This document shows positions 1-64,000 of a DNA stretch of 64,000 nt, one piece after another (position 1 is the stretch's first letter; every line of letters begins with the position of its first letter). Below the pieces are notes generated by a model. That model was not told where the DNA came from. It saw nothing but the letters and a program-made list of their open reading frames with translations, and searched no databases. The DNA lies in the NCBI GenBank assembly GCA_938002655.1, contig CALLAC010000010.1:84882-148881 (forward strand), given 5' to 3'. The position numbers and the translations under genes were made by a program. The DNA comes from an uncultured Cytophagales bacterium. GTDB taxonomy: Bacteria > Bacteroidota > Bacteroidia > Cytophagales > Thermonemataceae.

Positions 1-754
1 ACTGCAAATGCCTGTACAAGTAATCTATCCCAAGAACATCTTTGAAATGCTTGAAAAAGTGGATAGTAGCAAAATTCATGTAGTTGATATCAATCCTTTT
101 GGTTATGTAATGGCTTCTTTGAATGGCAAGGTGGAGGTCATTGCTATTCGAGGCGATAAAAATAAAAATTTAGAAACCTATAATAGCTGTTTGCTGGTAA
201 ATGCTAAATCGCAAGTAAAAACACTTGCCGACCTCAAAAAAATGGGTAGTAAATTGGAAATGACTTTTGTAAATGCCGCCTCTACTTCGGGGCATCTAGT
301 GCCTCGTTTGTACCTGAATTCTCAAAAAATAGATGCCGAAGTAGTTTTCAAAGATGTAAGTTTCAAAGGAACACATGCCAATGTAATAGAACATATCCGC
401 AAAACTCCTAATGCCGTAGGAGCTTGTGCTTATAGTTTCTTACAAGACCAAATCAGTGCAGGAAAATACAAAAAAGAAGATTTTCGCATTCTTTGGATTT
501 CACCCGAAATTCCTCACGGACCAATAGCTATTTTGAAGGAACTTGATGCAGGTTTCCGCCAAAAAGTACAGAATGCTTTTTTAGCAATTCCCCAAGATGC
601 CCCCGAACTATGGCAAATGATTGTATCAAACTGGAACGCCAAAGTTGAAAATGTTTCCTACATCAAAGGTGATGATAAAGCCTTTGATAATCTCCGCAAA
701 ATTACCAACGAAGCCGATGACCTCATTCTCATTTTGAATTTTTATAGAGATTAA
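1..754 (+). CDS. PhnD-like phosphate/phosphite/phosphonate ABC transporter substrate-binding protein (5' truncated by window edge)
   Basis: Frame is open to the window start. TLADLKKMGSKLEMTFVNAASTSGHLVPRLYL and FKGTHANVIEHIRKTPNAVGAC resemble the PhnD periplasmic binding fold. Confidence 0.75.
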   Translation, partial: LQMPVQVIYPKNIFEMLEKVDSSKIHVVDINPFGYVMASLNGKVEVIAIRGDKNKNLETYNSCLLVNAKSQVKTLADLKKMGSKLEMTFVNAASTSGHLVPRLYLNSQKIDAEVVFKDVSFKGTHANVIEHIRKTPNAVGACAYSFLQDQISAGKYKKEDFRILWISPEIPHGPIAILKELDAGFRQKVQNAFLAIPQDAPELWQMIVSNWNAKVENVSYIKGDDKAFDNLRKITNEADDLILILNFYRD

Positions 755-768
755 AATTTGCGATTTTT

Positions 769-800
769 TTTGGATAAAATAAAAATTACTTTTATTTTTG
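769..800 (+). promoter_or_regulatory. Bacteroidota-type promoter upstream of rpmB (TTTG - 20 nt - TATTTTTG)
   Basis: TTTG at 769-772 and TATTTTTG at 793-800, 24 nt before the rpmB ATG at 824. Confidence 0.5.
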
Positions 801-823
801 CATTCCTAAAAATTGAAAAGATT

Positions 824-1063
824 ATGTCAAGAGTTTGCCAACTTACAGGAAAACGCCCCCGAGTAGGAAATAATGTTTCTCATGCTAACAATAAAACCAA
901 AAGAAGATTTGATATCAATCTTCAAACTAAAAAGTTTTATTCTCCTGAACTCGGTGAATGGATTACTTTGAAAGTTTCTACCAAAGCCTTACGTACTATC
1001 AACAAAAAAGGCATTGATGCAGTTATCAAAGAATCGGCGAAAAAAGGTACTTTGCACGTTTAG
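824..1063 (+). CDS. rpmB: 50S ribosomal protein L28
   Basis: MSRVCQLTGKRPRVGNNVSHANNKTKRRF. The start is internal to the supplied ORF (758). Confidence 0.95.
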   Translation: MSRVCQLTGKRPRVGNNVSHANNKTKRRFDINLQTKKFYSPELGEWITLKVSTKALRTINKKGIDAVIKESAKKGTLHV

Positions 1064-1077
1064 TGAATACTACCTTT

Positions 1078-1115
1078 CACAAGAGAGCAAATCTATGTAG
1101 GTTTGCTCTTTTGTG
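1078..1115 (+). terminator. Rho-independent terminator after rpmB
   Basis: cacaagagagcaaa - loop - tttgctcttttgtg, a 14 bp stem with one G-U pair, followed by a T-run. Confidence 0.75.
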
Positions 1116-1199
1116 TTTTTTATATCAAGATTTGAGGTATTTACAAGATTTTTAGCATAGGTTTGAAAAAGATCTGATTACTCAAAAAATTACAAGAAA

Positions 1200-2270
1200 A
1201 TGCTTGACAAATTAGAAGCCATCAAAAGCCGCTTTGAAGAGGTAAGCCACCAAATTACTCTGCCTGAAACTATGGCAGATATGAAAACTTTTGCAAAACT
1301 CAACAAAGAATACAAAGATTTGCAAAAAATTGTTGATAAATACAACGAATATAAATTGATTTTAGCCAATATTGAAAATGCTAAGCAAGTAATTGCCAAT
1401 GAAAAAGATGAAGATTTTCGTGAAATGGCAAAACTGGAATTAGACGAGCTTTTGCCTAAAAAAGAACAAATTGAAGAAGAAATCAAAGTTTTGCTTATTC
1501 CCAAAGACCCCAACGATAGCAAAAACGTCATTTTAGAAATCAGAGCAGGAACTGGTGGCGACGAGGCTTCGCTGTTTGCAGGCGATTTGCTCGAAATGTA
1601 TCAACGTTTTGCCCAAAGTCAGGGTTGGACCTTTGAAATCTTAGATTATACCGAAGGCGGCGTAGGTGGCTACAAAGAAGTAATTGTAAGCATCAAAGGC
1701 GAAGATGTATACGGCAAAATGAAATATGAATCCGGAGTGCATAGGGTGCAACGTGTACCTGCTACCGAAACACAAGGGCGTGTGCACACTTCTGCCGCTA
1801 CTGTTATGGTACTACCCGAAGCCGAAGAAGTAGATGTTGAAATCAATCCTGCTGATATCGAAATACAAACCTCTCGTTCGGGAGGAGCAGGCGGGCAGAA
1901 CGTCAATAAAGTTGAAACCAAAGTACAGCTTACTCACAAGCCTACGGGAATTGTAGTGGTGTGTCAGGTAGAGCGTTCTCAGCATGCCAATCGTGAACGA
2001 GCCTTACAAATACTTCGCACCAAACTTTATGAAATTGAGTTTGAAAAGCAAAATCAAGAACTTATTCAGCAACGCAAGTCGCAAGTCCGTTCAGGCGATC
2101 GATCCGAAAAAATTCGCACTTACAACTACCCTCAAAGTCGCGTAACCGACCATCGCATCGGTATGACTGTTTACAATCTAGACGCTGTGATGGCAGGAGA
2201 TGTTGGGCAATTTATTGAGGCTTTACGCCTTGCCGAAAATGCTGAAAAATTGAGTGAAGGCGTAAATTAA
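1200..2270 (+). CDS. prfA: Peptide chain release factor 1
   Basis: GGQ motif in [29 protein letters not shown]; full-length 356 aa. Confidence 0.93.
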
Positions 2271-2277
2271 AGTTTGC

Positions 2278-3552
2278 TTATTGATTTAGGCGTATCGTTA
2301 CTGCTCTTTTATGAGCTTCTAATTGTTCGTTTTCAGCCATAATACTAATGGTTTGGCTAATATTTTGCAAACCTTTTTTAGAGATTTTTTGAAAAGTGAT
2401 TTTTCTAACAAAGCTATCTACCGAAACCCCACTGTATGCCCGAGCAAAACTATTGGTAGGCAAGGTGTGGTTAGTTCCTGATGCATAATCGCCTGCACTT
2501 TCGGGAGTATAATTTCCTAAAAATACCGAACCTGCATTGATGATTTTATCAGCGACTTTTTCGGCATTTTTCAGAGCCAAAATCAAGTGTTCGGGGGCAT
2601 ACAAGTTTACTAAATCCAAAGCATCGTTGGGTTTTTCTACTACAATAATTTTACTTTGAGCAAGAGCCTTTTGAGCAATTTCGTTACGAGGTAAACTTGT
2701 GAGCTGTTTTTGCACTTCTTGCTTTACTTTTTCAGCCATTTTGAGCGAATTAGTAACCAAAATCACTTGGCTATCGGTGCCGTGTTCGGCTTGTGAAAGC
2801 AAATCTGCGGCAACAAAAGCAGGGCGAGCCGTTTCATCTGCCCAAACCATCACCTCCGAAGGTCCTGCGGGCATATCAATGGCTACATATTCGCGAGACA
2901 CAAGCTGTTTGGCAGTAGTAACCCACTGATTTCCAGGACCAAAAATTTTATACACTTTCGGAACACTTTCTGTACCAAAAGCCATAGCTCCAATGGCTTG
3001 TACGCCTCCTATTTTGAAAATTTTATGAACCCCCACTTTCCAAGCTGTAAACAAAATAGCAGGGTGAATTTCACCATTTTTGGCAGGGGTGCATAAAATT
3101 ACTTCTTTACAAGCCGCAATTTGAGCAGGTATGCCCAACATCAGTACCGTAGAAAAGAGCGGGGCAGTTCCGCCGGGAATATACAAACCAACTTTTTCTA
3201 TACCTACACTTTTTCGCCAACAAGTAACTCCTTCCATTGTTTGCACTTTCTTGGGCTTTTCAAGCTGTTTTTCGTGAAATTTGTAGATATTGCTGTATGC
3301 CTGCTCTATGGCTTTCCGCAGTTTTTTATCAATGCTTTTGATAGCTTTCTCAATTTCTGAATTACTTACTTGCAAATCTCCTCCATAATTGTCGAATTTC
3401 TGATTGAACTCACGAACTGCCTTATCACCATTTTCACGAATTTCGTCTAAAATACTTTCTACCTTGCTTACAATATCGCTATACTGTACCGTAGGGCGTT
3501 GCAAAAGGCTTTCCCATTGCTTACGAATAGGATTTTGAATAATAGTTAACAT
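2278..3552 (-). CDS. hisD: Histidinol dehydrogenase
   Basis: VGLYIPGGTAPLFSTVLMLGIPAQIAACKEV, FGPGNQWVTTAKQLV, DMPAGPSEVMVWAD, YASGTNHTLPT. Likely start is MLTIIQNP at 3552. Confidence 0.93.
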   Translation of the reverse strand: MLTIIQNPIRKQWESLLQRPTVQYSDIVSKVESILDEIRENGDKAVREFNQKFDNYGGDLQVSNSEIEKAIKSIDKKLRKAIEQAYSNIYKFHEKQLEKPKKVQTMEGVTCWRKSVGIEKVGLYIPGGTAPLFSTVLMLGIPAQIAACKEVILCTPAKNGEIHPAILFTAWKVGVHKIFKIGGVQAIGAMAFGTESVPKVYKIFGPGNQWVTTAKQLVSREYVAIDMPAGPSEVMVWADETARPAFVAADLLSQAEHGTDSQVILVTNSLKMAEKVKQEVQKQLTSLPRNEIAQKALAQSKIIVVEKPNDALDLVNLYAPEHLILALKNAEKVADKIINAGSVFLGNYTPESAGDYASGTNHTLPTNSFARAYSGVSVDSFVRKITFQKISKKGLQNISQTISIMAENEQLEAHKRAVTIRLNQ

Positions 3553-3671
3553 AGCCGACACATTTTGTAGACTGCAAAAATACAGATTTTGTAAAAAAAA
3601 CATTGAGAAACGTTTTTTTATGCAGAAAATTTTTCAATTTTGAAAAAACTAAGCCAAATTTCTTCTGTGCT

Positions 3672-4490
3672 ATGTCAGTTCATTCAGAAATTAAAAAAGT
3701 AACTACACACAAACTTTTGGAAATGAAGCATAAAGGGGAAAAAATCTCCATGCTCACCGCCTATGATTATTCACTTGCAAAAATTGTTGATGAAGCAGGT
3801 ACAGATGTTATTTTAGTAGGTGATAGTGCCTCCAATGTTATGGCAGGCAACGAAACCACCCTCCCTATCACCCTTGACCAAATGATTTACCATGCTGCAA
3901 GCGTAGTAAAGGCTGTAAAAAGAGCTTTGGTAGTTGTAGATTTACCTTTTGGCTCGTATCAGGGCAATTCTAAAGAAGCATTGCAATCTACCATTCGCAT
4001 AATGAAAGAGACAGGCGGGCATGCTATCAAAATGGAAGGTGGTGCCGAAATCGCTGAATCTATTACTCGTATACTTTCCGCAGGCGTACCCGTGATGGGA
4101 CATTTGGGGCTTACCCCTCAATCTATTTATAAATTTGGCACTTACAATGTCAGAGCCAAAGAAGAAGCCGAAGCTAAAAAGCTATTGGAAGATGCCATGC
4201 TTTTGGATAAATTAGGGTGCTTTGCTTTAGTGTTAGAGAAAATTCCTGCAATGCTTGCCAAACAAGTTACTGAAAGTGTAAGTATTCCTGTGATTGGCAT
4301 CGGAGCAGGACCTTACGTAGATGGGCAAGTGCTTGTACTTCATGATATGCTCGGCATCAACAAAGATTTCAGTCCTCGTTTTCTTCGCCGCTATGCCGAT
4401 TTGAACACTATCATTCACAAGGCAGTAGAGCAGTATATTGCAGACGTAAAAAACAAAGACTTTCCCAACGAAAAAGAATCTTATTTCTAA
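3672..4490 (+). CDS. panB: 3-methyl-2-oxobutanoate hydroxymethyltransferase
   Basis: [60 protein letters not shown]. Likely start is MSVHSEIKK. Confidence 0.95.
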
Positions 4491-4497
4491 AAAAACC

Positions 4498-4527
4498 GAA
4501 ACTTTCACTCTACAGCGTGAAGGTTTC
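4498..4527. terminator. Bidirectional terminator-like hairpin between convergent panB and the acyl-CoA ligase gene
   Basis: gaaactttcac - tctacagc - gtgaaggtttc; 11 bp stem with one G-U pair, T-run on one side and A-run on the other. Confidence 0.65.
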
Positions 4528-4554
4528 AGTTTTATTCGCTAAAATCATTTTACT

Positions 4555-6258
4555 TTATGAGCTTGTGCCTGTTTTGCCTTGTGCTTCTAATTGGGCTTTG
4601 AGTTCATCTTTCAGTACTTTACGCAAAATCTTGCCTACATTGGATTTGGGCAACTCTTTGCGAAACTCAATATCACGAGGCTGTTTATAGCCTGTTAGGT
4701 TTTCTTCGCAATATTTACGCAACTCTTGCTCTGTGAGGCTTTCATCTTTTTTTACTACATAAATTTTAACTCTTTCTGTGGCTTTGGCATCGGGCACACC
4801 GATAGCGGCAACTTCTAAGACTTTGGGGTGCCCTGCAACTACATCTTCTACTTCATTTGGATAGACATTGAAGCCTGAAACCAAAATCATATCTTTCTTT
4901 CTGTCTACAATTTTGAAAAATCCATCGGGTTGCATGACCCCAATGTCTCCTGTTTTGAACCAACCGTCTTCTGTAAAAACTTTGGCAGTTTCATCAGGGC
5001 GATTCCAGTAGCCCAACATCACATTAGGACCTTTGGCACAAATTTCACCTGCTTCCCCCAAAGGCACCTCTCTGCCATCTTCATCAATCAATTTCAAATC
5101 AACGTTGGGCAAAGGGATACCAATGGTTCCAATTTGCTCGGTACCATCGATAGGGTTGCAAGTAAGTACAGGCGAAGTTTCGCTCAATCCGTAGCCTTCG
5201 GCTACTGCAATGCCTGTGAGTTGTTTCCATTTTTCGGCAACGGGCTTTTGCATAGCCATACCGCCTGCTACAATAGTTTTTACTCCACTCCAATTGATTT
5301 TTTTGAAATCGGGGTGGTTCATCATACCGATAAAAAGCGTATTGAGCCCTGTCATCACGGTAAAGCGATTTTTGATAAGCTCGCCTAAAAAGCTTTGCAT
5401 ATCACGAGGATTGGGAATAAGAATATTTTTTGCTCCGATGGCTATCATTGAAAAGCAGTTTACCGTAAGAGCAAAAACATGATATAAAGGCAACGGAGTA
5501 ACAATAACTTCCTGTCGCTCTACCAATTTAGGAGCCATCCACGCCTTGATTTGCATCATATTGGCTATAATATTACGATGCGTAAGCATCGCTCCTTTGG
5601 AAACACCCGTAGTACCACCTGTATACTGCAAAAAGGCTATATCTTGGGAAGTAATTTCAGGAGATTTGTAGGGGTTTTTCGCTCCCAAAGCCAATGCTTT
5701 GTTGAAAGCAATTGCATTGGGGATATTAAAAGGAGGCACCATTTTTTTCTTGTACTTCACTACATAATTTACGATTTTCCCTTTCAGAAAGCCCAACATA
5801 TCCCCTATTTCTGTAACAATAACATGCTTGATGTTTGTATGAGGAAGTGCTTTTTCTAAATTGCTTGCAAAATTGGCAAGTATGATGGTTGCTTTTACAT
5901 CAGCATCTTTGTACTGATGTTCCATTTCACGCACTGTATACTGCGGATTGACATTCACTGCGGTACAGCCTGCTCGCAAAACACCAAACAAAGCCACAGG
6001 ATACTGCAAAATATTAGGCATTTGCAAGCCGACTTTATCGCCTTTCTGCAAGCCCAAACTTTGTAAAAAAGCCGCAAAATCACGAGATTTTTTATCTACT
6101 TCCCGATAAGTAAGTACTTTATCCATGAATTGATAGGCAGGCAAGTCTGCAAATTTTTGGAAATGCTCTTCTAAAAAAGCTACAAGCGAAGGATAAGCAT
6201 CAGGATTGATTTCTTTGGGTACTTTTGGAGGATAACTCTTGAACCATACTTTTTCCAT
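4555..6258 (-). CDS. fadD: Long-chain fatty acid-CoA ligase (AMP-binding)
   Basis: YTGGTTGVSKGAMLTHRN, GYGLSETSPV, GWFKTGDIG, DRKKDMILVSGFNVYPNEVE. Confidence 0.9.
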   Translation of the reverse strand: MEKVWFKSYPPKVPKEINPDAYPSLVAFLEEHFQKFADLPAYQFMDKVLTYREVDKKSRDFAAFLQSLGLQKGDKVGLQMPNILQYPVALFGVLRAGCTAVNVNPQYTVREMEHQYKDADVKATIILANFASNLEKALPHTNIKHVIVTEIGDMLGFLKGKIVNYVVKYKKKMVPPFNIPNAIAFNKALALGAKNPYKSPEITSQDIAFLQYTGGTTGVSKGAMLTHRNIIANMMQIKAWMAPKLVERQEVIVTPLPLYHVFALTVNCFSMIAIGAKNILIPNPRDMQSFLGELIKNRFTVMTGLNTLFIGMMNHPDFKKINWSGVKTIVAGGMAMQKPVAEKWKQLTGIAVAEGYGLSETSPVLTCNPIDGTEQIGTIGIPLPNVDLKLIDEDGREVPLGEAGEICAKGPNVMLGYWNRPDETAKVFTEDGWFKTGDIGVMQPDGFFKIVDRKKDMILVSGFNVYPNEVEDVVAGHPKVLEVAAIGVPDAKATERVKIYVVKKDESLTEQELRKYCEENLTGYKQPRDIEFRKELPKSNVGKILRKVLKDELKAQLEAQGKTGTSS

Positions 6259-6566
6259 AAGTTTACTAATTTAGGTTTAATAAGCAAATTTGTTATTTTT
6301 AAGGCATCAAATTGTTGAGCTTTAACCCACAAGCAAAGTTTTTAATTTTCAGAAAAGAGCATTTCGATTGGGCAAACTTCTTGCCGCTCAAGCATTTTTT
6401 CTTTTTCTTTTCTGCTTTTTAGCGATTTCTTTTCATGTTTACAATCTTATTTTACTTTTGTTTTCAGAATGATTGGTAGCGAAAAGTAAAAAAATTTTGT
6501 TACACTTCAAGTCAAATGTAAGAAAAATTTTATGCTTGTAGGCGTTAAAAAATGATTTACAGATTT

Positions 6567-8801
6567 TTATCCATGAACTTTCAATTTAGCAAAGCTCAGT
6601 AATAAAGTTTTTTCACCGAAATCATCAAATTGTATACGTGCTTTGCGTTCTTTATCTTCGCCCTGTATTTCTAAAACCAATCCAAAACCAAATTTCAAAT
6701 GCTCTACACGCATACCTGGGGCAAGATAAGTGGTATCGCTGGGTTTGAAGTCGGGTGAGGGTTTGTAAGTAGTTTTTTGGGTTTGAGCCGTAGTAGCCTG
6801 CAAAGAGTTCAGGAAGTTTTTCACTGCCACTCTATCGCTTGAAGGCAGAATTGTTTTTTTCTGTTTGATACAACGGGGGTCAATTTCATCAAGAAAGCGG
6901 CTGGGTTCGCAGTCTTTAATTCTGCCAAAACGATAGCGAGAAGTCGCATACGTAAGGGTTAGCTTTTCTTCTGCCCTGGTAATAGCCACATAAAACAGCC
7001 TTCTTTCCTCCTCTAGTTCAGCTCTACTACCAATCATCATTTGCGAAGGGAACAAGTCTTCTTCCATTCCTACTACAAAAACGTGCTTAAATTCCAATCC
7101 TTTTGCCGAATGGATAGTCATTAGTGTTATGGCATCTTTGTTATCTTCTTCACTTTCAGGTTCATCGGCATTAGTTAGCAAAGAGATTTCCTGCAAGAAT
7201 GCTCCCAAACTTTTATCAGTGTTTTCAGGGTTATCTACGAATTCTTTGATACCATTCAAAAGTTCTTGCACGTTTTCGTAGCGGGCAAGCCCTTCAATGG
7301 ATTTATCTTCATACAATTCTTTGAGTAAGCCTGAGTTTTTGGCGATTTCCATTGCGGCATCATAAGCATTTTTTTGCTCAATAGCCATTTTAAAACTCTT
7401 GATAAGTGTAGCAAAAGTATCCAGAGCCAAAGCCACCCTTCCACCAATATACTTAAAGGCGTTGCAGAGTACATCCCAAATAGAAACTTTGTATTCGTTG
7501 GCTACTACTACGATTCGGGCAATCGTGGCATCACCCACTCCTCTTTTAGGCAGATTGATAATTCGGCGAAAAGCCTCTTCATCATTTTGGTTCAGGGCAA
7601 AACGGAAATAAGCGACCAAATCTTTAATTTCTTTTCGTTGGTAAAAAGAAAGCCCTCCTACAACCTTGTAGCGAAGGTTGAGCTTACGAAGAGCTTCTTC
7701 AAATGTTCGGGATTGGGCGTTGGTTCGGTAAAGAATAGCGAAATCGCTATTTTTGCGTTTCTTTTGCATTTTTTCTTCAAAGATACTTTGAGCTACCATA
7801 CGAGCTTCTTCGGCATCGGAAGCGGCTTTGAGCAGTTCTATGGCTTCGCCTTCGGCGTTGGCAGTCCATACATTTTTTTTGAGTTGGGCTTGATTTTTGG
7901 CAATAACAGAATTTGCGGCTTGTACAATAGTTTTGGTAGAACGATAGTTCTGCTCTAAGCGAATAGCTTTGAGATTAGGATAATCTCTTTCAAAATTCAA
8001 AATATTTTGAATATCTGCTCCGCGGAAAGCATAAATGCTTTGGGCGTCGTCTCCTACTACGGCAATATTCTGATGAACAGCCGCCAATTTGCGTGTAATA
8101 AGATATTGGGAAACATTGGTATCTTGAAACTCATCTACCATTACATAGCGAAACTTATGCTGATACTTGTTCAGCACGTCCAGATGATCGCGAAAGAGCA
8201 CATTGGTATTGAAGAGCAAATCGTCAAAATCCATTGCATTAGCCTTAAAGAGCCTTTCTTGATAAATTTGATAAATTTTTCCGATTTCAGGTCTTTGATA
8301 GCTTTCATCATCCGCTCGGTAGATAGGGTTGGTATTGTATTCACGATACGAAATCAGTCTGTTTTTTGCTCCCGAAATACGAGAAAATACAACAGCTGGC
8401 TTGTAGAGCTTATCATCAAGATTTAGTTCTTTAACAATGTTTTTGATAAGATTTTTAGAGTCTTCGGTGTCATAAATACTAAAATCGCGTGTATAGCCTA
8501 ATCTATGCCCATCTATGCGTAAAATTTTGGCAAAAATTGAGTGAAAAGTTCCCATCCAAATATTTTTGGCTTCGTGCCCTACCACTTTTGCAATACGTTC
8601 TCGCATTTCGTTGGCGGCTTTGTTGGTAAAAGTGAGTGCTAAAATTTGGTAAGGATCTACTCCGTGGTAAATCAGATGAGCGATTCGGTAGGTAAGCACT
8701 CTGGTTTTACCCGAGCCTGCTCCCGCAATAATCATCAAGGGACCTTCGGTATGAATAACTGCTTGACGCTGAGGCTCGTTTAATCCTTCAAGGTATTCCA
8801 T
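6567..8801 (-). CDS. UvrD/PcrA-type ATP-dependent DNA helicase
   Basis: LNEPQRQAVIHTEGPLMIIAGAGSGKTRVLTYRIAHLI, VDEFQDTN, GDDAQSIYAFRGAD, TIHSAKGLEF. Start MEYLEGLN at 8801. Confidence 0.93.
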   Translation of the reverse strand: MEYLEGLNEPQRQAVIHTEGPLMIIAGAGSGKTRVLTYRIAHLIYHGVDPYQILALTFTNKAANEMRERIAKVVGHEAKNIWMGTFHSIFAKILRIDGHRLGYTRDFSIYDTEDSKNLIKNIVKELNLDDKLYKPAVVFSRISGAKNRLISYREYNTNPIYRADDESYQRPEIGKIYQIYQERLFKANAMDFDDLLFNTNVLFRDHLDVLNKYQHKFRYVMVDEFQDTNVSQYLITRKLAAVHQNIAVVGDDAQSIYAFRGADIQNILNFERDYPNLKAIRLEQNYRSTKTIVQAANSVIAKNQAQLKKNVWTANAEGEAIELLKAASDAEEARMVAQSIFEEKMQKKRKNSDFAILYRTNAQSRTFEEALRKLNLRYKVVGGLSFYQRKEIKDLVAYFRFALNQNDEEAFRRIINLPKRGVGDATIARIVVVANEYKVSIWDVLCNAFKYIGGRVALALDTFATLIKSFKMAIEQKNAYDAAMEIAKNSGLLKELYEDKSIEGLARYENVQELLNGIKEFVDNPENTDKSLGAFLQEISLLTNADEPESEEDNKDAITLMTIHSAKGLEFKHVFVVGMEEDLFPSQMMIGSRAELEEERRLFYVAITRAEEKLTLTYATSRYRFGRIKDCEPSRFLDEIDPRCIKQKKTILPSSDRVAVKNFLNSLQATTAQTQKTTYKPSPDFKPSDTTYLAPGMRVEHLKFGFGLVLEIQGEDKERKARIQFDDFGEKTLLLSFAKLKVHG

Positions 8802-8939
8802 TTTCGCTAAAATTTTCTGCAATTTACACAGATTTACTATCTCTTGCAAAAGAAGTTTACTGTTAAGCATTTGCACAAAAAACAAATATAGCTAATTTTG
8901 AAGCTCTTTGTTAATTGCAAAATACAAAACATTCTTAAA

Positions 8940-9800
8940 ATGAACTATTGGTTGAATATTTGTTGCTTGAATGTGTGTCTTCTTTTACTATTAGCATGCA
9001 ACGAAAAAAAAGAAACTCAAAAAGGGAAAAAACTTGCCCAAGTGGGCAATCAGGAACTATTTTTTACAGAAGTAAAATCTGCAATGCCCGATAAAATGCC
9101 TCCCCAAGATAGCACTGAATTTGTAGAAAGGTATATCGATAACTGGATTCGCAGGCAATTGCTTTACCAAAAAGCCGAGAAAGAAGTAAAAATAAACGAA
9201 CAAGAACTACAAAAACGTTTGGATGAATATCGCTTTGCACTGCTCACTTACGAATTTGAAAAACAATATGTAGCCAAAAAATTTTCCGATACTATTACCG
9301 AACAAGAAATCAAAGATTTTTACGAAAAAAATAAACAAGAATTTGAACTTCGACAAAACATCGTGAAAGCCATTTTTATCAAGACAACCAAAAATGAGAA
9401 AGACAATGAGAAAATCAAAAAGCTAATGCTTTCCGAAAAAAACGAAGACAGAGACGAGCTTGTGCAATTTTGCAACCAAAAAGCTGTTTCTTACTACCTG
9501 CAAGATACGCTTTGGGTAGATTTTGATGAGCTCACTAAATTTACCCCTTTTGAAAACATTCCCAACAAAGTGAATTTTTTGAAAAATAATAAAATTTCAC
9601 AAATGCAAGATGACGAATTTTTTTACCTTTTGGCTATCAAAGATTACAAAATTTCTGAACAAATTTCTCCTTTGGAGTTTGTACGCGACCGCATCAAAAG
9701 TATGATTCTCAACCAAAGAAAAACTCTACTTATCAAGCAATTGGAAGATGAATTGTATAAAGAAGCTCAAAAAAATAAGTCATTTCAAATTTTCAGATAA
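8940..9800 (+). CDS. Lipoprotein with SurA/peptidyl-prolyl isomerase-like N-domain
   Basis: Lipobox-like LLLLLAC. The VERYIDNWIRRQLLYQKAEKE...ITEQEIKDFYEKNKQEFELRQNIVKAIFIK pattern is typical of Bacteroidota PPIase-like proteins. Confidence 0.6.
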   Translation: MNYWLNICCLNVCLLLLLACNEKKETQKGKKLAQVGNQELFFTEVKSAMPDKMPPQDSTEFVERYIDNWIRRQLLYQKAEKEVKINEQELQKRLDEYRFALLTYEFEKQYVAKKFSDTITEQEIKDFYEKNKQEFELRQNIVKAIFIKTTKNEKDNEKIKKLMLSEKNEDRDELVQFCNQKAVSYYLQDTLWVDFDELTKFTPFENIPNKVNFLKNNKISQMQDDEFFYLLAIKDYKISEQISPLEFVRDRIKSMILNQRKTLLIKQLEDELYKEAQKNKSFQIFR

Positions 9801-9858
9801 AATGCCTTGCTACGCTTGTGTATTTTTATTGAAGTTGATTAAATGTAAATCAGTTTGA

Positions 9859-9888
9859 GGGTTCATTTCGGCTACGCTCAATGAACCC
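9859..9888. repeat. REP-like palindromic element
   Basis: gggttcatt-tcggctacgctc-aatgaaccc, with perfect 9 bp arms. The core resembles dispersed Bacteroidota palindromes of the form TTCGRCTMCGCTCAA. Confidence 0.5.
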
Positions 9889-9925
9889 CGAACCTTGTTT
9901 GAAATTACATTATTTTTCTACCATT

Positions 9926-12535
9926 TCATTTTTTAAGCAACCATTTGTAAGTTTCCATCACCAGAACAATCAAGGAAGCAAGCCCTAATAAATAAACCCA
10001 CTCTTCAAAGCCAATCGGGTGAATTTGGAGCATATTTGCCAAAAAAGGAATGTGCATTGCTGCAATATGCAAGCCTTGTGCTACTACAATGCCAATAATT
10101 AACAACCAGTTGTTGCTGAAAGGTATTTTAAAGATAGATTTGCGTTCCGAACGGCAGTTGAGGGCGTGAAAATTCTGTAAAAGTACCATTAGTAGTACTA
10201 CTGCATTCCGAGCATCATATTCGCTGTATTTCCATTCTTTGAGCATCAAGTACCAAAGCCCAAAAGTAAGCGAGGCAATCACCAAAGCCGAAATAAATAC
10301 TTGCTGTAACATTTTCCTGTTGAATACACTTTCTTTGGGATTGCGTGGAGGCATACTCATTACTTCTTTTTCGCCTTTTTCAAATGCTAGTGCTACATCT
10401 TGGATACCATTAGTTACAAGGTTGAGCCACAACAATTGTACCGCCAATAAGGGAATAGGCAAGCCTACAAGCAAAGCCAGCATAATCATCACTACTTCGG
10501 CAAGCCCTGTGGAAATAAGTAAATAGATGATTTTGCGTAAATTGTCGTAGGCATAACGCCCCTCCTCTACTCCTGCGGCAATAGAGGAAAAGTTATTATC
10601 GGTTACAATAATAGAAGCGGCTTCTTTGGCAACATCCGTACCATAGCCCATTGCTACGCCAATATGAGCGGCTTTGAGAGCAGGAGCATCATTCACACCA
10701 TCGCCTGTTACGGCTACGAAATTTCCTTTTTCTTGCAAGGCTTTTACAATTTGCATTTTTTGCTCAGGCGAAACGCGAGCAAAAACGGTTTTTTCTTGCA
10801 AGACATTCGCCATTTCTTGCTCATTCATAATGGCTAAGGCTTTTCCTGTAATTACCTGCTCTTTGTGCGTAGCAATATTTAATTCTTTGGCAATGGCAAG
10901 GGCAGTAGCGGGGTGGTCGCCGGTTATCATAGCTACTTTGATGCCTGCTCGGTGGCAATCGTCAATAGCGATTTTAGCTTCGGGCTTGATAGGGTCTATC
11001 AGAGCTACCAAGCCCAAAATTTCTAAATTTTTCGGAATTTCTTTCAGGTTAATTTCTGCTACTTCGGCAAAACCCACGCCAATCACTCGGAAGCCATTTT
11101 CGGCAAGTTCTTCGGCTTTATCCAAAAAATAGTTCTTTTCCTCTGATTGGCTATTTTCTACGATTACTTCTACGGCTCCTTTTACAACAACATATTTTTT
11201 GCTATTTTTTTCGTAATAAGTCGCCGCATATTTATTGGCAGATTCAAAAGGGATTTGACCAAGTACTTTTATATTTTCCTGAATGATTTCGGGGCTTTTG
11301 CCTATTTTGTAGCTCAAAGCCAGAAGTGCCACATCTATGGCATCGCCTTGATGTTGCCAACCTGCTGAGGTTTTCCGCAATACAGCCTCGTTGCATATCG
11401 TAACGGCTTCTACAAATTGCTCTACTTGCTCCCAATTGTCCAAAGAAGTTTCTATCTGCCCTTCGCCGTTATAGCCTTCGCCTGTAATATGAGCTGTTTG
11501 CTTGTTAGCAAGAATAATTTGTTTGGCTGTTTGTTGGTCTACGGTGAGCGTGCCTGTTTTGTCGGAAGCAATATACGTACAACTTCCCAAGCCCTCTACC
11601 GCTGAAAGTTTGCGAACAATCACGTTTCTTTTTGCCATACGCGAGGTAGCAATAGATAAAGCCACCGTCATAGCGATAGGCAAGCCTTCGGGAATAGCCG
11701 AAACAGCCATTGCTACGGCTACAAAAAATATTTCGGCAGGGGCAATACCCTGTTTCCAACCAATAAATACCACAAGCATCGCCGCTACCAAAACCGCTAC
11801 GCTGATTTTCTTGGAAAACTTTTCCATTCGCTCTACCAAAGGAGCTTTCTGTGAGCCTACCTCACTGATGGAGCCAGCAATTTTACCGATTTCAGTTTCT
11901 AATGCCGTAGCCACTACTACGCCCACACCCCTGCCGCTCATTACGGTAGTACCTGCATACGCCATATTGAGCCTGTCGCCAATGGTTATATTGTCTTGTG
12001 AAATAGCTTCGGTATGTTTGGTAATGGGTAAAGACTCTCCGGTAAGCAATGCTTCTTCTACACTCAAATTATGTGTTTGGAGCAAACGCAAATCCGCAGG
12101 AATTTTCATTCCTGACTCTAACAGCACAATATCCCCTTTTACGAGCAATTCAGCATCTATCAGTTCTTTTTTGCCGTCTCTCAATACACTGGCTTGTGTT
12201 TTCATTAAATTTTGTAGAGCCGAAGCATTGCTCTCGGCTTTCCACTCTTGGTATGTACCAATACCCGCATTGAGCAAGATAATTGCAAAGATAAAAACGG
12301 AATCTTCGTATTCTTTGATAACAATAGACAAAACCCCTGCTGCTAAAAGCACATAAATCAGCGGGCTGGTAAATTGATGCAATACAATTTGCCAAAAAGT
12401 TATTTTTTGGGCGTGTGGCAGTTCATTTTTGCCATCTCGGGCTAATCGTTCTTTTGCTTCTTGGCTACTAAGCCCCTCGGGCGAGCTATGTACCTGTGCG
12501 AGTACTTCGGAAATAGATTTCTGGTACCAATGCAT
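9926..12535 (-). CDS. Cation-translocating P-type ATPase (calcium-type, PMCA/SERCA-like)
   Basis: SDKTGTLT phosphorylation motif, AVSAIPEGLPIAMT, MITGDHPATALAIA, VTGDGVNDAPALKAA. Start MHWYQKSISEV at 12535. Confidence 0.92.
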   Translation of the reverse strand: MHWYQKSISEVLAQVHSSPEGLSSQEAKERLARDGKNELPHAQKITFWQIVLHQFTSPLIYVLLAAGVLSIVIKEYEDSVFIFAIILLNAGIGTYQEWKAESNASALQNLMKTQASVLRDGKKELIDAELLVKGDIVLLESGMKIPADLRLLQTHNLSVEEALLTGESLPITKHTEAISQDNITIGDRLNMAYAGTTVMSGRGVGVVVATALETEIGKIAGSISEVGSQKAPLVERMEKFSKKISVAVLVAAMLVVFIGWKQGIAPAEIFFVAVAMAVSAIPEGLPIAMTVALSIATSRMAKRNVIVRKLSAVEGLGSCTYIASDKTGTLTVDQQTAKQIILANKQTAHITGEGYNGEGQIETSLDNWEQVEQFVEAVTICNEAVLRKTSAGWQHQGDAIDVALLALSYKIGKSPEIIQENIKVLGQIPFESANKYAATYYEKNSKKYVVVKGAVEVIVENSQSEEKNYFLDKAEELAENGFRVIGVGFAEVAEINLKEIPKNLEILGLVALIDPIKPEAKIAIDDCHRAGIKVAMITGDHPATALAIAKELNIATHKEQVITGKALAIMNEQEMANVLQEKTVFARVSPEQKMQIVKALQEKGNFVAVTGDGVNDAPALKAAHIGVAMGYGTDVAKEAASIIVTDNNFSSIAAGVEEGRYAYDNLRKIIYLLISTGLAEVVMIMLALLVGLPIPLLAVQLLWLNLVTNGIQDVALAFEKGEKEVMSMPPRNPKESVFNRKMLQQVFISALVIASLTFGLWYLMLKEWKYSEYDARNAVVLLMVLLQNFHALNCRSERKSIFKIPFSNNWLLIIGIVVAQGLHIAAMHIPFLANMLQIHPIGFEEWVYLLGLASLIVLVMETYKWLLKK

Positions 12536-12858
12536 ATTTTCTTCTTTGATAGCGGTTGTGTTTTTTTCCAAAAATAATAGCAGAATTATCATCAACCAAT
12601 GATTATTGTCATTGAATTTATTAGTATTTTTTATAGGTAGCGATTCTGAAAAGACATTCAAATTTCTCCAATCAGACAGCTGAAACGATGCTATTATTGT
12701 TCTTTAAATACTTACAAGACAGCTCTCGCCATTTTTTTAGTGATAAAATTTTTTTAATTTTGTTCAATTGCATAGCTTTGATATCCACTAAAATCAAGTT
12801 TTGATAAACATATCGTCAGCCGACTTCATTTTTTAGAAATCATCAATTTTTTTGTATT

Positions 12859-13629
12859 ATGTGTTTGCTGATTTTTGCTCTGAACTATCATCCTGACTAC
12901 AAGTTGGTTTTGCTTGCCAATCGTGATGAGTTTTATGCTCGTCCTACGGCAAAAGCCTACCAATGGGATTGTACAAATAAAGTAATTGCAGGCAAAGATT
13001 TGCAAGCAGGAGGTACTTGGCTGGGTATTGATAAAAAAGGGCGTTTTTCGGCTATTACCAACTACCGAGACCCCAAAAACATTAAGCCCCATGCCCCTAG
13101 TCGTGGTGAACTTGTACAAAACTATTTGCTTTCGCAAATAGACCCACTCAAATATATGTTTCAAGTGCAACTCAAAGCTCAAAGTTTTAATGGATTCAAT
13201 TTGCTGGCAGGTAACCGAGAAGATATTTTTTACTATTCGAACTATGCCAAAAGTATTCAGAAAATCGGTAATGGCATACACGGCTTGAGCAACCACTTGC
13301 TCAATACATACTGGTACAAAGTAAGTTTGGGCAAAGAAAAATTAGAAAACTACCTCAACCAAAATGAAAGACTAAACATTGATGATTTGCTTGGAATTTT
13401 AGAAGATGAAAGCCTGCCCGCAGAAGAACATTTCATACAGCAAACAGGTTTACCTTTGGAACAAGAAAAAATGCTCGCTCCAATATTTATTCGTAGCGAG
13501 CACTATGGTACTTGTTCGTCTACTTTAATTCTGTGGGATATCAACGACAAAATTACTTTCATAGAAAAAAGCTATCTCTATGGGAAACCCGATGGCATTC
13601 AAAAATTTTCATTTGTAGTAGAAGTTTGA
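12859..13629 (+). CDS. NRDE (TANGO2-like) family protein
   Basis: MCLLIFALNYHPDYKLVLLANRDEFYARPT...GRFSAITNYRDP. Confidence 0.88.
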   Translation: MCLLIFALNYHPDYKLVLLANRDEFYARPTAKAYQWDCTNKVIAGKDLQAGGTWLGIDKKGRFSAITNYRDPKNIKPHAPSRGELVQNYLLSQIDPLKYMFQVQLKAQSFNGFNLLAGNREDIFYYSNYAKSIQKIGNGIHGLSNHLLNTYWYKVSLGKEKLENYLNQNERLNIDDLLGILEDESLPAEEHFIQQTGLPLEQEKMLAPIFIRSEHYGTCSSTLILWDINDKITFIEKSYLYGKPDGIQKFSFVVEV

Positions 13630-13671
13630 AAATAAATTTTTGATTTCTATTATTTTGAACCAAAGCCTTGC

Positions 13672-15048
13672 ATGTTTGCTATTGTTGATATAGAAACTAC
13701 TGGCAGTAAACCAGATTACGATAAAATCATAGAAATTGCTATTTACTTGCACGATGGCGAAAAAATTGTTGATGCTTTCTGCTCGCTTATCAACCCCGAA
13801 CGCTACATTCCTGATTTTATCACCAAACTCACAGGCATCAGCAATGCTATGGTAGCAGATGCTCCCAAATTTTATGAAGTTGCTAAAAAGATTATACAAT
13901 TTACCGAAGGGCATATCTTTGTAGCTCATCATGTACATTTTGATTATTCTTTCTTGAAAAATGAATTTCGCAGTTTAGGCTATAAATATCAACGCCACAC
14001 ACTCTGCACGGTACGTCTGAGCCGAAAACTTATTCCCAACTTACCCTCCTACTCTCTTGACAGGCTTTGCGAAAGTTTAGGAATAAAAGTTCACCAAAGA
14101 CACCGAGCCCAAGGCGATGCCGAAGCTACTGCCAAACTGTTTACGCGTTTGGTACAAATCAATCGCTCACAAATAGAAAACGATATCATTGAGGCTGAAA
14201 TTAAATTTCCAACGCTTCCACCCAAAATTACCCAAGAGCAAGTCTGCAACTTGCCCGAAGAAACAGGCGTGTATTATTTCCACGACGAAGTAGGGAGTGT
14301 TATTTATGTAGGTAAAAGTCGTAACATTCGTAAACGGATTGCTTCGCACTTCCAGCTTTTTAGCAAAAATCGTAAACATTCGGCACTCAAAGAAACTATT
14401 GCAGATATTAGCTATCAAATCACAGGGAGCGAACTAGTAGCCTTATTACTAGAATCAGCAGAGATAAAAAAATACAAACCTCGTTTCAACAAAGCCCAAA
14501 GACGTGATAAGTATCTATATGGTATTTTTGTTCGTAAAGATGTAAAAGGCTATTTACATTTGTATGCCGATAAAATCAAAAACGAAAAAGAGCCTATTTA
14601 CTTTACCCAAAGCAGTGCCATAGCTCGTGCTATTATAGAAAAATATCAGCAAAAACTAAAGCTTTGCCAAAAACTCTGTGATATGTACAGGCACGCAGGG
14701 GCTTGCTTTGGATATCGCGTGGGCGAATGTGCAGGTGCTTGTGTAAGCCAAGAGCCTTTTGAAGAGTATAACAAAAGAGTAGAGCAAGTAATAGCACAAC
14801 TCAACCAATTCAAAAAGTCTAATTTCTGCATCATTGGACAAGGACGCACCCCTACCGAAAGGTCTTTGGTTTGGATAGAAAATGGTTTATATGGAGGCTT
14901 TGGCTTCATAGACAAAGAAACCCTAGACACTATCTCAAATATCCAGAGCCTCAAATCCTTTATTCAAAAACAAACTGATACACAAGACGCCCAAAAAATC
15001 ATTCGGCAATACTTGGAAACCTCACAAGATAAAGTCATTTATTTCTGA
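13672..15048 (+). CDS. DnaQ-like 3'-5' exonuclease / GIY-YIG (UvrC/Cho-like) nuclease fusion
   Basis: N-terminal FAIVDIETTGSKP and HHVHFDYSFL exonuclease motifs; C-terminal GVYYFHDEVGSVIYVGKSRNIRKRIASH GIY-YIG motif. Confidence 0.88.
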   Translation: MFAIVDIETTGSKPDYDKIIEIAIYLHDGEKIVDAFCSLINPERYIPDFITKLTGISNAMVADAPKFYEVAKKIIQFTEGHIFVAHHVHFDYSFLKNEFRSLGYKYQRHTLCTVRLSRKLIPNLPSYSLDRLCESLGIKVHQRHRAQGDAEATAKLFTRLVQINRSQIENDIIEAEIKFPTLPPKITQEQVCNLPEETGVYYFHDEVGSVIYVGKSRNIRKRIASHFQLFSKNRKHSALKETIADISYQITGSELVALLLESAEIKKYKPRFNKAQRRDKYLYGIFVRKDVKGYLHLYADKIKNEKEPIYFTQSSAIARAIIEKYQQKLKLCQKLCDMYRHAGACFGYRVGECAGACVSQEPFEEYNKRVEQVIAQLNQFKKSNFCIIGQGRTPTERSLVWIENGLYGGFGFIDKETLDTISNIQSLKSFIQKQTDTQDAQKIIRQYLETSQDKVIYF

Positions 15049-15263
15049 TGAATTTACGACTTACCCACCTTATATTGGAGCTTGTCAAAGATTGGTAAAA
15101 TTGTTTATTTTATTGCAAAACAAACATTTAGAAAGATGCTCAAAAAAGAATACTTTTGTGTTTAGGAAAACAAACTATTCAAAGAAGAGCATCTGGGGCA
15201 AAGATAAGATAAAAAAATATGCTTTACCTCATCTTTCTTTTGGGAAAACAGGGATAGTGAAGA

Positions 15264-15599
15264 GAAACGTATAGGTATCGTCTCTGTCATCTTTTATCGG
15301 CTGAAAACTAGCTGTCAGTGGCGAGAATTGCTCATAAAACATTAAAAAACCTAATTAAAAAACCTATGAGGTTTTTTAAACCTCATAGGTTTGGTGCAAA
15401 GTGATAATCAGGGGATTTTGTTAGGCATTTCAGAACCTATCTCTCTGGCAACTGACGAGGTTTTTGATTTCAAAGAAATGGCAATAAAGACCGTTTTGAA
15501 TACTTTGACGAAGAACTATACAAAAGAAGGTGGATTATTGAAAGGTCTTTTGCTTGGATAGATGCCTTTAAAGCCTTGATTTTTTTTAATCTTTGACAA
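15264..15599 (+). pseudogene. Fragmented, frameshifted IS5-family transposase
   Basis: N-terminal (YRLKTSCQWRELL) and C-terminal (FDEELYKRRWIIERSFAWIDAF) signatures lie in different segments, separated by stops, with most of the catalytic middle missing. Confidence 0.7.
15360..15392. repeat. Perfect 15 bp stem inverted repeat inside the IS remnant
   Basis: aaacctatgaggttt-ttt-aaacctcataggttt. Confidence 0.85.
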
Positions 15600-15606
15600 G
15601 CTCTAT

Positions 15607-16683
15607 TTAAATTTCAATTTTTTGCCAAAGGTGCAGAGAAGAAATTTGCTCTAAGCGTTTGGGATTGGCTTCGGTGAGCAGTACTTGTCCGAAAGGTTTT
15701 TGCGTAACTTTCTGCAAAAGCTGAAAAGTACGTGCTTCATCTAATTTATCCAAGATATCGTCAAGCAAGAGAATAGGCGTAGTTTGTAGTTTTTCTTTCA
15801 GATATTCAAAAATAGCCATTTTAAGAGCTATCACAAATGTTTTTTGCTCACCTTGGGAGCCAAATTTTTTAATCGGATTGGTATTAAGCAAAAAAGAAAA
15901 ATCATCTTTGTGAATTCCCCAAGAAGTGCGTTTCAAAGTAATATCTTTTTCCAAAGATTTTTGTAAGTATTCCTGAAAGTTATCTTGCAAGCAATCGGTT
16001 TGGTACAAAATTGCTATTTGGGCATTTTTTTCTGCAATCTCGGTGTAATTCTTTTCTAGGAATGGGGCTAAAATATTTGCAAAATTCTTTCTTTTTTCGG
16101 CTATTTTTTCATTCAAGGGCAATAGCTGTTCATTGTACACCTCTAAAAGTTTGTAGGAACTATTGGGGAAAGGTATTTGCGAAAGCAAGCTATTGCGTTG
16201 TTTGAGTAAATAATTGTATTGTGATAATGCTTGCAAATAGCTTTTATCCGTTTGGCAAAGAATAGTGTCAACAAAGCGTCTTCGTTCTTGGCTTCCTTCT
16301 CGTATCAGGTCGGTATCATTAGGGGCAATCATCACTACGGGAAAACGTCCGATGTATTCGGCAAGTGTAGGGAAGGCGTACTTGTCAAGAATAAAACGCT
16401 TGCATTCGGGCGGAGCATAAATAGCTGAGAGTTGGTGCAGAGTTTCGTTTTCTTGCCAAAGAGAATCTATCCGACAAAAACTTTCATTTTGTAAAATGAG
16501 CTGTCTATCGCTATGAAAGGCACTTTTGGTAAGCGAAAGAAAATAAATAGCATCTAAAAGGTTTGTTTTACCTACCCCATTTCTGCCCAACACAAGCGTA
16601 TGCAAAGCTGAAAAAGTAAATTTTCGTTTTTGATAATTTTTAAAGTTTTGCAACAAAACTTCACGTATCGCAAGATTTTTCAT
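15607..16683 (-). CDS. recF: DNA replication and repair protein RecF
   Basis: LVLGRNGVGKTNLLDAIYFLSLTKSAF, GSQGEQKTFVIALKMA, LLLDDILDKLDEARTFQLL. Start MKNLAIREV at 16683. Confidence 0.93.
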   Translation of the reverse strand: MKNLAIREVLLQNFKNYQKRKFTFSALHTLVLGRNGVGKTNLLDAIYFLSLTKSAFHSDRQLILQNESFCRIDSLWQENETLHQLSAIYAPPECKRFILDKYAFPTLAEYIGRFPVVMIAPNDTDLIREGSQERRRFVDTILCQTDKSYLQALSQYNYLLKQRNSLLSQIPFPNSSYKLLEVYNEQLLPLNEKIAEKRKNFANILAPFLEKNYTEIAEKNAQIAILYQTDCLQDNFQEYLQKSLEKDITLKRTSWGIHKDDFSFLLNTNPIKKFGSQGEQKTFVIALKMAIFEYLKEKLQTTPILLLDDILDKLDEARTFQLLQKVTQKPFGQVLLTEANPKRLEQISSLHLWQKIEI

Positions 16684-16777
16684 TAGAGTAAAACCACACA
16701 TTTGCGTTTAAAACTAACATACTCGTAATCTTGATGCAAAGTGATAAACATTTGATTTTTAGCTATAATTTTAAAAC

Positions 16778-17470
16778 TTAATTGACACTAGACAAAAAAG
16801 GCTTGCAAACAGATTGCCCAGGAAAGTGATATTTAGGTAATTCTTTGCTAGTAGGTGGAGTATAAAGTTTGTGCTTTTCTTGTTTTTGGGCATACAAAGG
16901 TTTGGAAAAACTCCTTACTGTTGTAATCCAATAATTTTGAGCTTTTTGGGAAATTTTGAGAGTTTGGGTAATAGTTTCATTTTTAGGTATTGATACCACT
17001 TCTGCCGAATATACATCTAACTCAAAAAGATAATCATAACGCAACCATAGCTCAACATCAAAGTTTTTATTGTAACGTAGCAAATTGAACTTGCCGTCAA
17101 AATCAAAGTAAAAACTTTGTTTTTCAAGGTCTTTGTACGATTTTTCTAAATTTACCAAACCGCCACAATGGGTAGAAAATCTGCATTCCCAAATAATTTC
17201 CTTTTTCTTGCTGCGATGTATTTTAGCCAAACCTGCACTCTTAAAGGCGATAGTTTTGTTGTAAGCATAATCAGGAAAATCTGTAAGTTGAAAAATTTTC
17301 TGCTGAAAAAATTGGTAATGTTTGTAAGGGAAAAGGGTATTTTTACCTTTGGGTATTTGAATAGAGATATCAAATCCTTCTGCTATACGCCAAAATATTT
17401 GCAGTTTTTTATGCTTTTTAAGTAATCGGATAAGTTTTTTTCGTAAGTCTTTACGTATTGAGGTAGTCAT
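16778..17470 (-). CDS. Hypothetical protein (basic, no recognised domain)
   Basis: ORF of about 230 codons starting at MTTSIRKDL; overlaps the upstream glycosyltransferase gene by 4 nt. Confidence 0.6.
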   Translation of the reverse strand: MTTSIRKDLRKKLIRLLKKHKKLQIFWRIAEGFDISIQIPKGKNTLFPYKHYQFFQQKIFQLTDFPDYAYNKTIAFKSAGLAKIHRSKKKEIIWECRFSTHCGGLVNLEKSYKDLEKQSFYFDFDGKFNLLRYNKNFDVELWLRYDYLFELDVYSAEVVSIPKNETITQTLKISQKAQNYWITTVRSFSKPLYAQKQEKHKLYTPPTSKELPKYHFPGQSVCKPFLSSVN

Positions 17471-18543
17471 AGTATTTTCTCTAAATTTTCTACAAACATT
17501 TGGGGGGCTTGTTGCACCCAATCACGCATTTGGGTAGTGGGCTGGTAAGTTTCTAAATAGTTCAAAAAAGGAGAAATATTGAAATCTTTGCTTACAATGC
17601 CAGCTCCTACTTTTTGGGCGTCCAGGGCATTGCAGCTTTGCTCAAATTGTCCTTTTACGGGTATCATCATAACGGGCTTGCCCAAATACATCGCTTCACA
17701 CACCGACTCAAAGCCTGCCGTAGTTACTAAGGCTCGGCAGGTTCTCATTTTTTCCAAAAATTTAGTATCACTAATTTGATGAAAAGTCAAATTTTCGCTG
17801 AAATGTTCAACTTCGGGAGCGTTTTTTCTATCCCAAAAACACTCTAATTTTACATCTGGATTTTTCTTGTGCCAAGCGATAATATCATCTCCGTAGCCGT
17901 CATTATTCACATAGCACAAAATAAAATTTTGTGTTTCAGGGGAAAGCGAGAGCACTTCTGTGCGAAGCAGTGGAGGTACAATCTTGATATTCTTGTAGTC
18001 GGAAAGATAGGGGGCAAACGAAAGAGCTAATTTAAGTTTTGCCTTGTAAGCTGTAAGATTGGTATTGAGATTGAGCAGAAATCTTTCTACCTTATGCCCT
18101 TTGGGATACTGAAATTGGGGGTGTTGTAAGAAGAACTGATGCCCTACCACTACCATCGGAGCAGGAGCTTTATGAAACAAATGGTAGAAGCCTGCCAAAA
18201 GGTCGTAGAAATTGATGATAAGGTCTGGCTGATATTGTTCGTAATACCTCGAAAGCTCTCGCATACTTGCAAAAAAAGTTCTGTTTTTGAGCAAGTTGTA
18301 AGCAATGGTTTTTCCTATCAGTATGCTACGATTGTTATTATCCTTGACAAAGTTGGGGCTTTCAAAATAATGCAAAGGAGCTTTTATTTTGGTAACAAAA
18401 AATTCAGGAATTTTTCTATAACTTTTCCCAACCAATACAGCCACTACTTTATGCCCTGCATTGTGCAAAATATCTTGCAGCGCAAGAGCCTGCGTAAGAT
18501 GCCCCCTACCTTCACCTTGTACAACAAATAAAAATTTTGCCAT
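17467..18543 (-). CDS. Glycosyltransferase-like protein (GT-B, MurG-like)
   Basis: FLFVVQGEGRGHLTQALALQDILHNAGHKVVAVLVG and TTAGFESVCEAMYLGKPVMMIPVKGQFEQSCNA. Confidence 0.8.
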   Translation of the reverse strand: MAKFLFVVQGEGRGHLTQALALQDILHNAGHKVVAVLVGKSYRKIPEFFVTKIKAPLHYFESPNFVKDNNNRSILIGKTIAYNLLKNRTFFASMRELSRYYEQYQPDLIINFYDLLAGFYHLFHKAPAPMVVVGHQFFLQHPQFQYPKGHKVERFLLNLNTNLTAYKAKLKLALSFAPYLSDYKNIKIVPPLLRTEVLSLSPETQNFILCYVNNDGYGDDIIAWHKKNPDVKLECFWDRKNAPEVEHFSENLTFHQISDTKFLEKMRTCRALVTTAGFESVCEAMYLGKPVMMIPVKGQFEQSCNALDAQKVGAGIVSKDFNISPFLNYLETYQPTTQMRDWVQQAPQMFVENLEKIL

Positions 18544-18555
18544 TCGTTTAAGTGT

Positions 18556-19494
18556 TTAATAGCTGTTTTTTTCAAGGTATTGCAGAATTTTTTCTGCAAG
18601 TACTTGGCTAATTTTCAAGTACGACTCTTTCGTCCAGCCTGCTACGTGAGGTGTAAGGATAACATTCGGCATAGCTACTAATTTTTCAAATAAAGCTTCT
18701 TGTTGAGGTGAGAGTGCGTTTAATTTTTCATTTTCCAGAACGTCTAGCCCTGCTCCCAAGATTTTCCCTTGCTCCAATCCTTTTACAATAGCTTCCGTAT
18801 CTGCCACTTCCCCTCTTGCCGAATTGAGCAGCCAAAAAGGCTTAGAGCAACTTTCTACGAAAGCCTGATTAAACATTTTTCGACTCTGCTCGTTAAGTGA
18901 GACATGCAGTGAAATCACATCAGCCTCTTGCTGAATGTGAGCAATGCTTGTCATTTGAGCATAATTATCTGCTTTTTCGGGGTTTCGGTCATAAGAAAGA
19001 ATTTTTACACCCAAACTATTTAATCGCTTGGCAAAAGCCTTTCCCGTATGCCCATAGCCAATAATTCCTATGGTTTTGCCTTGCAATTCTACTCCTCTGT
19101 TGGCTTCTCTACGCCAAATTTTTTGCTTTACTTGTTCGTTAGCGATATGAATTTTGTTCATTAGCGTAAGAAGCATTGCAAGGCAATGTTCTGCTACAGC
19201 ATCACAATTGGCTTCGGGAGCATTGATAAGGTGTATTTTTTTCTTTTTTGCAAAATCTACGTCAATATTATCCAGCCCCGAACCTGCTCTTACAATGAGT
19301 TTGAGTTGCGGGTTTTGATTTAAAATAGCTTGGTTTATGTGTATCTTGCTGCGAACAATAATTGCCTCAAAATCTTGCAAGCATTCTGCAATTTCTTGAG
19401 AGGAAATCGTAGGTTTGTAAGTATACGAAATGTTTTTTTGCTCAAAAACATTTATCAGAAAGGGGTGCAAATCGTCAACAATAAGAAATTTCAT
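18556..19494 (-). CDS. D-isomer 2-hydroxyacid dehydrogenase (phosphoglycerate dehydrogenase-like)
   Basis: LKLIVRAGSGLDNIDVDFAKKKKI, GKTIGIIGYGHTGKAFAKRL, LLNSARGEVADTEAI, LTPHVAGWTKES. Confidence 0.87.
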   Translation of the reverse strand: MKFLIVDDLHPFLINVFEQKNISYTYKPTISSQEIAECLQDFEAIIVRSKIHINQAILNQNPQLKLIVRAGSGLDNIDVDFAKKKKIHLINAPEANCDAVAEHCLAMLLTLMNKIHIANEQVKQKIWRREANRGVELQGKTIGIIGYGHTGKAFAKRLNSLGVKILSYDRNPEKADNYAQMTSIAHIQQEADVISLHVSLNEQSRKMFNQAFVESCSKPFWLLNSARGEVADTEAIVKGLEQGKILGAGLDVLENEKLNALSPQQEALFEKLVAMPNVILTPHVAGWTKESYLKISQVLAEKILQYLEKNSY

Positions 19495-19775
19495 CGGATT
19501 TTGAAGCACTCGTCCAAAAGTTTGTTTTCACCTGCTTTTCCTACGTCATTGGGGCTATCGTAATAGCTTTGAGCTTTTTCTGCCATACACTTACAAAGCT
19601 CGGCTACATCGATGCCTGCGGCTTTTATGGCTTCGTCTTTCTTGTATTTTTTGGTACAGTTTTCGATAAATTTAGCGGTATCTTTATCGTTCCAATCACC
19701 TTTTTGGCTTTTTTCTTCTTTACTACCTCCGCAAGCAGTAAGCAAAATCAATGAAAATGCAAGAATTTTGTTCAT
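19491..19775 (-). CDS. Small lipoprotein, hypothetical
   Basis: MNKILAFSLILLTACGGSKEE lipoprotein signal; overlaps the next gene by 4 nt. Confidence 0.6.
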   Translation of the reverse strand: MNKILAFSLILLTACGGSKEEKSQKGDWNDKDTAKFIENCTKKYKKDEAIKAAGIDVAELCKCMAEKAQSYYDSPNDVGKAGENKLLDECFKIR

Positions 19776-19895
19776 ACCTTCTTTTTCTGCAAAACTAACA
19801 ATTTGCCTTGTTTCTGTAAAAAAATACCCAAAAATTTTGTTTTTCTTTGTAAAAAATTTAGTTTGCAATGGAAACAATCTAAAACCTAAAAAAGT

Positions 19896-20879
19896 ATGAA
19901 TTTTGAAAATTCGTTTCTCGTTTTCCTTATCGCAGGGATTATTGGTTTCTTTATTTTTTTGTATTTTGTACCTATAAATTTATGGGTTACAGCATTATTT
20001 TCAGGCGTACCGATTGGGCTTTTACGTCTGATATTTATGCGTATTCGTCGTGTGCCACCTCGTGCCATTGTAGAATCTTTGATTACAGCTCACAAAGCAG
20101 GTATTCAGGTAACTGCTGACGATTTGGAAACACATTATTTAGCAGGTGGCAATGTACAAAATGTAATTCGTGCTCTGATTTCAGCCGATAAAGCAGGTTT
20201 AGATCTTTCCTTTCGCCAAGCTACTGCCATTGATTTGGCAGGTAGAGATGTATTTGATGCCGTACAAGTTTCTGTAAATCCTCGAGTTATCAATACGCCT
20301 AATGTCACGGCTGTTTCCAAAGATGGTATTCAACTGATTGTAAAAGCTCGTATCACGGTAAGAGCCAATCTCCAACAACTTGTTGGTGGTGCAGGCGAAG
20401 ATACCATTTTAGCTCGTGTAGGCGAAGGCATTGTTACTTCTATTGGTTCTGCTGATAATCATCAAACCGTGCTCGAAAACCCCGATGCTATCTCCAAAGT
20501 GGTGCTTGCTCGCGGTTTGGACGCTGGTACTGCCTTCAAAATTCTCTCCATTGATATTGCCGATATTGATGTCGGTGAAAATATCGGTGCCAAATTACAA
20601 ATTGATAAAGCCGCCGCCGACCTGAAAATTGCCGAAGCCAAAGCCGAAGAACGCCGTGCTATGGCAGTTGCCTTTGAACAAGAAATGAAAGCGAAAGCCC
20701 AAGAAGCACGTGCCAAAGTAATTGAAGCCGAAGCCGAAATACCCAAAGCTATCGCCGAATCGTTTAAATCAGGTAATTTAGGCATTATGGACTACTACCG
20801 AATGAAAAATATCATCGCCGATACCAAAATGAGAGATTCTATCGCAGGCAACCCCGATACAGTTTCAGATAAAGATTAA
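19896..20879 (+). CDS. floA: Flotillin-like protein FloA
   Basis: [79 protein letters not shown]. Confidence 0.93.
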
Positions 20880-20887
20880 CTTACAGA

Positions 20888-20910
20888 AGCCCTACATTAT
20901 GAGTAGGGCT
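20888..20910. terminator. Terminator hairpin between floA and tatC
   Basis: agccctac-attatga-gtagggct. Confidence 0.6.
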
Positions 20911-20923
20911 TTGCTTGTATTTT

Positions 20924-21799
20924 CTACTCCAACCTCTGGTCTAAACGAGGGGTAGAGCCTGATGTTTGTATAGCCTGCGTATATTGAGCTTTTTCCAACT
21001 CTTTTTCTCGCTTTTCTACACGAGCCACAATAAAAATACTTGCCTCATACAACACATACAAAGGTAAAGCTACTATCAATTGTGAAAAAATATCGCCCGT
21101 AGGTGTAATAACCGCCGCAAGTATCAGTACTCCCACAATACTATGACGACGATAGCTCCGCATAAACGAAGCCCCGAGTAAGCCTACTTTTGCCAAAAAA
21201 TAAGCCACCATTGGCAACTGAAACATCAAAGCACTAATTAGCGTAAGCCACGTAACAATAGAAACATAACTATGCAAATCAAATTCAAGATTAGGGTTGA
21301 TACGAGAGGAAATTTTGTAGGTAGCCAAAAAATTTACCGATATAGGCGTAAGAATAAAATACCCAAACAAAACTCCTATCACAAAAAGCAAAGCAATGTA
21401 GAAGACTACCCCTTTGGTTGCTTTCAACTCCTTTTCGTATAAAGCAGGTTTCACAAAACGCCAAATTTCCCAAACAACGTACGGAAAGCCTAAAACCAAA
21501 CCTATCACGATAGCCGAAGTGATATGTGTCATAAATTGCCCTGTAATAGCAAAATTTACAAAATTGAGATTAACTCCCACACATAGCCCTTCCGAACCCA
21601 ACCAACGCCCCAGCTCACACATGCTACGATAGGTCCAAAAATCAGCTTTAGCAGGACCAAATAGCACCTTTTCAAAAATAAATTCAGTAAATCCGAAGGC
21701 TACAATCATCAGCAACACCACAACCACTACCGAGCGAATAAGATGCTTGCGTAGCTCTTCTAAATGTTCTAGAAAAGTCATTTCTTTTTTTTCTGCCAT
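20924..21799 (-). CDS. tatC: Sec-independent protein translocase TatC
   Basis: MTFLEHLEELRKHLIRSVVVV, VWEIWRFVKPALYEKE, ITPTGDIFSQLIVALPLYVLYE. Confidence 0.95.
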   Translation of the reverse strand: MAEKKEMTFLEHLEELRKHLIRSVVVVVLLMIVAFGFTEFIFEKVLFGPAKADFWTYRSMCELGRWLGSEGLCVGVNLNFVNFAITGQFMTHITSAIVIGLVLGFPYVVWEIWRFVKPALYEKELKATKGVVFYIALLFVIGVLFGYFILTPISVNFLATYKISSRINPNLEFDLHSYVSIVTWLTLISALMFQLPMVAYFLAKVGLLGASFMRSYRRHSIVGVLILAAVITPTGDIFSQLIVALPLYVLYEASIFIVARVEKREKELEKAQYTQAIQTSGSTPRLDQRLE

Positions 21800-21875
21800 T
21801 GAGTGAAAATTTTTAGCAAAATTACAGATTTTTTAAAGAAAACACCTATTTTTGTGAAAAAGTCTTTTTCGCTTT

Positions 21876-22481
21876 ATGAAAAAAATTATTTTTTCGCTAA
21901 TCTTATATTTGGCTTTGGAAAACGCTTTTTCTCAAAAAAATAAAAAAGAAAATCAAATCAGTTTTTCAGACTCCATTGAGCGATATTTGCCTACTTATCA
22001 GTACCAAAAGCCGATTTTCAAAGGCAAGCCAGAAACTTATGAAGTGCTCAGAAATCTTGAAAATACCAACCTACCCGATTCAGCACTGAATTTCAAATAT
22101 GATATTACAAATGATTTGAATAAAATTTTAGACTACCGCCCCGAAGACGTTACAGTCAAACTAGAAAAACCTGGCTTTCGTGTACAAGTATATGCAGGCA
22201 AAGACCGCGACGAAGCCCAACGCATTCGAGGTATGTGCCTGAATATGAAATTTGATGACCAAGCCTATCTGCATTACGACCGCCCCAATTATCGCGTAAA
22301 AGTAGGTGATTTTCTTACACGCGAAGATGCCCGTGAGCTATACCGACAGCTCAAAAAGCGTTTTCCCGAAGCTATCATCGTCCCTGATATAGTTACTGTC
22401 ATTAAAAAAGCAACTCCTGATGAACTGATTATGCTTCGCCGAAAAGAAGCTGAAGAAAAGTTCAAAAAGGGGCAAAAGTAA
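21876..22481 (+). CDS. SPOR-domain-containing secreted protein
   Basis: Signal peptide; FRVQVYAGKDRDEAQRIRG...RVKVGDFLTREDARELYRQLKKRFPEAIIVPD. Confidence 0.75.
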   Translation: MKKIIFSLILYLALENAFSQKNKKENQISFSDSIERYLPTYQYQKPIFKGKPETYEVLRNLENTNLPDSALNFKYDITNDLNKILDYRPEDVTVKLEKPGFRVQVYAGKDRDEAQRIRGMCLNMKFDDQAYLHYDRPNYRVKVGDFLTREDARELYRQLKKRFPEAIIVPDIVTVIKKATPDELIMLRRKEAEEKFKKGQK

Positions 22482-22549
22482 AATCAAGAAATAAAGTAAA
22501 TAATGCCTTCAAAATAAATCTATACCCTCAAAATTATTCTTTCAAATCA

Positions 22550-23491
22550 ATGCTCCAACGTCTTTTTCGCAAATATGTTACAGAAAAAAAATGGTTTCTT
22601 CGCTTGGATAATCAGCTTTCTAATTGGCACATTGGCAGGTCTATGCGAGTGCCTTTTTATACCTTCGGAAAAATTTTACTCAAAAATTTACTCAACAATG
22701 ATTTGCACATTCGAGCAAGCTCAGTCGCATTCAACCTTACGCTTTCTTTGTTTCCTTTTTTACTTTTTTTGCTCACTCTTATTCCCTATACCCCGCTGAA
22801 TTATGAGCAAATGATGAATTTTGTTCGCTACAATATCCCCAAAGAAATTTTTCAGTTTGTAGAAGCTACCATCAGCGATATTCTTTCTAACAAACGTACC
22901 GATTTGCTTTCTGTAAGTTTTCTTTTCACACTCTATGCTGCCACCAACGGAATGTCAGCACTAATTGAAGCCTTCAATAAAACCTTTCTATACGCCGAAA
23001 AACGTAGTTTTTGGAGACAAAGACTGATTGCCTTATACCTGACAGGCATTATTTCTTTTTCTTTTCTTTTTGCTGTAGTAATTCTCATAGGTAGTCGTTT
23101 TGCCCTAAAAACCCTTTTGAAATGGGGCATTCTGAACGATACTTTTTTATGGTGGCTTTTAGTAATTTCTAAATACATCATTGCTTTTTCTGTTTTTTTC
23201 TTTATTGTTTCGCTGATTTACTACATTGCTCCTACCAGCCACGATAAGTGGCGTTTTATTTCGGTGGGTTCTGTTTTTACCTCTATCAGTGCTATACTTA
23301 CTACCAACCTTTTTTCATTTTATTTAGAGAATTTCGCCAGTTATAACAAGCTCTATGGTTCTATCGGAACGCTCATTGCCCTGATGCTATGGATTTATTT
23401 GCTCTCTTTTTTACTCATTTTAGGCTTCGAACTCAATGCCAGTTGGCTCGAAGCCAAAAAAACTACTTACGATTTTCAGAAAATTGAGTAG
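22550..23491 (+). CDS. YihY/BrkB family inner membrane protein
   Basis: RASSVAFNLTLSLFPFLLFLLTLIPY, LYGSIGTLIALMLWIYLLSFLLILGFELNA. Confidence 0.85.
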   Translation: MLQRLFRKYVTEKKWFLRLDNQLSNWHIGRSMRVPFYTFGKILLKNLLNNDLHIRASSVAFNLTLSLFPFLLFLLTLIPYTPLNYEQMMNFVRYNIPKEIFQFVEATISDILSNKRTDLLSVSFLFTLYAATNGMSALIEAFNKTFLYAEKRSFWRQRLIALYLTGIISFSFLFAVVILIGSRFALKTLLKWGILNDTFLWWLLVISKYIIAFSVFFFIVSLIYYIAPTSHDKWRFISVGSVFTSISAILTTNLFSFYLENFASYNKLYGSIGTLIALMLWIYLLSFLLILGFELNASWLEAKKTTYDFQKIE

Positions 23492-23504
23492 GTAAGTTTG
23501 CACT

Positions 23505-23536
23505 CTTGGAAAAATCAATCCATTTCGCTATTTTTG
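23505..23536 (+). promoter_or_regulatory. Possible Bacteroidota-type promoter upstream of hisF
   Basis: TATTTTTG at 23529-23536 with CTTG about 20 nt upstream and the ATG at 23556. Confidence 0.4.
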
Positions 23537-23555
23537 TAAAACTAATCATTTTCAA

Positions 23556-24311
23556 ATGCACACCAAGCGAATTATTCCTTGTTTAGATATCAAAAATGGC
23601 AGAACCGTAAAAGGCGTAAATTTTGGCAATCTTATTGATGCAGGCAATCCTATCGAACTTGCTCAAAAATATGCCCAAGCAGGAGCAGATGAGCTTGTTT
23701 TCTTAGATATCAATGCAACCCTTGAAAATAGAAGCACGCTTATCAGTTTAGTAAAAGAAATTGCCTCTGTACTCAATATTCCTTTTACCGTAGGCGGAGG
23801 CATCGGCAGTAAATCTGATGTGTATGCTCTTTTGCAAGCAGGTGCCGATAAAGTTTCTATCAATTCTGCGGCTGTTCGCACTCCTGAACTCATCAATGAA
23901 CTTGCACAAGAATTTGGCTCACAGTGTGTTGTAGTAGCTATTGATACCAAAATTATAGAAGGCACCCACTATGTTCATACACACGGAGGCCAAAAACCCA
24001 CCGCCTTGCAAACTATACTTTGGGCAAAAGAAGTGTATCAGCGAGGGGCAGGCGAAATATTGCTGACTTCAATGGATGCCGATGGCACAAAAAAAGGTTT
24101 TCATGTACACATTACCGCCCAAATTGCTGAAAGTGTGCCTATTCCTGTAATTGCTTCTGGCGGTGCAGGAAAGCAAGAGGATTTTTTGCAAGTTTTTCAG
24201 CAAGGCAAAGCCGATGCGGCACTGGCGGCAAGTGTGTTCCATTTTGGCGAAATCTCGATAAGTTCGCTTAAAAACTTTTTAAGCCAAAATAACGTTTCTG
24301 TGAGAAAATAA
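23556..24311 (+). CDS. hisF: Imidazole glycerol phosphate synthase subunit HisF
   Basis: [49 protein letters not shown]. Confidence 0.96.
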
Positions 24312-24360
24312 TGCTAAACGCAAAATTGAATTTTCAGGATAATATAAAACTCTTGGTATT

Positions 24361-24762
24361 ATGGAAAAAGTACAAGCTATTTTAGAAAATGAAAACTACG
24401 TAGTAACCATTCAGAATGGCAAGCATACCCTTGTTTCTGATGAACCCGAAAACATTGGCGGCAAAGATAAGGGAATGAACCCACAGGAATTACTTTGTGC
24501 AAGTCTAGCTTCTTGTACGCTGGCTACGCTGCGTATGTATGCAGAACGCAAAAATTGGCAATTAGGAACTATTCTTATTGAAGTAGATATCAAAGAAATC
24601 AACGAAAACGGTACAAAAAAAGCTCATTTCTTTCGCCATATTCGTTTTGAAAAATCATTGAGCAATGAGCAAAAAGAACGGCTCAAACAAATTGCCGATG
24701 CCTGCCCTATTTCTAAAATTCTCAAATCAGGCGAAAATATTATAGAAACGTATATCGCCTAA
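24361..24762 (+). CDS. OsmC family protein
   Basis: GGKDKGMNPQELLCASLASCTLATLRMYAERK...ADACPISKIL. Confidence 0.88.
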   Translation: MEKVQAILENENYVVTIQNGKHTLVSDEPENIGGKDKGMNPQELLCASLASCTLATLRMYAERKNWQLGTILIEVDIKEINENGTKKAHFFRHIRFEKSLSNEQKERLKQIADACPISKILKSGENIIETYIA

Positions 24763-24793
24763 CTCATTCAAAATCAATTTTTTATTTTGAACT

Positions 24794-25840
24794 ATGAAAA
24801 AACTACCCAAATTTTTAATGATTACTTTCGTGGTGCTTGCCGTTTTGCTTGCATCATTTGCTTTTTATGCTTATCAAGCCCTTTACAGCGGAAACTTGAA
24901 TATTCAGACAAGCGAAAATAAACAAAACAGAATTTTGTATATCCCCAAAGGCACTAATTTTCAAGAACTTATTCAAATCCTAAAACGTGAGCAACTCATC
25001 AACAATGTAGTTTCTTTTGCTTTCATTGCCAAAGTAATGAATTACCAAGAACAAGTAAAGGCAGGTGCTTACCTCATTGAGCCTAACGAAAGTAATGTTT
25101 CTGTAATCCGCAAGTTGCGTAGCGGTCAGCAAATTCCTATAAGGCTTACTTTCAATAATTTACGTACCAAAGAAGACTTGGCAGAGCGTATCAGCGAGCA
25201 ATTGCCTATCCCCAAAGATACACTGCTGGCTCTTTTACAAAGTGAAACCGTTGCCCAAAAATACGGACTAAATACGTATACCATTGGCACTATTTTTATT
25301 CCCAACACTTATGAAATCTATTGGACAACCACCGCCCAAGAACTCTTAGACAGAATGCACAAGGAATATCAAAAATTTTGGAACGAAGAACGCAAGCAAA
25401 AAGCCCAAAATCTTGGTCTTTCGCCTACACAAGTAATGATTTTAGCTTCTATCGTACAAGCTGAAACTACCAAAAACGATGAAAAACCACGCATAGCAGG
25501 CGTATATCTGAATCGTTTGGCAAAAAATGACCTGCTCCAAGCAGACCCCACCGTAGTTTTTGCTCATCAAGATTTCACTATCAAACGCCTCTTGAATAGC
25601 CATTTAAGCATTGATTCGCCTTACAATACCTACAAATACACAGGACTGCCACCAGGACCTATCAATTTCCCTGATATTAGCTCTATTGAGGCTGTTCTCA
25701 ATGCCGAAAAGCACGATTACTACTATTTTTGTGCCAAAGAAGATTTTTCGGGCTATCACAATTTTGCTCGAACCCTTGCCGAACACAACCGAAACGCTCG
25801 TCTTTATCAAAAAGCTCTCAACGAAAAAGGCATCAAATAA
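24794..25840 (+). CDS. mltG: Endolytic murein transglycosylase MltG (YceG-like)
   Basis: LASIVQAETTKNDEKPRIAGVYLNRL, LQADPTVVFA, SPYNTYKYTGLPPGPINFPDISSIEAVLN. Confidence 0.94.
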   Translation: MKKLPKFLMITFVVLAVLLASFAFYAYQALYSGNLNIQTSENKQNRILYIPKGTNFQELIQILKREQLINNVVSFAFIAKVMNYQEQVKAGAYLIEPNESNVSVIRKLRSGQQIPIRLTFNNLRTKEDLAERISEQLPIPKDTLLALLQSETVAQKYGLNTYTIGTIFIPNTYEIYWTTTAQELLDRMHKEYQKFWNEERKQKAQNLGLSPTQVMILASIVQAETTKNDEKPRIAGVYLNRLAKNDLLQADPTVVFAHQDFTIKRLLNSHLSIDSPYNTYKYTGLPPGPINFPDISSIEAVLNAEKHDYYYFCAKEDFSGYHNFARTLAEHNRNARLYQKALNEKGIK

Positions 25841-27149
25841 ATCGGAAGGTGAGTTTGCATATTTTTTGTGTTTCGGAGCTTACTTTGGCATATTCACTGC
25901 TTCGTAAGCCCGCAACATAGATAATTTCTTCGCCACTTTCTACTACAAAAATTCGCCTCTTCAAATTTTTGGGAACTTTACAATCTATCAAAAAATCGCT
26001 GATTTTCTTCTTACCCTTCATTCCCAAAGGCTGAAACCTATCGCCCCTATGCCATACACGCACACGCAAAGGAAATTGCAATTTCTCTGCATCAAAATAA
26101 GCCTCATTTGGCTTTTTATTGATAAATAGATTAGAATTTTCGAAATTTTCACTTTTTAATTCAAAGTATTTTGTTTTTAAAACTTCATTTTCTCGCAGTT
26201 CGAACGAAGTATTTTCGTTTTGGTGAAAACTTATCGGTACAATTATCCAAGCATGCCTATCTCTTACAAGCCAATGCGTTCGAGAAAAAAATTCTGCTCC
26301 CACTTGCTTACTTTCGTAGATATCTTGGCACTGCCGAAACGAAAAGCCCCATTTTTCTAAAAAATGATGTAAAATCGCTACGTCAATCTCATCTGAAAAA
26401 CGTATTTGGCAAATTTCTCCTTGTTCTTGCATGTATCTTTGCTCAATTTCTTGCAGTTTATTTTGCCAAATTTTTTCGGCAGAAAGCAGTCTTTGAGTGG
26501 TTTCGGAAAAGTTTTGCAAAATATTCGGGTTGATTCGCTCTAAAAGCGGTAAAACCTTATGCCGAATAAAATTTCGTGTATAATCGCAAGAAGCATTAGA
26601 GCTATCTTCCAACCACTCTAAACCTTGCTTTTGAGCATACCGAAGAATTTCTGCCTTGCTTGCAAAAAGCAAAGGGCGAACAATAAAGCCATTTTTGGGC
26701 AGTATGCCTCGCAAACCTGCAATGCCCGTACCTTTGGAAAAGTTGAAAATAGCCGTCTCTAAGCTATCGTTGAGGTGATGAGCCGTAGCAATATACTCGT
26801 AATGCTCTCTCTGACGGATCTGCTCAAAAAAATCGTAACGAAGCTTGCGAGCCGCCATCTGAATAGAAATACCTTCTTTATGAGCCCAAAGGGCTGTTTC
26901 AAACTTTTGAAAATAAAAAGGAACTTCCAACTTTTCAGCCAAACCTTTGACAAACTCAACCTCTTTATCAGCTTCTGCTCGCAAAGCAAAATGGCAATGC
27001 ACCACGCCTACCTTATAACCCAAAAGAACCAACAAATGAAGCAAAACCACCGAATCTACACCGCCACTTACTGCCACAAGAATTTTGTCTGACTTTTCAA
27101 ACAAATTTTCCCTGAAAATATACGCCTGAAAGTCTTTGAGCAAATCCAT
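25833..27149 (-). CDS. tilS: tRNA(Ile)-lysidine synthetase
   Basis: ILVAVSGGVDSVVLLHLL, ATAHHLNDSLETAIFNFSKGTGIAGLRGI, DSSNASCDYTRNFIRHKVLPLL. Start MDLLKDFQAY at 27149. Confidence 0.94.
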   Translation of the reverse strand: MDLLKDFQAYIFRENLFEKSDKILVAVSGGVDSVVLLHLLVLLGYKVGVVHCHFALRAEADKEVEFVKGLAEKLEVPFYFQKFETALWAHKEGISIQMAARKLRYDFFEQIRQREHYEYIATAHHLNDSLETAIFNFSKGTGIAGLRGILPKNGFIVRPLLFASKAEILRYAQKQGLEWLEDSSNASCDYTRNFIRHKVLPLLERINPNILQNFSETTQRLLSAEKIWQNKLQEIEQRYMQEQGEICQIRFSDEIDVAILHHFLEKWGFSFRQCQDIYESKQVGAEFFSRTHWLVRDRHAWIIVPISFHQNENTSFELRENEVLKTKYFELKSENFENSNLFINKKPNEAYFDAEKLQFPLRVRVWHRGDRFQPLGMKGKKKISDFLIDCKVPKNLKRRIFVVESGEEIIYVAGLRSSEYAKVSSETQKICKLTFRFI

Positions 27150-27273
27150 TGAAAAAGTGAAATTTTTCTGTAAATTTGCATAGAAATTTATTCGAAACAA
27201 AAATTTAATTTGCACGTTATTTGCATAATCTGCAAAAAACATTTTTCATTTAATTTTTGCCAAAATGTTTCTT

Positions 27274-29469
27274 ATGCGTAAATTCTTAATAACTCTACCT
27301 GTTGCCATTCTGACAGCCTGGGCAGTACAATGGGGCATTAGCCAATACAAACAAACAGAAGACATGCCCTCGGCCGATTTGTTTGTCCTTTCCAAAGAAA
27401 ACAAAGTCTTTGTCAGTTTAGATACTTTTCAGCTCAAACCTACTGCTCATTACGAAAGAAAAGCTACTACTATTGTAGCTCTGATTGTCAATAGGCATTA
27501 CAGACGAATGAACCTTGATGACAAAGTTTCAGAAATGATTTGGGATAATTTCATCAAAGATTTGGACGAGAATCGTTTGTATTTACTGCAAAGCGATATT
27601 GATGAGTTCAGCAAGTTCAAGTACACGCTTGATGACGAGTTGCGTCAGGAAAAAAATAATCTGAATACAGCTTATTTCATCTACAATCGTTATATGAGGC
27701 GAGTTTTGGAGCGTTTGGAACGCAACAAAGCTCTGCTGAAAGAAAAATTTGATTTCAGCCAAGACGAATATTTTGAAACCGACCGCAAAAAACTGCCTTT
27801 CCCCAAAAATATGCAGGAAGCCGATAATGAATGGCGAAAACTGCTCAAAAATAATATTTTAGAAGGAAAACTATCAGGCGAAAAAATAGAAGAAAGCATA
27901 AGTAAGTTAGAAAAACGCTATGAAAATTTCAAGAAAAACTTGCTAAGAACGACCATAGAGGATGTTTTCCAAACTTATATGAATGCCCTTGCTATGGCTT
28001 ATGACCCCCATACCAATTATTTTTCGCCACTCAATGCCGATAATTTCAACAATTCAATGAAACGCTCTCTGGAAGGCATTGGAGCGGTGCTATCTAGCGA
28101 AAATGATTATATTGTCATTCGTGAAGTACGACCCGGCGGACCTGCTTTCAAGAGTAAAAAGATTTTCAAAAACGATAAAATTATTGCCGTAGCCCAAGGA
28201 GATGATGGTGAAATGGTAGATATTGTAGGTTGGCGAGTAGATGAAGCCGTTCAACTGATTCGTGGCAAAAAAGGTACCGTAGTAAGATTAAAAATTTTAC
28301 CTGCTCGCGAGGGTGCCGCCGCCAAACCGATTGAAGTACGTATGATACGCGAAAAAATCACTTTTGAGGAACAATCTGCTACCAAGCAAATCATTGAAGT
28401 TGAAGAGGGTAAAAAGAAACGCCGTATCGGCATCATTAGCATTCCTGCTTTTTACATCAATTTTGATGAATATCGCGAAGGTAAGAAAGACTATAAAAGC
28501 ACTACCAACGATGTCAAGAAACTTCTAGAAGAACTCAAAACCGAAAAAGTAGAAGGTATTATCGTAGATTTACGTTACAATGGAGGTGGCTCACTCAAAG
28601 AAGCCATTGATTTGACAAGTTTGTTTATCAAAGGTGGTGCAGTAGTGCAAATCAAAGATGCCAATGGCAGAATAAGCGTAGGCGATACCGATGATTTTGC
28701 ACAAGTCTATACAGGTCCTTTGGTAGTAATGACCAATCGTTTCAGTGCTTCGGCTTCCGAAATTTTTTCAGGAGCTATTCAAGACTACAAAAGAGGAGTA
28801 ATTGTTGGAGAAAATACTTATGGCAAAGGCACCGTGCAAAATGTTATAGATTTGGCCCGCTTTTTGCCCAATGAAAGCAATCCTAACCCCAACAGCAACG
28901 GTATAGGACAACTCAACCTCACCGTTTCTAAATATTATCGGGCTTCGGGTAGCAGTGTACAAAATAAAGGTGTAACGCCTGATATCCTTTTGCCCAGCCC
29001 TTTTGAAGCCAACGAGCTGAGTGAAGCCTCTTATCCTACATCATTGCCTTGGGACGAAATTAGTCCTGCAAGTTCTTTCAAACCTACCAATGAAGTAAAA
29101 AGCAAAACTTTGATAACTCTACAAAATAACTTCCAAAAACGCCTCAAAACAGATGAAGACCTGATAAAACTCATTGCAAGTACCGAAAAGGCACGCCAAA
29201 GACGTAAAGAAACACTTGTTTCCCTCAATGAAACCAAACGCAAAGCTGAAAAAGAAAAACTTGAAAAAGAACGCAAAGAATTGGAAGAACAAACCAGTAA
29301 TTTAGAAGAAGATAGCAAATCCGAAGAGAAAAAAGCAAGTGAAAACACCGAAGAAAGCACCGAAAGCAAGCCCAAAATTAAACCTGTGGAGCAGTACAAA
29401 AACATCAAAGATTTGTATAAGAAAAACGCTATTCAAGTACTTTTAGATTTAATCAAACTCAATTCGTAA
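27274..29469 (+). CDS. Carboxy-terminal processing peptidase (S41, Prc/Tsp family)
   Basis: PDZ-like core; GIIVDLRYNGGGSLKEAIDLTSLFI, TNRFSASASEIFSGAIQDYKRGVIVGENTYGKGTVQ. Charged coiled C-terminal extension. Confidence 0.92.
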   Translation: MRKFLITLPVAILTAWAVQWGISQYKQTEDMPSADLFVLSKENKVFVSLDTFQLKPTAHYERKATTIVALIVNRHYRRMNLDDKVSEMIWDNFIKDLDENRLYLLQSDIDEFSKFKYTLDDELRQEKNNLNTAYFIYNRYMRRVLERLERNKALLKEKFDFSQDEYFETDRKKLPFPKNMQEADNEWRKLLKNNILEGKLSGEKIEESISKLEKRYENFKKNLLRTTIEDVFQTYMNALAMAYDPHTNYFSPLNADNFNNSMKRSLEGIGAVLSSENDYIVIREVRPGGPAFKSKKIFKNDKIIAVAQGDDGEMVDIVGWRVDEAVQLIRGKKGTVVRLKILPAREGAAAKPIEVRMIREKITFEEQSATKQIIEVEEGKKKRRIGIISIPAFYINFDEYREGKKDYKSTTNDVKKLLEELKTEKVEGIIVDLRYNGGGSLKEAIDLTSLFIKGGAVVQIKDANGRISVGDTDDFAQVYTGPLVVMTNRFSASASEIFSGAIQDYKRGVIVGENTYGKGTVQNVIDLARFLPNESNPNPNSNGIGQLNLTVSKYYRASGSSVQNKGVTPDILLPSPFEANELSEASYPTSLPWDEISPASSFKPTNEVKSKTLITLQNNFQKRLKTDEDLIKLIASTEKARQRRKETLVSLNETKRKAEKEKLEKERKELEEQTSNLEEDSKSEEKKASENTEESTESKPKIKPVEQYKNIKDLYKKNAIQVLLDLIKLNS

Positions 29470-29488
29470 CCCTAAAAAATGTAATTTT

Positions 29489-30301
29489 ATGAAACGTTTA
29501 TTCATTTTTCTGCTCACTTTTGTAGCTCTATCAAACTTCAATGAAAGTTTTGCTCAAAAGAAAAAGAAAAAAAACAAAGAAACCGCAGAAAATACTGCTC
29601 TGCAAGCGGGCAAAATCCTTTTACGCTACAATTTGCCCAAAGGTGCTACCTATACCCAATCTTTGGATATGGATATGAATATAGAAGTAATGGGTATGCA
29701 AATACCTCAAAAGCAAACTATGAGCCTGAAAGCAATTGTTACTGATATTGCCGATAATGGTAACCAAACTCACGAGATTACTTATGAAAAAGTTTACATG
29801 AAACAATCCTCTCCAATAGGCGATATGGAGTTTGATTCTGATAATCCTAGCAAGCAACCTGCCGAACTAGAAAGCTTGAAAGAACTGAAAGGTTCTAAAT
29901 TTACAATGGTGATTAGCCCAAGAGGTAAAATCATAGAAATAAAAACAGATAAAAACTTGCCTCAGACCTCTACACAGCAAAACATAGAATATCCTGAAAG
30001 CCCGATAGGCATAGGCGAATCTTGGACAGGAGAAACCTCTGATAAAAATGAACAAATTGGAGAAATCAAAACCAAAACTACTTACAAACTTACTTCTATA
30101 AACAACGAAATTGCAGAATTCGAAGCAAAAGGAAAAATTTATATTGATAACAAAGAACAAGGTGAAACTAACGGCACCATCAAAGTAAATATCAAAACAG
30201 GTCTTACCATTGAAAGTAACATCAGACAAATAATGAATATACAGGCACAAGGTATGGAAATGAAACTCAATAATACTATCAAAGCTACAACCAAAATGTA
30301 A
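29489..30301 (+). CDS. Secreted DUF6263-like hypothetical protein
   Basis: Signal peptide; KILLRYNLPKGATYTQSLDMDMNIEVMGMQIPQ...IGIGESWTGE. Confidence 0.55.
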   Translation: MKRLFIFLLTFVALSNFNESFAQKKKKKNKETAENTALQAGKILLRYNLPKGATYTQSLDMDMNIEVMGMQIPQKQTMSLKAIVTDIADNGNQTHEITYEKVYMKQSSPIGDMEFDSDNPSKQPAELESLKELKGSKFTMVISPRGKIIEIKTDKNLPQTSTQQNIEYPESPIGIGESWTGETSDKNEQIGEIKTKTTYKLTSINNEIAEFEAKGKIYIDNKEQGETNGTIKVNIKTGLTIESNIRQIMNIQAQGMEMKLNNTIKATTKM

Positions 30302-30305
30302 TGAT

Positions 30306-30608
30306 ATGCAAGATATTGACGCCAAAGAACTCAACGAAAGGCTTTTGAAAGGAGAGAACTTACATATTTTAGATGTACGCGAAACTTGGGAGTACGAAGA
30401 AGAGAACCTCAATGGTAAGCTCATCCCTTTGGGCGAATTACCTCAACGCCTTCTAGAAATTGAAGATTGGAAAGAAAAAGAAATCATCGTGCATTGTCGT
30501 TCGGGTTCTAGAAGCGAAAATGCTAAAAAATTTTTGCAAAGCAAAGGTTTTCGGAATGTTAGAAACCTAATTGGTGGTATCAGCCTTTATTTAGAGCAAT
30601 ACGGATAA
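30306..30608 (+). CDS. Rhodanese-like domain protein
   Basis: LHILDVRETWEYEEENLNG...IIVHCRSGSRSENAKKFLQSKGF; active-site CRSGSRS. Confidence 0.92.
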   Translation: MQDIDAKELNERLLKGENLHILDVRETWEYEEENLNGKLIPLGELPQRLLEIEDWKEKEIIVHCRSGSRSENAKKFLQSKGFRNVRNLIGGISLYLEQYG

Positions 30609-30619
30609 ATCTTTTGCCA

Positions 30620-31426
30620 ATGAACTTTGCTCTACTCAATGGCACCTTTAGCGAAAATTTTACCTCCAACCGTGCTTTTGAATATGGCGATGGTGTTTTT
30701 GAAACACTTATAGTACGGAAAAATAAAATTTTCTTTTGGGAAAAGCATTATCAAAGGCTTTGCGAGGCAATGCAGGCTCTTCAGCTTGAAAAGCCTGCTT
30801 TTTTTACAATGAACTTTTTGGAAAAAGCTATTTGGCAAGTAGCCAAAAAAAATGGTTTTACGGATACTTTTCGCATCAAAATCAATGTATGGCGAGATAG
30901 TGCAGGTTGGTATGCCCCCGAAAAAAACGAAATTTCGTGGCTTATACGTGTCTTTCATTATATTTCTAAAGCTCCCATCAAATCCAAAGCCATTTTTTTC
31001 GATCAAGTTCCTCTCGTAAATTCCTCTATTTCGCCCTATAAAACTTGTAATGCCTTGCCCTATGTACTAGCAGGCTTAGAAAAAAATAAACAAAAAGTTG
31101 ATGAAATTATTTTACTAGACTGCTACGGCAATATTGCCGATGCCTTGGTTTCTAATGTTTTCTGGATAACAAACAACACACTCTACACGCCTTCAATTGC
31201 TTGTGGTGGCAAAAAGGGAATTATGCGAAGCGTAATTTTAGAATTTTGTAAAGAAAATGGCATAGAAATTAAGGAAAGCTTTTGCCGCAAAGAAGAACTC
31301 TTGCATGCACAAACCATTTTTACAAGTAATGTAGCAGGTATTGAAGCTATCGAACAAGTTGAAAACCAACACTATACAACCAAACATGAATTTCTACAAG
31401 CTATCAGCAAGTTAATAGAAGCCTAA
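30620..31426 (+). CDS. Class IV aminotransferase / aminodeoxychorismate lyase-like
   Basis: NRAFEYGDGVFETLIVRKNKIFFWEKHYQRL, CYGNIADALVSNVFWI, IMRSVILEFCKENGI. Confidence 0.83.
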   Translation: MNFALLNGTFSENFTSNRAFEYGDGVFETLIVRKNKIFFWEKHYQRLCEAMQALQLEKPAFFTMNFLEKAIWQVAKKNGFTDTFRIKINVWRDSAGWYAPEKNEISWLIRVFHYISKAPIKSKAIFFDQVPLVNSSISPYKTCNALPYVLAGLEKNKQKVDEIILLDCYGNIADALVSNVFWITNNTLYTPSIACGGKKGIMRSVILEFCKENGIEIKESFCRKEELLHAQTIFTSNVAGIEAIEQVENQHYTTKHEFLQAISKLIEA

Positions 31427-31452
31427 ACCGATTGGTATAAAAACAAAATGCT

Positions 31453-32211
31453 TTAGGCATATCCCACGATTTTATAGACTGCAAAACCAACTATTTCGTG
31501 TAAAAGCACATACCAGTAATAAAGCGATTTTTCATTGGGTATGAGCCAAGCCGCCGGTAGCCAACTACGATTTTGGCTATAAAAATCTACCGAAAAAACA
31601 TCTACGGCAACACCTACTCGTTCAAAACATGCCTTGGCTCGCCGTAAATGAAAAGCCGAAGTAATCAGCAAATATTTTTGATTAGGAAACTGCTTTTGTA
31701 AAATTTTTGCAGAAAAAAGAGCATTTTCACGCGTATTCAGCGATTTTTCTTCTAGGATAATATCACTTTCGGCTACGCCTGCAAGCAATAAAATTTTCTT
31801 TATTTCTTTACCTTCATGAATATCTTTTTCAAAAAAATGCCCTCCCGAAACTAAAATTTTCTTGATTTTGCCCATCTTGTAAAGCAGAAATGTATGCGTA
31901 AGACGATCACCACCTTTGTTGAGATAAAGCCTATCGGCAGGTTCTTTCTGTGCATTTGAAATACCTGTGAGCAAAATACCTACTTCATAATTTTGCACTT
32001 TTTCCCAAGCTGTAGCAGGCACTTCCCAAGCCAACAGAGCTTCGTTGATAAAAAACGGATTGGTGAAAAATAAAAGCAAACCTATTCCCCAACGAAAAAA
32101 CTTTTCCTTGCGTTTAGAATTTTTACTAAAAATACTTATCGCAAAACAAATCAGTATCCAAGTAAGCGGCATTAGGAAATAAAAAAGCGTTTTAGAAAGA
32201 ATATAAAACAT
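31453..32211 (-). CDS. YdcF/ElyC/SanA family (DUF218) membrane protein
   Basis: GILLTGI...KILVSGGHFFE...KSLNTRENALFSAKIL...LLITSAFHLRRAKACFERVGV. Confidence 0.83.
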   Translation of the reverse strand: MFYILSKTLFYFLMPLTWILICFAISIFSKNSKRKEKFFRWGIGLLLFFTNPFFINEALLAWEVPATAWEKVQNYEVGILLTGISNAQKEPADRLYLNKGGDRLTHTFLLYKMGKIKKILVSGGHFFEKDIHEGKEIKKILLLAGVAESDIILEEKSLNTRENALFSAKILQKQFPNQKYLLITSAFHLRRAKACFERVGVAVDVFSVDFYSQNRSWLPAAWLIPNEKSLYYWYVLLHEIVGFAVYKIVGYA

Positions 32212-32287
32212 AACATCTCTTTTTGAAAGCAGAAAGTTAAGCAAACAATTTTACTTCTTTTATGTTTTAAGTGAAAAAGAAAAAGCT

Positions 32288-32707
32288 ATGTTAGCACAGT
32301 TGTTTTATGTAAGCAAGCGTTCGCCAAAGTGTAGCGACGAAGATATTAAAAAAATTTTAGAAGTTAGTGTAGCAAATAATGCTAAAAAGAACATTACAGG
32401 CGTTTTACTGTATTCTAAAGAAAAGTTTTTGCAATGTATTGAAGGCGAACTGAACCATTTATTAGCCCTTTACGACAAAATCAAGTTAGACAAGCGTCAT
32501 TCAGAAGCTATAATGTTAGGTCTAATTCCTGTAAAAGAGCGAAATTTTCCGAGTTGGCAAATGGCAGGTAAATCCGTAGATTTGAACAAAGTAGATTTTC
32601 AGTTGCAAATGAGTGCCGCCGAAAGAGAAGAATTTGCAGATATACTCTCGGGCAAGGCAAAGTCGGCAGAAAGAGTTAACAAAATCATTCAACTTTTCTT
32701 CAAATAA
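32288..32707 (+). CDS. Stand-alone BLUF-domain blue-light sensor protein
   Basis: MLAQLFYVSKRS...ILEVSVANNAKKNITGVLLYSKEKFLQCIEGE...NFPSWQM. Y7, N31, Q49, W90 and M92 match the spacing of AppA Y21/N45/Q63/W104/M106. Confidence 0.93.
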   Translation: MLAQLFYVSKRSPKCSDEDIKKILEVSVANNAKKNITGVLLYSKEKFLQCIEGELNHLLALYDKIKLDKRHSEAIMLGLIPVKERNFPSWQMAGKSVDLNKVDFQLQMSAAEREEFADILSGKAKSAERVNKIIQLFFK

Positions 32708-32713
32708 GCAATC

Positions 32714-32738
32714 AAACCTTCCTTTTCAAGGAAGGTTT
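32714..32738. terminator. Terminator hairpin between the BLUF gene and accB (convergent)
   Basis: aaaccttcctt-ttc-aaggaaggttt, perfect 11 bp stem. Confidence 0.7.
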
Positions 32739-32744
32739 AGTTAT

Positions 32745-33233
32745 TTAGAGTGGTTCAACTAAGAACAGGGGTTGGTCATATTCTACGGGGCTGGCATTTT
32801 CTACTAAAACCTTTACGATACGCCCTGCTACTTCCGATTCAATTTCATTGAAAAGTTTCATTGCTTCTATAATACACACTACTTGTCCGGGTTTGATTTC
32901 ATCACCTACATTGACAAAGTTGGGAGCATCGGGCTTGGGAGCTCTGTAAAATGTTCCAATCATAGGCGATTTGATAGTCAGATAGTTGCCCAAAGAAGTG
33001 GATTTGCTCTCTGTATTAGGTTGGACTTCTGTTTGTGGAGTTGGTTTAACATTGGGAGTAGTAGCTGTTGCCGCAGGTACTACAACAGAGGCTGAATTCG
33101 TAGGTAGTTCTATTTTTGCTGAGCCGCTATATCTTTTTACACTAATTTTGAATTCATCGGTTTCAATATGCACTTCATCAAGCGGTGATTGAGCGATAAA
33201 ATCTATCAAGTCACGAATTTCTTTAGCTTTCAT
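32745..33233 (-). CDS. accB: Acetyl-CoA carboxylase biotin carboxyl carrier protein
   Basis: MKAKEIRDLIDFIAQSPLDEVHIETDEFKISVKR...KSPMIGTFYRAPKPDAPNFVNVGDEIKPGQVVCIIEAMKLFNEIE. Confidence 0.94.
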   Translation of the reverse strand: MKAKEIRDLIDFIAQSPLDEVHIETDEFKISVKRYSGSAKIELPTNSASVVVPAATATTPNVKPTPQTEVQPNTESKSTSLGNYLTIKSPMIGTFYRAPKPDAPNFVNVGDEIKPGQVVCIIEAMKLFNEIESEVAGRIVKVLVENASPVEYDQPLFLVEPL

Positions 33234-33442
33234 TGCGAAAAAATTTTGGTGGAATACTCTTTTGCAAAGTGCCTCAAATATGCAAGGTTTTCTTGTAAAA
33301 ACAAAACAAGGTTTATAAATTTTTCTGCAATTGTTCGAAAGAAAGCAGGCAGTAAGAAGTAAAGTTTCAATGATGATGCATAAGAAAAAAAGCAAAACAC
33401 GTAATCGTTGTAGCTCAACTTTTGATGTATAGTTTTGGATTT

Positions 33443-34978
33443 TTACAAGTTTTCTGCATTATTTCTATACCATTGAGCTTGCTCTACGATTTTCTGCAAT
33501 TCTGTTGGGTGCATTTTAGAAAGCATCTGATATACGATTCTAATACGCTGATTTTTAGCAAGTTTTTCTCGGTGCCGATAGTGAAACTCCCAGTACAAAC
33601 TATTCAAGGGGCAGGCTTTTTCGCCGTATCTTTTTTTCTTGTCGTAGTAGCAATTTTCGCAGTAGTTGCTCATTTTATCCATATAATTTGCCGAAGCTGT
33701 ATAAGGTTTGCTTGCTATCAAACCACCATCGGCATATTGGCTCATACCTCTGGTATTGGTGATTTCAACCCATTCAATGGCATCTCTGTAAATTCCTAAG
33801 TACCATTTGTCTACTTCATCAGGCGAAACACCCAAAAGTAGTGCTATGTTTCCTGTAACCATGAGCCTTTGAATATGATGAGCAAAGGCTTCCTGCAGAG
33901 ATTGCATAATGACTTGCCGAGCACAATTCATTCGAGTTTTGCCCGTCCAGTACCAAGAAGGCAAAGGAGCTGAATGCCCCAAATAATTATTTTGGGCGTA
34001 ATCAGGCATTTTAGCCCAATACACACCACGCATATATTCACGCCAACCTAAAATCTGCCGTACAAAACCCTCAACCTGAGCTATGGAAATTTTTTCTGCA
34101 TTATTTTGCCAAGTTGTAATTGCTTTTTCTAGCACTTCCAAAGGGTGTAAAAGTTTTACGTTCAAAGCAAAAGAAAGTTGTGAATGGAATAAATGAGGTT
34201 CTTGTGTATGCATGGCATCTTCATAAGTGCCAAAATAGGGAAGCAAATTGTTTACAAAATGTTCTAAAAGCATTAAGGCTTGCTTACGTGAAATAGGTAC
34301 ATTCAAGATATTATTGTTTGGCAAAAAGCCAATGGTTCGAACTTTCTGTTTTTGTAGCAGTTCAATCAAATCGGCTACATTGTTGGGTAAATACAGCTCT
34401 TTGGGTACAGGAACTTGATAGCTAAATTTCTTACGATTTTCAGCATCATAGTTCCAGCGTCCTGTAAGAGGCTGGTCACCTTCCATTAGAATATTGTACT
34501 TTTTTCGCATTTGGCGATAGAAACTTTCCAAAAGATATTTTTTAGCCCCGAAATGCTGGTCAAGGTCTTCTCTTTTGCTCAAAAAATGCTCTGTATCAAA
34601 AGCTTGGCTTGCAATAGGAATATTTTGGCAAAATTCTTTTAGTTGTGTATCCAAGCGATACTCATCGGGTAATTGGTATTCAAATCGTCGAATTGGAAAT
34701 TTATGCATCAGAAATTCCAAATTTTTGCATAAGTCTTGTTGATTTTCAGGGTTATCTAATGCAAAATAAAAAACCTTATGACCTGCATTTTGCAATTCTT
34801 GGGCAAAATTTCGCATGGCGGCGAAAAAAGCAAGAATTTTTTGTACGTGATGCACAACGTAGTCAGTCTCTTGGCGAATTTCCATTAGCACGTAGAGCGT
34901 TCTTTCCTCTTTTTCTTTGAACCAAGAGTGATTGCTATTGAGTTGGTCGCCAAGTATAAGCCGAAGTGTCTGAAACAT
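33443..34978 (-). CDS. Cryptochrome/photolyase-related protein, FeS-BCP/CryPro class
   Basis: LRLILGDQLNSNHSWF N-terminus. One upstream Cys (RMNCARQ) sits 88 residues before CENC, followed by x12-C (CENCYYDKKKRYGEKAC), matching the 4Fe-4S Cys spacing of PhrB-type enzymes. Confidence 0.92.
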   Translation of the reverse strand: MFQTLRLILGDQLNSNHSWFKEKEERTLYVLMEIRQETDYVVHHVQKILAFFAAMRNFAQELQNAGHKVFYFALDNPENQQDLCKNLEFLMHKFPIRRFEYQLPDEYRLDTQLKEFCQNIPIASQAFDTEHFLSKREDLDQHFGAKKYLLESFYRQMRKKYNILMEGDQPLTGRWNYDAENRKKFSYQVPVPKELYLPNNVADLIELLQKQKVRTIGFLPNNNILNVPISRKQALMLLEHFVNNLLPYFGTYEDAMHTQEPHLFHSQLSFALNVKLLHPLEVLEKAITTWQNNAEKISIAQVEGFVRQILGWREYMRGVYWAKMPDYAQNNYLGHSAPLPSWYWTGKTRMNCARQVIMQSLQEAFAHHIQRLMVTGNIALLLGVSPDEVDKWYLGIYRDAIEWVEITNTRGMSQYADGGLIASKPYTASANYMDKMSNYCENCYYDKKKRYGEKACPLNSLYWEFHYRHREKLAKNQRIRIVYQMLSKMHPTELQKIVEQAQWYRNNAENL

Positions 34979-35007
34979 ATTCGTAGCTGTAAGCCATTAG
35001 TGAAGGT

Positions 35008-35532
35008 TCAAAAATTGATAAATTTTTCAATCTGATTATCAATAAGTTGCAAATAAAAATCATTGGTTATTTGCTCATTTTTCATATTTTTTTCAATCTG
35101 AATAAGTTTCACCTTGTAGCCCAAAATGTGTGCATTGAGGTAAGAAAAAATATCAGTTAGATGGCTAAGAGCCAAAGTTCCGCCTTGTATTCCGGCTGAA
35201 AGTCCTACAAGAGCAATTTTTTTATCTGTAAAAGCATTGGGGTAAGGCATTCCATCAATGAAAGCCTTTAAAACTCCGGGAAAAGAGCCATTATACTCTG
35301 GAACGATAAAAATGAGCTTTTCAGAAGCCAAGACCTTTTCACGCAAAGCATTGAAAACAGGATTTTTGCCTTCGTTTTCATAGAGAGCTGAAACGATAAA
35401 ATCGGGTGGTAAATCTTTCAAATTGATGATTTCGGCTTGGGCTTGCTTACTGTGTAAAACTTGTTGGTAATACTCGGCAATGATTTCAGAAGTAGAATCG
35501 TTTCGATTGGTACTTACAACAATGGTTATCAT
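35008..35532 (-). CDS. NAD(P)H-dependent FMN reductase
   Basis: MITIVVSTNRNDSTSEIIAEYY...KLIFIVPEYNGSFPGVLKAFIDGMPYPNAFTDKKIALVGLSAGIQGG. Confidence 0.87.
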   Translation of the reverse strand: MITIVVSTNRNDSTSEIIAEYYQQVLHSKQAQAEIINLKDLPPDFIVSALYENEGKNPVFNALREKVLASEKLIFIVPEYNGSFPGVLKAFIDGMPYPNAFTDKKIALVGLSAGIQGGTLALSHLTDIFSYLNAHILGYKVKLIQIEKNMKNEQITNDFYLQLIDNQIEKFINF

Positions 35533-35681
35533 ACAAACCAGATTTGACTGCTCGTTTTTCCAATTCAAAAACCTAAAAAAGCAGATAAAGTTTGCTTTTG
35601 CACAAATTTTTCTAAAAAAATTTGGATTACAGCAATTTTTCCTTGTATTTTGAAGGGCTAAATATTGAAAAAATAACAAGT

Positions 35682-37067
35682 ATGCAGAAACCGATTACTT
35701 CTACAAATGCACACCCACCTGGATTGTACTTGCTTTTCTTTACTGAAATGTGGGAGCGTTTCAGTTATTATGGTATGCGAGGCATTCTTACGCTCTATCT
35801 TTCCAAAACTGTAATGCAAGGCGGGTTAGGATTTGCCAAAGATGATGCCCCCATTATTTATGGCTGGTTTACAGGGCTTGTTTATCTAACGCCTATCATT
35901 GGAGGTTATATTGCCGATAGGTACATAGGACAGAGAAGAGCTATTCTCATAGGCGGTATTACGATGATGTTTGGGCAATTTAGTTTGGCTTCAACTCCTC
36001 AATTAGGGGTTTGGGCTACTTGGTTAGGGCTTGCATTGCTCATTATTGGAAATGGATTTTTCAAACCTAGTATCTCAACCATTGTAGGGGCATTATATCC
36101 ACAAGGCGACCCTCGTCGTGATAGTGCTTTTACCATTTTTTATATGGGTATCAATTTGGGAGCATTCTTTGCACCTTTGGTATGCGGTTATTTAGCAGAA
36201 GATTTATTTGCCGTAAAAAAAGTAGTTGATGGCAAAGAAGTTATTGAACGCTATGCTTTTGAATATGGCTTTTTGGCGGCGGGTATAGGTATGCTCATAG
36301 GACAGATTGTATTCAATACGCTAGCACCTCGCTTGCTTGGAAGTATTGGAAAAGGTGTAAAAATTCAAAGTAAAGAAGAGCAAGAGCTACACAATCAGCC
36401 ACTTACCGAAGAAGAACGCGATAGAATGGCAGTTATTCTAACGCTTACTATTTTTGCGGTGTTCTTTTGGGCAGGTTTTGAGCAAGCAGGCAGTTCCTTT
36501 ACCCTTTACGCCGATAGCTACATCAATCGCCAAATAGGCAATTTCGTCATACCTACGTCTTGGTTTCAGTCTGTCAATCCACTTTTTATTGTGGCTTTAG
36601 GACCGCTTTTTTCTATCCTTTGGTTGAATTTGGCAAAAAAAGGAAAAGATTTGAGCATACCCGTAAAAATGAGTTTAGGAATAGTTTTATTAGGCATTGG
36701 TTTTTTCTTTATGGTAGGAGCCGTATTAGAACGTGGTGGCAATAGCACCGATGTCAATATTAAAGCAAATTTGATGTGGCTGGTGCTTACGTACTTATTT
36801 CATACAATAGCCGAACTATGTCTTTCACCCATAGGTCTTTCAATGGTTACACGCCTTGCTCCCGTAAAACTTATTTCAATGCTTATGGGTGTTTGGTTTT
36901 TGGCTCCATTTTTGGGACAGACTGTGAGCGGTTATATTGCCAGCTATGTAGAAAGATTGGGAGCTTTGGAAATATTTGCCGCTATTGGAGGTTTTGCCAT
37001 ACTTGCAGGACTTGTGCTTTTTGCTATCTCTGGCAAGCTAGTAAAAATGATGCACGGCAGAGGCTAA
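35682..37067 (+). CDS. POT/PTR family peptide transporter (MFS)
   Basis: LYLLFFTEMWERFSYYGMRGILTLYL, GGYIADRYIGQRRAILIGG, FTIFYMGINLGAFFAPLVCGYLAE. Confidence 0.94.
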   Translation: MQKPITSTNAHPPGLYLLFFTEMWERFSYYGMRGILTLYLSKTVMQGGLGFAKDDAPIIYGWFTGLVYLTPIIGGYIADRYIGQRRAILIGGITMMFGQFSLASTPQLGVWATWLGLALLIIGNGFFKPSISTIVGALYPQGDPRRDSAFTIFYMGINLGAFFAPLVCGYLAEDLFAVKKVVDGKEVIERYAFEYGFLAAGIGMLIGQIVFNTLAPRLLGSIGKGVKIQSKEEQELHNQPLTEEERDRMAVILTLTIFAVFFWAGFEQAGSSFTLYADSYINRQIGNFVIPTSWFQSVNPLFIVALGPLFSILWLNLAKKGKDLSIPVKMSLGIVLLGIGFFFMVGAVLERGGNSTDVNIKANLMWLVLTYLFHTIAELCLSPIGLSMVTRLAPVKLISMLMGVWFLAPFLGQTVSGYIASYVERLGALEIFAAIGGFAILAGLVLFAISGKLVKMMHGRG

Positions 37068-37077
37068 CAAAATCAAT

Positions 37078-37105
37078 ACAGGGACGCAACACAATGCGTC
37101 CCTGT
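37078..37105. terminator. Bidirectional terminator / palindrome between convergent POT and SRPBCC genes
   Basis: acagggacgca-acacaa-tgcgtccctgt, perfect 11 bp stem followed by a T-rich tract. Confidence 0.75.
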
Positions 37106-37113
37106 TTATTTTA

Positions 37114-37587
37114 TTACTGCAAAACTGCTGTTCGAGGGAATATCTGTTCTAAGATCTTGTATCGATAGTCAAAAATGTATTCCAGACGCTTACGCACAAA
37201 AAGAGCATTGGCTATTTTGCCCAAAAGCCCCAAGGGAATCTTATAGCTTACCAAGTCTTCCATTTCTACGCCTTCACGAACCTTGCGAAAATGATGCTGA
37301 TGATGCCAAAAGCTGTATGGACCAAATCGCTGTTCATCTACAAAGAAGTAGGGTTCTCTAACATGGGTAATTTCAGTTACCCAGTTCATCGGAATGCCTA
37401 ACAAAGGACGTACCTTATAGGCAATAATCATTCCTGCATACATCTTCTGTTCGGGGCTGATAAGTTTCACCTCGAAGCCCATATCAGGTGGCGTTATTTT
37501 TTTCAGATTGAAGGGTGATGAGAAAAACTCCCAAGCTTCTTCCAAAGAAATAGGCAGAACTTGCTTACGATACAATTGGTAGAGCAT
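37114..37587 (-). CDS. SRPBCC-fold ligand-binding family protein
   Basis: LPISLEEAWEFFSSPFNLKKITPPDMGFEV...ITHVREPYFFVDEQRFGPYSFWHHQHHF. Confidence 0.83.
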   Translation of the reverse strand: MLYQLYRKQVLPISLEEAWEFFSSPFNLKKITPPDMGFEVKLISPEQKMYAGMIIAYKVRPLLGIPMNWVTEITHVREPYFFVDEQRFGPYSFWHHQHHFRKVREGVEMEDLVSYKIPLGLLGKIANALFVRKRLEYIFDYRYKILEQIFPRTAVLQ

Positions 37588-37659
37588 AAGTAGTACGGAA
37601 TAAATTTTTCATTTTATACTACTTGTACAGATAAAATGTTTTGCTTTGATATAGGAAAG

Positions 37660-38544
37660 TTATCCTTTTTTACGCATCTGCTCCAAAAAATCCCACATTT
37701 GTTCGGGTAGAGCAACAAGGTCGTTAAATTCGCCTGCTCCCCGAATCCATTCGCCACCATCAATGGTAATCACCTCGCCATTGATATAAGCAGAGAAATC
37801 GGACATCAGATAAGCGGCTAAATTGGCAAGCTCTTGGTGCTCTCCTACTCTACCTACGGGAATACGATGTTCAGGAGCGAGTTTTTTACCCAAATCTGTT
37901 TCGGCAAGTGCAGGCGGAAACAAACGCTCCCATGCTCCAGGGGTAGGAAAAGGACCAGGAGCAATAGCATTGAAGCGAATTTTATACCTTGCCCACTCAA
38001 CAGCAAGCGAGCGTGTAAGAGCCAGCACTCCTGCTTTGGCACAAGCCGAAGGCACTACAAAGCCCGAGCCTGTCCATGCATAAGTAGTTACAATACTTAA
38101 AACACTAGCTGGAATTTGCTCTTTTATCCAGTATTTACCGAAAGCAAGTGTGCAGTAATAGGTGCCTTTTAGAACAATGTCTACAACGGTATCAAAAGCT
38201 CTTGCGGAAAGTCTTTCAGTAGGACTAATAAAGTTTCCTGCGGCATTATTGACAAGCCCATTTACTTTGCCAAAACGTTCAATACTTTGGGTAAGCATTT
38301 CTTCTACTTCCTCATATTTACGCACATCGCAAGCAAAATAAGCGATGTTGGCATTATTGGTTTCTGATGCAAGTTTTTGAGCCGCTTCTTGCAAAACTTC
38401 TTTTTTTCGGCTTGTGATTACTACATTTGCCCCAAGTTCTAAAAAATACTTACTCATAGAATAGCCCAGACCTGTACCGCCGCCTGTAACTACTATGGTT
38501 TTGCCCGAAAGAGCATTTTCGCGTAACATTCCTTGTGTGTACAT
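37660..38544 (-). CDS. SDR family oxidoreductase (2,4-dienoyl-CoA reductase-like)
   Basis: GKTIVVTGGGTGLGYSMSKYFLELGANVVITSRK, VNGLVNNAAGNFISPTERLS, SACAKAGVLALTRSLAVEWARYKIRFNAIAPG. Confidence 0.88.
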   Translation of the reverse strand: MYTQGMLRENALSGKTIVVTGGGTGLGYSMSKYFLELGANVVITSRKKEVLQEAAQKLASETNNANIAYFACDVRKYEEVEEMLTQSIERFGKVNGLVNNAAGNFISPTERLSARAFDTVVDIVLKGTYYCTLAFGKYWIKEQIPASVLSIVTTYAWTGSGFVVPSACAKAGVLALTRSLAVEWARYKIRFNAIAPGPFPTPGAWERLFPPALAETDLGKKLAPEHRIPVGRVGEHQELANLAAYLMSDFSAYINGEVITIDGGEWIRGAGEFNDLVALPEQMWDFLEQMRKKG

Positions 38545-38589
38545 AAGTAAAAGTGGTTTATGGTTTAATGATTTTAGGAAAATTTAACT

Positions 38590-39759
38590 TCAAGCAATCA
38601 CTCCCGAACCTATGAGTTCATTTTTTTCGTACCAAACTACAAACTGCCCAGGCGTAATGGCTTGTTGAGCTTGTTCAAAAATAACATACAAAAAATTGGT
38701 TTCCTGATAAAGTGTAGCCTTATTCAGCGGCTGTCGGTAACGAATACGAGCCGAATATTCTCTTTTTTCGCCTACTTGCATACGCAAATCTTCACGAACC
38801 CAATGCACATCTGCATTTCGTACTCGCAAGCCTTTTCGGTTCAGAGCAGGGTGGTCGTGTCCTTGACCTACATAAACGATATTTTCTGTAACATCGGTAG
38901 CTATTACAAACAAAGGTTTGGGTTTACCTCCTACATTCAAACCTTTTCTTTGCCCAATGGTAAAAAAGTGTGCCCCAATATGCTCACCCACAAATTTGCC
39001 ATCAGAAGAATGAAAATGATAGGGTTCGGTAAGTGTATGTAGGTTGTCGTTTTTGCCGTTCTGCTTAAAAATGGGGCTGTTTGCGTCAATTTCAATAATT
39101 CTACCTTTTTTAGGAGCAAGCTGTTGTTGCAAGAAGTCGGGCAATCGAATTTTACCTACAAAACACAAGCCCTGTGAGTCTTTTTTTTCGGCAGTAATCA
39201 AATCTGCTTTTTTAGCAATAGCTCTCACCTCACTTTTCTGCAGATGTCCTATCGGGAAAAGAGCTTTGGCGAGTTGCTCTTGGGTAAGTTGGCAAAGAAA
39301 GTAGCTTTGATCTTTATTGATATCGTTTCCAGCAAGCAGACGATATATGGTTTTTCCTTCTTTGATAAAACTATCTTTCTGTGCGTAATGTCCTGTGGCT
39401 ACAAAATCAGCACCCAATCGGAGAGCGGCATTCAAAAACACATCAAATTTTATTTCTCGGTTACAAAGTACATCAGGATTAGGTGTTCTACCTGCTTTAT
39501 ACTCTGCAAACATATAATCTACAATTCGCTGTTTGTATGCCTTGCTCAAATCTAACACACGAAATGGAATATTTAGTTTTTCGGCTACGATGAGAGCATC
39601 GTTGCTATCTTCTACCCAAGGGCATTCATTATTGATAACAACGCTTTCGTCGTGCCAATTTTTCATAAAAATTCCAATTACTTCATAGCCTTGCTCTTTG
39701 AGTAAGTATGCCGCCACACTAGAATCTACTCCTCCCGACATTCCAACTACTACACGCAT
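38590..39759 (-). CDS. mnmA: tRNA-specific 2-thiouridylase MnmA
   Basis: [68 protein letters not shown]. Confidence 0.96.
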
Positions 39760-40078
39760 TTGCTTATCCAGATTAAAATGATTTTCAAGATTTACAAGAA
39801 TTTGTCATTAGGTTTTCTAAACCTTTTAAAAAACGCTCGAAAATAGTTTTTTGTTAAGCATTCTGCAAAAATATTTATTGAGCTGGCATTATGGATAAAG
39901 CCGTTTCTATTTTTATGCTTGTTGTTGGCTTTTCAAAACAATATCCCACATTTTACTCTTGCTACTCGGATTTTGTAAGAAAATTTGAATATTTTTTTGA
40001 TTTTTTTTTGTTTTTCAGAAAAAAAATAGGTTCTTTGAAGAAAAATGTTCAATTCTCTCACAATTTAATTTTATTTTT

Positions 40079-40483
40079 ATGAAAAGACTATCCCAAATTT
40101 TGCTTTTAGTGGTAGCTATTGCTATGGTAGCCTGCAAAGGAAATCCCAAGGATTTAATTGCTAGAAAGTGGGTCATTGATGTTGAGGCTTTGAAGAAAGA
40201 AAGTGAAAAAGAAGGTAAAAAAATTTCTGATACCGAAATGAAACTTGCTGTAGATATGATGAAGGATATGTATCTTGATTTCAAAAAAGATGGCTCTTTG
40301 GAAGCAAGTATGATGGGACAAAAAGCCAAAGGCACTTGGTCTATTAGTGATGATGGTAAAAAGTTGAAAATGAAAATTGAAGGTGAAGACAAAGAAAGTG
40401 AAATAGAAGTTCTTGAACTCACTAAATCCAAAATGGTAGGAAAAGGCAATAACCAAACTTTAACCCTTAAAGCCGCCAACTAA
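40079..40483 (+). CDS. Small lipoprotein, lipocalin-like hypothetical
   Basis: MKRLSQILLLVVAIAMVACKGNPKDLIARKWVID...GTWSISDDGKKLKMKIEG. Confidence 0.6.
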   Translation: MKRLSQILLLVVAIAMVACKGNPKDLIARKWVIDVEALKKESEKEGKKISDTEMKLAVDMMKDMYLDFKKDGSLEASMMGQKAKGTWSISDDGKKLKMKIEGEDKESEIEVLELTKSKMVGKGNNQTLTLKAAN

Positions 40484-40516
40484 GTTTCAAAAAAGCCTTA
40501 TTCTTTGACCCAAAAG

Positions 40517-40538
40517 CCCTGCCCAAGCAGGGTTTTTT
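40517..40538 (+). terminator. Rho-independent terminator
   Basis: ccctgc-ccaa-gcaggg followed by tttttt. Confidence 0.7.
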
Positions 40539-40579
40539 ATTGCTCCAAGAAAATATTGTAATTTCTGTACTAAAAAATT

Positions 40580-40587
40580 TATCTTTG
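40580..40587 (+). promoter_or_regulatory. Bacteroidota-type -7 element (TATCTTTG) upstream of the prohibitin-family gene
   Basis: TAtcTTTG 25 nt before the ATG at 40613, with ATTG about 21 nt upstream. Confidence 0.45.
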
Positions 40588-40612
40588 CGTTCAGAACTAA
40601 ACTTTGTTGGTT

Positions 40613-41509
40613 ATGGCAACCCAAAACAAAAACACAAGTGGTATTAGCGGTTTGTTCAAAATTGTAGTTTCAGTAGCAGTTATTGTGTTGGTAATCACGA
40701 TTATTTCAAGTGCTTGCAAGCGTATTGATGCAGGACATGTAGGACTGGTAGTTAAATTATATGGTTCGGAACGAGGCGTGCAAGATGTTACCGAAGCTAC
40801 AGGTTGGGTATGGTACAACCCTTTTACTACTCAAATTTATGAATTTCCTACCTTTGTGCAGAATGTTGTTTTTACTCGCGATGCTACCGAAGGCAGTAGA
40901 AGCAATGAGGAATTTAGAGTAACCACCAAAGACGGCTTAGTAGTTTCTTTTGATGTATCGATGAATTACCGTGTGGCTCCCAATAAAGCCGCAGAAATTT
41001 TCAGAAAATACAGAAAGCCGCTGGAAGAACTGGATAAAACTGTGATGCGTAACTATATGCGTGAGGCTTACAATAAAGTTTCGGGCAAATATACAGCCGA
41101 ACAACTCTATGAAAACAAAATTCAGTTTCAAAATGAATCGGAAGCAGAAATTAAAGGTTTTTTGGAAAAAGAAGGCTTTGTAGTAGAGCAGGTTGTGCTA
41201 CTCAACGAATTGCGTTTGCCACAAGGCGTAGTAGATAATATCAATGCAAAAATCAATGCCCGCCAAATTGCTCTCAAAAAAGAACAAGAAGTAGCCCAAG
41301 AACGTGCCGAAGCTCAAAAAGAAGTAGAAAAAGCCAAAGGTTATGCCGAAGCTATGCGTATCCGTGCCGAAGCCGAAGCCGAATACAATCGAAAGCTCGC
41401 AGAATCTATCTCGCCCAATCTTATTGAATACGAAAAAATTAAAAAATGGAACGGACAAACCCCCCAATACGTAGGAACAGGCGGTGGAATTATCGTACAA
41501 CCTAAGTAA
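40613..41509 (+). CDS. Prohibitin/SPFH (band 7) family protein
   Basis: CKRIDAGHVGLVVKLYGSERGVQDVTEATGWVWYNPFTTQIYEFPTFVQNV...RAEAQKEVEKAKGYAEAMRIRAEAEAEYNRKL. Confidence 0.92.
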   Translation: MATQNKNTSGISGLFKIVVSVAVIVLVITIISSACKRIDAGHVGLVVKLYGSERGVQDVTEATGWVWYNPFTTQIYEFPTFVQNVVFTRDATEGSRSNEEFRVTTKDGLVVSFDVSMNYRVAPNKAAEIFRKYRKPLEELDKTVMRNYMREAYNKVSGKYTAEQLYENKIQFQNESEAEIKGFLEKEGFVVEQVVLLNELRLPQGVVDNINAKINARQIALKKEQEVAQERAEAQKEVEKAKGYAEAMRIRAEAEAEYNRKLAESISPNLIEYEKIKKWNGQTPQYVGTGGGIIVQPK

Positions 41510-41541
41510 TAAACCAGCCACTCAATCAGTTTGAAATAGCT

Positions 41542-42885
41542 ATGAGCAAGAAAAAAAACAAATCGAAAATTATTTGGTACTTAGTGGGAGTAGTATTTTT
41601 CTTAATTGTTTTTTCGATATTTTTAGGAACTAACAAGAAAAAACTTGAACAAGTAGAAATAGGAGAAGTAAAACTTGGTACAATCGCAGAAAAAGTAGGT
41701 GCTTCGGGGAAAGTTCAACCCGTTACCGAAGTAAAATTAAGCCCCGATGTTTCAGGTGAAATTACAGAATTGTATGTAAAAGAAGGAGATTCGGTAGTAC
41801 AAGGACAGCTACTTTTACGTATTCGCCCCGATAATTATGAGCTTGCCGTACAACGCTCTCAGGCAACACTCAACAATAGCCGTGCCGCTTTGGCTCAGGC
41901 AGAAGCTCGCCGTATGCAAGCAGAAGCTCAACTCATTCGCAGTCAGGCAAATTATGAAAGACAAAAAAAACTTTTTGAACAAAAAGTAATTTCAGAATTA
42001 GAATTTGAACAAGCCACAGCCGAATACAAAGTAGCACAACAAGAACTCGAAGCCGCCAAGCAAAACGTAATTGCCGCCCAATTTAACATTCAGAGTGCTT
42101 CAGCTACTGTTAATGAAACTATCCAAAATCTTACGCGTACTTCAGTGTATGCCCCTATGAGCGGCGTAATTTCCAAACTTTCCGTAGAAAAAGGCGAACG
42201 AGTCGTAGGAACTGCTCAAATGGCAGGTACCGAACTGCTCCGCATCGCCAACCTGAACGAAATGGAAGTGCGAGTTGATGTCAACGAAAATGATATTATT
42301 CGGGTTTCGCTGGGCGATACAGCTGATGTAGAAGTAGAAGCCTACCGAAATCGCAAATTCAAAGGCATTGTTACAGCCATTGCCAATACTGCCAATCCTA
42401 CGATTTCTGCCGAAGCTGTAACCGAATTTCAAGTGAAAGTAAAAATTTTAAGCGAATCGTACCAAGACCTGAAAACTAAAAGCGGTAGGCTCTCTCCTTT
42501 TCGTCCAGGTACAAGTGCTAGTGTAGAAATTATTACACAAACCAAAAAAAATATCCCAATTGTGCCTCTTGCCGCAGTAGTTGCCAAAAGCGAAGAAGAA
42601 ATAAAAAAACAAAGTAACAAAAGCTATGAGGAAAACCAAACTAATGAAAAAAATACCAAAGATGATAAGAAAAACAAAACCGAAAACGAAAAAAAAGAAT
42701 ATGTTTTTGTCTACAATGAAAAAAACAAAAAAGTTAGCTTGCGTGAAGTAAAAACAGGTATCAGCGACTTTGAAAATATCGAAATTATTTCAGGCTTGAA
42801 AGTAGGCGAAAAAATTGTAACAGCCCCTTTCCAAGCAATTGATAGAAAACTCAAAGACGGTGATGAAGTAGAAGTAAAAAAGTAG
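41542..42885 (+). CDS. HlyD/MacA-type periplasmic adaptor (membrane fusion protein)
   Basis: GASGKVQPVTEVKLSPDVSGEITELYVKEGDSVVQGQLLLRI; barrel-sandwich hybrid flanking a coiled coil. Confidence 0.9.
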   Translation: MSKKKNKSKIIWYLVGVVFFLIVFSIFLGTNKKKLEQVEIGEVKLGTIAEKVGASGKVQPVTEVKLSPDVSGEITELYVKEGDSVVQGQLLLRIRPDNYELAVQRSQATLNNSRAALAQAEARRMQAEAQLIRSQANYERQKKLFEQKVISELEFEQATAEYKVAQQELEAAKQNVIAAQFNIQSASATVNETIQNLTRTSVYAPMSGVISKLSVEKGERVVGTAQMAGTELLRIANLNEMEVRVDVNENDIIRVSLGDTADVEVEAYRNRKFKGIVTAIANTANPTISAEAVTEFQVKVKILSESYQDLKTKSGRLSPFRPGTSASVEIITQTKKNIPIVPLAAVVAKSEEEIKKQSNKSYEENQTNEKNTKDDKKNKTENEKKEYVFVYNEKNKKVSLREVKTGISDFENIEIISGLKVGEKIVTAPFQAIDRKLKDGDEVEVKK

Positions 42886-42888
42886 ATA

Positions 42889-43635
42889 TTAAGGCTGGGT
42901 GGTTACTCTAAACTCGCTTCCGTAACGTATCTGTACTCTTTTGGTATAAAATCTGAAATAATATGTGGTATTAGGTTGCAAGTTCGTAATGGTGTATGTT
43001 TTTCTAAATTGTGGGCTACCAGACAGGCAGGTTAAAAGAAAATCATCTGCTAAAACATCTGATATTTTTCCAATATGATTATTTTCAGAAGGTTGAGGTT
43101 GTGTATGATAATAAAAACCGAACTCTATTTGAAAGTTATAAAGAGCATTATTCAGACAGTCTTCACTTAAATCAATCACATAGTCAAACGTAATACTTGT
43201 AGAAGTAGAACTGATATTTTCAAAATAGCCATAGCTCAATTCTATTTTTTCTACATTTCCAAAATGTATTTGATTATCAAAAACATAACTTTTTACAAAA
43301 ACTTTTTTAGTTTCATTAGGAGCAATAATCAACCTTCTATCGGTGTACAGAAGGCTAAAATGTTCCAAGTGCACCGAGTCTGGGTGAGAGGTAGAAAGGT
43401 TTATCGGACTTTGTGAAAAATCGGGGTTATTGATATTATCACTATCAAAGTAAATCATAAAGCCAAATTTTTTAATAGGCTTTTGTGGGTTGTAATCAAT
43501 CAGATGTGCCTTTAAAATAAGCGTGCTATCGTTTTTTTCTTCAATAGGCAAGGTAACGAGCATTACTTTCCTTTCCAGAGGCTTGCACGTAGATAATACC
43601 AAAAAGGGTATCGATAAAAGTAAAAAATGTTTCAT
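42889..43635 (-). CDS. Lipoprotein with fibronectin type III-like C-terminal segment, hypothetical
   Basis: MKHFLLLSIPFLVLSTCKP; RKTYTITNLQPNTTYYFRFYTKRVQIRYGSEFRVTT. Confidence 0.6.
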   Translation of the reverse strand: MKHFLLLSIPFLVLSTCKPLERKVMLVTLPIEEKNDSTLILKAHLIDYNPQKPIKKFGFMIYFDSDNINNPDFSQSPINLSTSHPDSVHLEHFSLLYTDRRLIIAPNETKKVFVKSYVFDNQIHFGNVEKIELSYGYFENISSTSTSITFDYVIDLSEDCLNNALYNFQIEFGFYYHTQPQPSENNHIGKISDVLADDFLLTCLSGSPQFRKTYTITNLQPNTTYYFRFYTKRVQIRYGSEFRVTTQP

Positions 43636-43736
43636 ATTCGTAATTTGGTTATATGTGCAAAATTTAGTTTTTTTTCTGAAAAAGTCAATAAAAAGGCAGT
43701 ATTATTTTCGTATGAAAGTATCATTAAATTTATTCT

Positions 43737-44375
43737 ATGGAACTACTTGCTGAAATTATTCAAAGTTATGCCGAACTTCACACAAGTCCTGAAAATGAAG
43801 TTTTGAAAGAGCTCAATCGTCAAACGCACTTAAAAGTTTTAATGCCTCGTATGCTTTCAGGGCATTTGCAAGGGCGTTTTTTGGCAATGTTTTCTCGAAT
43901 ACTTCAACCTTATCGAATTTTAGAAATAGGCACTTATACGGGCTATTCGGCTTTGTGCCTTGCAGAAGGTTTGCAAGAAAATGGCAAACTCATAACCATT
44001 GACAAAAATGAAGAATTGGAGGATTTTGCTAACAATTTTTTTGCAAAAGCAGGTTTAGCACATAAAATAAAAATGCTCATTGGCAATGCTTTGGAAATTG
44101 TTCCTACACTCCAAGAAACTTGGGATTTAGTATTTATTGATGCCGATAAGCTCAATTATGCCAAATATTACGAAATGGTTTTGCCCCAAACACGCAAAGG
44201 TGGCTGGATTATTGCCGATAATGTGCTTTGGTCTGGTAAAGTAGCAGATACACAATACACCGATAAAGATACAGAAGCACTGCGAGCCTTTAATAAACTT
44301 GTACAAAACGATACAAGAGTAGAAAATCTGCTTTTGCCTTTACGAGATGGCTTGATGATAGCAAGAAAATTGTAA
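43737..44375 (+). CDS. O-methyltransferase (class I SAM, caffeoyl-CoA OMT-like)
   Basis: RILEIGTYTGYSALCLAEGLQENGKLITIDKNEE...WDLVFIDADKLNYAKYYEMVLPQTRKGGWIIADNVLWSGKV. Confidence 0.92.
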   Translation: MELLAEIIQSYAELHTSPENEVLKELNRQTHLKVLMPRMLSGHLQGRFLAMFSRILQPYRILEIGTYTGYSALCLAEGLQENGKLITIDKNEELEDFANNFFAKAGLAHKIKMLIGNALEIVPTLQETWDLVFIDADKLNYAKYYEMVLPQTRKGGWIIADNVLWSGKVADTQYTDKDTEALRAFNKLVQNDTRVENLLLPLRDGLMIARKL

Positions 44376-44445
44376 TGAAATTGGAGAAATCGTATAAAAA
44401 TTTTAACTTGAAACAAAATTTTCGCAATCTACAACTCTACAAGCT

Positions 44446-45876
44446 ATGAGAATTCTTTTCAACAAAACTAAAATTATTGCAACACTCGGACCATCCACCA
44501 ATACCAAAGAGAAAATCTTACAACTTGCCCAAGGAGGTGTAGATGTATTTCGGCTTAACTTTTCGCACGGCACTTACGAAGGGCATCAGGAAATTATCAA
44601 TCATATCAAGGAAATCAACCGAGAGTATGGCTTAAATTTGTGCTGTTTGCAAGATTTACAAGGACCCAAAATTCGGATTGGAGCGGTAGAAAACAACGGC
44701 ATAGAGCTAGAAGAAGGACAAGATTTTACCATTACCATCGAAGAAATGCTTGGCAACAAGCAAATGGTAAGTACGGTGTATCAGTTTTTGCCCAAAGATG
44801 TAAAAGTGGGTGAAACTATCTTACTTGATGATGGCAAAATAGAACTTATTGTTACAGGCAAAAATGAAAAGCAAGTCTTCACAAAAGTTATTCACGGTGG
44901 CTTACTCAAATCTAAAAAGGGAATGAACTTACCCCAAACAGAAGTTTCTTCGCCTTCGCTTACCGAAAAAGATACCGAAGATGTGTTGTTCGGATTAGAA
45001 AATGATTTAGAATGGATAGCTCTTTCGTTTGTACGAACAGCAACAGATATTCTACTTTTACGGCATTTAGTTCAACTAAAAGGCAAAAGTCCGAAAATTA
45101 TTGCCAAAATAGAGCGTCCCGAAGCTATTGAAAATATTGACGAAATCATCAAAGTTGCCGATGGTGTGATGGTGGCTCGTGGCGACTTGGGCGTAGAAAT
45201 GGATGCCGAATTGGTGCCTCTTTTACAAAAAATGATAGTAGAAAAGTGCCAAAAAGCCGCTAAGCCCGTCATTATTGCTACACAAATGATGGAAAGTATG
45301 ATAGCCAACCCTCGCCCTACACGTGCCGAAACCAATGATATTGCCAACGCTGTTGTAGATGGTGCCGATGCCCTGATGCTCTCTGCCGAAACTGCCATTG
45401 GAATGTACCCCATGCAGGTTATCCGTAGTATGGTAAAAACTATTCAGTATGTAGAAGAACGCGTGAAAAAATTATATCACAAAAATTTAGAAGTAGATAG
45501 AAACTCTAAAACCTTTTATAGCGATAGCCTCATTGCGGCGGCTTGCAATTTAGCTCGCCAAACAGATGCCAAAGCCATTGTAGGTATGACTAACTCGGGC
45601 TATACGGCTTATCGTCTAGCAAGCCATCGCCCCGAAGCAGATATTTTTATTTTCACTAGCAACAAACCCCTAATGAACACACTTAACTTGGTTTGGGGTG
45701 TACGAACTTTCTTTTACGATAAATTTATTTCTACCGATACTACTTTCAAAGATATTATTGATATTCTCAAAGAAAAAAACTACGTAAGCGAAGGCGATGT
45801 CGTTATTCAGCTTGCCAGTATGCCTATTGAAGAAAAACAACGAACCAATGCTGTAAAAATTAGCCTTGTTTCCTAA
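44446..45876 (+). CDS. pyk: Pyruvate kinase
   Basis: NKTKIIATLGPSTNTKEKI, RLNFSHGTYEGH, MVARGDLGVEM, KPVIIATQMMESMIANPRPTRAETNDIANAV. Confidence 0.96.
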   Translation: MRILFNKTKIIATLGPSTNTKEKILQLAQGGVDVFRLNFSHGTYEGHQEIINHIKEINREYGLNLCCLQDLQGPKIRIGAVENNGIELEEGQDFTITIEEMLGNKQMVSTVYQFLPKDVKVGETILLDDGKIELIVTGKNEKQVFTKVIHGGLLKSKKGMNLPQTEVSSPSLTEKDTEDVLFGLENDLEWIALSFVRTATDILLLRHLVQLKGKSPKIIAKIERPEAIENIDEIIKVADGVMVARGDLGVEMDAELVPLLQKMIVEKCQKAAKPVIIATQMMESMIANPRPTRAETNDIANAVVDGADALMLSAETAIGMYPMQVIRSMVKTIQYVEERVKKLYHKNLEVDRNSKTFYSDSLIAAACNLARQTDAKAIVGMTNSGYTAYRLASHRPEADIFIFTSNKPLMNTLNLVWGVRTFFYDKFISTDTTFKDIIDILKEKNYVSEGDVVIQLASMPIEEKQRTNAVKISLVS

Positions 45877-45919
45877 CAAATCAAATTGAAAGTAGTTTCT
45901 ATGGAAAAAAGAACGTTTT

Positions 45920-46450
45920 ATGCTGAAAAAACTCACTTTTTTTCTCTTTTTAGTAAACTACCAAGCTACGGCACAAGTTTTATGGCAAGTGAAAGATGCC
46001 CGAATAAACTTTAAAATCAAAAATTTTGGCAGTTATGTCAATGGTTCTTTAAATGGTTTGGAAGCAAAAATTTATTTTTCTCCCGAAAATCTATCTCAAA
46101 GCAATATAGAAGCCTCTGTAAAAGCAGAAACTATCAATACAGGCAACAAAACCCGTGATAAGCACTTACGAAAAGATGATTACCTAGATGTGATTAAGTT
46201 TCCATTGTTACGCATGAAATCCACAAGAATCATCAAAGAAGACAAAGACCTATTTCTAGGTTATTTTGAGCTTACTATTCGCAACAAAACCCAAGCAGTG
46301 CAGATGCCTTTTCGTTTTGTATCTAATGGCAACGAAGCGACTTTTTCAGGTAGTTTTAGTATCAATCGCAGAGATTTTGGCGTAGGAGGAAAAAGCTGGG
46401 TTCTAGGAGACGAAGTGATAGTAAACGTAGAAGTAAAAGCACAAAAATAA
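45920..46450 (+). CDS. YceI family protein
   Basis: ARINFKIKNFGSYVNGSLNGLEAKIYFSPENLSQSNIEASVKAETINTGNKTRDKHLRKDDYLDVIKFP. Confidence 0.87.
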   Translation: MLKKLTFFLFLVNYQATAQVLWQVKDARINFKIKNFGSYVNGSLNGLEAKIYFSPENLSQSNIEASVKAETINTGNKTRDKHLRKDDYLDVIKFPLLRMKSTRIIKEDKDLFLGYFELTIRNKTQAVQMPFRFVSNGNEATFSGSFSINRRDFGVGGKSWVLGDEVIVNVEVKAQK

Positions 46451-46454
46451 AAAA

Positions 46455-46478
46455 CCCTTCACTTTGGCAAGTGAAGGG
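46455..46478. terminator. Bidirectional terminator hairpin
   Basis: cccttcact-ttggca-agtgaaggg between convergent genes. Confidence 0.65.
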
Positions 46479-46485
46479 AATTCAA

Positions 46486-47061
46486 TTAGTTTCCTAGTAA
46501 GTGCACCCTGAACATTTTAATAGCAATGGCAAGTAAAATAACACCAAAGACCTTACGCAATACGTCTGTCCCTGCTTGTCCGAGCTTGCGTTCTATCCAA
46601 CCAGAGGCTTTCAGTACGATATACACTAAGATCAGGTTCAGTACAATGGCTACAAGAATAGAAAGTTGTTGATATTCGGCACGAAGCGAAAGTATGGTTG
46701 TCATTGTACCTGCTCCTGCAATAATCGGAAAGGCAATAGGCACAATAGAAGCCGAAGAAACATTTCCCTGCATTTCACTGCGGAAAAAGTGAATGCCCAA
46801 CACCATTTCTAGCCCTAGAAAGAAAATTACAAGTGCCCCTGCAATCGCAAATGAGGGTGTATCTAAACCTAATACTTTCAGAATGCTTTCTCCTAAAAAG
46901 AGGAAAGCAATCATTATCAAACCTGCTACAAATGTAGCTTGCGTAGCATGTAATGCACCTGTACGCTTCTTCAAATCAATAATTACAGGCACCGAACCCA
47001 AAATATCAATTACTGAAAATAAAATCAGCGATACACTTAAAATTTCCTTAAAGTTCAACAT
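46486..47061 (-). CDS. MarC family integral membrane protein
   Basis: LFSVIDILGSVPVIIDLKKRTG...FPIIAGAGTMTTILSL. Confidence 0.9.
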   Translation of the reverse strand: MLNFKEILSVSLILFSVIDILGSVPVIIDLKKRTGALHATQATFVAGLIMIAFLFLGESILKVLGLDTPSFAIAGALVIFFLGLEMVLGIHFFRSEMQGNVSSASIVPIAFPIIAGAGTMTTILSLRAEYQQLSILVAIVLNLILVYIVLKASGWIERKLGQAGTDVLRKVFGVILLAIAIKMFRVHLLGN

Positions 47062-47308
47062 AGCCAAAAACAGTTTTGTATTTCCAAAGCAAAATTACTA
47101 ACAAATTCCTTGCCAAACAAAATTTTGTAAACAATTTTTATTTACAAACTTTTTAACCTTGAAAAATTCAACAATAAAATTGGAAAAATTAAAAAAAAAG
47201 CCGTAAAATGACAATATTTCAAACAATCGGATTTGAAAAATTTAATAACTAAAAAAAACAAAAAAATATTATGTAAAACTTGTTTTTGGCAATAAACCAA
47301 ATTTTATT

Positions 47309-48109
47309 TTGTCTTTTTCAGATTACTTTCACAAAAAAATTGCAATATCAGCAAAAACCTTGTATTTTTGTCAGAAAAAATTTGTGAAAAGACAAAAAAA
47401 CACTTATTTTCAGTTCAAGCAATTTCGTATAGAACAAGCCAACACAGCAATGAAAGTAAGCACAGAGGCTTGTATTTTAGGAGCCTGGGCTTTTGCAGAA
47501 AACCCACAAAAAATCTTAGATATAGGTGCAGGTACAGGCTTGCTCTCCCTGATGCTCGCCCAACGCTTCCCCAATAGCCAAATTGAAGCTGTTGAAATAG
47601 AAAATGATGCCTTTCGGCAAGCTCAACAGAATGTAGCACGTAGCCCTTTCTGTGCAAATATTCACCTTTATCATACCTCTATTCAGGCTTTTGCCCAAAG
47701 TCAAAAAATGCCTACTTACGACCTGATAGTCTGCAATCCGCCTTTTTATGCAAATTATTTGCAAGCCAGCAACCACAAGCTCAATATTGCTCTACACCAA
47801 AATACCCTTCAACTACACGAACTAGTAGAGGTTTTAGGTTTGTTATTAAAATCAGAAGGTAGAGCTTTTTTGCTATTACCACCCTTTTTTATGGATAAGT
47901 TTTGTGTTTTAGCCCAACAACGCAATCTGTTTCCTCAAAAAAGATTAAACATTTTTCACAGCCCCAAACATCAAATCTTACGTACAATTATCGCTTTCGG
48001 AAGCTCGAAGTGTAAGCCTGATACCGAAAATTTATTTATCAAAAACGAAACAGGAAAGTACACAAACAAATTTGAAGCCTTACTCAAAAACTTTTACTTG
48101 TACTTATAG
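47309..48109 (+). CDS. tRNA1(Val) A37 N6-methyltransferase-like (TrmN6/YfiC)
   Basis: FKQFRIEQANTAMKVSTEACILGAWA, ILDIGAGTGLLSLMLAQR, DLIVCNPPFY. Exact start uncertain. Confidence 0.87.
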   Translation: MSFSDYFHKKIAISAKTLYFCQKKFVKRQKNTYFQFKQFRIEQANTAMKVSTEACILGAWAFAENPQKILDIGAGTGLLSLMLAQRFPNSQIEAVEIENDAFRQAQQNVARSPFCANIHLYHTSIQAFAQSQKMPTYDLIVCNPPFYANYLQASNHKLNIALHQNTLQLHELVEVLGLLLKSEGRAFLLLPPFFMDKFCVLAQQRNLFPQKRLNIFHSPKHQILRTIIAFGSSKCKPDTENLFIKNETGKYTNKFEALLKNFYLYL

Positions 48110-48127
48110 GTTTGTACCTATGAAACT

Positions 48128-48796
48128 ATGCTTATCGAAAGTTTCTACCAAAAATCTATTCAGCCTGAAGCACTCGACCGTTTTCTGTCAGAAGCCTGGC
48201 GGCATTTCGGCGAATATTTTTTTCGATACAAAGTTTCTAGCCTAGAAACAGGCAACACGGTGAAATTTGTTAAAGTAATTCCATTACGAATTTGCCTCGA
48301 AAACTTTCAATTGAGTAAAAGTCAGCGAAAAATTTTACAAAAAAACGCATTTTTTAGCGTAAAAAAACAGTTGATAAAGCTCTATCAAGCCAAGTATGCC
48401 TTGTTTAAAAAGCATGCTCTGCGTTTTTCGCCAAATACACGTCCTTCATCATTACATGATTTCGTTTCAGATAATCCTGAGAGCGTACCTCTTCCTACTT
48501 ACGAAATAGAAGTATGGGATAAAAACCGACTTATAGCTTGTAGCTTTGTCGATATTACTACCAATGCATTTTCAAGCATTTATGCTATGTTCGATACCGA
48601 CTATGCAAGATATAGTTTGGGCATTTTCACTCTTCTGAAAGAAATAGAATGGGCACAGAATTTAGGAAAAAAGTATCTCTATTTAGGCTATGCCTACGAT
48701 GTAAACTCTTTTTATGACTACAAAAAACGTTTTTCAGGGCTTGAAAGCTACAATTGGGAGAAAAGCCGTTGGGAGCCTTTTACTTCTCATCACTAA
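48128..48796 (+). CDS. Arginyl/leucyl-tRNA--protein transferase-like (ATE1/Bpt C-terminal GNAT fold)
   Basis: WRHFGEYFFRYKV...VIPLRICLENFQLSKSQRKILQKN and YSLGIFTLLKEIEWAQNLGKKYLYLGYAY...YDYKKRFSGLESYNWEKSRWEPF. Confidence 0.75.
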   Translation: MLIESFYQKSIQPEALDRFLSEAWRHFGEYFFRYKVSSLETGNTVKFVKVIPLRICLENFQLSKSQRKILQKNAFFSVKKQLIKLYQAKYALFKKHALRFSPNTRPSSLHDFVSDNPESVPLPTYEIEVWDKNRLIACSFVDITTNAFSSIYAMFDTDYARYSLGIFTLLKEIEWAQNLGKKYLYLGYAYDVNSFYDYKKRFSGLESYNWEKSRWEPFTSHH

Positions 48797-49611
48797 CTTT
48801 TTACACTACCTACAGCATAGGCTTTTCCTTCGGCTTTAGGTACACCTCCTTGTTTTTCGAGCGTAATAATAAACTTTTGTGGCTTTTTGAAACATTTGAC
48901 AGGAGAGAACTTCCCCCAATCAAATACACCTGCGTCCCAAATTATATTGTCATCTGTCAGTGCCCACAGTTGATATTGTTTGCCTTGTGGCGGCTGTGGT
49001 AACGAATTTGTGAAAATAAAGGCTTTGTTTTCTTTTTCGTTCCAAAAAACTGTAGCATAAGACTGCGGAGCCACTTCTTGCAATCCCTGCAAATAGGTAA
49101 TTTGATAGTCAGGATTTTGCAACAAAGAAAGTTTTTGCTCAGTAGTTTGGTATTGCGTTTGCAATAATGTAATTTTCTTTTGGCTTTCTACATTTTGGGC
49201 TTGAACAACAGATAGCTCTCGTTCTGTTTCTTTTAGGTTTTGGTACAATTGCACATTGAGCAAAGCACTGAAAACCAACAGAATTAGGGAAGCCGCTAAG
49301 CCGTATTTCCACTTTTGTATCGAAGGGAAAGGCACAATACGGCTGTCGGAGCTATGTTCAGATTCTAAATTTAGCTCTACATTTTCAGTATTGCGAATTT
49401 TCTCAAAAACTTTTTGTTTAAGATGAGCGGGTACAGGCACTTCATATTGAGCTAGATATTCGTTCATGGCATTTTGCAGGCTTTCCAACTCCTGTCTAAC
49501 TTCGGGATATAAAGCCGCCATACGCTCCACTTCTTGTTTTTCTTCTTCTGTAGCCGCACCCAGTACATATACACTTAATATACCTGATTCTATAAATTTT
49601 TGCACTTTCAA
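48793..49611 (-). CDS. Anti-sigma factor (RskA-like C-terminal domain)
   Basis: YVLGAATEEEKQEVERMAALYPEVRQEL; central TM; ATVFWNEKENKAFIFTNSLPQPPQGKQYQLWALTDD. Confidence 0.85.
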   Translation of the reverse strand: MKVQKFIESGILSVYVLGAATEEEKQEVERMAALYPEVRQELESLQNAMNEYLAQYEVPVPAHLKQKVFEKIRNTENVELNLESEHSSDSRIVPFPSIQKWKYGLAASLILLVFSALLNVQLYQNLKETERELSVVQAQNVESQKKITLLQTQYQTTEQKLSLLQNPDYQITYLQGLQEVAPQSYATVFWNEKENKAFIFTNSLPQPPQGKQYQLWALTDDNIIWDAGVFDWGKFSPVKCFKKPQKFIITLEKQGGVPKAEGKAYAVGSVKS

Positions 49612-49635
49612 GGTAGTAAATAATTTGAATTCAAT

Positions 49636-50193
49636 TCAAAAAGTATCTTCTTCAAGCAAATTTCGTAAAAAATCTAAGGCGTTTTTGGCTCGAGTTTTTA
49701 CGGTACCTAGGGGTATTCCTAATTTTTCGGCAATTTCCGATTGAGAATATCCTTCAAAGTACATCATTTCAATAATAACTCGATGTTCGGATTTTAGTTT
49801 TTCTGTTAGTTCTCTTATCCCAATAAATTCCGACTGTTTTATTGTATCGTTATCTGCTTTTTTTGCGATATTTTTCAGATTTTCAGCCTTGTATTTGGCT
49901 TCTTTAGCACGCAATTTATCAATGGCAGTATTTCGTAAAATATTTAGCAACCACGTAAAAAGTCTACCTTTGGTACTATCATAATTTTGAACATTTTGCC
50001 ATATTTTCACAAAAGCCTCTTGTAGAGCATCTTGAGCCAACTCTTCATTTTTCAGGATTTGCAGAGCAACTCCATACATACACGAAGCATAGTGGTCGTA
50101 CAGATATTTCAAGGCTTTTTCATTTTTAGCCTTGAGCTGAATTACCAACTCGCTTTCTATCCAAAATGTTTTTTCTTTTTTCAAATCTTGCAA
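49636..50193 (-). CDS. RNA polymerase ECF-type sigma-70 factor
   Basis: LYDHYASCMYGVALQILKNEELAQDALQEAFVKIWQNVQNYD...YFEGYSQSEIAEKLGIPLGTVKTRAKNAL. Confidence 0.92.
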   Translation of the reverse strand: MQDLKKEKTFWIESELVIQLKAKNEKALKYLYDHYASCMYGVALQILKNEELAQDALQEAFVKIWQNVQNYDSTKGRLFTWLLNILRNTAIDKLRAKEAKYKAENLKNIAKKADNDTIKQSEFIGIRELTEKLKSEHRVIIEMMYFEGYSQSEIAEKLGIPLGTVKTRAKNALDFLRNLLEEDTF

Positions 50194-50247
50194 AAATTAA
50201 TTATTCGCATGTAAATTAAGCAAACATTTTGGTAGCAAGCAAATTTT

Positions 50248-50967
50248 TCAGGCGGCTTTCTGCGAAAGATGCCTCATAAATACTCTTTTTGCCACAGGCA
50301 AAAGTGTTTCCTGCAACGGATATGGCACTTTTGCTACAATCAGATACGTAGCTGGATTAGGAAATTTGGAATACTTACGAAGCAAAGTGATTTTTAGATT
50401 TTCAAATGTTTCAAAAAGGCTTTTTTGGATTGTTTCTAAATAATGCAAATGAATAGCTCGGTACGGATTTTCTAAATTTTCAAAGATAGAAGCCTGATAC
50501 TCATAGACCTGAATATTTTTTAAGATTTCTTCATAGAGCATCAAATAACCTTCTTCTTGATAGAGCGGGGCAATTCCTACAACAGATAATTCTAGATGGC
50601 TCTCTACATAATCATAAAGATTTTTGCCTTCTTTGAGTAATTGGTGAAAATTGGGAATAGCAAATTCTACGATTTCTTCTAACGTTTGCATAATTTCGTC
50701 ATCATCTACCAAAATTTCGTATTGCAAACGCAATTTTTCAAAATCTGCTTGTGTAATTTGTTTGGGAAAATTCTGACGCAAAAGATGCTTTCCCTCTTTG
50801 AAAGAAAGCAAGTTTTGATAATGAAAAACTAAATCGGAAAGATAAGGATAAAGCCGCATAGCTTCAAATTCGTTTTGAACATTTTTCAGATACGCCAGCA
50901 GTACATATTTTTTGTACTCAAAATCTATAAGTCCTTCGGTAAGCCAGTTGTGAGCTAAACTTTTCAT
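50248..50967 (-). CDS. Conserved hypothetical protein
   Basis: 240-codon ORF with normal codon usage and no recognised domain. Confidence 0.6.
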   Translation of the reverse strand: MKSLAHNWLTEGLIDFEYKKYVLLAYLKNVQNEFEAMRLYPYLSDLVFHYQNLLSFKEGKHLLRQNFPKQITQADFEKLRLQYEILVDDDEIMQTLEEIVEFAIPNFHQLLKEGKNLYDYVESHLELSVVGIAPLYQEEGYLMLYEEILKNIQVYEYQASIFENLENPYRAIHLHYLETIQKSLFETFENLKITLLRKYSKFPNPATYLIVAKVPYPLQETLLPVAKRVFMRHLSQKAA

Positions 50968-51180
50968 AAGGTTTAAATGTTTTTTATGAAAACATCAAAA
51001 ATTACTGCATAAAATACTAAAAAAACCTTAAATTTCCAAACAAAAATTCAAAATTTATGCCAAAACACAATTTTTCAAGTTCTTGCTCCTGTTTTTTGCT
51101 AAAAGAAAAGGTTTGTTAAAAAGTTTTGTAAAAATCAATAAAAACATTTTTTTTTGCTAAAAAATCAAAGAAGTGTTTTT

Positions 51181-51741
51181 ATGGCAATAGAATTAAGTAA
51201 AGGAAGTAAACTCAACCTGACTAAAAAAGAGCCTACGCTCAAAAAAATTATGATTGGCTTGGGCTGGGAAGTATTACCCGGCAATACTATGGATTTAGAT
51301 GCATCAGTATTTATGATAGGCGAAAACGGTAAAATTCCCGCTGATGAATATTTTATTTTCTACAACAACTTGCAATCGCCCGATGGCTCGCTGAAACACA
51401 CAGGCGATAACCGAACAGGCATAGGCGATGACGACGATGAAATGATACTGGCCAATTTGCCCGCAGTAAACCCTATCATCAAAGAGCTCATCGTGGTGGT
51501 GAGTATTCACGAAGCCGAAACTCGCAAACATCATTTTGGTTTGCTCAAAAATGCTTATATTCGACTTGTTGATATAGAAAATAGCCGCGAAGTAGTACGC
51601 TTTCGTTTAGACGAAACCAATTCCTCTTTTACTGAAATTGAATTTGGTAGGTTGAAAAGAGAAGAAGATGGCTGGCACTTCATGGCAACCGGCCTAGGAA
51701 CGGCTATCGGCTTACAAGGTTATGTAGATAAGTACGTATAA
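51181..51741 (+). CDS. TerD family protein (copy 1)
   Basis: LTKKEPTLKKIMIGLGWEVLPGNTMDLDASVFMIGENGKIPADEYFIFYNNLQSPDGSLKHTGDNRTGIGDDDDEMI. Confidence 0.93.
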   Translation: MAIELSKGSKLNLTKKEPTLKKIMIGLGWEVLPGNTMDLDASVFMIGENGKIPADEYFIFYNNLQSPDGSLKHTGDNRTGIGDDDDEMILANLPAVNPIIKELIVVVSIHEAETRKHHFGLLKNAYIRLVDIENSREVVRFRLDETNSSFTEIEFGRLKREEDGWHFMATGLGTAIGLQGYVDKYV

Positions 51742-51782
51742 AAATAAAAACACCGTAACTTTTGTTTTAAACTGGTTCATCT

Positions 51783-52343
51783 ATGGCTATTTCATTGAAA
51801 AAAGGTAATTCATTCAATTTGACTAAAAAGGAGCCTGCACTCAGAAAAATTATGATCGGTTTGGGCTGGGAAGTAAAACCAGGAAATGCTTTAGATTTAG
51901 ATGCCTCTGTATTTATGATAAATGAAAGAGGCAAGCTACCTGCTGATGAGTATTTTGTGTTTTACAACAATTTACAATCGCCCGATGGGGCTATCAAGCA
52001 CACTGGTGATAACCGAACCGGAGCTGGCGACGAAGATGATGAAATGATTCTTGCTAATTTAGATTTAGTAAACCCTGCTGTAAATGAGATTTTGATTATT
52101 GTAAGCATACACGATGCCGAAAACCGCAAACACAACTTCGGTATGCTCTCCGATGCCTATATTCGCCTTTATGATGTAGAAACTAAACGCGAAATTTTGC
52201 GTTATGATTTAGATGCCGACTACCCTACTTCTACCGATGTAGAGTTTGGAAGGCTCAAACGCGAAAATGGTGAATGGATTTTTACTGCCACTGGTATAGG
52301 CGGAAACAAAGGTCTGCAAGGCTACGTAGATAAATATGCATAA
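51783..52343 (+). CDS. TerD family protein (copy 2, tandem paralogue)
   Basis: LTKKEPALRKIMIGLGWEVKPGNALDLDASVFMINERGKLPADEYFVFYNNLQSPDGAIKHTGDNRTGAGDEDDEMI. Confidence 0.93.
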   Translation: MAISLKKGNSFNLTKKEPALRKIMIGLGWEVKPGNALDLDASVFMINERGKLPADEYFVFYNNLQSPDGAIKHTGDNRTGAGDEDDEMILANLDLVNPAVNEILIIVSIHDAENRKHNFGMLSDAYIRLYDVETKREILRYDLDADYPTSTDVEFGRLKRENGEWIFTATGIGGNKGLQGYVDKYA

Positions 52344-52377
52344 CGTAGATGCCGCAATTTCTGAACTAATGAATACC

Positions 52378-52398
52378 GACAAGCCTGCTTGGCTTGTC
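52378..52398. terminator. Terminator hairpin between terD copy 2 and the pseudouridine synthase gene
   Basis: gacaagcc-tgctt-ggcttgtc. Confidence 0.65.
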
Positions 52399-52410
52399 AT
52401 ATTCTTATTT

Positions 52411-53277
52411 TTATGTTTTCATCAAAAACTTCAAACGAATAACTTCTTGTTGTGTAAGATATCGCCATTTTCCACGAGGCAAGTCTTTTTTGGTAAGCCC
52501 TGCGTACATAGTACGGTCTAGTTTGGTAACTTCATACCCTAAATGCTCAAACATACGTCTTACGATGCGATTTCTACCGCTATGCAGTTCCATGCCTAGC
52601 ACGTTTGGTTCGAGTAAAACTAGTGCATCAGGTTTAATAAATCCATCTGTAAGTTCAAGTCCTTGCTCCAATTGTCTAAAATCTTCTTCGGTTATGGGTT
52701 TATGCAGAGTTATCTGATACACTTTTTTGATGTTAGAAGAAGGGTGAGAGAGTTTTTTGGCAAGTTCGCCATCGTTGGTAAGCAAAAGCAAACCCGTGGT
52801 ATTTCTATCCAAACGCCCAACAGGATAAATTCTTTCGTTGCAGGCGTCTTTCACAAAATCCATTACGGTACGTCTTTCGTTTTCGTCTTCGGTAGTTGTG
52901 ATGCAGTTCTTGGGTTTATTGAGCAAAACATATACGAATTTTTCTCTTTTCAGTAATTTACCCTGATAAGTTACTTTATCGGTGGGTTTTACCTGATAGC
53001 CCATTTCTGTAACTACCTTTCCATTCACCTTGATAGCCCCTTGCTTAATCAGCTCATCAGCCTCTCTACGCGAGCAAACTCCTGCATTAGCAATAAAGCG
53101 ATTGAGCCGAATAGTAGATTTTTGCTCCTGCACTTCGTTTTTTCTGATATTTTTTTTCTTTTCTGCAAAGCTCTTGAAACGGTACGTAGGCGTCTGAGAT
53201 TTACTTTCTTCTTGTTGTTTTTTTTGTAAAGGTTTTTTGGGCCAATACACCCGAGCATCTTCTTTTTTCTTTTTCAT
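52411..53277 (-). CDS. 23S rRNA pseudouridine synthase (RluB/RsuA family)
   Basis: IRLNRFIANAGVCSRREADELIKQGAIKVNGKVV (S4 domain), YPVGRLDRNTTGLLLLTNDGELAKKLSHPS. Confidence 0.93.
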   Translation of the reverse strand: MKKKKEDARVYWPKKPLQKKQQEESKSQTPTYRFKSFAEKKKNIRKNEVQEQKSTIRLNRFIANAGVCSRREADELIKQGAIKVNGKVVTEMGYQVKPTDKVTYQGKLLKREKFVYVLLNKPKNCITTTEDENERRTVMDFVKDACNERIYPVGRLDRNTTGLLLLTNDGELAKKLSHPSSNIKKVYQITLHKPITEEDFRQLEQGLELTDGFIKPDALVLLEPNVLGMELHSGRNRIVRRMFEHLGYEVTKLDRTMYAGLTKKDLPRGKWRYLTQQEVIRLKFLMKT

Positions 53278-53358
53278 TTCTTACAGGTTGGGTTTTGAGC
53301 CTACAAAGGTAGGCTTTTTTTGCAAAAAAGCAATTGCAGAGTAAAGAACTGAATTTTT

Positions 53359-56300
53359 TTACTCTAACTCTACCACCAAATCGCCTTGTTCTACGATAGC
53401 TCCTGTATTTAGGTAGATTTTTTTGACAACTGCCTCGCGGGGGGCAGTAACAATACTTTCCATTTTCATCGCTTCTAGCACAAAAAGTGGAGTATTGGTT
53501 TTTACTTTTTCACCTTCTTTGACCTTTATTTCCGAAATTTTGCCCTGTAAAGGCGAGCCTATTTGATTTTCTCCCAAAGCCTTCGGGTTGGTTTTGAGCA
53601 AACTAGTCATTTTTCTATCCAGAATGCGTACACGGCGGGTCTGTCCGTTGTGTTCAAAATAAACGGCTACAATACCATTTTCATCGGGTTGCGAACAACT
53701 TACAAGTTTTACTAGTAAAGTTTTTCCTTCATCAATTTTAATCAGAATCTCCTCACCTGGCTTTAAGCCATAGAAAAAAGCAGGGGTAGGCAAATAGTAC
53801 GCAAAACCATATTCCTGAATGTGGTTGTAATACTCTTCAAATACTTTGGGATAAAGCAGATACGAAAGCAAGTCTAAAAAGTTATCATCAAATTTTTGCT
53901 TGAATTGCTCAAATTCTTTGTTGAAATCGATGGGTTTTAAGTGGGCATTGGGGCGTTCGGTAAAAGGTTTTTCACCTTTTAGCACTATTTTTTGCAATTT
54001 TTCAGGAAAGCCACCATAAGGTTGCCCTAACTCACCTCTAAAAAACTCTTTCACCGATTCTGGGAAAGAAAGTGTATCACCTTTTTCCAAAATATCTTCG
54101 GCAGAAAGGTTATTAGCTGTCATAAATAAGGCAAAATCGCCTACGACTTTTGAGCTGGGTGTTACCTTAATAATATTACCAAAAAGTTTGTTGGCTTCTT
54201 GATAGTTTCTGACAACCAAATCAAATCTATCACCTACACCTACCGAATCGGCTTGTGCTTTGAGATTGGTATATTGCCCACCGGGCATTTCGTGCTCGTA
54301 GACTTCTGCCGAGCCTGTCTGCAAGCCTGCCTCAAAAGGATAGTAATATTTACGAACCGCCTCCATGTATTTAGAGACACGATTGAGTTTGTGTAAATCG
54401 TAAGGATTTTCGCGAGGGTGCCCTTGCAACATTGCCACCATAGAGTTGAAATTGGGTTGAGCAGTAGTGCCTGACATAGCGGCGATGGCTACGTCAATTA
54501 CATCAACTCCTGCTTCAATGGCTTTCAGGTAGGTAGCGGCTTGAATAGAGGCTGTATCGTGGGTATGCAAGTGGATAGGAATACGTACGGTTTCTTTGAG
54601 TTTGGAGATTAGCAGTTCGGCGGCATAGGGTTTGAGCAATCCTGCCATATCTTTGATAGCCAAAATATGAGCCCCTGCATCTTCTAGAGTTCTTGCCAAG
54701 TCTAAATAATATTGCAGAGTGTATTTTTTTTCATTTTTAGAAAGTAAATCGCCAGTATAACAAATAGCAGCTTCGGCAATGCTTTCGGTGTATTTATTTA
54801 CAGCGGAAATACTTGTTTTTAGGTTTTCAATCCAATTGAGCGAATCAAAAATACGGAAAATATCAATTCCATTTTCAGCGGCTTTTTCGATGAATTTTTC
54901 AATAAGGTTATCAGGATAAGCCTTATAGCCTACCCCATTGGCACCACGCAAGAGCATTTGCATCAGAATATTAGGAGCGGCTTTGCGAATCAGTTGTAAT
55001 CTTCGCCAAGGGCATTCTTTCAAGAAACGTAAAGCTACATCAAAAGTTGCTCCTCCCCACATTTCCATAGAAAAGGTTTGCGGAAAATGGTAAGCTATCA
55101 TTTCTGCATAGGGTATCATATCAATTGTTCGCATACGCGTAGCCAGCAAAGACTGATGCCCATCGCGAAGTGTAGTATCGGTATAGTAGATTTTCTTTTC
55201 ATTTTTGAGCCATTCACAGAATTTTTCTCTGCCCAATTTCTGCAAATGCTGTTTTGTACCTGCGGGTGGCTCTTGCAAATTATCGTAATCTACAATGGGG
55301 GGTTTTTCAAACTTTATGCTGTCATCTTTCTTTTTTATATCAGAGTTACCATTGACAATCACGTTGGCAAGGAAGCGTAAAGCACGCGTACCTCTATCAT
55401 AACGTTTGGCAATATTAAAAAGCTCGGGGTGTTCTTGAATAAAATTGACTGTGGCTTTTCCACTTTGGAAAACTGGGTGCGAAATCACATTTTCTAAAAA
55501 GCCAATATTTGTTTTTACACCTCTAATTCTAAATTCTCGTAAAGCTCTCTGCAAGCGTTGGGCGGCACCTTTGAGCGTTCTGCCCGATGCCGAAATTTTT
55601 ACAAGCATAGAATCAAAAAATGGCGAAATTTGTACGCCTGGATAAACACTTCCCTCGTCCAAACGGATACCAAAACCTGCGGCATTACGATACTCTACAA
55701 TTGTTCCAAAATCTGGCTTAAAGTTGTTGAGCGGGTCTTCGGTAGTAATACGACACTGAATAGCCACTCCTCGGGCTACTACATCTTCTTGTTTATGAAT
55801 CCAGATGACAGGGTCTGAAAGGCGATGCCCTTTGGCAATGAGAATTTGTGAGCGAACAATATCGATGCGTGTAATTTCTTCAGTAATAGTATGCTCTACT
55901 TGTATGCGAGGATTTACTTCGATAAAGTATACGTTTTCGTGTTTATCTACCAAAAACTCTACTGTACCAACATTATTGTAGTTGACTTTTCGGCAGATAC
56001 GTAGAGCATAATCGTAAAGTTTATTTTTAGTTTTTTGCTCTAAAAATGAAGGGGCTACTTCTACAACTTTCTGAAAACGTCTTTGCACCGAGCAATCGCG
56101 TTCAAACAAATGAACAATATTTCCGTAGTTATCGCCCATTATTTGCACTTCAACGTGCTTGGGGTTTTCAATGTATTTTTCAAGGAATATAGTATCATCA
56201 CCAAAAGAGCGTTCTGCTTCGCCTTTGGCTTCATTGTAAGCTTTTTCCAATTCGCTTTCATTACGCACTACCCGCATACCACGCCCACCGCCCCCTGCCG

Positions 56301-56796
56301 AGGCTTTCAAAATTACAGGAAAACCGATGCGTTTGGCTTCTTTCAGGGCAATTTTGAAGGTTTTGAGTGGCTCTTTGTTGTCTTCAATGATAGGCACTTC
56401 GGCTTGAATTGCTATTTTTTTGGAAGCAATTTTATCGCCCAAAGCCTCCATTACCTCGGGTTCGGGTCCTATGAAAATGATACCTTCTTCGCGACAACGC
56501 CTTGCTAAATTTACGTTTTCCGATAAAAAGCCATAACCTGGGTGAATGGCATCGGCTTTTACTTTTTTAGCAAGAGCCACAATTTCCTCTACATCTAGAT
56601 AAGGACGCAAAGGCTCATCATCTTTGCCTATCTGATAGGCCTCGTCGGCTTTAAAGCGGTGTAAAGAGTAGCGGTCTTCATAGGTATAAATCGCTACGGT
56701 GCGAATTTTTAGCTCCGAAGCGGCACGAAAAATACGGATAGCTATTTCGCCACGATTGGCAACTAAAAGTTTATTGAGCGGTTTTAGATTTTCCAT
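53359..56796 (-). CDS. pyc: Pyruvate carboxylase
   Basis: LLVANRGEIAIRIFRAASELKIRTVAIY, VILKASAGGGGRGMRVV, TDTTLRDGHQSLLATRMRT, C-terminal biotinyl motif VLEAMKMES. 1145 aa. Confidence 0.97.
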   Translation of the reverse strand: MENLKPLNKLLVANRGEIAIRIFRAASELKIRTVAIYTYEDRYSLHRFKADEAYQIGKDDEPLRPYLDVEEIVALAKKVKADAIHPGYGFLSENVNLARRCREEGIIFIGPEPEVMEALGDKIASKKIAIQAEVPIIEDNKEPLKTFKIALKEAKRIGFPVILKASAGGGGRGMRVVRNESELEKAYNEAKGEAERSFGDDTIFLEKYIENPKHVEVQIMGDNYGNIVHLFERDCSVQRRFQKVVEVAPSFLEQKTKNKLYDYALRICRKVNYNNVGTVEFLVDKHENVYFIEVNPRIQVEHTITEEITRIDIVRSQILIAKGHRLSDPVIWIHKQEDVVARGVAIQCRITTEDPLNNFKPDFGTIVEYRNAAGFGIRLDEGSVYPGVQISPFFDSMLVKISASGRTLKGAAQRLQRALREFRIRGVKTNIGFLENVISHPVFQSGKATVNFIQEHPELFNIAKRYDRGTRALRFLANVIVNGNSDIKKKDDSIKFEKPPIVDYDNLQEPPAGTKQHLQKLGREKFCEWLKNEKKIYYTDTTLRDGHQSLLATRMRTIDMIPYAEMIAYHFPQTFSMEMWGGATFDVALRFLKECPWRRLQLIRKAAPNILMQMLLRGANGVGYKAYPDNLIEKFIEKAAENGIDIFRIFDSLNWIENLKTSISAVNKYTESIAEAAICYTGDLLSKNEKKYTLQYYLDLARTLEDAGAHILAIKDMAGLLKPYAAELLISKLKETVRIPIHLHTHDTASIQAATYLKAIEAGVDVIDVAIAAMSGTTAQPNFNSMVAMLQGHPRENPYDLHKLNRVSKYMEAVRKYYYPFEAGLQTGSAEVYEHEMPGGQYTNLKAQADSVGVGDRFDLVVRNYQEANKLFGNIIKVTPSSKVVGDFALFMTANNLSAEDILEKGDTLSFPESVKEFFRGELGQPYGGFPEKLQKIVLKGEKPFTERPNAHLKPIDFNKEFEQFKQKFDDNFLDLLSYLLYPKVFEEYYNHIQEYGFAYYLPTPAFFYGLKPGEEILIKIDEGKTLLVKLVSCSQPDENGIVAVYFEHNGQTRRVRILDRKMTSLLKTNPKALGENQIGSPLQGKISEIKVKEGEKVKTNTPLFVLEAMKMESIVTAPREAVVKKIYLNTGAIVEQGDLVVELE

Positions 56797-56873
56797 GATA
56801 GCAAAAAATTCAATTTAGTGCAAAAGCAAGATTATGCATTTTGAGACAATTATGCAAACATATAAATTCTTTT

Positions 56874-56903
56874 TTTGAGCAAAGTAATTTTTCCGTACCT
56901 TTG
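56874..56903 (+). promoter_or_regulatory. Bacteroidota-type promoter (TTTG - 18 nt - TACCTTTG) upstream of the pseudokinase gene
   Basis: TTTG 56874-56877 and TACCTTTG 56896-56903; ATG at 56919. Confidence 0.5.
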
Positions 56904-56918
56904 CAGAAAATTTTTGTA

Positions 56919-58226
56919 ATGAAAATCGGTCAAAATTTTTATCAGTATCAGATACAATCGTTGATAGCAGAAAGCAATACAGCCCGCAATTGGCTTGCCA
57001 AGCACCAAAGCCTGCCTCGCAATGTGCGTATCAAACAGCTTAAAAATGAATTTTTGCAAAGTGAACAGCAAAAACTCCAACTTCGCCATATAGCCGTTCA
57101 GAATGCCGAACTTGCACACGGACACATTCCCGTACTTTACGACTATTTGGAAAATTCGCAAGGGATATTTTTTGTGTACGATTACGTAAATGGGATTACC
57201 TTGGATAAGTTTTTGCAAAGCAACCCTTCTAGCGAAAAACGAAAAGATATTTTCTTGCAAATTCTTTCGGCTGTTGCTTATAGCCACCGAAAAGGGGTTT
57301 GTCATTTACACATCAGCCCTTCGAATATTCTCATTACTCCCGAAAACAAAGTGTTTCTGAACGATTTTGGTTTTATGCAACTCTCGCCCCGTCCCTCTTC
57401 TTTTTTAGCCCCCGAGCAATTGCAAGGTGGTTATACAGATACACGTACCGATATTTTCATGCTTGGTAAACTTTTAGCATATCTTTTCCCTACTGCTTCG
57501 CCAGAACTACAAAAAGTTATCCAAAAGGCTTGTGCCAGCGAAGCCTATCAACGCTATCAGACTTGCGAAGAACTACAAAACGACTTGCAACACGCTATTT
57601 TTGAAATAACACATCAACAACTGCCGAAAAAAAATGCTTGGGTTTCTGCTTCGGTAGGTATTAGCATTATAATTCTTTTCTTCGGTGGGGCTTGGTGGGG
57701 CTTACGAATTATCGCAAAAAATCAGCAAAAAAAGTCACAAGTCACAACCTTTCAGAGCGAAAACCCCCTAGTTATTCAGCAACCCAACGACACCACCGAC
57801 TACACCAAACTCGCAGAAGCCAAACAACAAGAAGAGAAAGAACGACAAAGAAAAGAAAGCCAAGAAGAACGCAGAAAAGATAGCTTGAAGAAAAAACAAG
57901 AAGAGCGTAAAAAAATAGAAAAAGAACGCAAAGAAAAAGTTCTCAAAAATATAATTGTAGATGGTCAGTTTGTAAGCAATCTACTCGGTGAGTACAAAAT
58001 CAATGTAGAAGTTTTCAATAATAACAAAGATTTAGAGCCGCAAAGAGTGGTAATTCTGATTTCTTACTTTGATACACAAGGCGAAGTAATTGCCAAAGAG
58101 GAAAAAGTTTTAGAAAAACTTCCTGCCCAACAGGCTATTTCTTTTGAAGTAGTTAAGAAAATCAATGCCGCACGCTTTTCGTGCAAAGTCAAAGATGCTG
58201 AGCTACCCCCTTTGCCCGAAGAGTAA
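56919..58226 (+). CDS. Protein kinase-like (predicted pseudokinase) membrane protein
   Basis: Kinase fold cues RIKQLKNE, HLHISPSNIL (in place of HRDLKPxN), LNDFGFMQL, FLAPEQLQGGYTDTRTDIFMLG; then a TM segment (VSASVGISIIILFFGGAWWGLRII) and charged coil. Confidence 0.8.
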   Translation: MKIGQNFYQYQIQSLIAESNTARNWLAKHQSLPRNVRIKQLKNEFLQSEQQKLQLRHIAVQNAELAHGHIPVLYDYLENSQGIFFVYDYVNGITLDKFLQSNPSSEKRKDIFLQILSAVAYSHRKGVCHLHISPSNILITPENKVFLNDFGFMQLSPRPSSFLAPEQLQGGYTDTRTDIFMLGKLLAYLFPTASPELQKVIQKACASEAYQRYQTCEELQNDLQHAIFEITHQQLPKKNAWVSASVGISIIILFFGGAWWGLRIIAKNQQKKSQVTTFQSENPLVIQQPNDTTDYTKLAEAKQQEEKERQRKESQEERRKDSLKKKQEERKKIEKERKEKVLKNIIVDGQFVSNLLGEYKINVEVFNNNKDLEPQRVVILISYFDTQGEVIAKEEKVLEKLPAQQAISFEVVKKINAARFSCKVKDAELPPLPEE

Positions 58227-58385
58227 ATTTTATGAAGAAACAGGAAATGAAACATCAATCACGATTTTTTATTTCAAACTTTTCTCTTCACGAATCTCTT
58301 GACTTTTGCTAACTACTGCAAGCTCAAAAATTTCTTGTAAAATATGAATAACAGTGATTTATACAATTTTCAGAAATGATTTAAC

Positions 58386-59168
58386 CTACTTTTCAGCGAT
58401 AAAAAACAAATCCAAAGCTTTTTCGGTGTTTTTGGTCAGAAAGTAGTCAGTATAATCAATTTCTATTGCCATAGCATTAGGATTTTTCAGCAGATAGTTG
58501 CGATTGATACGATTGAGCAACGTGTAAGGTATTTGCAAAACATATCGAGGTAAGCGATATTCTAAATTTAAAATATCCCATTTTTTCCATTTGGCTACTG
58601 CTTTTCGGTTTTCCTCATGATAGCGTTCTACTTTTTCATTCCCCCATACTCCTTGTTTTTCTATTTTTTGAAAAGAAATTTTTAGCAATTTTTCTAAATC
58701 TTCTGCCGTATATTCTCGAATATGCCAAGGATTGCGGGTCAGGGATTGTTTGATGTTCGGAGTAGAAAGAATGAACTTGCCTGTGGGTCTTAAAACTCTA
58801 TAAATTTCTTCAATCAGCAGTTTGTCGTTAGGAATATGCTCAATCACCTGAAAGCAAAGTACATAATCAAAACTATCGTCTTCTAAACTTTCCAGAGGGG
58901 GTATATGATGCGTAATAAATCTATGTTGAGGATATTTTTTTTGCAGTTGCTCAATGAGCTGTTCATTTTTATCCAAAGCCGTATAACTATCGCATTTAGG
59001 AAAAATAACTTCTAAACCTCTGCCCAAGCCACAACCAATTTCTAAAACATTGCCACTTATCATTTGAGAAGCCGCCCAATAAGCAAAAAAAAGCCTTTGA
59101 TGAATGGGATTATCAGAAATAATTGTGTTTGAGGTGATTTCAGTGGTAGAAAACATATTTACATCCAA
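58386..59168 (-). CDS. Class I SAM-dependent methyltransferase
   Basis: NVLEIGCGLGRGLEVIFPKCDSYTALDKNEQL, DSFDYVLCFQVIEHIPNDKLLIEEIYRVLRPTGKFILSTPN. Confidence 0.9.
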   Translation of the reverse strand: MDVNMFSTTEITSNTIISDNPIHQRLFFAYWAASQMISGNVLEIGCGLGRGLEVIFPKCDSYTALDKNEQLIEQLQKKYPQHRFITHHIPPLESLEDDSFDYVLCFQVIEHIPNDKLLIEEIYRVLRPTGKFILSTPNIKQSLTRNPWHIREYTAEDLEKLLKISFQKIEKQGVWGNEKVERYHEENRKAVAKWKKWDILNLEYRLPRYVLQIPYTLLNRINRNYLLKNPNAMAIEIDYTDYFLTKNTEKALDLFFIAEK

Positions 59169-59195
59169 AGTTGCTTGTTTTGAAAAATTGCTTTG

Positions 59196-59600
59196 TTACT
59201 TTTTTTTCAATGTTTTTTCACGTTCCAAATAAAACTCATTTCTTTCTTGCTGAATTCTTTGCAATTCTTGATGATACCAAGACACATCTTGCATAATTAC
59301 AAAATAAAAATACTCGCCATATTGTTCAAAAGAACGAATAATACATCGAAATTGCATGAGCTTGTCATATAGTTTGGTTTCAATGAAATTGATGCTTACT
59401 TCTTGAATATCTCTGGAGAGCAAATGTTCTAAAAAAGGGAAGAGTGTGTAAGCAGATTGACCATAGCTATCTTTTAGTTCCAGAAAAGAGTTATTGCTGT
59501 GCAAAATTTGGGCATTGATATCTAAAAGCATTGCTAAATGGGTATCTCTTGCAAAGAGGCGATAAGCCTGCTCAAAAATATCTTGATAGTTGATTTTCAT
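59196..59600 (-). CDS. Small PAS-like domain protein
   Basis: HLAMLLDINAQILHSNNSFLELKDSYGQSAYTLFPFLEHLLSRD...RCIIRSFEQYGEYFYFVIMQDVSWY resembles a PAS fold; C-terminal coiled coil. An alternative start exists at 59633. Confidence 0.55.
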   Translation of the reverse strand: MKINYQDIFEQAYRLFARDTHLAMLLDINAQILHSNNSFLELKDSYGQSAYTLFPFLEHLLSRDIQEVSINFIETKLYDKLMQFRCIIRSFEQYGEYFYFVIMQDVSWYHQELQRIQQERNEFYLEREKTLKKK

Positions 59601-59616
59601 TCTATCAAAATTTTGT

Positions 59617-60114
59617 TTACACTTTTTTTCCAATCATTGCTTCGGCAAGGGCTAAAAACGCATTTTCAACGTTTGCACCTGTTTTGGCACTGCACAAGAA
59701 ATCGTAGCTTACAGGAAGTTGTTTTAATTGTTCGGAGCTGATTAAATCAGCTTTATTGGCTATTTTTAGAATGGGTACATTCGGTAAAATTTTTTGTACG
59801 TATTCTATATCTGCTTGCATATTTTCGTAGGTTGAAGGTCGGGTGACATCAAACACATACAAAATTCCATTCGAACCTAAATAATAAGAAGTGCTGACAC
59901 GAGTTTGTGTAACCTCGCCTGCAATGTCCCAAATCATCAAGTTTACGATATCTTCTCCAAGTTCTACCACTTTTTTATCAATTTTTACTCCCAAAGTAGT
60001 TAAATACTCTTCTGAAAATTTTTGATACACAAAACGTTTGGTAAGCGAGGTTTTACCAACGCCAAAATTTCCAATTAAAATTACTTTTTTGCTGTACGTT
60101 TTTCCTGTATTCAT
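59617..60114 (-). CDS. Ras-like small GTPase (Rab/Rup-like)
   Basis: ILIGNFGVGKTSLTKRFV (P-loop), TTLGVKI, LMIWDIAGE, IANKADL, CSAKTGANV. Confidence 0.92.
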   Translation of the reverse strand: MNTGKTYSKKVILIGNFGVGKTSLTKRFVYQKFSEEYLTTLGVKIDKKVVELGEDIVNLMIWDIAGEVTQTRVSTSYYLGSNGILYVFDVTRPSTYENMQADIEYVQKILPNVPILKIANKADLISSEQLKQLPVSYDFLCSAKTGANVENAFLALAEAMIGKKV

Positions 60115-60967
60115 TTATTTTTTGGGTAATTAGGTTGTAGTGTGGAAAGTCCTCAATATGTTTTTTAAGTATTGCATTCAAGTCAGTTTGTTGGATTTCT
60201 TCATCAGAGCGTTGGCTCAAATATCTTTCGTAAAATAACTGCATATAACTTTGCAAACGCTCCTGAAAACTTTTATCTGCCACTCCCGAAACTACTGCAA
60301 CCAAATAAAAACGCACTGCACTGAATACAAACATTTTCAAGTTGCCATATTCCAGCGTTTCCAAATCGGCTTTATTTCCAAAAGCATCATTAACAAAAGA
60401 TTTAATAGCCGTAAGCATGCCTGCTACCATATCGTCATCTACTATATCAGTTTGGCTATAATGGGCTTGTAAAATACCTGAATTTTGCCAAATTACAAAA
60501 AATTCTTGAATACTTGCTTGTGAAGCCTGAGCCAAAAGAATTTCTTCTTGTTTAATACCAAGCAAACTCAAAAGCTCTCGCCGAAGTGCTTGCCACGAAA
60601 AACTATCGTCTATTTGTTTGTTTATATTTTCGTTGAGTTTTTCCAGTTCAGTCTTGATAAACTTTTGTACAAGTTTGCCAATAATAGGATAGAGAGCATC
60701 AATGATTTCAGGTTGCGACTCGCGAATTTCACGCTTAATTGCCTGGCTGATATTGTTGAGCTTACCGACCTCGTTTTTTACTTTTTCAACTTTTTCCTCT
60801 AAAATAGGTTCAAGTTTGAGTAAAATTTTTTCTTCTTCTTTCGAAAAACTTTCTTTGATACTACGAATTTCTTGGGAAATTTTTTCTTGCACCTGCAAAT
60901 TTTGTTTTTGCAAGACTTCCTCAAACATATCAAAGAAAACATTTACCTTCTCTAATGCATCATTCAT
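60053..60967 (-). CDS. Coiled-coil protein with Roadblock/LC7-like domain
   Basis: IIDALYPIIGKLVQKFIKTELEKLNENINKQ...IQEFFVIWQNSGILQAHYSQTDIVDDDMVAGMLTAIKSFVNDAFG...LEYGNLKMFVFSAVRFYLVAVVSG. Confidence 0.65.
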   Translation of the reverse strand: MNDALEKVNVFFDMFEEVLQKQNLQVQEKISQEIRSIKESFSKEEEKILLKLEPILEEKVEKVKNEVGKLNNISQAIKREIRESQPEIIDALYPIIGKLVQKFIKTELEKLNENINKQIDDSFSWQALRRELLSLLGIKQEEILLAQASQASIQEFFVIWQNSGILQAHYSQTDIVDDDMVAGMLTAIKSFVNDAFGNKADLETLEYGNLKMFVFSAVRFYLVAVVSGVADKSFQERLQSYMQLFYERYLSQRSDEEIQQTDLNAILKKHIEDFPHYNLITQKINEYRKNVQQKSNFNWKFWRW

Positions 60968-61012
60968 TTAAATCTTGATTTTACTTTTGTCTTTTCATTT
61001 TGCAAATATTTC

Positions 61013-61020
61013 TATTTTTG
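61013..61020 (+). promoter_or_regulatory. Bacteroidota-type -7 element upstream of folK
   Basis: TATTTTTG 17 nt before the ATG at 61038. Confidence 0.35.
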
Positions 61021-61037
61021 GTGAAAAAAGCAAGCTA

Positions 61038-61514
61038 ATGAAAGTTTTTATTCTTTTAGGAAGCAACGAAGGTGATAGAATACTTTTTTTGAAAAAGGCG
61101 ATACAAGAATTAGAAAGTTTGGGCAAGCTTATTCAAGTTTCTTCTATCTACGAAACTGAGCCTTGGGGCAAAATGGAGCAAGCCAATTTTCTAAATTGTG
61201 TACTTGAAATGCAAACTACGCTTTCTGCTGAAAACTTACTTACACAAATTTTAAGCATTGAAAACTTTTTGGGCAGAGAGCGAAAAACAAAGTGGCAGGC
61301 TCGTACCATTGATATCGATATTTTGTATTTTGGTGATGAGGTTATTCAAACAGAGCATTTGCAAGTACCTCATCCTTTTCTACATCAAAGACGTTTTACT
61401 TTGGTGCCACTTGTAGAAATCGCTCCCGATTTTCTGCATCCTATTTTAAAAAAAACTAATCAGGAGCTACTGAATGAATGTAAGGATACTCTTTCGGTGT
61501 GGCTTTACAAATGA
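61038..61514 (+). CDS. folK: 2-amino-4-hydroxy-6-hydroxymethyldihydropteridine diphosphokinase
   Basis: VFILLGSNEGDRILFLKKAIQEL, SSIYETEPWGKMEQANFLNCVLEM, RTIDIDILYFGDEV, VPHPFLHQRRFTLVPLVEIAPDFLHP. Confidence 0.96.
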   Translation: MKVFILLGSNEGDRILFLKKAIQELESLGKLIQVSSIYETEPWGKMEQANFLNCVLEMQTTLSAENLLTQILSIENFLGRERKTKWQARTIDIDILYFGDEVIQTEHLQVPHPFLHQRRFTLVPLVEIAPDFLHPILKKTNQELLNECKDTLSVWLYK

Positions 61515-61526
61515 AAAAGCAGAACA

Positions 61527-62864
61527 ATGAAGAAGAATAATTTAGTTTCTGAAACATTACGCAAAGACGAGCAGTATGTTTGGCATCCTTTTACGCCTCT
61601 TGTAAGAAGCGATGCTCCTTTGCCTATTGTAAAAGCCGAAGGGGCATATCTTTATACAGAAGATGGGAGAAAAATTTTAGATGCTATTGCTTCGTGGTGG
61701 GTGAATCTGCATGGGCATAGCCATCCGCACATTGCACAAGCCATTTTTACACAAGCTCAAAAACTTGAACACGTGATTTTTGCAGGTTTCACACATGAAC
61801 CTGCCGTAAAACTGGCAGAACGTCTGCTGGCTATTTTGCCCTCTAACCAAAGTAAAGTTTTCTTTTCTGATAATGGAAGCACAGCCTGTGAAGTAGCTAT
61901 CAAAATGGCTTTACAATATTGGTATAACTTAGGTAATATACAGAGAAAGGAAATTATTGCTTTGCAAGGGGCTTATCATGGAGATACTTTCGGCGGAATG
62001 TCTGTTGCTGAACGAAATTTATTTAATAAACCTTTTTCAGAAAAACTTTTTGATGTTCATTTTTTACCTTTTCCTGCTTGTTATGAGGTCGCTTGTTGTG
62101 CAGGAAAACGAAATAATACTCAATGTTTTTCGGCAAAGGCTACAATCCAAAAAATGCAAGAACTTGCTCATACAGGCAAAATTGCGGCATTTATTTATGA
62201 ACCCCTAGTGCAAGGAGCCGCAGGTATGCGTATGTACAGCCCCGAAATCTTAGATGAACTATTGAGCATAGCCCAGAAATATGATATTCTTTGTATTGCC
62301 GATGAAGTAATGACAGGTTTTGGACGAACGGGTAAGTTATTTGCTTCTGAGTACTGTTCCCAAAAGCCTGATATAATGTGTTTATCCAAAGGTATTACGG
62401 GGGGAGCAATGCCTTTGGGGGTAACTACTTGCACCGAAAAAGTTATCAATGCGTTTCGTTCAGCAGAAAAAATAAAAACATTTTATCACGGGCACTCGTA
62501 TACGGCAAATCCATTGGCTTGTGCGGCGGCAAATGCAAGTTTAGATTTGCTTCTACAAAAAGAAACTTTACAGAAAATTCATCAGATGACAGAGATGCAT
62601 ACAACTTTTGAGGCTCAAATACGCTCACAGAAGCGTGTTGCTAAGGTGCAAACTTTGGGTACTATTCTTGCCCTCGAACTCAAAAGTCAAGAAGAAACAA
62701 GCTACTTCAACAATATGGCAAAGGACATTTACAAACATTTTTTGGCAAAAAATATCTTACTGCGTCCTTTGGGGAATGTTTTGTACCTTATGCCTCCTTA
62801 TTGCATTGAAAAAAGCGAATTAGAATGGGTGTATAGCGAAATAAGCAGTTTTTTAGAAAACTAA
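61527..62864 (+). CDS. bioA: Adenosylmethionine-8-amino-7-oxononanoate aminotransferase
   Basis: VWHPFTPL, DAIASWWVNLHGHSHPHIAQA, VFFSDNGSTACEVAIKMALQYW, ADEVMTGFGRTGKLFA, YHGHSYTANPLACAAA. Confidence 0.95.
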   Translation: MKKNNLVSETLRKDEQYVWHPFTPLVRSDAPLPIVKAEGAYLYTEDGRKILDAIASWWVNLHGHSHPHIAQAIFTQAQKLEHVIFAGFTHEPAVKLAERLLAILPSNQSKVFFSDNGSTACEVAIKMALQYWYNLGNIQRKEIIALQGAYHGDTFGGMSVAERNLFNKPFSEKLFDVHFLPFPACYEVACCAGKRNNTQCFSAKATIQKMQELAHTGKIAAFIYEPLVQGAAGMRMYSPEILDELLSIAQKYDILCIADEVMTGFGRTGKLFASEYCSQKPDIMCLSKGITGGAMPLGVTTCTEKVINAFRSAEKIKTFYHGHSYTANPLACAAANASLDLLLQKETLQKIHQMTEMHTTFEAQIRSQKRVAKVQTLGTILALELKSQEETSYFNNMAKDIYKHFLAKNILLRPLGNVLYLMPPYCIEKSELEWVYSEISSFLEN

Positions 62865-62875
62865 CCAAGCAAGTT

Positions 62876-64000
62876 TTATTTGTCCAAAAACTTCCGAAAA
62901 TGCTCAATCACGTAGCTGATTTCTTCTTGGGACATAGGCACGTATAAAGGCAAAATAATACTTCTATCGCACAAATCTTCCGAAATGGGCAGTTTTGCAT
63001 CGGAATACCCTTTGTAAGCCGTTTCGCGGTGCGAAGTCATCACGCCCGAACGCGTAGCAATGCCTACGTCAAGCAGTTTTTGCATCAAATCGTTTCGGCT
63101 AATAGGGCAATTTTCTTTCAAATACACCGAATACGACTGATAATTAGAAAAATAACCTTTGCGTTCATAAGGCAGACGCAGGCAGTCAATATCTTGGAAA
63201 GCCTCGTGATACTGAAAAGCAATTTTGCGGCGTTCAGAAACTATCCAGTCTAATTTTTCTAATTGCCTGATGCCCACAGCGGCTTGAATATCAGTCATTC
63301 GGTAGTTGTAGCCCAGTTCCAGATGGTCGGTAAGCAATACTTTATTGCTTTCGTGGCGGATACGGTCGTTGATAGCCATACCATGTTGGCGAAGCAATTT
63401 GAGCCGTTCGGCATAGTCTTTTCGTGAGGTGCTTATCATACCTCCATCGCCTGTGGTGATTACCTTGCGAGGGTGAAACGAAAAACAAACCAAATCGCTA
63501 TGCGAACCAATTTTTTTCCCTTTATAACTACTGCCTGCGGCACAGGCGGCGTCTTCAATCAAAATTAAATTTTTTTCTTTACAAAGAGCCTGAAAAGCCT
63601 CAATATCGGCGGGCATACCAATTTGATGCACTATCAATATGGCTTTGGTTCGTGGAGTGATTTTGCGTTTTACGTCCTCAATATCCAAATTGTATTCGGT
63701 ATTGACTTCGGCAAAGACAGCTTTTGCCCCCACATAGCGAATACAATTTGCTGTGGCAATATATGAAAGCGAAGGACAAATGACCTCATCGCCTGCTTGC
63801 ACACCTGCAACTATCATTGCCAGATGCAGAGCGGTGGTACAATTGGAAACAGCGACGGCATATTTGGCTCCTGTATACTCGGCAAATTTTTCTTCAAATT
63901 CGGCTACTTTGGGTCCTTGCGTTACCCAGCCTGTCAGGATAGTATCGTAAGCATATTGAGCTTCCTCGGCATCAAGGTAAGGTTTGGCTACGGGGATTTT
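62876..64000 (-). CDS. DegT/DnrJ/EryC1/StrS family PLP aminotransferase (5' truncated by window edge)
   Basis: The frame continues upstream of the supplied ORF to 64000 (KIPVAKPYLDAEEAQYAYDTILTGWVTQGPKVAEFEEKFAEYTGAKYAVAVSNCTTALHLA); IEDAACAAGSSYKGKKIGSHSDLVCFSFHPRKVITTGDGGM. Confidence 0.95.
   Translation of the reverse strand, partial: KIPVAKPYLDAEEAQYAYDTILTGWVTQGPKVAEFEEKFAEYTGAKYAVAVSNCTTALHLAMIVAGVQAGDEVICPSLSYIATANCIRYVGAKAVFAEVNTEYNLDIEDVKRKITPRTKAILIVHQIGMPADIEAFQALCKEKNLILIEDAACAAGSSYKGKKIGSHSDLVCFSFHPRKVITTGDGGMISTSRKDYAERLKLLRQHGMAINDRIRHESNKVLLTDHLELGYNYRMTDIQAAVGIRQLEKLDWIVSERRKIAFQYHEAFQDIDCLRLPYERKGYFSNYQSYSVYLKENCPISRNDLMQKLLDVGIATRSGVMTSHRETAYKGYSDAKLPISEDLCDRSIILPLYVPMSQEEISYVIEHFRKFLDK

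What the first reader, a model, noticed from the sequence alone, without database searches (positions are those of the whole stretch)
58386..60967. Ras-like GTPase / Roadblock-like / PAS-like gene set: possible MglA-MglB-type signalling module
Seen in sequence: four closely spaced minus-strand genes. They encode a coiled-coil protein whose C-terminal half reads as Roadblock/LC7-like (IQEFFVIWQNSGILQAHY...DDDMVAGMLTAIKSF), a small GTPase with all G-box motifs, a small PAS-like coiled-coil protein and a SAM methyltransferase 27 nt further on. Established: prokaryotic Ras-like GTPases (MglA, Rup families) are often encoded beside Roadblock regulators such as MglB. Inference: this is a GTPase switch in which the Roadblock-like protein acts as GAP or scaffold and the PAS-like protein supplies an input; the fusion architecture and PAS partner may be undescribed. 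Membership of the methyltransferase is the weakest part.
Basis: partly seen in the sequence, partly recalled or inferred. Interest (0 to 1): 0.7.

Follow-up and report, generated by a model that had tools for sequence, protein, structure and literature searches.

The report
Bacterial Rup GTPase with longin-like partner
These genes are a compact, conserved bacterial version of a little-studied Ras-like switch (Group 1 Rup), and its partner protein, described in 2014 only as having an unknown domain, is predicted to share the fold of the longin/roadblock domains that control Rab-type GTPases in eukaryotic cells.

Summary
The genes are real and three of the four form a conserved unit. It is not an MglA-MglB module but a compact member of the Group 1 Rup system described computationally in 2014 (PMC4316618): a GTPase lacking the G3 glutamine (WD[IV]AGE in all 31 homologues aligned), a partner with an 'unknown' domain, and the N-terminal domain of signalling outputs with an invariant Gln. 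New here: (i) the unknown domain has the longin/roadblock fold: AF2 topology and Foldseek agree, and in 8 of 25 genomes a longin Pfam profile lands on this gene as best or only (weak) hit, while Robl_LC7 never does; (ii) the 134-aa protein is a PAS domain without its output, fused in relatives to SpoIIE, histidine kinase or HD-GYP; a related PAS in this genome sits on a hybrid kinase; (iii) the peptidoglycan-binding membrane protein found beside the partner in relatives is elsewhere in this genome; (iv) partner and GTPase genes overlap by 62 nt across the family. The methyltransferase is a neighbour, not a member. Whether the partner is GEF, GAP or scaffold is untested.

The parts
60053..60967 (-). 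Protein A (304 aa): N-terminal helical/coiled-coil region plus C-terminal longin/roadblock-fold domain; soluble form without TM or OmpA
   Evidence: ORF; family alignment; AF2 and Foldseek; longin Pfam hits
60152..60550 (-). Longin/roadblock-fold domain of A (residues about 140-272): helix, 2 strands, helix, 3 strands, 2 helices
   Evidence: AF2 secondary structure, pLDDT 70-89 in most core strands; Foldseek; Fuz_longin_1 profile lands on 60152-60424 in this genome
60551..60967 (-). N-terminal helical region of A, predicted coiled coil
   Evidence: AF2 helices at low confidence; subthreshold coiled-coil type Pfam hits
59617..60114 (-). Rup Group 1-type small GTPase (165 aa); only small Ras-like GTPase found in the genome
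   Evidence: Pfam Ras 8.6e-32; family alignment; genome search
60053..60114 (-). 62-nt overlap of the A and GTPase reading frames; A's C-terminal tail (NFNWKFWRW) is read from the bases of the GTPase P-loop region in another frame
   Evidence: 62 nt in seven family loci, about 50 nt in L008
59914..59916 (-). G3 box residue 67 of the GTPase: Glu in place of the catalytic Gln (DIAGE)
   Evidence: alignment; compare PMC4316618
59196..59600 (-). Protein P (134 aa): free-standing PAS domain with C-terminal signalling helix, no output domain
   Evidence: AF2 pLDDT 82 and Foldseek PAS/LOV hits; relatives fused to SpoIIE, HisKA or HD-GYP
59247..59249 (-). Gln118 of P, invariant in the signalling helix (IQQERN motif)
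   Evidence: alignment A2; consistent with the invariant Gln reported for Group 1 Rup output modules
58386..59168 (-). SAM methyltransferase; neighbour, judged not part of the module
   Evidence: Methyltransf_11 9.7e-19; next door only in the closest Raineya genomes (L001-L003, L013, L014), absent in L004 and all others

Best explanation
This is a compact member of the Group 1 Rup small-GTPase system. Shown: the GTPase lacks the G3 Gln and is co-encoded, in overlapping frames, with protein A; A has a predicted longin/roadblock-fold domain behind a helical stalk; P is a PAS domain with an invariant Gln in its signalling helix. Inferred: A dimerises through its longin domain and forms the platform that binds the GTPase and controls its nucleotide state (exchange factor or scaffold, by analogy with longin and roadblock dimers). 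In other lineages A is tied to membrane and peptidoglycan by its own TM+OmpA tail; here that role would fall to a separate TM + peptidoglycan-binding protein encoded elsewhere (contig C9). The GTP-bound switch engages the PAS/signalling helix of P, whose invariant Gln may complete GTP hydrolysis in trans (the 2014 proposal). The signal would leave through a PAS-bearing output enzyme, here perhaps the hybrid histidine kinase on contig C1, with free P acting as adaptor, competitor or GAP.
For: GTPase: WD[IV]AGE in all 31 aligned homologues, the published Group 1 Rup hallmark. Neighbourhood: relatives show the published set of coiled-coil protein, unknown domain with TM/OmpA, Rup and output module. 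Fold of A: AF2 topology; 32 PDB hits at E<=1e-3, from AP sigma/mu, COPI, TRAPP, MON1-CCZ1, VAMP7 and Ragulator. Longin profiles land on A as best or only hit of a whole genome: PF19031 in G061, G063, G064, G006, G007; PF19036 in G000, G002, G006, G007, G063, G064; PF01217 in G052; Robl_LC7 in none of 25. P is PAS and is fused to outputs in relatives. Detached pieces in this genome: PAS-hybrid kinase and PG-binding membrane protein. Purifying selection on A, GTPase and P.
Against: No interaction, exchange or hydrolysis data are known to me for any Rup system. The AF2 model of A has mean pLDDT 56 (core strands mostly 70-89). Every longin profile hit is below Pfam's cut-off (per-genome E about 0.01-0.3), and 17 of 25 genomes give none on A. 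A's core also aligns collinearly with bacterial roadblocks by hhalign (single-comparison E 0.007-0.009, probability about 2%), so longin versus roadblock is a lean, not a proof. The links to the C1 kinase and C9 membrane protein rest on homology to operonic relatives only. No GTPase tree was built.
Confidence: 0.62

Rival explanations
1. MglA-MglB-type polarity/motility switch: A is a true Roadblock/LC7 GAP and the GTPase is MglA-like.
For: Roadblock and longin share a core fold; Foldseek includes Ragulator and LC7-type hits; hhalign of A with bacterial roadblocks is collinear, E 0.007-0.009.
Against: Robl_LC7 does not match A in any of 25 genomes even at E<=10, while longin profiles do in eight. 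The GTPase has DIAGE and the Rup Group 1 neighbourhood; the 2014 paper separates Rup from MglB-coupled MglA.
Confidence: 0.1
2. A is not the nucleotide regulator but a passive scaffold or anchor; P (PAS with the Gln helix) is the real GAP/effector.
For: P's Gln is invariant in the A2 alignment, as published for output modules; the GTPase lacks its own Gln.
Against: Roadblock and longin partners of small GTPases commonly act on the nucleotide cycle (MglB, TRAPP, MON1-CCZ1; established). Four Saprospiraceae loci with visible flanks keep A and the GTPase without a recognisable P next door (L019, L021, L022, L024).
Confidence: 0.25
3. A relic in decay: output, anchor and coiled-coil genes have been lost from the locus and what remains has no function.
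For: Output domain, PG-binding protein and separate coiled-coil gene are missing at this locus.
Against: dN/dS 0.03-0.10 on A, GTPase and P; the gene overlap is kept across the family; candidate missing partners exist elsewhere in the genome.
Confidence: 0.03

Closest known systems
Group 1 Rup GTPase system (Wuichet & Sogaard-Andersen 2014, PMC4316618)
   Same: GTPase without G3 Gln; partner carrying the conserved unknown domain; output N-terminal domain with invariant Gln; overlapping taxonomic range
   Different: Soluble A without TM/OmpA; free-standing PAS without output; no separate coiled-coil gene at the locus; A and GTPase frames overlap; the unknown domain now has a predicted fold
MglA-MglB (Myxococcus, Thermus)
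   Same: Small GTPase co-encoded with a roadblock/longin-superfamily partner
   Different: MglB matches Robl_LC7 and A does not; different G3 box; no PAS output partner
HerMon / tri-longin RabGEFs (MON1-CCZ1, FUZ-INTU, HPS1-HPS4)
   Same: Pfam profiles of their first longin domains land on A; fold hits include MON1-CCZ1 (5ldd)
   Different: Three longins per chain, heterodimers, membrane traffic in eukaryotes; A has one longin-like domain
Actinobacterial conservon (Cvn/Mfp)
   Same: Operon joining a small GTPase, a roadblock-fold protein and two-component signalling
   Different: MglA Group 2 GTPase with MglB-type roadblock and CvnA kinase
Asgard longin/roadblock GTPase regulators (PMC10933270)
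   Same: Prokaryotic longin domains thought to regulate small GTPases
   Different: Archaeal and generally not in operons with the GTPase; here bacterial and co-encoded

Membership tests
Group 1 Rup system | Ras-like GTPase lacking the G3 glutamine | tested here: met
   DIAGE in the window, WD[IV]AGE in all 31; Pfam Ras 8.6e-32
Group 1 Rup system | Adjacent gene with the conserved unknown domain, often followed by TM+OmpA | tested here: met
   A is homologous to OmpA-bearing versions; TM/OmpA itself is absent in the window copy
Group 1 Rup system | Separate coiled-coil cytoplasmic protein | tested here: not met
   Present in most relatives, absent at this locus and beside L005-L008; the rest of the genome was not searched for it; described as conserved in the neighbourhoods, not as obligatory
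Group 1 Rup system | Output module with N-terminal domain and invariant Gln | tested here: inconclusive
   N-terminal domain with Gln present as P; output missing here, a related PAS-kinase exists in trans
Group 1 Rup system | Phylogenetic placement in the Rup Group 1 clade | not tested
   No tree against MglA/Rup reference sets was built
MglA-MglB | Robl_LC7-matching MglB partner | tested here: not met
   No Robl_LC7 match in A or elsewhere in the genome
Longin/roadblock superfamily | Core fold | tested here: met
   AF2 topology and Foldseek, moderate model confidence
Longin domain | Sequence similarity to longin families above curated cut-off | tested here: not met
   Only subthreshold, but A is best or only hit in eight whole genomes
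HerMon RabGEF | Three tandem longin domains | tested here: not met
   One longin-like domain in A
HerMon RabGEF | GEF activity on its GTPase | not testable with these tools
   Needs biochemistry
PAS domain | PAS fold | tested here: met
   AF2 pLDDT 82; the 50 listed Foldseek hits are PAS/LOV proteins; no Pfam PAS match

The most novel reading that the evidence does not exclude
The conserved unknown domain of Group 1 Rup systems is a bacterial longin akin to those of MON1-CCZ1/FUZ-INTU and acts as the exchange factor for the Rup GTPase: a bacterial Rab/longin-GEF pair, showing that this pairing is not confined to archaea and eukaryotes and giving a simple system in which to study it.
Probability: 0.3. 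Interest if true: 0.85.

Novelty: new variant of a known kind. Interest (0 to 1): 0.56.

Why it matters
The 2014 study proposed that eukaryotic Ras-superfamily GTPases derive from ancestral Rup GTPases, yet no Rup system had been characterised and its partner domain was unassigned. A longin/roadblock fold for that partner gives a concrete mechanism to test and ties a widespread bacterial envelope-signalling system to the protein class that activates Rabs. The Raineya version is small, soluble and reduced, which makes it a good candidate for biochemistry.

Tried and rejected
Curated family models: no Pfam or NCBIfam family above cut-off for A or P. PDB sequence search with the A profile: only noise. 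Robl_LC7 in 25 genomes: never on A. Rab11-FIP3 hit to A's coiled coil (4.5e-4, below cut-off): judged coiled-coil composition. Methyltransferase as a member: rejected by synteny. Decay hypothesis: rejected by dN/dS. Laying the whole genome for local scripts was not available. Literature searches for bacterial longins and for later Rup work found nothing beyond the 2014 paper in the held open-access library, which lacks most subscription papers.

Full report
Setting. The window lies in a 2.64-Mb draft genome whose nearest named relative found is Raineya orbicola (Cytophagales). Four minus-strand ORFs are confirmed: A 60053-60967, GTPase 59617-60114, P 59196-59600 (ATG start) and a methyltransferase 58386-59168. 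They lie between a divergent folK (Pfam HPPK) and a convergent kinase-like gene.

The GTPase. It matches Pfam Ras at 8.6e-32 and is the only small Ras-like GTPase found in the genome; the other Pfam Ras hits are weak and in longer ORFs of 291-1003 aa, not identified further. P-loop GNFGVGKT, NKAD and SAK are present, but G3 is WDIAGE. In all 31 homologues aligned, from Cytophagales to Thiothrix, Dehalococcoidia and a Methanomassiliicoccales archaeon, the box is WD[IV]AGE. Absence of the G3 Gln is the published hallmark of Group 1 Rup GTPases, for which a Gln supplied in trans was proposed (PMC4316618).

Synteny. All 12 loci found through A (eight genomes of the family, four other Cytophagales) have the GTPase next to it, and 20 of the 21 loci found through the GTPase have an A homologue next to it, in Raineya, Saprospiraceae, Dehalococcoidia and Thiotrichales. 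A profile of A finds 14 of 396 sampled genomes of the phylum; the distribution is broad but patchy. In those wider loci the GTPase directly follows A in six (L051, L052, L054, L058, L061, L063), lies nearby in another orientation in three (L055, L060, L064) and is not visible in the short flanks of the other five. Outside class Bacteroidia most A homologues are about 490-740 aa with a hydrophobic segment near residues 285-360, and the two Thiotrichales versions scanned have a C-terminal OmpA match (2.5e-8, and 2.6e-5 just below cut-off). This fits the 'unknown domain + TM + OmpA' protein of the 2014 paper. Most relatives also keep a separate coiled-coil protein with an IRDILFGxQ-like motif; it is missing at this locus. 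The methyltransferase sits next door only in the closest Raineya genomes and not in L004, so it is not part of the module.

Fold of A. AF2 on a 20-sequence alignment gives helix 140-148, strands 152-160 and 166-171, helix 178-195, strands 204-207, 210-216 and 220-227, helix 232-250, helix 263-272. Mean pLDDT is low (56), but most core strands and the helix after them score 70-89. Foldseek against the PDB returns 32 hits at E<=1e-3, from AP sigma and mu, COPI, TRAPP, MON1-CCZ1, VAMP7 and Ragulator, all longin/roadblock-class subunits as far as their descriptions tell. To separate longin from roadblock, Pfam profiles were run over 25 whole genomes holding the gene. Intu_longin_1 lands on A as best or only hit in five (G061, G063, G064, G006, G007). 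Fuz_longin_1 does so in six (G000, G002, G006, G007, G063, G064), including the window itself at 60152-60424. The AP-sigma profile does so in G052. That is eight distinct genomes. Robl_LC7 never lands on A, although it finds proteins above its cut-off in seven of these genomes. Each longin hit is individually weak (E about 0.01-0.3 per genome, all below the Pfam cut-off), but a random weak hit would fall on this roughly 400-bp target in a 4-Mb genome with a probability of order 1e-4 (my estimate), and hits recur in three lineages. hhalign of the A core with eight bacterial/archaeal roadblocks is collinear over the domain at E 0.007-0.009 for a single comparison with shallow profiles and a low probability. 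The superfamily assignment is well supported; longin over roadblock is a lean.

P. AF2 (pLDDT 82) gives two strands, three short helices, three strands and a long C-terminal helix, and the listed PDB matches are PAS/LOV domains. In relatives the same domain is the N-terminus of SpoIIE phosphatases (L005, L006, L015, weakly L011), a histidine kinase (L010) and HD-GYP proteins (L025, L026). Gln118 in the signalling helix is invariant in the nine-sequence alignment, consistent with the invariant Gln reported in 2014. In Raineya, L009 and L017 the domain stands alone. A related PAS domain in this genome is on a 649-aa hybrid kinase (PAS-HisKA-HATPase-REC-Hpt) at C1:276856-278805, with counterparts in G001 and G002.

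Membrane link. In G004, G006 and G007 the gene directly upstream of A encodes a protein with an N-terminal hydrophobic segment and a C-terminal PG_binding_1 domain (1.5e-14 in L005, 1.5e-7 in L006); similar-looking genes stand upstream in L012 and L051 (seen by eye). The homologue in this genome lies at C9:73839-74468 (E 6e-63; L070). This suggests that the peptidoglycan anchor built into A elsewhere is a separate protein in Bacteroidia and lies away from the locus in Raineya (inference).

Overlap. The last 62 nt of A are read in another frame by the GTPase; A's tail NFNWKFWRW and the P-loop region share the same bases. The overlap is 62 nt in seven family loci and about 50 nt in L008, which argues for translational coupling.

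Mechanism. Shown: gene set, conservation, predicted folds, missing G3 Gln, invariant Gln in P. Inferred: A dimer as GEF or scaffold, P helix as effector and possible trans-acting Gln donor, C1 hybrid kinase as output. Purifying selection is strong on A, GTPase and P (dN/dS 0.03-0.10 against the two closest species), so the reduced locus is not a relic.

Novelty. The Group 1 Rup system is known only from computation. The longin/roadblock fold of its unknown domain, the split of anchor and output away from a compact locus, and the conserved reading-frame overlap were not found in the papers available here. That library is open-access only, so prior work elsewhere cannot be excluded.

Noticed in passing
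window 56916-58226 (+): Ser/Thr-kinase-like protein (Pkinase 1.7e-22) whose HRDxKxxN motif reads HLHISPSN: catalytic Asp and Lys replaced while DFG is kept, suggesting a pseudokinase with a TM segment and a charged C-terminal region.
   Followed up: no
L029:4563-5534: Methanomassiliicoccales archaeon: a WDIAGE-type GTPase directly downstream of a true Robl_LC7 gene (5.5e-18), an archaeal pairing of a Rup-like GTPase with a canonical roadblock.
   Followed up: partly
L015:4303-4890 and 5025-5522: Two tandem Rup-type GTPase ORFs behind one A gene in a Microscillaceae MAG.
   Followed up: no
L069:497-1498: Near the PAS-hybrid kinase in the same genome lie two small genes that read like SiaB/SiaC (SpoIIE-linked switch) proteins; seen by eye, not tested. 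The genome has 16 SpoIIE-domain matches.
   Followed up: no
L076 and L077 (G002:C1:3292952-3293203, G005:C373:12363-12617): True Robl_LC7 proteins in two relatives of this family but not in the window's genome; their partner genes were not examined.
   Followed up: no
L019, L021, L022, L024: Four Saprospiraceae loci keep the coiled-coil gene, A and GTPase but have no recognisable PAS/output gene directly downstream.
   Followed up: no
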